Assembly: GCA_016186435.1 (NCBI GenBank)
Contig: JACPLQ010000014.1
Span: 6,540 to 40,672 of the forward strand
Length of the DNA stretch: 34,133 bases
Source: Candidatus Nomurabacteria bacterium
GTDB taxonomy: Bacteria; Patescibacteriota; Minisyncoccia; Phycocordibacterales; UBA9973
Direction: 5' to 3'
The first letter of the stretch is position 1. Every line of letters begins with the position of its first letter. The translations under genes and the position numbers were made by a program. Shown in pieces: positions 1-34,133 of this stretch. The notes beneath the pieces were generated by a model. That model was given only the letters and a program-made list of their open reading frames with translations, ran no database searches and was not told the DNA's origin.

Positions 1-81
1 CTTTAAGGCGGTTTATAGTAAATTGGTGCGTGAGGCCTTACGCTTTAGCTAGTGCCTAGAGCCTAGAGCCTGTATTTAGTT

Positions 82-504
82 ATGCCAACAATAAACCAAT
101 TAATAAAGAAAAATAGAGTAAAAATTCACTCTAAACACAAGACTGTAGCTTTGGCGAAGGGTTTTAATGTTCTCAAAAACAGACCTGTATTTTATCCCGC
201 GCCCTTCAAGCGAGGGGTCTGTGTCAAAGTTTCCACGACTACTCCCAAGAAGCCAAACTCGGCCCTAAGAAAAATAGCTCGGGTTCGTCTTACCAACGGC
301 ATGGAAGTTACCGCGTATATTCCCGGCGAAGGACACAATTTGCAAGAACACTCCGTGGTCATGCTCCGCGGTGGCCGTGTGAAGGATTTAATCGGAGTGC
401 GATATCACATTGTGCGCGGTGTGCTCGATACGCAGGGCGTAGAGAAGCGCCGACAGGGCAGGTCACTTTATGGTAACAAGAAGCCCAGAGAAGCAAAGAA
501 ATAA
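82..504 (+). CDS. rpsL: 30S ribosomal protein S12
   Basis: Conserved [13 protein letters not shown] and GGRVKDL-GVRYH motifs; first gene of str operon. Confidence 0.97.
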
Positions 505-536
505 ATTTTTAATTTTTAATTACTAATTTCTAAAAA

Positions 537-1007
537 ATGAGAAGAAAAGTAAAAACACGCAATCCGGTAGAACCTGATTTCATATACAACTCGCAAAAAC
601 TCGAGAAGTTCATAAACTACATCATGTGGTCCGGCAAGAAAGAGACAGCGCGCAAAGTGATGTACGCCGCCTTTGATGTAATAAAAGAAAAAACCGGGAA
701 TCCCAATCCGCTGGAAGTTTTTGATCTTGCGCTCAAGAACGCAGGCCCGATGACCGAAGTCCGCTCCAAGCGTATCGGCGGCGCTAACTATCAGGTGCCT
801 ATCGAGGTCCGGCCGGAACGCCGGCTCGCGCTTTCTATGCGCTGGATCCGAGATGCCGCGAGAAATGGCAAGGGTCGCCCGATGCATTTGAAACTAGCCG
901 ACGAATTGATTGCCGCTTCCAAAAACGAAGGCGCGGCGGTTAAAAAGAAAGAAGATACTCATCGCATGGCCGAAGCCAACAAGGCCTTTGCGCACTTCGC
1001 TTGGTGA
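537..1007 (+). CDS. rpsG: 30S ribosomal protein S7
   Basis: MRRKV..., IGGANYQVPIEVRPERR, C-terminal HRMAEANKAFAHFAW. Confidence 0.97.
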   Translation: MRRKVKTRNPVEPDFIYNSQKLEKFINYIMWSGKKETARKVMYAAFDVIKEKTGNPNPLEVFDLALKNAGPMTEVRSKRIGGANYQVPIEVRPERRLALSMRWIRDAARNGKGRPMHLKLADELIAASKNEGAAVKKKEDTHRMAEANKAFAHFAW

Positions 1008-1029
1008 TTTTTGCGTAGCAAAAATCACC
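1003..1029 (+). repeat. Perfect 12-bp stem-loop overlapping the rpsG stop codon (GGTGATTTTTGC-GTA-GCAAAAATCACC)
   Basis: Read directly; TGA stop lies in the left arm; related hairpin recurs at 1987-2015. Confidence 0.85.
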
Positions 1030-1049
1030 CTGAGCTTGATAAGTAAGTG

Positions 1050-1076
1050 GCTCGGCAAGAGGAATCCTTGCCGAGC
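1050..1076 (+). terminator. Stem-loop GCTCGGCAAG-N7-CTTGCCGAGC, possible terminator or processing site
   Basis: 10-bp perfect inverted repeat; only a weak downstream T-rich stretch. Confidence 0.4.
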
Positions 1077-1112
1077 TTGCGCTTTTGTAATTTTTGGAAT
1101 AGCATTATTTAC

Positions 1113-1298
1113 ATGAATGGTATTGCAATCAACAAAATCAGTAACGAAATAAAAGCTCTTGTTTTTGGAGCGGTTTTTGATGTGCTAAATGATCCAGATT
1201 ATGGCCTCAATTTAAGCGCTCAGGTCAAGAAAAGACTCTCCGCGCCCTTGAAAGGCAAGACAGTTTCACTTACTCAGATTAAGAAAAAGTACCTCTAG
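1113..1298 (+). CDS. Putative antitoxin of RelE/ParE-type module
   Basis: Small ORF (ATG 1113 within ORF 1047-1298) immediately upstream of a RelE-like toxin. Confidence 0.6.
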   Translation: MNGIAINKISNEIKALVFGAVFDVLNDPDYGLNLSAQVKKRLSAPLKGKTVSLTQIKKKYL

Positions 1299-1568
1299 AT
1301 GCCGAATTGGTCAGTAGAGTTTACTTCGGAAGCGGAGAAAGATCTGGCCGGTTTGGATCGGGGTATTCGTTTGAGAATAATTGAGAAACTAGAATGGCTT
1401 GAGAAAAATTTTGATGCCACTTTGCCCTCTATTTTGACGGCCGACTTCCGAGACTATTTCAAGCTACGAGTTGGCGACTGGCGAGTTTTCTATCAAGTTG
1501 ACTGGGGACGTAACTTAATTATCATAAGATATATAGGACATCGGAGCAAATCCTACAAGAAAAGATAA
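1299..1568 (+). CDS. RelE/ParE-family toxin
   Basis: WSVEFTSEAEKDLAGLDRGIRLRIIEKLEWL...YFKLRVGDWRVFYQVDW...IRYIGHRSKSYKKR is RelE-like. Confidence 0.88.
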   Translation: MPNWSVEFTSEAEKDLAGLDRGIRLRIIEKLEWLEKNFDATLPSILTADFRDYFKLRVGDWRVFYQVDWGRNLIIIRYIGHRSKSYKKR

Positions 1569-1612
1569 TTTTTATTGGAATTATTTTTTATTGGAATTAT
1601 AAAGACCTATAT

Positions 1613-1813
1613 ATGTCAGTAAAACCCTCTTACAAGCTTGTTAAATCTTTAACCAGAAACGATGGTTGGTGTTTTGCCATAGTAAATGGCAAGCTGGCGG
1701 AAATCTATTTTAAGAAAAACCACGGAATTTGGGCGCACTGCTATGAAAAAGAATCTTCTTATAAAACGAAACAAGAAAAGAAATGGATAAAAGCAGACAC
1801 AAGAAAATTCTAG
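1613..1813 (+). CDS. Small hypothetical protein (66 aa)
   Basis: ORF track; no recognised family. Confidence 0.45.
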   Translation: MSVKPSYKLVKSLTRNDGWCFAIVNGKLAEIYFKKNHGIWAHCYEKESSYKTKQEKKWIKADTRKF

Positions 1814-1886
1814 CTTAGCTATAAAAAAGGTCACTATTACGATCTAAATAGAAAATTAAAACAAAAAATTAATGCGCAAACATTAT

Positions 1887-1962
1887 AAAAATAAATAGCT
1901 AGCGAGGACTGTCCTAGCTAGTCTAAAAATAAATAGCTAGCGAGGACTGTCCTAGCTAGTCT
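1887..1962 (+). repeat. Two tandem identical 38-bp units each containing CTAGCgAGGACTGTCCTaGCTAG palindrome
   Basis: aaaaataaatagctagcgaggactgtcctagctagtct at 1887-1924 and 1925-1962. Confidence 0.95.
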
Positions 1963-1964
1963 AC

Positions 1965-2015
1965 AAAGCCTTCGCGCATTTTGCTTGGTAATTTTTTGCA
2001 CAGCAAAAAATTACC
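1965..2015 (+). pseudogene. Second copy of rpsG 3' coding tail (KAFAHFAW-stop) plus stem-loop
   Basis: aaa gcc ttc gcg cat ttt gct tgg taa (1965-1991) encodes the same peptide as rpsG 981-1007 with synonymous codons; 13-bp perfect hairpin 1987-2015. Confidence 0.85.
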
Positions 2016-2224
2016 CTGAGCTTGTCGAAGGGTAGGTGTGATCTGCGCCATAGCGTAGATTTTTTTATAATCTACTCAAATTCTGCCATGGCTGGAAATG
2101 AGTAGGTTCTTTGGGTGCCTGCGGGGTAGTGAGCTATGCTCTACTGCCCTGTGCATAACTCGTCCTTGCCAAAACTTATCGGGGGGGGGTATTATTTGGG
2201 TATTAATATTTAACCAAAAAATTT

Positions 2225-2398
2225 ATGGGATTTGATAACATGCCCGACCTAGAATATGATCCTCTTGGTGTTGCGGATTATAATAAAGAGAGAGATTCCA
2301 AAATAGAAAAAATAAAGTCAAAACTAAATCTGTTGCAAAATGGCGAAATGGATGAGATTTTATCTATTATTGCAAAATTTGAAGCACAGTCTAAGTAG
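2225..2398 (+). CDS. Small hypothetical protein (57 aa)
   Basis: MGFDNMPDLEYDPLGVADYNKERDSKIEKIKSKLNLLQNGEMDEILSIIAKFEAQSK; below ORF-track cutoff. Confidence 0.45.
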   Translation: MGFDNMPDLEYDPLGVADYNKERDSKIEKIKSKLNLLQNGEMDEILSIIAKFEAQSK

Positions 2399-2440
2399 AT
2401 TTTAGATGTTTGCAAAAAAACATCTAATAATGTATATTAC

Positions 2441-2465
2441 AAAAAGCGCATTGGGCGCTTTTTTA
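2441..2465 (+). terminator. Rho-independent-like terminator AAAAAGCGC-ATTG-GGCGCTTTTTT
   Basis: Stem plus T run. Confidence 0.75.
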
Positions 2466-2472
2466 TTGGTAC

Positions 2473-2545
2473 ACCCGCACACTTAATAGTGCGAGGTTAT
2501 TAAAATAACGCACCTTTGGTGCATCGCACAGTTAAGTGTGCGGGT
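2473..2545 (+). promoter_or_regulatory. Three-way-junction palindromic element immediately 5' of fusA ATG (2550)
   Basis: P1 2473-2486/2532-2545 (14 bp), P1b 2489-2494/2524-2529, P2 GTTAT-TAAA-ATAAC 2496-2509, P3 GCACC-TTT-GGTGC 2510-2522. Confidence 0.8.
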
Positions 2546-2549
2546 AAAC

Positions 2550-4721
2550 ATGGAACGAGACTATCCACTAGAAAAAGTCAGGAATATTGGAATTATCGCG
2601 CATATTGACGCGGGCAAGACGACCACGACCGAGCGCGTGCTTTTTTATACCGGCGTGTCGCACAAAATCGGCGAAGTGCATGAAGGCGACACGGTGACCG
2701 ACTGGATGGAACAAGAGCGCGAACGCGGCATCACCATTACCTCTGCCGCAGTCACTTGTTTCTGGACTCCCTCCTACGCCAAGGCTACGGAGGGCAAGCC
2801 GACCAAAGAATTTAAACACCGTTTCAATATCATTGACACTCCCGGCCACATTGATTTCACTGTGGAGGTGAAGCGGTCGCTTCGCGTGCTGGACGGCGCC
2901 GTCGTAGTTTTTGACGGAGTGGCGGGCGTAGAGCCGCAGTCGGAAACCAACTGGCGCTACGCGGATGAAGCTAAGGTGCCGCGCGTATGCTTTATAAATA
3001 AACTGGATCGCACCGGCGCATCCTTTGAACATTCTTACGCAACTATTTTAGACCGGCTTACCAAGAAAGCCGTACGCATGCAGATACCTATCGGCCTGGA
3101 GGAAAAGCACGAAGGCGTCATTGATCTTCTTCACATGAAAGCCTTTTACTTTGAAGGCGAAATGGGTAATAAGGTCATCGAAAAAGGCTTAGATTCTTTG
3201 CCCGAAGAATTAAAAGCCGAGGCGGAAAAATACCATCACGAATTGATAGAAAAAATAGTGGAAACGGACGATGTCATGATGACCGAATATCTGGAAGGCA
3301 TGATCCCGAACATCGATTCGCTCAAAAAGGCCATGCGCAAAGCGGTGATAGACAATGAAATTTTCCCCGTGTTTGCCGGCAGCGCGCTCAAGAACAAGGG
3401 CGTCCAGCTCGTGCTCGATGCGGTGGTAGACTATTTGCCATCGCCCTTGGATATTCCGCCGATAAATGGTATCGATCCCAATACGGACGAGAAGGCCGTA
3501 CGGCACGCTTCCGATGCGGAGCCATTCTCGGCGCTAGCGTTTAAAGTCGCGACCGATCCTTTTGTGGGCCAGATAATTTTCTTCCGCGTGTACTCCGGAA
3601 CTCTCGTGGCCGGTAGCTATGTTTATAATCCCAGAACCCGCAACAAAGAGCGCATCGGGCGCATTCTCCGCATGCATGCCAATGACCGTGAAGAAGTCAA
3701 GAAAGTTTTTGCCGGCGAGATTGCCGCGGCCGTGGGTCTAAAAGACACCATCACCTCGGACACTATTTGCGATGAAGACAAACCCATAGAACTTGACCGC
3801 ATAGTTTTCCCGGAGCCGGTCATTTCGCTTCGCATTGAGCCCAAGACCAAAGCGGACCAGGAGAAAATGGGCATGGCGCTCAACCGTCTGGCCCAGGAAG
3901 ACCCGACTTTTAAAGTTTCCACCGACCAGGAAACCGGTGAGACCATCATCGCGGGTATGGGGGAGCTCCATCTGGAAATAATCGTGGATCGCATGAAGCG
4001 AGAATTTTCCGTGGAAGCCAATGTCGGCAAGCCGCAGGTAGCTTATCGTGAGACGATTACTGCCGACTCTTCCGCCGAAGGCAAATACATCAAGCAGAGC
4101 GGCGGCCGTGGAAACTACGGACATGTGAAGATTAAGATCAAGCCTATGGCGATGCTCACGAAAGAAGAGCTGGAAGACCTTCCGAAGAATACCAAGCGCG
4201 ATGAGCATTTTGAATTCGTCAACAACATCAAGGGCGGCGTCATTCCTCAAGAATACATCGCGCCCTGCGAAAAAGGATTTCGGGAAGGATTGGATCGCGG
4301 CGTGCTTGCCGGATTTAAAATTGTGAATGTGTCGGTGGATCTCTGGGATGGCAGTTATCACGAAGTGGATTCCAACGAAATGGCTTTCAAAATTGCCGCA
4401 AGTATGGCCGTGCAGGATGCCTGCCGGAGCGCCAAGCCGGTGATACTCGAGCCTATGATGAAAGTAGAAGTGGTAACCCCCGAGAAATTTATGGGCGATG
4501 TCACTGGGAACCTTTCCAGTAAGCGCGGACTTATTGAGGGCATGGAAGACCGCGGTATGAACAAAGTATTGAAAGCTGTGGTGCCTCTTTCCGAGATGTT
4601 CGGCTATATGACCGGTCTCCGCTCCATGACCGAAGGCCGCGCCTCATTCACTATGGAATTCTTCAGATACGACATAGTGCCTCAAAACGTTGCTGAAACT
4701 ATTATTGCAGCAAGGAAATAA
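2550..4721 (+). CDS. fusA: Elongation factor G (ORF track start GTG 2538; ATG 2550 preferred)
   Basis: [55 protein letters not shown]. Confidence 0.97.
2769..2794 (+). repeat. In-frame palindromic insertion in fusA encoding SYAKATEG
   Basis: ccctcctacgccaaggctacggaggg between switch I and DTPGH motif. Confidence 0.7.
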
Positions 4722-4748
4722 AAAACTGCCCGTTTGGGCAGTTTTTTG
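4722..4748 (+). terminator. Terminator AAAAAACTGCCC-GTTT-GGGCAGTTTTTT
   Basis: Stem plus T run directly after fusA stop. Confidence 0.9.
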
Positions 4749-4761
4749 CTAGAATGTGTTC

Positions 4762-5877
4762 ATGTTCCACACACCTTTCTATGACCCCGATAAATCTTAC
4801 GAAGAAAATTTTCAAGAAGGGCCTTTTGGGGCTTTTGCGGACGGTAAGGTTTTTCCCGCCAGAGGCGCCGCGCCTGCCAAATACGGCGGGCAGGGACCAG
4901 CCTCTGGCTGGGATTTTTTGGGTTTTAAAGCAAATTCGCCTTTTGGGATTCCAGCAGGACCTTTACTAAACAGCAATTTTTGCAAGGCTGCTTTTGAAAA
5001 AGGTTTTGATATTTGCGTTTACAAGACGGTCCGTTCTAGCGCATATCCTTGTCATCCGTTTCCAAATGTTTTAGCGGTAAAAGTTGATGGAGATTTAACA
5101 TACGAAAAAGCGCAAGGTAAGTTAGTAGCCGATAATAATTATCACGAACCTATTTCTATTACGAATTCTTTCGGTGTGCCTTCTAGAGATTCAAAAGTCT
5201 GGCAGGAAGATGTAAAAAAAGCTATTTCTTATGCTCGCGAAGGCCAAGTTTTAATTCTGGGATTTATGGGCACAGTTCGCGAAGGCCAAACAGCAGAAGA
5301 ATTTATCGCCGATTACGCTTTGGCAGCAAGACAGGCAAAAGAAACCGGAGTAAAAGTTTTAGAGACAAATTTGTCCTGTCCAAACATCGGCAACGAAGGA
5401 CTTGTCTGTTACAACTTGGATATGACGGAAAAAGTTTGCGAGGCAATACGAAAGGAAATCGGGGATACGCCTTTAATTTTGAAAGTCGGTTATTATAAAG
5501 ATTACGAAGATGTAAAAAAGCTGGCAGAGATTTGTAAAAAATATGCGCAGGCTATTTCTGCGATCAATACCATTCCCGCAGAAGTTGTGAATAAAGAAGG
5601 GAAGCAGGCATTGCCGGGGCCAAATAGGCTAAAGTCTGGCGTTTGCGGAGCTTCCATCAAGTGGGCGGGGCTTGAAATGGCAGAGAAGTTAAAAAAAGCG
5701 CGAGAAGAAACAGGGGGTAATTTTAAAATCATTGGCGTCGGCGGGGTAACTACACCTGAAGATTTCTTTGAATACCGAAAAGCCGGTGCGGATTTTGTAA
5801 TGTCTGCGACAGGCGCAATGTGGAACCCCTACCTTGCACAGGAGATTAAAGAAAAGTTAAAACCTGCCCCGCACTAA
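4762..5877 (+). CDS. pyrD: Dihydroorotate dehydrogenase
   Basis: SPFGIPAGPLLNS, ETNLSCPNIGNEG, LKVGYYKD, IGVGGVTTPEDFFEYRKAGADFVMSATG. Confidence 0.88.
   Translation: MFHTPFYDPDKSYEENFQEGPFGAFADGKVFPARGAAPAKYGGQGPASGWDFLGFKANSPFGIPAGPLLNSNFCKAAFEKGFDICVYKTVRSSAYPCHPFPNVLAVKVDGDLTYEKAQGKLVADNNYHEPISITNSFGVPSRDSKVWQEDVKKAISYAREGQVLILGFMGTVREGQTAEEFIADYALAARQAKETGVKVLETNLSCPNIGNEGLVCYNLDMTEKVCEAIRKEIGDTPLILKVGYYKDYEDVKKLAEICKKYAQAISAINTIPAEVVNKEGKQALPGPNRLKSGVCGASIKWAGLEMAEKLKKAREETGGNFKIIGVGGVTTPEDFFEYRKAGADFVMSATGAMWNPYLAQEIKEKLKPAPH
4858..4908 (+). repeat. Nested palindrome in pyrD coding region
   Basis: GCCAGAGGC 4858-4866 pairs GCCTCTGGC 4900-4908; CCTGCC 4873-4878 pairs GGCAGG 4889-4894. 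Confidence 0.75.
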
Positions 5878-5940
5878 ATTTTTGATTACATGATATTATG
5901 ATAAAGTTAATTATTAAAATTTTAGTGCTGGGGTAATAAC

Positions 5941-6561
5941 ATGGATGTAATTTCTATTTTAAAAAACGTCGGAGCGATATTGCCAGGGAGCCACTTCGTC
6001 GGGGCATCCGGCCGGCACATGGATACTTACATCACCAAAGACGCGCTGTTTCCCCATGTGCTTGAGGTTGAAAAAGTTTGCCGGATGTTCGCGGAAAAAA
6101 ATAAAGATCTGGATATTGACGTCGTGGCCGCGCCGGCTCTCGGCGGGATTATTTTAGCCCAAGGCACAGCGTATGCTCTGTCCCAAATAAAGGGCAAGGA
6201 AATACTTGCAGTCTTTACTGAAAAAACTCCCGACTCGGACCAAATTTTTACCCGAGGCTACGACGGATATGTAAAAGGCAGAAATGTGCTTGTGCTGGAA
6301 GACCTGACCACTACCGGCGGTTCCGTGCAAAAAGTTGCCGCAAGCGTAAAAAAAGTCGGAGGCAATGTCGTCGCTGTTTCAGTGATGGTCAACAAAAATC
6401 CAAAAGGGGTGAATAGCGATTTATTTGGCGCGCCGTTTAATTCGCTAGGCGAACTAGAAGTTGAAACATATGACGAAAAAGATTGCCCTTTGTGTAAAAA
6501 TAATATTCCCATAAATATCAAATTTGGCCACGGCAAGAAATTTTTAAAGTCTAAAAATTAG
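5941..6561 (+). CDS. pyrE: Orotate phosphoribosyltransferase
   Basis: GASGRHMDTYITKDALFPH, PRPP motif VLVLEDLTTTGGSV. Confidence 0.85.
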   Translation: MDVISILKNVGAILPGSHFVGASGRHMDTYITKDALFPHVLEVEKVCRMFAEKNKDLDIDVVAAPALGGIILAQGTAYALSQIKGKEILAVFTEKTPDSDQIFTRGYDGYVKGRNVLVLEDLTTTGGSVQKVAASVKKVGGNVVAVSVMVNKNPKGVNSDLFGAPFNSLGELEVETYDEKDCPLCKNNIPINIKFGHGKKFLKSKN

Positions 6562-6589
6562 TATTAACATATTTGACGACCGGACAAAA

Positions 6590-7465
6590 GTGATAATAGA
6601 CAAATACAACCAAAGAGCCAAGAAAATAAATTCACTACTTTGTGTAGGGCTGGATGCGGATTATGAAAAAATTCCGGAAAAATTTAAGTCATTCGAATTT
6701 CCGCAGTACGAGTTTAATAAGTATATTATTGAGTTAACTCATGAGTTCGCCGCCGCGTTTAAAATGAATAGCGCGTTCTATGAAGCGAGGGGAGACAAAG
6801 GTTTACGGGAGTTAAAAATGACGATGGATTACCTGATAAAAAATCATCCGGACATTTTTACAATCCTTGATGCCAAGCGGGCGGATATCGGCAATACAAA
6901 CAATGGTTATGTAAAATCTACTTTTGACTGGCTCGGGTTTGACGCTATCACCCTCAATCCCTATCTGGGGCAAGAAGCTCTCATGCCGTTCCTTGAACGG
7001 AAGGATAAATGCTCCATCGTATTATGCCGGACCTCGAATCCGGGCGCTGGGGAATTCCAGGATTTAAAAATACAACACCGGTTGCTCGACTTAGCGAATA
7101 TTTTTGGTAGTTGGCCAGTTTTTTTAAGTAAGCCACTTTGGCAAGTTGTGGCTGAAAAAGTTTCAAAAGTTTGGAATAAAAATAAAAATTGCATGCTGGT
7201 AGTCGGCGCGACTTACCCCGAAGAAATGAAAAAAATAAGAGCAATCACTAGGGAAGTCCCTAGGGATATCTCTAGGGAAATGACATTTCTCGTGCCCGGC
7301 ATCGGCGCGCAAGGCGGAGATTTGGAAGCCGTGGTAAAAAATGGCCTGAATAGTGAGGGACTGGGCCTCATCATCAATTCCTCTCGCGGCATAATTTTTT
7401 CGGACGATCCTAAAGCCGAAGCAAAAAAACTCTGCGAGGAGATTAGACAATGCCGAAAGCCGTAA
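6590..7465 (+). CDS. pyrF: Orotidine 5'-phosphate decarboxylase, type 2 (GTG start)
   Basis: LCVGLDAD, LDAKRADIGNT, VVGATYPEEM, LVPGIGAQGGD. Confidence 0.92.
   Translation: MIIDKYNQRAKKINSLLCVGLDADYEKIPEKFKSFEFPQYEFNKYIIELTHEFAAAFKMNSAFYEARGDKGLRELKMTMDYLIKNHPDIFTILDAKRADIGNTNNGYVKSTFDWLGFDAITLNPYLGQEALMPFLERKDKCSIVLCRTSNPGAGEFQDLKIQHRLLDLANIFGSWPVFLSKPLWQVVAEKVSKVWNKNKNCMLVVGATYPEEMKKIRAITREVPRDISREMTFLVPGIGAQGGDLEAVVKNGLNSEGLGLIINSSRGIIFSDDPKAEAKKLCEEIRQCRKP
7248..7283 (+). repeat. Three 12-bp tandem repeats CTAGGGAWRTCY in pyrF, encoding TREV-PRDI-SREM
   Basis: ctagggaagtcc ctagggatatct ctagggaaatga read directly. Confidence 0.85.
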
Positions 7466-7477
7466 TATAATCACTTT

Positions 7478-7801
7478 ATGGACCAAAAATTCAACCAAGG
7501 ACCAAGAAGAGAAGGAATTATGCCCTTTTCTCCTAAAAACCAGGCAATACAGGATAAAAAAACTGAGCTTTTTAATCTGCTCCCCCAGGAAAAAATACGT
7601 GAACTTATAAAAGAGATTAATGACCGTGCTGTATATTTACAGGACAAGTATCCTGACCACCGAAAACGGGAAGTATTTCACATTATTTCCGGTAGTGGCT
7701 TCCGCTACGACCAGCCCCCCGATCTGTCCCAAGATGATTTTCCAGGCGATGATTCCGTTGAGCTGTTCGTTGATAGCTTGGCGGCCAAATACGCTGTTTG
7801 A
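7478..7801 (+). CDS. Hypothetical protein (107 aa)
   Basis: ORF with TATAAT 6 nt before ATG. Confidence 0.55.
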   Translation: MDQKFNQGPRREGIMPFSPKNQAIQDKKTELFNLLPQEKIRELIKEINDRAVYLQDKYPDHRKREVFHIISGSGFRYDQPPDLSQDDFPGDDSVELFVDSLAAKYAV

Positions 7802-7819
7802 CAAGGTTTTTTTAAAATC

Positions 7820-8443
7820 CTATTTTGATTGCAACTTCGCGATCTTTTTTAATTTTACTAACCCTCGGTCTTCAAGCTGCCTCACTCTTTCACGTGATAA
7901 ATTAATCTCATTGCCAACTTCCCTTAGTGTTTTTCCCTCCAGCCACCTTTTCCTAATAATTTCAGCTAGACGTTTGTCTTTTTTCTCGAACTCTGTAAGT
8001 ATTTGTTCCAGTCTGTTTTCATGTTTTAGCTCTTCGATCGGGTTTATAAATTCTTGGCGAGGCATACTTTTCTCTTTTTCCTTTTCTGACATTTCCTCCA
8101 GCGATACCAATATTTCCGGGGGTATTCTTTTTTTTCTGTGATTTTTAGTGTAAAAAGACGCAATGGCGTGATCTAAGTGAATATTTAAATATTTTTGTAT
8201 TTCATGTTCTTTTCTATTAAAATCAAGCGGGTTCTGTTGAATCAAAAGCTTCTGGTAAACATGTGCCAAAATTTCTTCCGCATCCCTCTCGGGGTTAGAA
8301 TAGCCACTCTTTTTTAACTTGTAAATACACCAGCGCGTTAAGTCTTTGTGGTATTTTTTGAAAATTTCTTCCACAGCCTTGGCTCTTTCCGAATCTTCTC
8401 CTGTTTCCTTTGGCTTATTTTTACTTGGCATTTCTATGTTCAT
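7820..8443 (-). CDS. Sigma-70-family-like protein with region 4 HTH
   Basis: LEGKTLREVGNEINLSRERVRQLEDRGLVKLKK matches sigma region 4.2. Confidence 0.75.
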   Translation of the reverse strand: MNIEMPSKNKPKETGEDSERAKAVEEIFKKYHKDLTRWCIYKLKKSGYSNPERDAEEILAHVYQKLLIQQNPLDFNRKEHEIQKYLNIHLDHAIASFYTKNHRKKRIPPEILVSLEEMSEKEKEKSMPRQEFINPIEELKHENRLEQILTEFEKKDKRLAEIIRKRWLEGKTLREVGNEINLSRERVRQLEDRGLVKLKKIAKLQSK

Positions 8444-8470
8444 ATATAGAGTTTACTCTCTTCTCTATAT

Positions 8471-8498
8471 TTGACAAGGATTTACAATCTGCTATTAT
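8471..8498 (+). promoter_or_regulatory. Putative tuf promoter TTGACA-16-TATTAT
   Basis: TTGACA 8471-8476, TATTAT 8493-8498; followed by ACTGCA/TGCAGT hairpin plus T run. Confidence 0.55.
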
Positions 8499-8532
8499 CT
8501 AAATAACTGCACTTTCTGCAGTTTTTCTATAT

Positions 8533-8612
8533 GTCCCGTCTGACGGGACGGCTGCGGGAGCGGTTTGGCATTATTAGTAATTTTCCGCCAAAGGCGGATC
8601 AGCCTCTGGCTG
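8533..8612 (+). repeat. Cluster of palindromes in tuf leader (GTCCCGTCtGACGGGAC; CCGCCaaaGGCGG; CAGCCtctGGCTG)
   Basis: Direct reading; CAGCCTCTGGCTG also at 4899-4911 inside pyrD. Confidence 0.8.
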
Positions 8613-8628
8613 AAATAATAAAAAATAT

Positions 8629-9819
<1,191 letters not shown>

Positions 9820-9876
9820 TTATAAATTACGAATAAAAATTTGAAATTCGTAATTGTCAGTTGGTAATTGAGTACT

Positions 9877-10293
9877 ATGACAACAGCACAGACAAAAACA
9901 AAAAGAGTCCCGACCAAAGTCGGGATCTCGACAAAGAAAAAGGTCGGGACCAAGGCTAAAGCTGTCAAGGCAGAAAAAGCAGAGGGGAAAGTGGTTCTTC
10001 GCATCCGAGTTCGCGCTTACGAGAGCAAAATCTTGGACGCTTCTGTTAAACAGATCATTGATACCGCAACGAGATACGATGCGAGTATCGTAGGTCCTGT
10101 GCCGCTGCCGACCGAAATAAAAAAATATACCGTCAATCGCTCTTCTTTTGTTTACAAAAACGCAAGAGAACAGTTTGAAATAAGAGTGCACAAAAGATTG
10201 ATTGATATTATAAATCCGAACACAAAGACCGTCGAGGCCCTTACTAATTTATCTCTGCCTTCCGGAGTTGATATTGACGTCAAGATGATGTAG
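9877..10293 (+). CDS. rpsJ: 30S ribosomal protein S10 with repeat-derived N-terminal extension
   Basis: Core RIRVRAYESKILDASVKQIIDTATR...GPVPLPT; extension contains TCCCGAC-CAAA-GTCGGGA palindrome 9908-9925. Confidence 0.93.
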   Translation: MTTAQTKTKRVPTKVGISTKKKVGTKAKAVKAEKAEGKVVLRIRVRAYESKILDASVKQIIDTATRYDASIVGPVPLPTEIKKYTVNRSSFVYKNAREQFEIRVHKRLIDIINPNTKTVEALTNLSLPSGVDIDVKMM

Positions 10294-10297
10294 TTAC

Positions 10298-10337
10298 AAG
10301 GACAGTCCTTAAGAGAGTTTCCCCAAGGACTGTCCTT
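10298..10337 (+). repeat. Inverted pair AAGGACAGTCCTT/AAGGACTGTCCTT between rpsJ and rplC
   Basis: 10298-10310 is the exact reverse complement of 10325-10337. Confidence 0.92.
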
Positions 10338-10345
10338 AAAATTCA

Positions 10346-10912
10346 ATGAAATTCATATTAGGAACAAAAGAAAATATGGCGGAGTATTTTTCCGAAGACG
10401 GAGCAGTCGTTCCGGTAACGATAGTTTCTGCGCCTCCAGTCACAATAAAACGCATATTCACCCAAGAAAAAGATGGCTATGATTCAGTGCAAGTGAAATT
10501 TGGAAAAGAAAAAAAAGAAAAACTAAAAGAATTCAGACTTAAACCTGCGGACAAAGTGGATATGAAAGAAGGAGACGCAATTGATGTTTCCAGCTTTGCC
10601 CCTGGCGACAAGATAACAGTCTCAAGTGTCTCCAAAGGTAAAGGTTTTCAGGGTGTGGTCAAAAGGCACGGCTTTGCCGGAGGTCCCCGTACGCACGGAC
10701 AGAAGCATTCAGAGCGCGAACCTGGATCTATCGGAGGGGGCTTGCGTACGCATGTGCCGAAAGGAATGAGAATGGCAGGAAGAATGGGTTCTGATAGAAT
10801 CACCCAGAAGAATCTACAAGTAGTTCTTGTAGATAAAGAAAATAATTTGATGCTTGTAAAGGGCGCAGTAGCCGGCAGGCGCGGAACTTTGGTAGAGGTA
10901 GTGGCCAGATAG
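10346..10912 (+). CDS. rplC: 50S ribosomal protein L3
   Basis: GKGFQGVVKRHGFAGGPRTHGQKHSEREPGSIG. Confidence 0.96.
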   Translation: MKFILGTKENMAEYFSEDGAVVPVTIVSAPPVTIKRIFTQEKDGYDSVQVKFGKEKKEKLKEFRLKPADKVDMKEGDAIDVSSFAPGDKITVSSVSKGKGFQGVVKRHGFAGGPRTHGQKHSEREPGSIGGGLRTHVPKGMRMAGRMGSDRITQKNLQVVLVDKENNLMLVKGAVAGRRGTLVEVVAR

Positions 10913-10942
10913 AGGCTAAACCTCTATCTAGAAAAGAAAATT

Positions 10943-11611
10943 ATGGAAGCAAAAATTTCAGCAAAAATATATAGTCAAAAAGGAGCCGAAGCAGGAAGCA
11001 TAGATCTTCCGGCAAAGGTTTTTGCTGTCAAGTGGCGCTCTGATCTCGTGCATCAAGTGGTAGAAGGCATGCGTTCAAACAAGCGCGCGGGTACTGCTGA
11101 CACCAAAGGACGCGGAGAAGTTCGCGGCGGAGGACGAAAGCCCTGGAAGCAAAAGGGCACAGGACGGGCTCGACATGGATCTACACGAAGCCCGATCTGG
11201 GTAGGCGGAGGCGTTACGCACGGACCGCTTGCGGAGAAGAATTATAAGAGAAAAATCACCAAGAAAATGCGCGCCCAGGCTCTTTTTTCCGTGCTTTCTA
11301 AAAAACTAAAAGACAATGAAATCCTTTTTGTTAATAGCCTCGCCCCAGCTGATATAAAGACAAAGAAAGCCGCAGAAGTTATGGAAAATTTAGCAAAAGC
11401 TGGAAATTTCAAGAATATAAAAACTAAAAATCCTAAAATTCTTATGGCTTTAAGCGATCGCAGTGAAAAAACAGAAAAGAGCTTCAGAAATATTTCAACA
11501 CTAGAAATCGTTTTTGTTAAAAACTTAAACCCACTGGATGTGCTGAATCACAAATATCTTTTAATTGAAAATCCTGAAGAAGCAGTTAAATTTTTAGAAT
11601 CAAGAATATAA
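10943..11611 (+). CDS. rplD: 50S ribosomal protein L4
   Basis: RAGTADTKGRGEVRGGGRKPWKQKGTGRARHGS. Confidence 0.96.
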   Translation: MEAKISAKIYSQKGAEAGSIDLPAKVFAVKWRSDLVHQVVEGMRSNKRAGTADTKGRGEVRGGGRKPWKQKGTGRARHGSTRSPIWVGGGVTHGPLAEKNYKRKITKKMRAQALFSVLSKKLKDNEILFVNSLAPADIKTKKAAEVMENLAKAGNFKNIKTKNPKILMALSDRSEKTEKSFRNISTLEIVFVKNLNPLDVLNHKYLLIENPEEAVKFLESRI

Positions 11612-11619
11612 AATATTTT

Positions 11620-11895
11620 ATGAATACGCAAATTATCAAAAATCCAAGAATAACTGAAAAAGCATCTAATTCTCTAGAACAAAATGTCTACACTTTTGAT
11701 ATTTCGCAATCTGCCAACAAGACTGAGATGAAGAAAGCAATTTTTGCTCTTTATAAGGTAAAGCCTCTCAAAGTAAATGTTCTAAGAGTGCCTAAAAAGA
11801 CGATTATGAAGAACAGAAGCAAAGAAGGCGTAAGAGGCGGAGGCAGAAAAGCGCTGGTATATTTGAAAAAGGGAGACAAAATAGAATTTATTTAA
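11620..11895 (+). CDS. rplW: 50S ribosomal protein L23
   Basis: NPRITEKASN...YTFDISQSANKTEMKKAIFALYKV. Confidence 0.95.
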   Translation: MNTQIIKNPRITEKASNSLEQNVYTFDISQSANKTEMKKAIFALYKVKPLKVNVLRVPKKTIMKNRSKEGVRGGGRKALVYLKKGDKIEFI

Positions 11896-11976
11896 TACGA
11901 AAATTATGCGAAAGCTACAAAAACCAACAAAAATTTTTGCAGACTTTCGTAAATTTTCGAATAATTTTAGTATAAT
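11893..11976 (+). repeat. Junction repeat copy 1 (rplW/rplB)
   Basis: taatacgaaaattatgcgaaagctacaaaaa...ttttcgaataattttagtataat; copies at 16469 and 20466. Confidence 0.95.
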
Positions 11977-12816
11977 ATGAAAACATACAAACCGACATCA
12001 AAATCCAGAAGACAAATGACCAATGTAAACTACAGGGATTTTTTGACAAGGTCTAGTCCTACCAAGTCTCTGACTTACGGATTCAGGCGCGCGGTCGGCA
12101 GGAACAGCGCCGGACGCATCACTATGCGCCACAAGGGTTCCGGCCACAAGCGCTTATATAGAGACGTGGATTTTTTATATAATAAAAAAGATATTCCGGC
12201 GAAAATAAAAACTATTGAGTATGATCCGAACCGAAGCGCCTTCATTGGCCTCGCGGTTTACAAAGACGGAGAAAAGAGGTATGTGGTTATTCCAAAATCT
12301 GTAAAAGCGGGAGACACTTTTATTGTATCCGCTAAAGCATCTCTTTCAGCAGGGAATAGGCTTCCTCTTAAAAACATTCCAGTAGGAACATTTGTTTACA
12401 ACATTGAAATAAAACCCATGGGCGGAGCCAAGATCGGCCGTTCAGCAGGAATTTTTGCGCAAGTTGTAGCCAACGCAGACGGGTATACAAACTTGAAAAT
12501 GCCTTCTTCAGAGGTAAGGAAAATAAATGAAGAATGCTGGGCGTCTGTCGGAACTGTTTCTAACGAAGAACATCATCTGGAAAATTACGGAAAGGCAGGG
12601 CGATCACGCTGGAAAGGAATTCGTCCTACAGTTCGCGGTACAGCCATGAACCCCGTAGATCATCCGTACGGCGGCGGCGAGGGCCGGCAGGGCCGCGGCA
12701 CCAAGAGGCCGAAAACCATGTGGGGCAAGGTGACCGGCGGACGCAAGACAAGACATCCGAAAAAATATTCCAATGTGTTTATGGTTTCCCGCAGAAAGAC
12801 CGGAAAGAATAAATAA
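11977..12816 (+). CDS. rplB: 50S ribosomal protein L2
   Basis: RGTAMNPVDHPYGGGEGR. Confidence 0.97.
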   Translation: MKTYKPTSKSRRQMTNVNYRDFLTRSSPTKSLTYGFRRAVGRNSAGRITMRHKGSGHKRLYRDVDFLYNKKDIPAKIKTIEYDPNRSAFIGLAVYKDGEKRYVVIPKSVKAGDTFIVSAKASLSAGNRLPLKNIPVGTFVYNIEIKPMGGAKIGRSAGIFAQVVANADGYTNLKMPSSEVRKINEECWASVGTVSNEEHHLENYGKAGRSRWKGIRPTVRGTAMNPVDHPYGGGEGRQGRGTKRPKTMWGKVTGGRKTRHPKKYSNVFMVSRRKTGKNK

Positions 12817-12817
12817 C

Positions 12818-12895
12818 CTCACCCCGTATGCTTCGCATCCACCCCTCTCCATAATTTAAATTATGGAGAGGGGCTGGGGAGAGGTTTCCCCCTGA
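12818..12895 (+). repeat. CCCCTCTCC palindrome family, copy 1, with 32-bp perfect palindrome core at 12842-12873
   Basis: CCCCTCTCCATAATTTAAATTATGGAGAGGGG; related copies at 25559 and 28577. Confidence 0.92.
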
Positions 12896-12936
12896 CAAGG
12901 GGGTTAGGGGGTTGTATTTCTTTTCCACATGAGCTA

Positions 12937-12966
12937 TTGCATTATATTTGATTTATTGCTTAGAAT
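12937..12966 (+). promoter_or_regulatory. Putative promoter TTGCAT-18-TAGAAT
   Basis: Upstream of small ORFs with strong SD. Confidence 0.4.
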
Positions 12967-12988
12967 ATAAGTGAAAGGAGGTGATAAA

Positions 12989-13066
12989 ATGTCAAAGGCA
13001 AAGGAATCCCGGCGTCGCGAGCGACGCGACGCCAAGCTCGAACTCCGCAAGGAGCTCAAAGGCTGA
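12989..13066 (+). CDS. 25-aa charged small ORF with extended SD
   Basis: MSKAKESRRRERRDAKLELRKELKG; preceded by AAAGGAGGTGAT. Confidence 0.5.
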   Translation: MSKAKESRRRERRDAKLELRKELKG

Positions 13067-13123
13067 TTTTTTTGCGGGAAAAAAAATTTGCGGGGAGCGT
13101 GCCCCGCGGAAAGGAGGAAGGCG

Positions 13124-13261
13124 ATGACCAAGAAGAGCGCTCCGCCGGCGAAACCGCCGGCCCGACCTCTCCCCGTTCTGGTCGTCCGGTCAGCCCCCTG
13201 GGGCTGGCCGCACCGCGTCATATTGGCGCGGATGGTCTCCCGTTCCCTCCCCTCCCGGTAA
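13124..13261 (+). CDS. 45-aa Pro/Arg-rich small ORF
   Basis: MTKKSAPPAKPPARPLPVLVVRSAPWGWPHRVILARMVSRSLPSR; preceded by AAAGGAGG. Confidence 0.4.
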   Translation: MTKKSAPPAKPPARPLPVLVVRSAPWGWPHRVILARMVSRSLPSR

Positions 13262-13318
13262 CCCGCCGGGAAGGACGACCCGGGGACGCCACAGTCCTCT
13301 AGTCCTTCCCATCGATCG

Positions 13319-13355
13319 GCCGTTTAGCTCCCAGCTGAACGGCCATCACTCTTTT
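13319..13355 (+). terminator. Putative terminator GCCGTTTAGCT-CCC-AGCTGAACGGC followed by T-rich tract
   Basis: Near-perfect stem then ctttttacctattttt. Confidence 0.6.
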
Positions 13356-13367
13356 TACCTATTTTTA

Positions 13368-13395
13368 TTGACATTTTTCTTGAATTTGTTAGTAT
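13368..13395 (+). promoter_or_regulatory. Putative rpsS promoter TTGACA-16-TAGTAT
   Basis: TTGACA 13368-13373, TAGTAT 13390-13395. Confidence 0.6.
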
Positions 13396-13425
13396 CATTC
13401 AAGGCTCAAATGAGAGCCGTTTTAT

Positions 13426-13794
13426 TTGTTTAACGAAAAAATATTGACCAGAAGCATTAAAAAAGGACTTTATGTCAACGAACGCCTGCTAAAAAAGATA
13501 GCCGGCAAAAATCCGCTCCAAACCCCTATGATCAAGGTCTGGCAGAGGGCTTCGGTCATCTCGCCGGAAATGCTAGGATTTACTTTCGGCGTTTATAACG
13601 GCAAGAGCCATTTGGAGGTTCTGATTACTGAAGACATGGTGGGGCACAGGCTTGGTGAATTTTCCCCGACAAAGAAATTCATCAAGCACGGAGGAAAGAT
13701 GCAGAAAGAGCTTGAAATGAAAAAGAAGGAAGCAGAAATAGCGGCTGCTAAGGGAGCAACTGCAGCAGCAGACGACGCAAAGAAAAAAAGTTAA
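13426..13794 (+). CDS. rpsS: 30S ribosomal protein S19 (TTG start)
   Basis: TRSIKKGLYVNERLLKKI...VYNGKSHLEVLITEDMVGHRLGEFSPTKKF. Confidence 0.94.
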   Translation: MFNEKILTRSIKKGLYVNERLLKKIAGKNPLQTPMIKVWQRASVISPEMLGFTFGVYNGKSHLEVLITEDMVGHRLGEFSPTKKFIKHGGKMQKELEMKKKEAEIAAAKGATAAADDAKKKS

Positions 13795-13919
13795 AGGATA
13801 TGAATCCCGAACGAAATCGCGGACGCATAAAATAAACAAAATTATGAAAAGTATAAAAAATATTATTAATAACAAAACAAAGGGTATCGCGTAAGCGTAC
13901 GCGCCCTATTTCGTACGGG

Positions 13920-14297
13920 ATGAAAGCTTTTTTAAAAAATTACAGACAATCACCCAGAAAAGTCCGCCTCGTAGCGGGACTTTTAAAAGGCAAGAATGTA
14001 AGCGATGCAGTGGCTGAATTGGATTTCTTAGCCAAGCGCGCAGGAGTTCCGATCAAGAAACTTCTGCTTTCAGCAGTGGCCAATGCGAAACAACAGGGAG
14101 TAGAAATGGAAAATTTATTTATAAAAGAATTGCGGGTAGACAAGGGAATAGTGATGAAAAGGATGATGCCGGCGGCCATGGGAAGCGGACACAGGATAAA
14201 CAAGCGCACCAGCCACATTAAGCTCGTTCTTGGGGAACGAGCAATGACCAATGACAAATTACCAATTATCAAAACAAAAAAGAAAGTTCGTCATTAG
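13920..14297 (+). CDS. rplV: 50S ribosomal protein L22
   Basis: SPRKVRLVAGLLKGK...RMMPAAMGSGHRINKRTSHIKLVLGE. Confidence 0.94.
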   Translation: MKAFLKNYRQSPRKVRLVAGLLKGKNVSDAVAELDFLAKRAGVPIKKLLLSAVANAKQQGVEMENLFIKELRVDKGIVMKRMMPAAMGSGHRINKRTSHIKLVLGERAMTNDKLPIIKTKKKVRH

Positions 14298-14325
14298 TCA
14301 TTGGAAATTTATCATTTAATAATTT

Positions 14326-15051
14326 ATGTCAAAAATAGTTCATCCATATGCGCATAGATTGATAATACTAAGAGACTGGAAGTCGCGCTGGTTTGCTGAT
14401 CCGAAAAAATATGTCGCCTATTTGAAGGGGGATGTTTTGATACGGCAATGGCTGGAAAAGAAATTGCGCGGAATGTATGTATCTACTATTGAGATAGAAA
14501 GAAGCCGAAAAGCTACTCGTTTTATAATAAAAACTTCTCGTCCGGGGCTTATCATCGGCAGGTCCGGTGAAGGCGCGACAAAACTTAAGGAAGAAATTTT
14601 GAAAAAGATGGATCATCTGAAACTTCCAAGACCGGAAGATTTCAAACTGGAAATAATGGAAATTTCAAATCCGGAAGCTGATGCCGCTATTGTTGCCTAT
14701 ATGATTGCCGAAGGACTAGAAAAGAGAATGCCTTATCGCCGAGTTATAAAGCAGATAATTGAAAAAGTGATACAGGCGCACGGAGTGGAAGGAGCAAGAA
14801 TAGTATTGGGAGGCCGCTTGGGGGGAGCAGAAATTGCCCGTACGGAGGAGCTTAAGAGGGGTTCCGTCCCGCTCCAGAGCTTCCGCGCGGATATAGATTT
14901 TAAGCGGGAACGCGCGATTCTGTCTTACGGAACCATTGGCATCAAGGTTTGGATATATCGCGGTAAAATTTTCGCGGATAAAAAGCCTGCCAAGACCGCT
15001 TATTCCACTTCTCCTAAAGGCGAAAAAGAAAGCAATTTAAAAACAGATTAG
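14326..15051 (+). CDS. rpsC: 30S ribosomal protein S3
   Basis: RPGLIIGRSGEGATKLKEEI (KH domain), GARIVLGGRLGGAEIARTE. Confidence 0.96.
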   Translation: MSKIVHPYAHRLIILRDWKSRWFADPKKYVAYLKGDVLIRQWLEKKLRGMYVSTIEIERSRKATRFIIKTSRPGLIIGRSGEGATKLKEEILKKMDHLKLPRPEDFKLEIMEISNPEADAAIVAYMIAEGLEKRMPYRRVIKQIIEKVIQAHGVEGARIVLGGRLGGAEIARTEELKRGSVPLQSFRADIDFKRERAILSYGTIGIKVWIYRGKIFADKKPAKTAYSTSPKGEKESNLKTD

Positions 15052-15078
15052 TAGTTCGGCAGGCTTACCATAAAATAT

Positions 15079-15510
15079 ATGTTAATACCCAAAAAAGTAA
15101 AATTTAGAAAATGGCAGACCGGACGCAGTCTTAAAAAGACTACCAAGGCTCGCGACACCCGCGGCATAAAGCTTGCTTTCGGTTCTTACGGACTAAAATC
15201 CGAATCTCAAGCCCGCATAAAATCTACCCATATAGAATCCGCCCGAAAAGTTATTTCCCGCACACTCACGAAGACAGGCAAATACTGGGTGCGGATTTTC
15301 CCGGACAGGCCTTTTACCGCGAAAGCCGCGGAAGTGGGCATGGGAAAGGGAAAAGGAGATCCGCAGGGATATTGTTTTGATGTTTTACCCGGCCGTATTA
15401 TTTTTGAAGTTGACGGCGCGGAAGAAAAAGTTGCCCACGAAGCGCTTCGAAAAGCCGGCAGCAAGCTTCCGGTGAAGACGAGAATAATCAGCCGAGCGCA
15501 TAATCAGTAA
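15079..15510 (+). CDS. rplP: 50S ribosomal protein L16
   Basis: YWVRIFPDRPFTAKAAEVGMGKGKGDPQGY. Confidence 0.97.
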   Translation: MLIPKKVKFRKWQTGRSLKKTTKARDTRGIKLAFGSYGLKSESQARIKSTHIESARKVISRTLTKTGKYWVRIFPDRPFTAKAAEVGMGKGKGDPQGYCFDVLPGRIIFEVDGAEEKVAHEALRKAGSKLPVKTRIISRAHNQ

Positions 15511-15520
15511 AAATAATAAA

Positions 15521-15724
15521 ATGGCAAAAGCAAGTAAAAAATTAAAAGAAGATTTAAAAGGAATAAAGAGGGGCGAGCTAGAAAAGAAACTCACTGCTTT
15601 AAAAGAAGAAGTTCGCGTTACTCATTTTAAAGCTGAAGGCTCACGTTCAAAGAATGTAAAAGAGCTTGCGGGCTTAAAAAAAGAAATCGCTCGAGTTTTA
15701 ACTCATATGAAGCAAGCAAAATAA
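15521..15724 (+). CDS. rpmC: 50S ribosomal protein L29
   Basis: Position and [19 protein letters not shown]...[10 protein letters not shown]. Confidence 0.9.
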
Positions 15725-15728
15725 TTTT

Positions 15729-16034
15729 ATGACAACAAAAAAAATACAAGAGAATACAGAAAAGAAAAGCCTGCCTGCCGGTAGGCAGGGTAATATTTTA
15801 AAAGGCGTAGTTACTTCTGATAAGATGGATAAGACTGTTGTCGTTTCAGTGTCTAGATTTATCAAGCATTCGCTCTATGGAAAGTTTTACAAAGTGAGCA
15901 AAAAATACAAGGCGCACGACGAAGCAAACAAGTTTAAAACAGGAGACCATGTGGAAATAATTGAAACTAAGCCTATTTCCAAAGATAAGAGATTTCGGGT
16001 CGTCTTGAGACCCGACCCTGTTAAATCGCCCTAA
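15729..16034 (+). CDS. rpsQ: 30S ribosomal protein S17
   Basis: [44 protein letters not shown]. Confidence 0.94.
15770..15789 (+). repeat. In-frame 20-bp palindrome in rpsQ (encodes LPAGRQG)
   Basis: cctgcctgccggtaggcagg. Confidence 0.85.
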
Positions 16035-16067
16035 GGGCGCCGCGAAGCGGATTTAACAGGGTGATTA
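16016..16067 (+). repeat. Three-way-junction palindrome overlapping rpsQ stop
   Basis: CCCTGTTAAATC ... GATTTAACAGGG outer stem; inner GCCC-TAA-GGGC (TAA is the stop) and CCGC-GAA-GCGG. Confidence 0.85.
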
Positions 16068-16099
16068 TTTTATAATCGCTTCGCTCAATAAAATTAATC

Positions 16100-16471
16100 A
16101 TGATACAAAACGAAACATTAGTAAAAATAACAGACAACGCCGGAGGCACCGTAGGAAAGGTGTTCAAGATTTTAGGCTCCTCCAAAAAGAGATATGCGAC
16201 TTTGGGAGAGATAGTTATCATCTCTGTTAAAGTAGCCAGTCCCAGAAAAATGGTAAAGAAGAAAGATGTGCATCAGGCTGTCGTCGTGCGCACGCGCGGA
16301 GCTTACAGACGAAAGGATGGTTCATATATTCGTTTTGACGATAACGCGGTAGTAATTTTAGAAAAAGGAAAGAAAGATCCAAAAGCTGGACGCGTATTCG
16401 GTCCGATCCCGAGGGAATTGGCAGAAAAAGGATTCCAGAAGATAATATCTTTAGCGCAGGAAGTCATATAA
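16100..16471 (+). CDS. rplN: 50S ribosomal protein L14
   Basis: MIQNETLVKITDNAGG...VVVRTRGAYRRKDGSYIRFDDNAVV. Confidence 0.96.
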   Translation: MIQNETLVKITDNAGGTVGKVFKILGSSKKRYATLGEIVIISVKVASPRKMVKKKDVHQAVVVRTRGAYRRKDGSYIRFDDNAVVILEKGKKDPKAGRVFGPIPRELAEKGFQKIISLAQEVI

Positions 16472-16556
16472 TACGAAAATTATGCGAAAGCTACAAAAAA
16501 CAACAAAAATTTTTCGCAGATTTTCGTAAATTTTCGAATAATTTTAGTATAATAAC
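16469..16556 (+). repeat. Junction repeat copy 2 (rplN/rplX)
   Basis: Near identical to 11893-11976. Confidence 0.95.
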
Positions 16557-16778
16557 ATGAAAATCAAAACAGGAGACAATATAATAATAATTACCGGCAA
16601 AGACAAGGGCAAAAAAGGCAAAGTCGTCCGTGCCATGCCGAAAGAAAATAAAGTCGTAGTGGAAGGCTTGAACATGATGAAGAAGCACCAGCGCCCCAGG
16701 AAGTCCGGAGAAAAAGGCACCATGATAAATATGGCGATGCCTATTCACGTTTCCAATGTCACAAAGCCGGTTAAATAA
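16557..16778 (+). CDS. rplX: 50S ribosomal protein L24
   Basis: MKIKTGDNIIIITGKDKGKKGKVV. Confidence 0.95.
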   Translation: MKIKTGDNIIIITGKDKGKKGKVVRAMPKENKVVVEGLNMMKKHQRPRKSGEKGTMINMAMPIHVSNVTKPVK

Positions 16779-16782
16779 AAAA

Positions 16783-17331
16783 ATGAAGCACTTAACTGTA
16801 AAAGAAAAAGAAGCCGGAGCGTATGAAAAAATGAAGGAAGTTTTTCATTACAAGAATCCTATGGCAGCCCCGAGAATTATGAAAGTAGTGATAAATACCG
16901 GCACCGGCACCGCCATGAAGAAAGACAAGAACAAAAACGAGGTCATCACCTTGCGCTTGGCAAAAATTACCGGCCAAAAACCATCGCTCCGGGGCGCCAA
17001 GCAGTCAATTTCCTCTTTCAAGGTTCGCCAGGGCGACCCGATCGGGGCCATGGTAACCCTCCGCGGCAAAAGAATGTACGCCTTTTTGGAGAAGCTCATA
17101 AACGTTGCTTTGCCGCGCACCAAAGACTTTCGCGGCATCAAGAGGGATGCGGTAGACAGCGTCGGCAACCTGACCATCGGCATCAAAGAGCACACCATCT
17201 TTCCGGAAACTGCGGACGAGGATATCAAGGATATTTTCGGCATGTCGGTTACCCTGATTTCCACGGCCAGAAATAAAAAAGAGGGCCTAGCATTTTTTGA
17301 AAATCTCGGCGTGCCGTTCAAGAAAGAATAA
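16783..17331 (+). CDS. rplE: 50S ribosomal protein L5
   Basis: NPMAAPRIMKVVINTG...ITGQKPSLRGAKQSISSFKVRQGDPIGAMVTLRG. Confidence 0.96.
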   Translation: MKHLTVKEKEAGAYEKMKEVFHYKNPMAAPRIMKVVINTGTGTAMKKDKNKNEVITLRLAKITGQKPSLRGAKQSISSFKVRQGDPIGAMVTLRGKRMYAFLEKLINVALPRTKDFRGIKRDAVDSVGNLTIGIKEHTIFPETADEDIKDIFGMSVTLISTARNKKEGLAFFENLGVPFKKE

Positions 17332-17391
17332 AATAATTACTGAGTTAACTCATAAATTTGCTTAATTTATTTGTGGGTTTATAATATAAAT

Positions 17392-17586
17392 ATGGCAAAA
17401 GATTGGTCAAAAATATACAAGAAATATAAAGGTCTGTGGGTCGCTATGTTAGACGACGAACAGACTGTAGTTGGTAGTGGTAAAACTCTCAAAGAAGCCC
17501 TCTCAAAGGCGCACAAAAAAGGATATGCTGATCCTATCATGAACCGTATGCCGGATAATCTTTCTCCCTACGTTGGTTTTTTATGA
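17392..17586 (+). CDS. Small protein of unknown function (DUF5678-like, tentative)
   Basis: YKGLWVAMLDDEQTVVGSGKTLKEALSKAHKKGY; TATAAT 6 nt before ATG. Confidence 0.55.
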   Translation: MAKDWSKIYKKYKGLWVAMLDDEQTVVGSGKTLKEALSKAHKKGYADPIMNRMPDNLSPYVGFL

Positions 17587-17984
17587 AATTCAACTATAAA
17601 CGCTATGGTCCTAATGTAATTAGGCCAGTTATAGAAGTAAAGATAAAATCAAATTCTCACACAATTAAATATCATGTTCTTGTGGATTCTGGCGCAGACA
17701 TGAGTTTATTCCATTCAGAAGTTGCAGAAGCCCTCGGTATTGATTTAAGTAAATGTAAAAAAGGGCTTATTACCGGAGTCGGTGGAAAATCTTCCGAATA
17801 TTTTTTGCATAAAGTTTCTGTGGAAGTGGGTGGCTGGGACCATGACATGGAGATTGGTTTTCTTCCTACTATCGCTGGTCGCTCTGCTCCGTATGGAATC
17901 GTGGGACAAAAAGGATTTTTTGAAAATTTTATTGTTAAATTTGATTTACAAAAAGAGGAAATAGAATTAAAAGCAAGACATTAA
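17583..17984 (+). CDS. Retropepsin-like aspartic protease domain protein
   Basis: VLVDSGADMSLFHSEVAEALGIDL...LPTIAGRSAPYGIVGQKGFFENFIVKFD. Confidence 0.7.
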   Translation: MKFNYKRYGPNVIRPVIEVKIKSNSHTIKYHVLVDSGADMSLFHSEVAEALGIDLSKCKKGLITGVGGKSSEYFLHKVSVEVGGWDHDMEIGFLPTIAGRSAPYGIVGQKGFFENFIVKFDLQKEEIELKARH

Positions 17985-18006
17985 TTACTGAGTTAGCTCA
18001 TGAGTT

Positions 18007-18189
18007 ATGGCAAGACCTACAAATTCAACTAGAAAAATAACGCGAGTCGGTAGAGCAAAATCTTTTTCAATAGTGATTCCGGCTGAAATTATGCGCTCGC
18101 TCGGCTGGCGGGAAAAACAGCGAGTCGTCGTTAAACGTGTCGCCCGCGGTGTTTCCATTATTGACGCGAAGACTAAAAAGAGGAAATAA
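18007..18189 (+). CDS. AbrB/MazE-like DNA-binding protein
   Basis: RKITRVGRAKSFSIVIPAEIMRSLGWREKQRVVVKRV. Confidence 0.65.
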   Translation: MARPTNSTRKITRVGRAKSFSIVIPAEIMRSLGWREKQRVVVKRVARGVSIIDAKTKKRK

Positions 18190-18202
18190 TTCTTCCACCT
18201 CC

Positions 18203-18227
18203 CTCCGCTAGGCAAGACCTAGCGGAG
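18203..18227 (+). terminator. Perfect stem-loop CTCCGCTAGG-CAAGA-CCTAGCGGAG after AbrB-like gene
   Basis: 10-bp stem; no T run, so terminator function is uncertain. Confidence 0.45.
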
Positions 18228-18319
18228 TACTCCTCAAGAGGAGAATGAACTCCGAAAGGCCTGCCTGTCCGGCAGTCAGGGGATTTTTGTTTCAATTTAA
18301 AAGGTGTTATAATTTATAT

Positions 18320-18631
18320 ATGAGTGACGAAATGCTGGATTTGAGCAAAAATGCGGAAATAGATAAAGCACTGAAAGAATTTGAAGCCAAGAATATGGAA
18401 GAAGCGGCGCAAAATGCGCCCATAGTCTCCAAGAACAGTGAGCGTCTCGGGCTGGTCGGCTGGGCCATGAAGCACTCCGGCGGGTTGATAAAAGACGAAA
18501 GGCAAATGGAATACATTCTTTTGGGGTTTGTTGTAGCGGCGATTGCCGTCTCACTGTTTTTAGTTTTTGGAGGAAAAAGTGAAAATATACCGCCACAAAT
18601 AATGATAGATACAGTACCCCCTAATATATGA
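18320..18631 (+). CDS. Small C-terminally membrane-anchored protein (paralog 1)
   Basis: AEIDKALKEFEAKNMEEAAQNAPIVSKNSERLGLVGWAMKHSGG plus TM helix; paralog at 19115. Confidence 0.7.
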   Translation: MSDEMLDLSKNAEIDKALKEFEAKNMEEAAQNAPIVSKNSERLGLVGWAMKHSGGLIKDERQMEYILLGFVVAAIAVSLFLVFGGKSENIPPQIMIDTVPPNI

Positions 18632-19086
18632 AAAACACAAAAACCATTAAGGGGTTTACTTTAATTGAATTGCTTGTAGTAGTTGCAATCATAGGACTAC
18701 TATCTTCTATTGTTATGGCTTCACTGAACACGGCAAGAGCAAAAGCTAGAGACGCCCAAAGAATTTCTAGTATCAAACAAGTTCAAACAGCCCTAGAGTT
18801 GTATTATGATACTAAAGGGTTTTACCCCGCTAGCCCTGATAGTCCATTCCCTGGTGGAGTAGTAACTGCTGCCTTGACTCCAAATTATATAAGTCAGATG
18901 CCAAAGGATCCTACGAATGTCGAACCGTACGTATATCGTTATTACAACAACAATAATTCAAGTTTTTACGCCATAAGAATAAATTACGAAATTAGAACCC
19001 CGGATTGCTATGTGTGCGGAGGGCCATCTGCGACATGCGCTTCAGGAAATAATAGTTGGTGGAGTTTACCTATGTGCGCATATTAG
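18628..19086 (+). CDS. Type IV prepilin-like protein (paralog 1)
   Basis: KGFTLIELLVVVAIIGLLSSIVMASLNTARAKARDAQR N-methylation motif. Confidence 0.9.
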   Translation: MKNTKTIKGFTLIELLVVVAIIGLLSSIVMASLNTARAKARDAQRISSIKQVQTALELYYDTKGFYPASPDSPFPGGVVTAALTPNYISQMPKDPTNVEPYVYRYYNNNNSSFYAIRINYEIRTPDCYVCGGPSATCASGNNSWWSLPMCAY

Positions 19087-19114
19087 AAATAAGGTATAAT
19101 TGATAAGACGGAAG

Positions 19115-19435
19115 ATGAATGAGAATACAGATATAAGTAAAGATGCGGAAATAAATCAGGCCCTGCAAGAATTTGAAGCCAAGAACACGGAGGAAGCGGC
19201 GCAGAATGCGCCCGTAGTTTCCAAAAACTATGAGCGTCTCGGGCTGGTAGGCTGGGTAGTGAAGCACTCTGGAGGAGTAATTAAGGATGAGGCAATAGCA
19301 GAATACGCGCTTTTAGCATTTGCCGCGGTGGCTACGGTTATTTCTCTGTTTTTATTTTTTGGCGGCAATGGTCAACAATTCAAAAAAGGTATGGAGGTAG
19401 AAATTGGGCCAGAATTAAACCAGGTTTCCCGCTGA
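19115..19435 (+). CDS. Small C-terminally membrane-anchored protein (paralog 2)
   Basis: AEINQALQEFEAKNTEEAAQNAPVVSKNYERLGLVGWVVKHSGG. Confidence 0.7.
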   Translation: MNENTDISKDAEINQALQEFEAKNTEEAAQNAPVVSKNYERLGLVGWVVKHSGGVIKDEAIAEYALLAFAAVATVISLFLFFGGNGQQFKKGMEVEIGPELNQVSR

Positions 19436-19454
19436 TGCGGCTTATTCAAAATTT

Positions 19455-20003
19455 ATGCTCAAGTATAAAATGCATAAAACAGGAGGATTTACTTTGATTG
19501 AACTTTTGGTCGTGGTATCCATTATTGGCCTTTTGGCGAGCGTGGTCATGACTTCCTTGAATAGCGCCCGGGCGAAAGCCAGGGATGCAAGGCGCCGAGC
19601 TGATACTACGCAAGTTAGAACCGCGCTTGAATTATATTATGCAAAATGTGGCACTTACATTGTCAAACAAAATTGTACCGGGACAGCATATGGCTCTAAT
19701 GGTACAGGATGGTTTAATTACTCTTATCCTGGGTCTGCGGGTTCGGTTGCGCAAGGATTGAAAGATGCTGGGGTTATCGGTGGAGTTACTATAGATCCTT
19801 CCGGACAAATAACATCAAACGGCACTACCCGCTCGGGCTATATGGTCTATGCAAATGCAAGCCACTATACTTTTTGGATAAATTTGGAAAATCCTACGGC
19901 TGCAGATATTGCCACGCAAAATTCCTGTTATTTTAGCCAATATGATAATTATCGAGCGACATTTTCTGTGGCTGCCCGAATGAATTATTGTGTTGGGCAG
20001 TAG
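19455..20003 (+). CDS. Type IV prepilin-like protein (paralog 2)
   Basis: GGFTLIELLVVVSIIGLLASVVMTSLNSARAKARDARRR. Confidence 0.9.
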   Translation: MLKYKMHKTGGFTLIELLVVVSIIGLLASVVMTSLNSARAKARDARRRADTTQVRTALELYYAKCGTYIVKQNCTGTAYGSNGTGWFNYSYPGSAGSVAQGLKDAGVIGGVTIDPSGQITSNGTTRSGYMVYANASHYTFWINLENPTAADIATQNSCYFSQYDNYRATFSVAARMNYCVGQ

Positions 20004-20282
20004 TAGCACAGTAAAGTAAGCTGTTATATTTCACTAGCAAGGACTGTCCTAGCTAGTTTGTCCTGGCTAGTTTTTTTAATTACTGAGTTAACTCAGGAGT
20101 TATTGTTCCTGCGTTATATTTGACTAAAAAGCAATTATTTGCTAGGATGCTTGTAAGGGATAGGGCTTTGATTAATCCGCTTTTCTCTTTTAGATTCAAT
20201 CTTTTCGCCCCTATTAAGGGGAGACTAGAGGGGTTTAAAGAAAAAAAGTGAGATATTAACAGAGCAGTCCCGCAAATTACTT

Positions 20283-20468
20283 ATGGCCAAAACATCCGTC
20301 AAAGCGCGAGCGGCAAAAAAGCCGAAATTTTCCACTAGGGCGAAAAACCGGTGTTTTAAGTGCGGGCGAGGCAACGCTTTCATGCGGGACTTCGGCATTT
20401 GCCGCATTTGCTTCAGAGAATTGGCGAATGAAGGCATGCTGCCGGGAGTCCGGAAATCAAGTTGGTAA
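20283..20468 (+). CDS. rpsN: 30S ribosomal protein S14, zinc-binding type
   Basis: [39 protein letters not shown]. Confidence 0.95.
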
Positions 20469-20552
20469 TACGAAAAACATGCAAACGCTACAAAAAACTA
20501 CAAAAAATTTCGCAGACTTTCGTAAGTTTTCGAATAATTTTCGTATAATATA
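20466..20552 (+). repeat. Junction repeat copy 3 (rpsN/rpsH), more diverged
   Basis: taatacgaaaaacatgcaaacgctacaaaaaac...cgcagactttcgtaagttttcgaataattttcgtataat. Confidence 0.93.
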
Positions 20553-20939
20553 ATGGATTCAATTTCAAACATGATTATAATAATGAAGAATGCCCAGCTC
20601 GCAGGCCTTGAGACCGCGACCGTTCCTTATTCCAAACTGAAGGACGCCATCGGAACGTGTCTCAAAAAAGAGGGCTATATTTCCGAGGTAGCCAAAAAAG
20701 TAAAGAAGGGCCATCCAGTGCTCGAGATCCGGCTCATATACACTGACAAAAAACCCAGGATCACGGAAGTTGAGAGAATATCCAAACAGTCCCGCCGGGT
20801 TTATTTTAAAATGAAGGATATTCACACGATTCGTAACGGGTCGGGATTATTGGTGCTTTCCACACCCAAAGGAATTTTATCAGGAAAAGAGGCGCGCAAA
20901 GAGCAGGTCGGAGGTGAAGCCTTATTTAAAATTTGGTGA
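20553..20939 (+). CDS. rpsH: 30S ribosomal protein S8
   Basis: SNMIIIMKNAQLAG...GLLVLSTPKGILSGKEARKEQVGGEALFKIW. Confidence 0.95.
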   Translation: MDSISNMIIIMKNAQLAGLETATVPYSKLKDAIGTCLKKEGYISEVAKKVKKGHPVLEIRLIYTDKKPRITEVERISKQSRRVYFKMKDIHTIRNGSGLLVLSTPKGILSGKEARKEQVGGEALFKIW

Positions 20940-20945
20940 ATAATT

Positions 20946-21509
20946 ATGAGTAGAATCGGCAAACAAGAAATTTTAATACCGGCAGGCGTCAAAATCTCAC
21001 AGCAAGCTAGTGCTGGCGGCAATACTTTGACCGTGGCCGGCCCGAAAGGGAACCTATCCAAGATCTTCCGCGACGACATCACCATCTCCGTGGGCGACAA
21101 GGGCATAAAACTCGACATCAAGCGCAACGATAAATTTTCCAAGTCTCTTTGGGGCACTTATGCTTCCCACATAAAAAATATGATAGCAGGCGTCGCGATT
21201 CCATATCAAAAGAAATTGATATTGGAAGGAGTTGGATTCAAGTCGGAAGTCAAACCCGCCCGCGCAGGCGGGGGGAAAGAACTTCATTTCGCGCTTGGAT
21301 TTTCTCATCCGGTCATAATTCCAATCCCGGATACAATCATAGCGACAGCAGAAAAAAATAATATAACAATCACCGGTGTAGACAAAGAATTAGTAGGAAG
21401 CTTTACGGCGATGGTGCGAGCTCTTAAAAAGCCGGAACCATATAAGGGCAAGGGCATGCGCTACGAGAATGAGGTTATCAGGAGAAAACAAGGAAAGAAG
21501 ACTGTATAA
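20946..21509 (+). CDS. rplF: 50S ribosomal protein L6
   Basis: MSRIGKQEILIPAGVKI...GPKGNLSKIF...EPYKGKGMRYENEVIRRKQGKK. Confidence 0.95.
   Translation: MSRIGKQEILIPAGVKISQQASAGGNTLTVAGPKGNLSKIFRDDITISVGDKGIKLDIKRNDKFSKSLWGTYASHIKNMIAGVAIPYQKKLILEGVGFKSEVKPARAGGGKELHFALGFSHPVIIPIPDTIIATAEKNNITITGVDKELVGSFTAMVRALKKPEPYKGKGMRYENEVIRRKQGKKTV
21255..21272 (+). repeat. In-frame palindrome in rplF (encodes PARAGG)
   Basis: CCCGCC-CGCGCA-GGCGGG. Confidence 0.8.
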
Positions 21510-21512
21510 AAG

Positions 21513-21535
21513 TTTCGGGTGTTGGACACCCGAAA
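21513..21535 (+). repeat. Perfect hairpin TTTCGGGTGT-TGG-ACACCCGAAA between rplF and rplR
   Basis: 10-bp perfect stem. Confidence 0.9.
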
Positions 21536-21547
21536 GATAATAAAAAT

Positions 21548-21913
21548 ATGCAAAACAAAAATGACAAAAGAACAAGACTGAAGAAAAAAATAAGGGTAAA
21601 AATTTCCGGTACTGAAGCGCGTCCGCGCCTGACTGTTTTCCGTTCAAATAAATTTATATATGCGCAGGTTATTAACGACGCTATAGGTAAGACCTTGGCG
21701 CAAGCGAGCGACCTGCCTCGACTAGGCAAGGCGGGCGTAAAGCTTACAAAAGGCTCAAAGACAGAACGAGCAAAAGAAGTAGGCCGTATGATTGCTGAAG
21801 CTTGCGTAAAGATGAAAATCAAAAAAGTAGTTTTTGATCGCAACGCATTTAAATATACTGGACGAATAAAATTAGTAGCGGACGCTGCAAGAAGCAATGG
21901 TCTTGAGTTTTAA
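21548..21913 (+). CDS. rplR: 50S ribosomal protein L18
   Basis: ARPRLTVFRSNKFIYAQVINDAIGKTLAQAS...VVFDRNAFKYTGRIKLVADAARSNGLEF. Confidence 0.94.
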   Translation: MQNKNDKRTRLKKKIRVKISGTEARPRLTVFRSNKFIYAQVINDAIGKTLAQASDLPRLGKAGVKLTKGSKTERAKEVGRMIAEACVKMKIKKVVFDRNAFKYTGRIKLVADAARSNGLEF

Positions 21914-21931
21914 GGATTAAATTTTAATTAT

Positions 21932-22531
21932 ATGGATAAACCAAAACCAAAAGAAAATACAGGAACAGAAATAAGAGAAAAAAGAAATTCCGGAAGACGA
22001 GGCTCTTCTTTCAACAGAGTGAAGCCGGAATTTGACCAGAAGATCTTGGATATCAGGCGCGTGACTCGTGTCGTCGCCGGAGGGCGCAGATTTTCTTTCT
22101 CTGTGGCTCTTGTTGCCGGAGATAAGAAAGGGAGCGTGGGTCTGGGTCTTGGAAAAGCGGGAGACACGGCGCTTGCGATCAATAAAGCTCTTCGGAACGC
22201 AAAGAAAAACATGGTCAAGCTAAACCTTACGAAAACTATGTCTATTCCCCACGAGCTTTCCGCTAAATTTTCCAGTTCATCCGTGAAGCTAATACCCAAC
22301 AAGGGGCGAGGACTCGTGGCGGGTTCTGTTATTCGGGACATAATAAAACTTTCCGGCATGAAAGATATCACCGGAAAGATTTTATCTAACAGCAAGAACA
22401 AGCTCAACAACGCAAAGGCAGTCATGGGCGCGCTTTCTCAAATTTCTTCAAGATATACAAAATCCACTCCCGAAACTGTTGTTGTAGCCAATAAAGAAGT
22501 TGTAGCGGGAGAAGAAGTTACTAAACACTAG
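21932..22531 (+). CDS. rpsE: 30S ribosomal protein S5
   Basis: RVTRVVAGGRRFSFSVALVAGDKKGSVGLGLGKAGD. Confidence 0.96.
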   Translation: MDKPKPKENTGTEIREKRNSGRRGSSFNRVKPEFDQKILDIRRVTRVVAGGRRFSFSVALVAGDKKGSVGLGLGKAGDTALAINKALRNAKKNMVKLNLTKTMSIPHELSAKFSSSSVKLIPNKGRGLVAGSVIRDIIKLSGMKDITGKILSNSKNKLNNAKAVMGALSQISSRYTKSTPETVVVANKEVVAGEEVTKH

Positions 22532-22556
22532 AAGCTACAACCTAATACCTAATCAT

Positions 22557-22871
22557 ATGCAAATACATAATTTAAAAAGAAAACATAAGAATAAAGGACA
22601 CAGGCTGGTAGGGCGCGGCGGCAAGCATGCAAAAACATCCGGCCGAGGAGGCAAAGGACAGACAGCCCGAGCGGGAAATAAGCGACGTCCCGAGCTTCGT
22701 GATATCATTAAGAAGCTTCCAAAGAATAGAGGCTACCAGTTTAAGTCCATACAGAAAGTTTTGATGGTAGAAAAAAGCAAGCTCGTTTCCCAAAAAGACG
22801 GCAAGAGGGAAAAGTTTTCTGAGATCAGAAAAAGATTAGGTTTGAAGGGCAAAAAGATCAGAATTAAGTAA
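22557..22871 (+). CDS. rplO: 50S ribosomal protein L15, short form
   Basis: GHRLVGRGGKHAKTSGRGGKGQTARAGNKRRPE; 104 aa. Confidence 0.88.
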   Translation: MQIHNLKRKHKNKGHRLVGRGGKHAKTSGRGGKGQTARAGNKRRPELRDIIKKLPKNRGYQFKSIQKVLMVEKSKLVSQKDGKREKFSEIRKRLGLKGKKIRIK

Positions 22872-22872
22872 C

Positions 22873-24159
22873 ATGAACAATTTCCTGAATAAACTAAAAT
22901 TAATATGGACAGACACAAGTCTGCGAAGGCGAGTTGTTTTCGTGCTTTTTGCTTTGGTGATTTTCAGATTGCTTGCGGCTATTCCGATACCGGGAATTGA
23001 TACGCTTGCGCTCAGCAGGTTTCTCTCAAACAACCAATTTTTTGGAATTTTAAATATATTTTCCGGAGGAGGACTAACAAATCTTTCAATTATCATGCTC
23101 GGCGTTGGCCCCTATATTACCGGCTCTATTATCATGCAGCTTCTGACTATTATGGTTCCCGCGCTTAAAAGAATTTACCATGAAGAAGGTGAGGCCGGAC
23201 GAAAAAGATTTGCGCAATACTCGCGACTCTTGACCGTACCGCTTGCCGCCATCCAAGGATTCAGCCTTTTGTTTATCTTAGAACAGCAAAGCATTTTAGT
23301 AAACTTAACCGCGTTTGACAGAATCATTAACCTATTTATAATCATTGCGGGCTCGGTGCTCTTGATGTGGATAGGGGAGCTTGTGTCTGAATTTGGGATA
23401 GGAAATGGAGTATCTTTAATTATATTCGCTGGTATAGTTTCCCAGCTTCCGTCAACAATAGGTACTTTTATTTTTACCTATATTTATCCTACATTTGATT
23501 CCAGTATCTTGCCTACGTTGATTGGATTTCTCATAGCGGGCGTGCTCATTATAGCTGCCATTGTTCTTGTCACTGAAGCTGAGCGGCCTATACCCGTGAC
23601 CTATGCCAAAAGGGTCCGAGGCGCCAAAATGTACGGCGGCGGTTCCACTTATCTGCCGCTCCGAGTCAATCAGGCCGGCGTCATCCCCATCATCTTCGCT
23701 CTGTCCATCCTGCTTTTCCCGCAGATGATAGGGACTTTTCTGGCGCGTTTCTCCAATCCTATCATCGTAAAAATTTCCGGCGTGCTGTCGGCCTTTTCCC
23801 CGACCTCCGCGCTTTACGCTGTTCTTTATTTCATATTCGTCTTCTTGTTCACATATTTCTACACTGCGGTCACCTTTGACCCGGAAGCCCTGTCCCAAAA
23901 CCTCCAGAAAAACGGGGCTTTCATTCCGGGCATTCGGCCGGGTCCTTCCACTTCGGAATATATTTCCAAAGTGCTGACTCGCATCACTCTTTTGGGTGCC
24001 GTGTTCTTGGGTTTCATAGCGGTTCTGCCGCTCATCATGCAACGGGTGACCGGCATCGCAACACTGGCCATCGGCGGCACCTCTGTGCTCATCGTCGTCT
24101 CTGTGGTTCTAGACCTTATGAAAAAAGTGGACGCTCAAATCTCCATGCGGGAATACTAA
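22873..24159 (+). CDS. secY: Preprotein translocase subunit SecY
   Basis: AIPIPGID, GVGPYITGSIIMQLL, C-terminal VLDLMKKVDAQISMREY. Confidence 0.97.
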   Translation: MNNFLNKLKLIWTDTSLRRRVVFVLFALVIFRLLAAIPIPGIDTLALSRFLSNNQFFGILNIFSGGGLTNLSIIMLGVGPYITGSIIMQLLTIMVPALKRIYHEEGEAGRKRFAQYSRLLTVPLAAIQGFSLLFILEQQSILVNLTAFDRIINLFIIIAGSVLLMWIGELVSEFGIGNGVSLIIFAGIVSQLPSTIGTFIFTYIYPTFDSSILPTLIGFLIAGVLIIAAIVLVTEAERPIPVTYAKRVRGAKMYGGGSTYLPLRVNQAGVIPIIFALSILLFPQMIGTFLARFSNPIIVKISGVLSAFSPTSALYAVLYFIFVFLFTYFYTAVTFDPEALSQNLQKNGAFIPGIRPGPSTSEYISKVLTRITLLGAVFLGFIAVLPLIMQRVTGIATLAIGGTSVLIVVSVVLDLMKKVDAQISMREY

Positions 24160-24195
24160 TGTTTACTGGATTCACTGCCGTCAAGATAGTAAACA
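24160..24195 (+). repeat. 36-nt post-stop inverted repeat of secY (degenerate interior)
   Basis: TGTTTAC...GTAAACA, related to 24920-24955. Confidence 0.75.
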
Positions 24196-24295
24196 CTACT
24201 GCCTCACTCCGGGTTTGTGGATAACTTTCTTGCAAAATATTGATATTTACGTATGATAAGTATATATTATAAATATAATAAAAACGCTAGAAAAA

Positions 24296-24544
24296 ATGAA
24301 ACCTGTAACATTCACAAATAATATGTCCTATGATCTCATGCAATGGATAGAAAAGTATTCTGCCCGCGAGAAGCTGACTCGCAGGGCTGTCATAGAAGCA
24401 GCTCTTATGGAATTTCGCAAATCAGTTCGCCGAAAGGAATTTGCCGACTCGTTTAAAAAGGCATCTCTAGATAGAGATGTGAAGGGTATGGCAGAGGATG
24501 GCCTCGGGGATTATTTCAAACAACTTGCCTACCTCGAAAAATAA
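24296..24544 (+). CDS. Putative RHH-like antitoxin
   Basis: Small protein directly upstream of MazF-like toxin; MSYDLMQWIEKYSAREKLTRRAVIEAALMEF. Confidence 0.65.
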   Translation: MKPVTFTNNMSYDLMQWIEKYSAREKLTRRAVIEAALMEFRKSVRRKEFADSFKKASLDRDVKGMAEDGLGDYFKQLAYLEK

Positions 24545-24545
24545 A

Positions 24546-24878
24546 ATGTTTCAGAAGGAAATTTATTGGGCCGACCTAAATCCGACTCGGGGGAAAGAGC
24601 AAAAGGGCAGAAGGCCGGTAGTTATTATCTCCGGCAACACTATGAATAAAAATCTCGGCGTTTTTATCGTTTGCCCGATTTCGAGCAAAATTAAAAATTA
24701 TGCCGGTTGCGTAAAACTCCCGAAAAATAAAATCAACAAACTCGCCGAGGATTCTGAAGCCATATCTTTTCAGATACGCACGATAGCCAAAGAAAGAATG
24801 ATTAAAAAAATCGGTGAAATAACAGATGAACAGTTAAAAGAAATTTTTTACTCATTAAACGAAATATTTTATTATTAA
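24546..24878 (+). CDS. MazF/PemK-family toxin
   Basis: KEIYWADLNPTRGKEQKGRRPVVIISGNTMN...VCPISSK. Confidence 0.92.
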   Translation: MFQKEIYWADLNPTRGKEQKGRRPVVIISGNTMNKNLGVFIVCPISSKIKNYAGCVKLPKNKINKLAEDSEAISFQIRTIAKERMIKKIGEITDEQLKEIFYSLNEIFYY

Positions 24879-24955
24879 TGAAAAAAGTGGACGCCCAGAT
24901 CTCTATGTGCGAGTACTAATGTTTACCATACTGACGGCCGTTAGTATAGTAAACA
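24878..24955 (+). pseudogene. Second copy of secY 3' tail (MKKVDAQISMCEY-stop) plus 36-nt palindrome
   Basis: atgaaaaaagtggacgcccagatctctatgtgcgagtactaa vs secY 24118-24159; palindrome TGTTTAC-c-ATACT-g-ACGGCCGT-t-AGTAT-a-GTAAACA. Confidence 0.9.
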
Positions 24956-25525
24956 TCAGCGGCTGAGCCATTTTTTGTATTCCGAAACGACGAGATCGAC
25001 AACTTGCTCCAGGTTGTTTTTGTTTGTGTCAATAACGAGGTCGAAATTCTTTTTGTCGGTATGGTTCTCTATGCCGTAGAGGTCTTTGTATCTTTTTTTC
25101 TCGCTCTGGAGCCGTGCGTCTATTTTTGCCTGTATTTCTTCGGGGGAAGAGGAATTCTCGCTCTTTTTTCTGAGCGCGTTTTCGTTGAGGTTGTTAAGAA
25201 TTCTTTCGCGGGCGACTTCGGGTGACAGGTCTAGGTAAACCTTGAAAGATTCCGGTATCCAATGGAAGGCGAGGCGGGAATCAATAACTATTTTTTCTTC
25301 AGCTCCAGCCCTTCTTACTTCGTCGTCTATTTTTAAATCTATACTGTCGTCTGTTTGTGCTTTTTCACCAAGTTCATTGAGCGAGATACCCATATCCACT
25401 GCAAGTTGTCGCATAAAGTCACCAGAAGAGAAATGTCTAAAACCGAGCTCATTTGCAACCTTGTCTGCCGTACTGGACTTGCCGCTACCTAAAGTGCCGG
25501 TGATGGTGATGATTTCTTTACGCAT
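24956..25525 (-). CDS. cmk: Cytidylate kinase-like P-loop kinase
   Basis: ITITGTLGSGKSSTADKVANELGFRHFSSGDFMR. Confidence 0.7.
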   Translation of the reverse strand: MRKEIITITGTLGSGKSSTADKVANELGFRHFSSGDFMRQLAVDMGISLNELGEKAQTDDSIDLKIDDEVRRAGAEEKIVIDSRLAFHWIPESFKVYLDLSPEVARERILNNLNENALRKKSENSSSPEEIQAKIDARLQSEKKRYKDLYGIENHTDKKNFDLVIDTNKNNLEQVVDLVVSEYKKWLSR

Positions 25526-25558
25526 AGACTAATTAAAGCATTTTTGTAAATTAAATTC

Positions 25559-25625
25559 ACCTCACCTCAGCCCCTCTCCATTTCAAAAATGGAGAGGGGC
25601 GGCTGCTTCAGGCAGACGGGGAGAG
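25559..25625 (+). repeat. CCCCTCTCC palindrome family, copy 2
   Basis: CCCCTCTCCAT...ATGGAGAGGGG. Confidence 0.88.
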
Positions 25626-25665
25626 GCCATTGATTTATGGGCTTAAATTCGGTATTGTAGTATGT

Positions 25666-26253
25666 ATGGAACCGCAGACTTTTGTATTTTTTGGAATAGT
25701 GGGCTCGGGAAAGGGGACGCAGGTAAAGCTCCTTATGGACTATCTCAAAGCCAAAGACGGCCGAGAATGTATCTATGTTTGTCCAGGCAATGAGTATAGA
25801 AAACTCATAAACTCTGGAAATTACACCGGCACCCTCATTAAGGAATCCGTTTCTATGGGACATCTTCAGCCCGGTTTTCTAACCGATGCCATTGTCGCCA
25901 ATATTCTTATTTCTTCTTTAGCTCCAGAAAATCATTTGGTAGCTGACGGATATCCTAGAGAGGTAACTCAATCTATAAACTTTGAAAAAATGCTCAAGTT
26001 TTATAAAAGAGAAGACATAAAAATTATTTATATTGAAGTAGGAAAAGAAGAAGCGATGAAACGCAATCTTTTGCGGGGCAGGCATGACGATACCAAGGAG
26101 GGTATAGAAAAAAGGTTTGATGAATATGTAAATAAAGTATTGCCTGCGATGGATTATTTTAAAGAGAAAGATGGTTACAAAATTTACACTATTAACGGCG
26201 AGCAGAGCGTGGAGGATGTGCATAAAGATATAATTAAAGCTTTAAAATTTTAG
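25666..26253 (+). CDS. adk: Adenylate kinase
   Basis: FVFFGIVGSGKGTQVKLL...LVADGYPREVTQ...RGRHDDTKEGIEKRFDEY; start ATG 25666 preferred over track TTG. Confidence 0.85.
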   Translation: MEPQTFVFFGIVGSGKGTQVKLLMDYLKAKDGRECIYVCPGNEYRKLINSGNYTGTLIKESVSMGHLQPGFLTDAIVANILISSLAPENHLVADGYPREVTQSINFEKMLKFYKREDIKIIYIEVGKEEAMKRNLLRGRHDDTKEGIEKRFDEYVNKVLPAMDYFKEKDGYKIYTINGEQSVEDVHKDIIKALKF

Positions 26254-26260
26254 TACTAGG

Positions 26261-27037
26261 ATGGTCATAATTAAAACTACGGAAGAAATAGAAATAATAC
26301 GCGAGTGCGGCAGAAGGCTCGCCACAGTGCTACACAAGGTAAAAGAAAAAGTCACAGCCGGAATATCCACAAAAGAACTGGACCTGTACGCGGAAAAGTT
26401 GATCCGCGACATGGGAGACACTCCGGCCTTTTTAAATTATCGGCCCGAGGGAGCGAACAAGCCATTTCCGTCTTCATTGTGCGTTTCCGTAAACGATGAA
26501 GTCGTGCACGGCATACCACGTAAAAATAGAATCCTTAAAGAAGGGGATATCGTGTCCATAGATCTCGGCGTAAAACACAAAGGGCTTTTTACAGATATGG
26601 CGATGACTGTGCCTGTGGGCAAAGTGAACCCTATTGATCTCAAGCTTATGCAAATTACGGAGCAAGCCTTACAAGTGGGTATAGATAGCGCAGTAGCGGG
26701 AAACACAGTGGGGGATATCGGCTACGCTATAGAGAGTTTTATAAAATCAAACAAAAGTCAAAAATATGGGATTGTAGAGGTTTTGTCAGGCCACGGCGTC
26801 GGACACGAAATTCACGAAGATCCTTATATTCCAAACTTTGGCAAGCCGGGCACTGGCGCTAAATTAAAAGCGGGGATGATCATTGCATTAGAACCTATGC
26901 TAAACTTGGGCACCAAGCATGTAACCATAGATGACGACGGGTATACGATTCGTACCGCCGACGGCAAAAGAAGCGCCCATTTTGAGCACACAATTCTGAT
27001 TACTGAAGGCGAACCGGAAATCCTAACTAAAGTTTAG
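26261..27037 (+). CDS. map: Methionine aminopeptidase, type I
   Basis: SVNDEVVHGIP, GDIVSIDLGVKHKGLFTDMAMT, GHGVGHEIHEDPYIPNFG, EPML. Confidence 0.96.
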   Translation: MVIIKTTEEIEIIRECGRRLATVLHKVKEKVTAGISTKELDLYAEKLIRDMGDTPAFLNYRPEGANKPFPSSLCVSVNDEVVHGIPRKNRILKEGDIVSIDLGVKHKGLFTDMAMTVPVGKVNPIDLKLMQITEQALQVGIDSAVAGNTVGDIGYAIESFIKSNKSQKYGIVEVLSGHGVGHEIHEDPYIPNFGKPGTGAKLKAGMIIALEPMLNLGTKHVTIDDDGYTIRTADGKRSAHFEHTILITEGEPEILTKV

Positions 27038-27041
27038 TTTA

Positions 27042-27067
27042 CACATATGCGCCATGGCGTATATGTG
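27042..27067 (+). repeat. 26-bp near-perfect palindrome CACATATGCGCCATGGCGTATATGTG
   Basis: One symmetric mismatch pair set; partner at 27461-27486. Confidence 0.88.
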
Positions 27068-27090
27068 GAGCCGGTGTATAATGTATATGT

Positions 27091-27480
27091 ATGGCTAGAA
27101 ACTTACGTTACAAAGGTATGCGAGTAAATGCTTTTGGCTTACCTCTTCTAAATGAAGGGCAGAGGAAAGATCGTAAAAAATATTTCAACAGAAAAAGAAA
27201 ATTTTATAATGCTACTTTTTTCTCCCCATTCAGCAAAACTTCCCCGAAGAATTTAATAGTAATGTACGATATTCCCAATAATCTAAAGAAAGAGCGAGAT
27301 TGGTTTCGCCGGCAGTTGATCAAGTTTGGATATATTATGATTCAAAAAAGCGTCTGGGTCGGACCATCACCCTTGCCAAAAGAATTTCTTGAATATCTGA
27401 AAGATATAAAAATAGAAGATAAATTTAAAACTTTCAAACTCGCCAAGTCTTATGATTCTCACATATCAGCCATGGCGTAA
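27091..27480 (+). CDS. Solitary Cas2-like / PaaX C-terminal-domain-like protein
   Basis: NLIVMYDIPNNLKKERDWFRRQLIKFGYIMIQKSVWVGPSPLPKEFLEYL. Confidence 0.72.
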   Translation: MARNLRYKGMRVNAFGLPLLNEGQRKDRKKYFNRKRKFYNATFFSPFSKTSPKNLIVMYDIPNNLKKERDWFRRQLIKFGYIMIQKSVWVGPSPLPKEFLEYLKDIKIEDKFKTFKLAKSYDSHISAMA

Positions 27481-27486
27481 ATATGT
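27461..27486 (+). repeat. Imperfect palindrome ACATATCAGCCATGGCGTAAATATGT at 3' end of Cas2-like gene
   Basis: Shares GCCATGGCGTA core with 27042-27067. Confidence 0.75.
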
Positions 27487-27571
27487 AAATTTCGAAAATT
27501 TCTGCTCCGAAGCTGAGGCCCCAAAAGCCGGTTTCCAAAAAACTGCCAATTGTCCTTAACTGTAATAGTTG

Positions 27572-28468
27572 TCATTTTTTATAAGATAGCGTTTCGACAA
27601 CTAGGGAAGGATCGTCCTTTGCGATTTTTAAAACAGTGGTTAGAAATTTTAAGAAATGCCTAAAGTCATGAAATACTCCCTTTCTAATATTATTTCTAAA
27701 TTTACTTGAGAACCTCTTAGGTAAGTCCTCAGAATGTTTGCTGTCATATCGTAACAATCCTAGCTCTAAACGGCTTATAATTTCTTTATTGTTAACTTCC
27801 GGAAGTAAATCTACTCCCAAGTCCCGCAATTTTCTTATACACTGAAGTCCGAATCTCCATGCGTCCCTTTCGGCCTCAACCGATTGCTGGACATCCGAGA
27901 AATCAAGAGCTTGTCTTGTATGGGCAATCTCATGAAAGAGGGTCAAGGCCTCTACTTTTTTATATACATTCCACATTGCTCTTTCGCTAAAACCCTTTGG
28001 GGGATTGCCTCTACCAAAAGGCGGTATATTAATAGACGAACCTCCCCATGCTTTGAATTGCAGGTCAGGATCAATAACAATAGGAACACCCAAGGGTACT
28101 AGGCTCTTAGTGTTAAAAACTTTACCTTTTTTATTTACAAAAACTAGGTCTTCTAATTCGTATTCCTCTTCACCTGAAGAACTAACGGGGAAAATCTGGT
28201 GGATCTCTATGTCAGGAACATATTCAGTTTGAATGTCTATGTAGCTAGAAGTTCCTCGTATTGTTTGTATCTTAACCTGTCCGGGTTCTAATCCTATGCC
28301 TTTTAAGAACGAGGCGTATTTCCCCTTTTCTGCTTCGTAAATTTCTGCACTCGGGAATCGGGAATTAATATATTCACTAAAGGTGGCGGCAATTTTAATT
28401 TCAGGTTTGCCTGCAGTTTTATCAAGATTTTCCGCCTGGCTTGATTTTTTTGAATTTTCTAAATTCAT
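27572..28468 (-). CDS. Hypothetical protein with HEIAH metalloprotease-like motif
   Basis: EALTLFHEIAHTRQ...SVEAERDAWRFG. Confidence 0.6.
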   Translation of the reverse strand: MNLENSKKSSQAENLDKTAGKPEIKIAATFSEYINSRFPSAEIYEAEKGKYASFLKGIGLEPGQVKIQTIRGTSSYIDIQTEYVPDIEIHQIFPVSSSGEEEYELEDLVFVNKKGKVFNTKSLVPLGVPIVIDPDLQFKAWGGSSINIPPFGRGNPPKGFSERAMWNVYKKVEALTLFHEIAHTRQALDFSDVQQSVEAERDAWRFGLQCIRKLRDLGVDLLPEVNNKEIISRLELGLLRYDSKHSEDLPKRFSSKFRNNIRKGVFHDFRHFLKFLTTVLKIAKDDPSLVVETLSYKK

Positions 28469-28576
28469 GCCCTAATTTTATCATATGCCAATTTATTATG
28501 CCCGACCTTATGCTCAGTAGTCAAAATCCACTAACCTATGTTAAAATTAGTACGTAATTAATTACGTAATTAAATT

Positions 28577-28647
28577 CCCTCACCCCTGACCCCTCTCCAT
28601 AATTTATTTATGGAGAGGGGTGGATGCAGTAGCAGACGGGGTGAGGT
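28577..28647 (+). repeat. CCCCTCTCC palindrome family, copy 3
   Basis: CCCCTCTCCATAA-TTTAT-TTATGGAGAGGGG core at 28590-28620, flanks cctcaccc/ggggtgagg. Confidence 0.9.
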
Positions 28648-28676
28648 TTTTTTTAATTTTATTGTATACTTAACCC

Positions 28677-31442
28677 ATGGTGCCGACATTCTTTAAGGAA
28701 ATGCCGAAGTTTAAGACGCCCGAAGAAGAGCTGGATTATTTGCGCGCGCACGTGAAATCAAGGGAAGAAGAACTTATACAAACCGGGCAAGTGGAACGCG
28801 CGGCGGAAAATGCGACTCGGGAAATTATGAGCGAGTACAGAAGTATTCCGGCGGAAAAAGTAGTTCATAAAGATAATATTATAGGCGAGGATGAGGCGGA
28901 AAAGATAGTATTGGCCTTAAAGCCTGAGTCTCACGACGCTATCATGGAAGAGCTTTTAGGTATTGTCGTCACTAAGGGAATACGAAACGCGCTTTCTATC
29001 ATGGAAGGAATGAACAGCGCGCACATAGACGACGATTTTCATCGGTTGTTGGTTCAATATATAAAAACAGGGCAAGTGATATCGGATTTTAAAGAAGGAA
29101 CCCCTCTCTATAAATCGCTTAACATGACGCTTTTTGAAATTACCCTGCCGCCGCCCGAAGATGAGGCAGATAAATCAAAAAATTTCAAAGAATTCATTGG
29201 TGCGATGGAACAGTTTTACGCAGGGATGCAGTCTATCGCAGAAGGCAAATACAACGAAAAAGAAAATTATTTTACTTTAGAAGTAGCGCTCGGCAACCAA
29301 AGCGACGAGGTCGTAGTATACGCTGCTATTCCAAACAAACACTTGTCTCTTTTTGAAAAACAAATCTTGGCTTTTTATCATAACGCAAAAATTCGCGAAG
29401 TGACGGACGACTACAATATATTTAATGAACGCGGAGGCTCAGTAGGCGCCTATGCCTCGTTTTCAGAACGCGCGGTGATGCCTATCAAGACTTACGACAA
29501 TATAGAGCACGATCCCATGAATCCGATATTGAACGTATTTTCAAAACTAAAAACCACAGGCGAAGGCGCGGCAATCCAGCTCATCATAGCGCCGGCAGGA
29601 GATAAATTCATAAATGAGTTTCATAAGATTCTGGACGACGTGAAAGACGGCATTTCCGTAAAACATGCTTCGGATAATTTCTATAAATTTCATAAAGCTT
29701 TCACTAAAGCGGGCAAAGAATTAATTTTTGGCAAAAAAGAGCACACAGATGAGAAAAAGGAAAAATATATGAAAGGCAGGCGCGCTGTAGACGAAGGAGC
29801 TGCGGAGAAGATCGGCAATAAAATAAAAAGCACCATCATGAAGGCAAATATCCGCGTGATTGCTTCGGGAGAGACCAAAGAGCGGGCGGAAGCGATATTG
29901 AAAGAAATAGAATCATCATTCAATCAATTTTCCGAAGCTGCAAGCAACTCTTTCGTTTTTGAAGTACTGCATGGAAGCGATTTAAAAAAGCTTTTCCATG
30001 ATTTTTCTTACCGCACATTTTCCCACGATAAAATTCTGCCGATGAATTTAAAGGAATTGTCTTCAGTGTTTCATTTCCCTGTGGGTATCGGAAGCCAGCC
30101 TCAATTAAAAGAAGCAAAGGCCGGTATCGCGCCGGCGCCGATGGAAATGGGACAAGAAGGAATAATCCTCGGAGTAAACAGCTATCGAGGCAAAAACACG
30201 GAAATTCATCTGGCGCGCGAGGATCGCATGCGGCATTTTTATGTTATCGGCCAGACTGGTACCGGTAAGACAAACATCATGCTCAATATGATTACCCAAG
30301 ACATAAAAAATGGCGACGGCTGTTGTTATATTGATCCGCACGGCACCGATATTCAGACGATTCTTTCCCGCATCCCAAAAGAGCGTATTGATGATGTCAT
30401 CTATTTTGATCCGGCTTATACGGCCCGGCCTATGGGACTAAACATGCTGGAATACGATTCCAAATATCCGGAGCAGAAGACTTTTGTAGTAAATGAAATG
30501 ATGGGAATTTTTAACAAGCTTTTTGATATGAAAGTCGGCGGCGGAGCTATGTTTGAACAGTATTTCAGAAATAGCGCGTTTTTGGTCATGGAAGATCCGG
30601 AATCCGGTTCCACTTTGCTTGAGATCACCCGTGTTTTGGGCGATAAAGAGTTTCGGGACATGAAACTGGCAAAATGCAAAAACCCAATCATCAAACAGTT
30701 CTGGGTTTCTGCCGAGCAGACGACGGGGGATCAGTCGCTTGCAAACTTTGTGCCTTATATTTCCTCCAAATTTGACAACTTTATTTCCAACGACATTATG
30801 CGCCCCGTAGTGCTTCAGCAGAATTCTGTTTTCAATTTCAGAAAGATCATGGATGAGAAGAAAATTCTTCTGGTTAATCTTTCCAAAGGCCGGCTCGGGG
30901 ATATAAATGCAAACCTTATCGGTTTGGTGTTGGTAGGCAAGATTCAAATGGCCGCGCTCTCGCGCGTGGATATGTTCGGCAAGCCCATGAACGATTTTTA
31001 CTTGTATATTGATGAATTTCAAAACGTAACTACGGATTCTATCGCTTCTATTTTGTCTGAAGCTCGAAAATACAGACTGTCATTAAACATAGCCCATCAG
31101 TACATCAGCCAGCTTGAAGAAAATATTAAAAATGCTGTCTTTGGAAATGTCGGCTCTCTGGCCGTGTTCCGAGTCGGCACTGAAGATGCTACATTTCTGG
31201 AGCCAAAATTCAAACCGCAGTTTTCTGCGCAGGATATTACCAAGCTCGATAATTATAACGCTTACATAAATATGCTGGTAAACGGCCAGCCGACAAAACC
31301 GTTTAATTTAAAAACTCTGGCTCCGGAAGCGGGTAATCCTGATATTGTAGATAATCTTAAAGAACTCTCGTACGTAAAATACGGCCGCGACAGAGCAGAA
31401 GTGGAGGCCGAAATCATGGGAAGATATAGCTCAATGGAATAA
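28677..31442 (+). CDS. TraG/VirD4-like (HerA/FtsK superfamily) ATPase
   Basis: YVIGQTGTGKTNIMLNMITQDIKNGDGCCYIDPHGTDIQTIL (Walker A and conserved YIDPHG), DFYLYIDEFQNVTTDSIASILSEARKYRLSLNIAHQYISQL. Confidence 0.85.
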   Translation: MVPTFFKEMPKFKTPEEELDYLRAHVKSREEELIQTGQVERAAENATREIMSEYRSIPAEKVVHKDNIIGEDEAEKIVLALKPESHDAIMEELLGIVVTKGIRNALSIMEGMNSAHIDDDFHRLLVQYIKTGQVISDFKEGTPLYKSLNMTLFEITLPPPEDEADKSKNFKEFIGAMEQFYAGMQSIAEGKYNEKENYFTLEVALGNQSDEVVVYAAIPNKHLSLFEKQILAFYHNAKIREVTDDYNIFNERGGSVGAYASFSERAVMPIKTYDNIEHDPMNPILNVFSKLKTTGEGAAIQLIIAPAGDKFINEFHKILDDVKDGISVKHASDNFYKFHKAFTKAGKELIFGKKEHTDEKKEKYMKGRRAVDEGAAEKIGNKIKSTIMKANIRVIASGETKERAEAILKEIESSFNQFSEAASNSFVFEVLHGSDLKKLFHDFSYRTFSHDKILPMNLKELSSVFHFPVGIGSQPQLKEAKAGIAPAPMEMGQEGIILGVNSYRGKNTEIHLAREDRMRHFYVIGQTGTGKTNIMLNMITQDIKNGDGCCYIDPHGTDIQTILSRIPKERIDDVIYFDPAYTARPMGLNMLEYDSKYPEQKTFVVNEMMGIFNKLFDMKVGGGAMFEQYFRNSAFLVMEDPESGSTLLEITRVLGDKEFRDMKLAKCKNPIIKQFWVSAEQTTGDQSLANFVPYISSKFDNFISNDIMRPVVLQQNSVFNFRKIMDEKKILLVNLSKGRLGDINANLIGLVLVGKIQMAALSRVDMFGKPMNDFYLYIDEFQNVTTDSIASILSEARKYRLSLNIAHQYISQLEENIKNAVFGNVGSLAVFRVGTEDATFLEPKFKPQFSAQDITKLDNYNAYINMLVNGQPTKPFNLKTLAPEAGNPDIVDNLKELSYVKYGRDRAEVEAEIMGRYSSME

Positions 31443-31443
31443 A

Positions 31444-32085
31444 ATGAAATCAAGAGATTCCTTTTTTATTAAACCAACAGTAGAGAAAAAAGAAACTCCA
31501 AATGAGTCAAATTTCGAAGATGATGGTCAAGCATATTTTGAAAGATATATGAGGGATTTAGGATTATCAAAAGAAGATCTATCAAAAAAAATTCTCGATG
31601 TAGGAAGTAATACAGGAGATTTCGCAAATTGGGCTAAGCAAAATAATGTCAGTGGAAATATTTTTAGCCTTGAGCCTTGGGCAATTTCAAATGAAAGAAC
31701 TAAAAGTGTTCGAGCTCGAGCAGAGGCTATACCTTTTAAAGACAATTCTTTTGATTTTGTTGTGTCTGATTGTGCTATTCCAAATATATTTCTGGGAGAA
31801 AAGGATGTGAAGGAAAAAGTGTATGGCAGTTTATTTGAAATGCTTAGAGTTACAAAACCTGGTGGCGAAATTCGGCTAGGAAAGATTGTCAAAGGAGTCC
31901 TATATCCATCTCAGAGAGAACTTCTTCTGGCCCTAGATGAAACACTGAGAGAACTTAAAGAAATTTTCAAAGTCGAGATAGAGGAAGTTTATCTTCCAGG
32001 GTCGGATCATTTTGAGCCGGCAGAAAGCGAACATGCCGGTAAGTTATTATTACAATCCTACTTTATAAAAATTAAAAAACCTTAA
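31444..32085 (+). CDS. Class I SAM-dependent methyltransferase
   Basis: ILDVGSNTGDFANWAKQ...AEAIPFKDNSFDFVVSDCAI. Confidence 0.82.
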   Translation: MKSRDSFFIKPTVEKKETPNESNFEDDGQAYFERYMRDLGLSKEDLSKKILDVGSNTGDFANWAKQNNVSGNIFSLEPWAISNERTKSVRARAEAIPFKDNSFDFVVSDCAIPNIFLGEKDVKEKVYGSLFEMLRVTKPGGEIRLGKIVKGVLYPSQRELLLALDETLRELKEIFKVEIEEVYLPGSDHFEPAESEHAGKLLLQSYFIKIKKP

Positions 32086-32121
32086 TTTGCAAAACAACTT
32101 TTTTCTGCTAGTATAGCTATT

Positions 32122-32706
32122 ATGAAACACCCAAAAGAAGAAGTAACGTTTGTCATGTTGAAGCCAGATGGTGTCCGCAAAGGTCTCATTGGCGAAGTTA
32201 TAAAGCGCTTTGAGCAGCGTGATTTAAAAATAGTCGCGCTTGAAATGTTTCAACCGACGCATGAACTCATCGATACTCATTATCCGAAAGATGAAGCATG
32301 GATTACTCGTTTGGGCGAAAAGACCAAAAATACTTATGAGAAGTATGGTTATGATTTAATTGCTGATTTTGGTACGGAAGATACTTCTAAAATTGGCCCC
32401 GAGGTCCGCAAATGGCTTATCAGTTTCATGACTAGCGCGCCCTTAGTGAAAATGGTGGTAAAGGGGACGCATGCAGTAGATGTAGTCCGCAAAATTGCAG
32501 GAGAGACTATGCCGTACAAAGCAGATATGGGTACTATCCGCGGAGATTTCTCAAATGATTCTCCCGCTTTGGCTAATAAGGAAAAAAGAGCAGTTATGAA
32601 TATTCTCCACTGCTCCGAAACTCCGGAAGAGGCAGAACACGAAATCAAACATTGGTTTGGCAATAGCGAAACATACGACTACAAGCGCTTCGGAGTGGAC
32701 GAGTAA
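32122..32706 (+). CDS. ndk: Nucleoside-diphosphate kinase with internal insertion
   Basis: TFVMLKPDGVRKGLIGEVIKRFE...GTIRGDFSNDSPALANKEKRAVMNILHCSET. Confidence 0.88.
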   Translation: MKHPKEEVTFVMLKPDGVRKGLIGEVIKRFEQRDLKIVALEMFQPTHELIDTHYPKDEAWITRLGEKTKNTYEKYGYDLIADFGTEDTSKIGPEVRKWLISFMTSAPLVKMVVKGTHAVDVVRKIAGETMPYKADMGTIRGDFSNDSPALANKEKRAVMNILHCSETPEEAEHEIKHWFGNSETYDYKRFGVDE

Positions 32707-32711
32707 TCTCT

Positions 32712-33272
32712 ATGTATGAAGTTGAAGTAAAGGCGCGGTTGAAAAACAGGGAAGCTGTAATAAAAAAACTGAATGATTTTGGCTGTAAATTTGGAGAAGA
32801 ACTTCATCAGGTTGACCATATATTTAATCAAGAAGGAGTTGATTTTCCTCCGCCACTCAATTCGCCTGTCTTGCGAGTGCGAAAACAGAACGATATTTAT
32901 CTTTTTACTTTAAAAATTTCCCAAGGCAACAGAACTGATTCCCTTGAGAGAGAAATAGAAATAAAAGACGGAGAAAAAATGATTGAAATTCTAAAACTTA
33001 TAAAATGGAAGGAGACTATTTTGGTAGATAAAAAAAGAATCAAAACCAACGTAAAAGACATGGAAATTGTGCTTGATACGGTAAAAGACCTAGGAGAATT
33101 TATTGAAGCAGAAAAGATTGTTGTAAATGAAAGTCAGGAAGATAGAAAGAAAATTCAAGAGGAGCTATTTGATTTTCTGGAAACACTGGGCATCCCAAAA
33201 GAAGATCATGTGGTTGGGGGCAAGTACGATATTATGCTGGAAGAAGTATATGAAAAACTAGTAATAAAATAA
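32712..33272 (+). CDS. CYTH-domain protein (CyaB-like)
   Basis: EVEVKARLKNREAVIKKL...VLRVRKQNDIYLFTLK...EREIEI. Confidence 0.75.
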   Translation: MYEVEVKARLKNREAVIKKLNDFGCKFGEELHQVDHIFNQEGVDFPPPLNSPVLRVRKQNDIYLFTLKISQGNRTDSLEREIEIKDGEKMIEILKLIKWKETILVDKKRIKTNVKDMEIVLDTVKDLGEFIEAEKIVVNESQEDRKKIQEELFDFLETLGIPKEDHVVGGKYDIMLEEVYEKLVIK

Positions 33273-33275
33273 ATT

Positions 33276-33875
33276 ATGATAAAAGTTGTTATTTTTGATG
33301 CAGATGAAGTACTGGTTCACGGGAAAAGAAGATTTAGCGTGACACTTGCCGAGAAACATGATATTTCCCTTGAAACTACATTGCCATTTTTTATTGGACC
33401 CTTTCAGGAATGCTTAATTGGCGATAAAGATTTAAAAGAAACCGTTGCTCCATATTTAGAAAAGTGGGGATGGGACAAGGGCGTAGATGCCTTGCTTGAT
33501 TATTGGTTTAAGTTGGAGAGTGAAATAGACGCAGAGCTAGTTCAATATATTAAGGAGCTACGAGGCAAAGGCATACTATGTTTTCTTGCGACAAACAATG
33601 AAAAATATCGTTTTCAGTATATGATGGACAAGATGGGCTTAGTAAATGTGTTCGATAAGACATATGCTTCAGCCCATTTGGGCCACAAAAAACCTGATCA
33701 AAAATTCTTTTCAAAAATATTTCAAGAACTAGTAAATGTTCAAAAAAGTGAAATACTTTTTGTTGATGATAGTAGAGAAAATATACAAGGCGCTGAAGAT
33801 TTTGGTATTCATGCTGAGCACTACACAAATATCGCTAATTTAAAGAACAAAATTTCGCTTTTAAACTCGAAATAA
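33276..33875 (+). CDS. HAD-superfamily hydrolase
   Basis: VVIFDADEVLVHGKRRF...LATNNEKYRFQYMMDKMG...HKKPDQKFF...ILFVDDSRENIQGAEDFG. Confidence 0.85.
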   Translation: MIKVVIFDADEVLVHGKRRFSVTLAEKHDISLETTLPFFIGPFQECLIGDKDLKETVAPYLEKWGWDKGVDALLDYWFKLESEIDAELVQYIKELRGKGILCFLATNNEKYRFQYMMDKMGLVNVFDKTYASAHLGHKKPDQKFFSKIFQELVNVQKSEILFVDDSRENIQGAEDFGIHAEHYTNIANLKNKISLLNSK

Positions 33876-33900
33876 TTCCGAAACAAAAACTGGAATCACC

Positions 33901-33923
33901 AGATAGAGGTTTAGCATCTATCT
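33901..33923 (+). terminator. Stem-loop AGATAGA-N9-TCTATCT downstream of HAD gene
   Basis: 7-bp inverted repeat. Confidence 0.35.
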
Positions 33924-33947
33924 ATATATATGCTATAGTTACTAACT

Positions 33948-34025
33948 ATGAGGAAGCAACCAATTGTAACAGATGAATATTACCACATATATACTTTGAA
34001 TTACGAAACTCCCAATTTCTCCTAA
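33948..34025 (+). pseudogene. Possible N-terminal remnant of an IS200-like/RAYT (Y1_Tnp) transposase
   Basis: MRKQPIVTDEYYHIYTLNYETPNFS-stop; start resembles REP-associated tyrosine transposases. Confidence 0.5.
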
Positions 34026-34040
34026 AATGAGTTAAAATAC

Positions 34041-34065
34041 AAAAAGCACCGTATGGTGCTTTTTG
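34041..34065 (+). terminator. Terminator AAAAAGCACC-GTAT-GGTGCTTTTT
   Basis: Stem plus T run. Confidence 0.85.
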
Positions 34066-34133
34066 TTATGAATTCTTCAATTCAAAAATACAACAGTATT
34101 GTAACAAAAGTAAAGTTTTTCTTCAAGCAACTT

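Follow-up and report, generated by a model that had tools for sequence, protein, structure and literature searches.

The window, a stretch of 34,133 nt from a Candidatus Nomurabacteria bacterium, carries the EF-G gene fusA, whose start codon at 2550 is preceded by a likely promoter, a leader hairpin and a palindromic element that ends 4 nt before the ATG, as the sequence-only reading had stated. The order in the leader is promoter plus hairpin (2409–2467), element, and AAAC-ATG. The features are as follows.

2409–2438, forward strand: TTGCAA-17-TATATT, the likely fusA promoter, ahead of the element; it recurs before fusA in relatives without adjacent rpsG
2441–2467, forward strand: hairpin of the fusA leader, GCGC..GCGC with a T-run after it; same arrangement in relatives
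2470–2473: left flank TACA, candidate decayed 4-nt target repeat (three of four bases match TAAA), in the register taken from 48 of 66 other copies
2473–2545, forward strand: three-way-junction palindromic element, full copy (fold z −8.8; 90.6 bits against model R1; covariation in 63 family copies)
2473–2494, forward strand: left arm, outer stem ACCCGCACACTTAA plus GTGCGA; inverted repeat, 91% complementary
2496–2509, forward strand: apical hairpin 1, GTTATTAAAATAAC, predicted by RNAfold; helix 2, with both-side changes at 5 of 5 pairs
2510–2522, forward strand: apical hairpin 2, GCACCTTTGGTGC, predicted by RNAfold; helix 3, with both-side changes at 5 of 5 pairs
2524–2545, forward strand: right arm, TCGCAC plus TTAAGTGTGCGGGT; inverted repeat, with single-arm relatives elsewhere in the genome
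2545–2548: right flank TAAA, candidate target repeat; the most frequent target words include TAAA/TTTA (TTTA 12, TAAA 5)
2550–4721, forward strand: fusA (EF-G) coding sequence, an ORF with full-length homologues in the genus that are 87–91% identical

RNAfold gives a single dominant fold for 2473–2545, a near-perfect three-way junction in which the minimum-free-energy and centroid structures coincide at −42.1 kcal/mol (z −8.8); shuffled sequences average −16.7 kcal/mol, and none of 200 is as stable. All helices named by the sequence-only reading are found both in the letters and in the fold. In the fold, its 2x2 internal loop, TA/AG, becomes a U.G pair and one A/A mismatch. Within window positions 1–5000 there is no second inverted repeat comparable to these 22-nt arms with 91% complementarity. 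Farther on, a branched palindrome at 5866–5934, GGGGTAATAACATGG, also ends just before an ATG; it scores 21 bits against the model and is perhaps a distant relative. A chance or degenerate sequence is not what lies before fusA: dozens of other copies show this architecture again, with covariation, which puts it far beyond chance.

A dispersed family with a kept fold

The genome comprises 706 kb in 29 contigs, and its relatives in the genus, class and phylum, mostly draft assemblies, have about 0.4–1.3 Mb. Genomes this small, together with EF-G and LepA of bacterial type, suggest a Patescibacteria (CPR) lineage. The sample taken from the genome itself consists of the window and further stretches, 389 kb in all. 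A short-arm search there finds paired arms on several other contigs. Besides the fusA copy, full copies lie on C4, C15 and C14; those on C15 and C4 repeat the stem-plus-two-hairpins layout but differ in stem sequence. C1, C2, C9, C13, C21 and C28 carry simpler hairpins that have these arms. A covariance model, R1, was built from three copies. It has matches in 32 of 80 genus genomes, with at most 14 matches per genome when both strands are counted and E values down to 1e-15 outside this genome. From the genus 68 copies were read out, 68–78 nt in length; the element measures about 66–76 bp between 4-bp target duplications. A second model, R2, built from 63 copies, has matches in at least 57 of 387 class genomes and 48 of 296 genera, a lower bound since filters were strict and few candidates were scored per genome. 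Several of these class copies carry 4-nt repeats, and beyond the class there are weak matches only.

The family is defined by its ends, CCC(G/C)CACACYTA with an inverted copy, and by a core of two adjacent hairpins; the CCC(G/C)CACAC ends are conserved in the 63 copies. The covariance search in related genomes thus reveals dispersed copies at many unrelated sites. By their flanking proteins the copies fall into 28 neighbourhoods, a figure that errs low, since paralogous surface proteins link some of them into chains. A simple count of ORFs places most copies between genes, and 19 of the 36 in tandem-gene settings lie in the sense orientation, showing no orientation bias. Some occur near orthologous genes in several species, for example upstream of a surface-protein gene, which could point to a role at those loci or to a single hot spot that was hit more than once. 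No description of this palindrome family was found in the literature searched.

Base pairing is preserved throughout the family. In a plain MAFFT alignment of 63 genus copies, not fitted to the structure, standard pairs fill 91.6% of pair cells against 74.0% after shuffling and 34–53% when the pairing is slid. Compensatory changes, altering both sides, occur at 25 of the 31 base pairs, and all three helices covary. The covariation score is 0.523 versus 0.187, and no shuffle out of 500 equals it; such shuffle tests are inflated by the relatedness of the copies, and the slid controls lie far below. In counts meant to separate selection on RNA from selection on DNA, G.U outnumbers A.C by 66 to 38, in an orientation chosen by a model that itself favours G.U. 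The copies were gathered with a model containing this structure, which favours paired copies, but this is a minor concern because the covariation is large across stems that the first model never saw.

Larger and different palindromes accompany the family. A subfamily of about 137 nt that keeps the family arms around a larger branched interior is seen at L078:547–684, L115:10853–10989 and L158:291–426, two of the three having TAAA or TTAT direct repeats, and at L269:63–181 a palindrome with the family arms encloses an apparent tRNA gene, as read by eye. A second dispersed family, CCCCTCTCCAT..ATGGAGAGGGG, has 11 copies including variants in the 389 kb; its sites include window positions 12842–12873, 25570–25600 and 28589–28621, and L098, L102, L103 and L106. 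A third, of branched palindromes of about 83–92 bp with the form ATTC(C/T)CCTCTTGAGG..CCTCAAGAGG(A/G)GAAT, is found at L099:3599–3681, L100:7606–7688, L107:10528–10613, L112:7029–7111 and L115:11008–11099. Two inverted repeats at L110:2582–2661 and 9808–9883 differ in their arms and share the core ATTACTCCAGCCTT(C/T)GGCTGGAACCTTCC.

Target repeats and filled sites

The direct repeats are read in a register of three flank bases plus the terminal base of the element. The same 4-nt word stands on both sides in 48 of 66 distinct copies, whereas 6.4 are expected from swapping flanks, and the maximum in 20,000 permutations was 18. The words are TTTA/TAAA, TTAT/ATAA, CAAG/CTTG, TTGA/TCAA, CCAG, TATA and TTTT. 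The fusA copy has no perfect 4-nt repeat, with TACA on the left and TAAA on the right. Nearly all TTAT/ATAA copies abut TTATCCACA, a 9-mer with only 13 occurrences in the 389 kb, or its complement; these copies are not all independent because several adjoin the same surface- or membrane-protein gene across species. At L127, L173, L176, L119 and L149, in several species, copies at TTATCCACA, a DnaA-box sequence, precede the same surface-protein gene; their stems differ greatly, and one has its core reversed.

Two protein genes display both filled and empty sites. In lepA, G072 and G019 carry an in-frame insertion of 72 nt (24 codons) flanked by TTTA, with TGTA on one side in G072; at the same codon a short in-frame palindrome stands in G088 and G002, and the remaining aligned genomes have no insertion. 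In recJ, a 24-codon, 72-nt in-frame insertion with a TTTA duplication is present in G100 and short palindromes in G027, G020 and G014, the rest being empty. The shortened alleles suggest that a full copy can turn into a simple hairpin on the spot when its apical hairpins are lost; events may also have run the other way.

Conserved terminal inverted repeats, a target duplication of constant length (imperfect at the fusA copy) and presence/absence polymorphism are all found, as expected of a MITE. The feature before fusA is, very probably, one copy of a dispersed, non-autonomous, MITE-like family of mobile palindromes. That a mobile palindrome had landed in the leader was one of two suggestions in the sequence-only reading, and it is borne out by the unrelated sites, the direct repeats of 48 of the 66 copies, and the empty and filled sites in lepA and recJ.

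Other readings of the element

One alternative is a REP-type element whose mobilisers would be the REP-associated Y1 (HUH) transposases (RAYTs) that these genomes encode. This genome has five Y1_Tnp genes, and within the genus Y1_Tnp is commoner in element-positive genomes (28 of 32) than in element-negative ones (27 of 48; p 0.003); in G004 RAYT-like ORFs have four copies between and beside them. However, a scan of 35 RAYT loci gives a single one with a copy inside 1.5 kb, at a distance of 0.7 kb, and some multi-copy genomes, such as G100 and G016, have no Y1_Tnp. The GTAG/CGTC tag is absent from the element, copies do not bracket RAYT genes at the loci scanned, the G004 cluster excepted, and the RAYT on C10 has another repeat, CCTAACGAT, on either side. 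IS200/IS605-type transposition would not be expected to leave variable 4-nt direct repeats. We consider a RAYT origin unlikely; as an adjacent mobiliser the RAYT is rejected on position (one of 35 loci), not fully on presence. At the G004 locus (L182, G004:C3:95175–102797), near-identical copies alternate with duplicated RAYT-like ORFs and also with repeated C-terminal peptidoglycan-binding segments.

A further alternative holds that the family is not mobile and represents transcription-factor operators or palindromic promoters, the flanking repeats being an extension of the palindrome. It draws on the short relatives. Among 23 copies examined, mostly short, 16 have TATA on a side and 7 have other flanks. 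TTGAxx lies 15–18 nt, mostly 16–17, before TATAxx in 14 of the 16 TATA copies and in none of the 7 others (p 1.5e-4), and an ATG often follows within about 20 nt of this arrangement. Short relatives at TATA look like promoters because they supply the TTGAxx box 15–18 nt upstream, with the palindrome arm as the spacer, and some recur before apparently the same gene starts in different species. Hairpin relatives forming TTGAxx-17-TATAxT are seen at L117:3988–4030, L107:11280–11328, L110:774–850, L100:17453–17511, L275, L277 and L284. Yet the repeats TTTA, CTTG, CAAG, TTAT and ATAA are direct and not inverted, the LepA and RecJ insertions lie inside coding regions, and, among the target words, the promoter arrangement was seen at TATA only. 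As an account of the whole family, operators or promoters are improbable. From their sequences, the TATA-type relatives look like insertions into a −10 box in which the copies that supplied a −35 box survived; a regulator-binding palindrome is the alternative for this subset.

The other suggestion of the sequence-only reading was a cis-regulatory RNA. On this view the element would be conserved upstream of fusA, and the fold of the leader would restrict the access of ribosomes and govern how much EF-G is made. The position is suitable: the very stable fold lies between the likely promoter with its leader hairpin and the ATG, 4 nt from the latter, and other, unrelated palindromes occupy the same gap in the leader in L058, L062 and L083. 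The hairpin at 2441–2465, which had been taken for a terminator, does consist of a GC hairpin and a T-run, but it looks like part of the fusA leader, not merely the end of the previous gene, because the promoter–hairpin pair recurs upstream of fusA in relatives. In about half of the relatives rpsG is directly upstream of fusA. The strict pattern, TTGCAA..TATAWT followed immediately by a GC hairpin and T-run, is present in 9 of 29 fusA upstream regions, and in more by eye; in the own-genome sample the promoter pattern, with TTGCAA at 2410–2415 and TATATT at 2433–2438, was found at this fusA site only. The module at 2409–2467, which precedes fusA in many relatives without adjacent rpsG, is a possible fusA-specific attenuator-like leader. 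The three-way junction does not share this conservation. Among the 29–30 fusA loci read in the genus, this genome alone has the full element in the leader, and in L059, L061 and L063 the T-run abuts the fusA ATG and leaves no room for it. Copies elsewhere adjoin unrelated genes in both orientations, contrary to a structure conserved upstream of fusA only, and the window has no Rfam match at gathering level. The element is not a conserved fusA riboregulator, and control of EF-G synthesis by it is very improbable; a local or modest effect on initiation of fusA translation is plausible as a by-product rather than a conserved function. A known Rfam RNA family is rejected, as relaxed thresholds add nothing real: the matches gained score far under the gathering cutoffs, and most are to models of a bare hairpin, miRNAs among them.

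A model for insertion and its relation to known elements

The mobile-palindrome reading can be put as a model. The element would move as DNA through an enzyme acting in trans, which would recognise its conserved ends and cut with a 4-nt stagger at AT-rich words, among them TTTA, TTAT (frequently inside TTATCCACA), CAAG/CTTG and TATA. Recognition probably extends to the folded single strand, which would account for the maintained base pairing. Insertions would survive where they are harmless, namely between genes, in frame in proteins, or at a −10 box for which the copy supplies a −35 box. At fusA the copy probably entered at GG-TAAA-CATGG, between the leader hairpin and the start codon; the pair TACA/TAAA suggests insertion at TAAA and one later change, by which the left repeat decayed to TACA. 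The copy would be co-transcribed as part of the 5′ leader.

The element is best labelled a MITE-like palindrome, with the Rickettsia palindromic elements as its closest analogue in function. These are short palindromic mobile repeats of a reduced genome that insert in frame in protein genes (PMC10969869). The likeness is one of behaviour, seen here in the 24-codon insertions in LepA and RecJ. The Rickettsia elements are about 150 bp, form families of their own and encode a conserved peptide, whereas the present element is about 70 bp, is bounded by CCC(G/C)CACAC, has a three-way junction as its core and carries 4-nt target repeats. With MITEs it shares terminal inverted repeats, short direct repeats, absence of coding capacity, AT-rich intergenic insertion, stable folds and multiple copies. 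It differs in that its core is a covarying hairpin pair and nearly the whole element is base-paired; a search of its own genome, allowing up to one or two mismatches in the arm, showed neither a parent insertion sequence nor an autonomous element that shares its ends. REPs are 20–40 bp with GTAG or CGTC tags (PMC3733652). The REP/BIME sequences of RAYTs resemble the element as extragenic palindromes of high fold stability, with Y1_Tnp genes in many of the same genomes; the element is unlike them in its length of 68–78 nt, its variable 4-nt direct repeats, the lack of a tag and positions that are not tied to RAYT genes.

Streamlined genomes of about 0.4–1.1 Mb are expected to be poor in mobile DNA, yet a folded palindrome has spread across a whole class, inserts in frame in LepA and RecJ, and appears to remake promoters on −10 boxes. 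The strong covariation raises the question of why mobile DNA keeps its fold. We tentatively propose that these are class-wide structured mobile palindromes of ultra-small bacteria whose three-way-junction fold is itself the substrate of the mobilising enzyme; with 4-nt targets that include the DnaA-box-like TTATCCACA and the −10 TATA, they may repeatedly build leaderless promoters and in-frame insertions and so may shape these streamlined genomes. The covariance model and the target-site rule provide a means to look for the enzyme.
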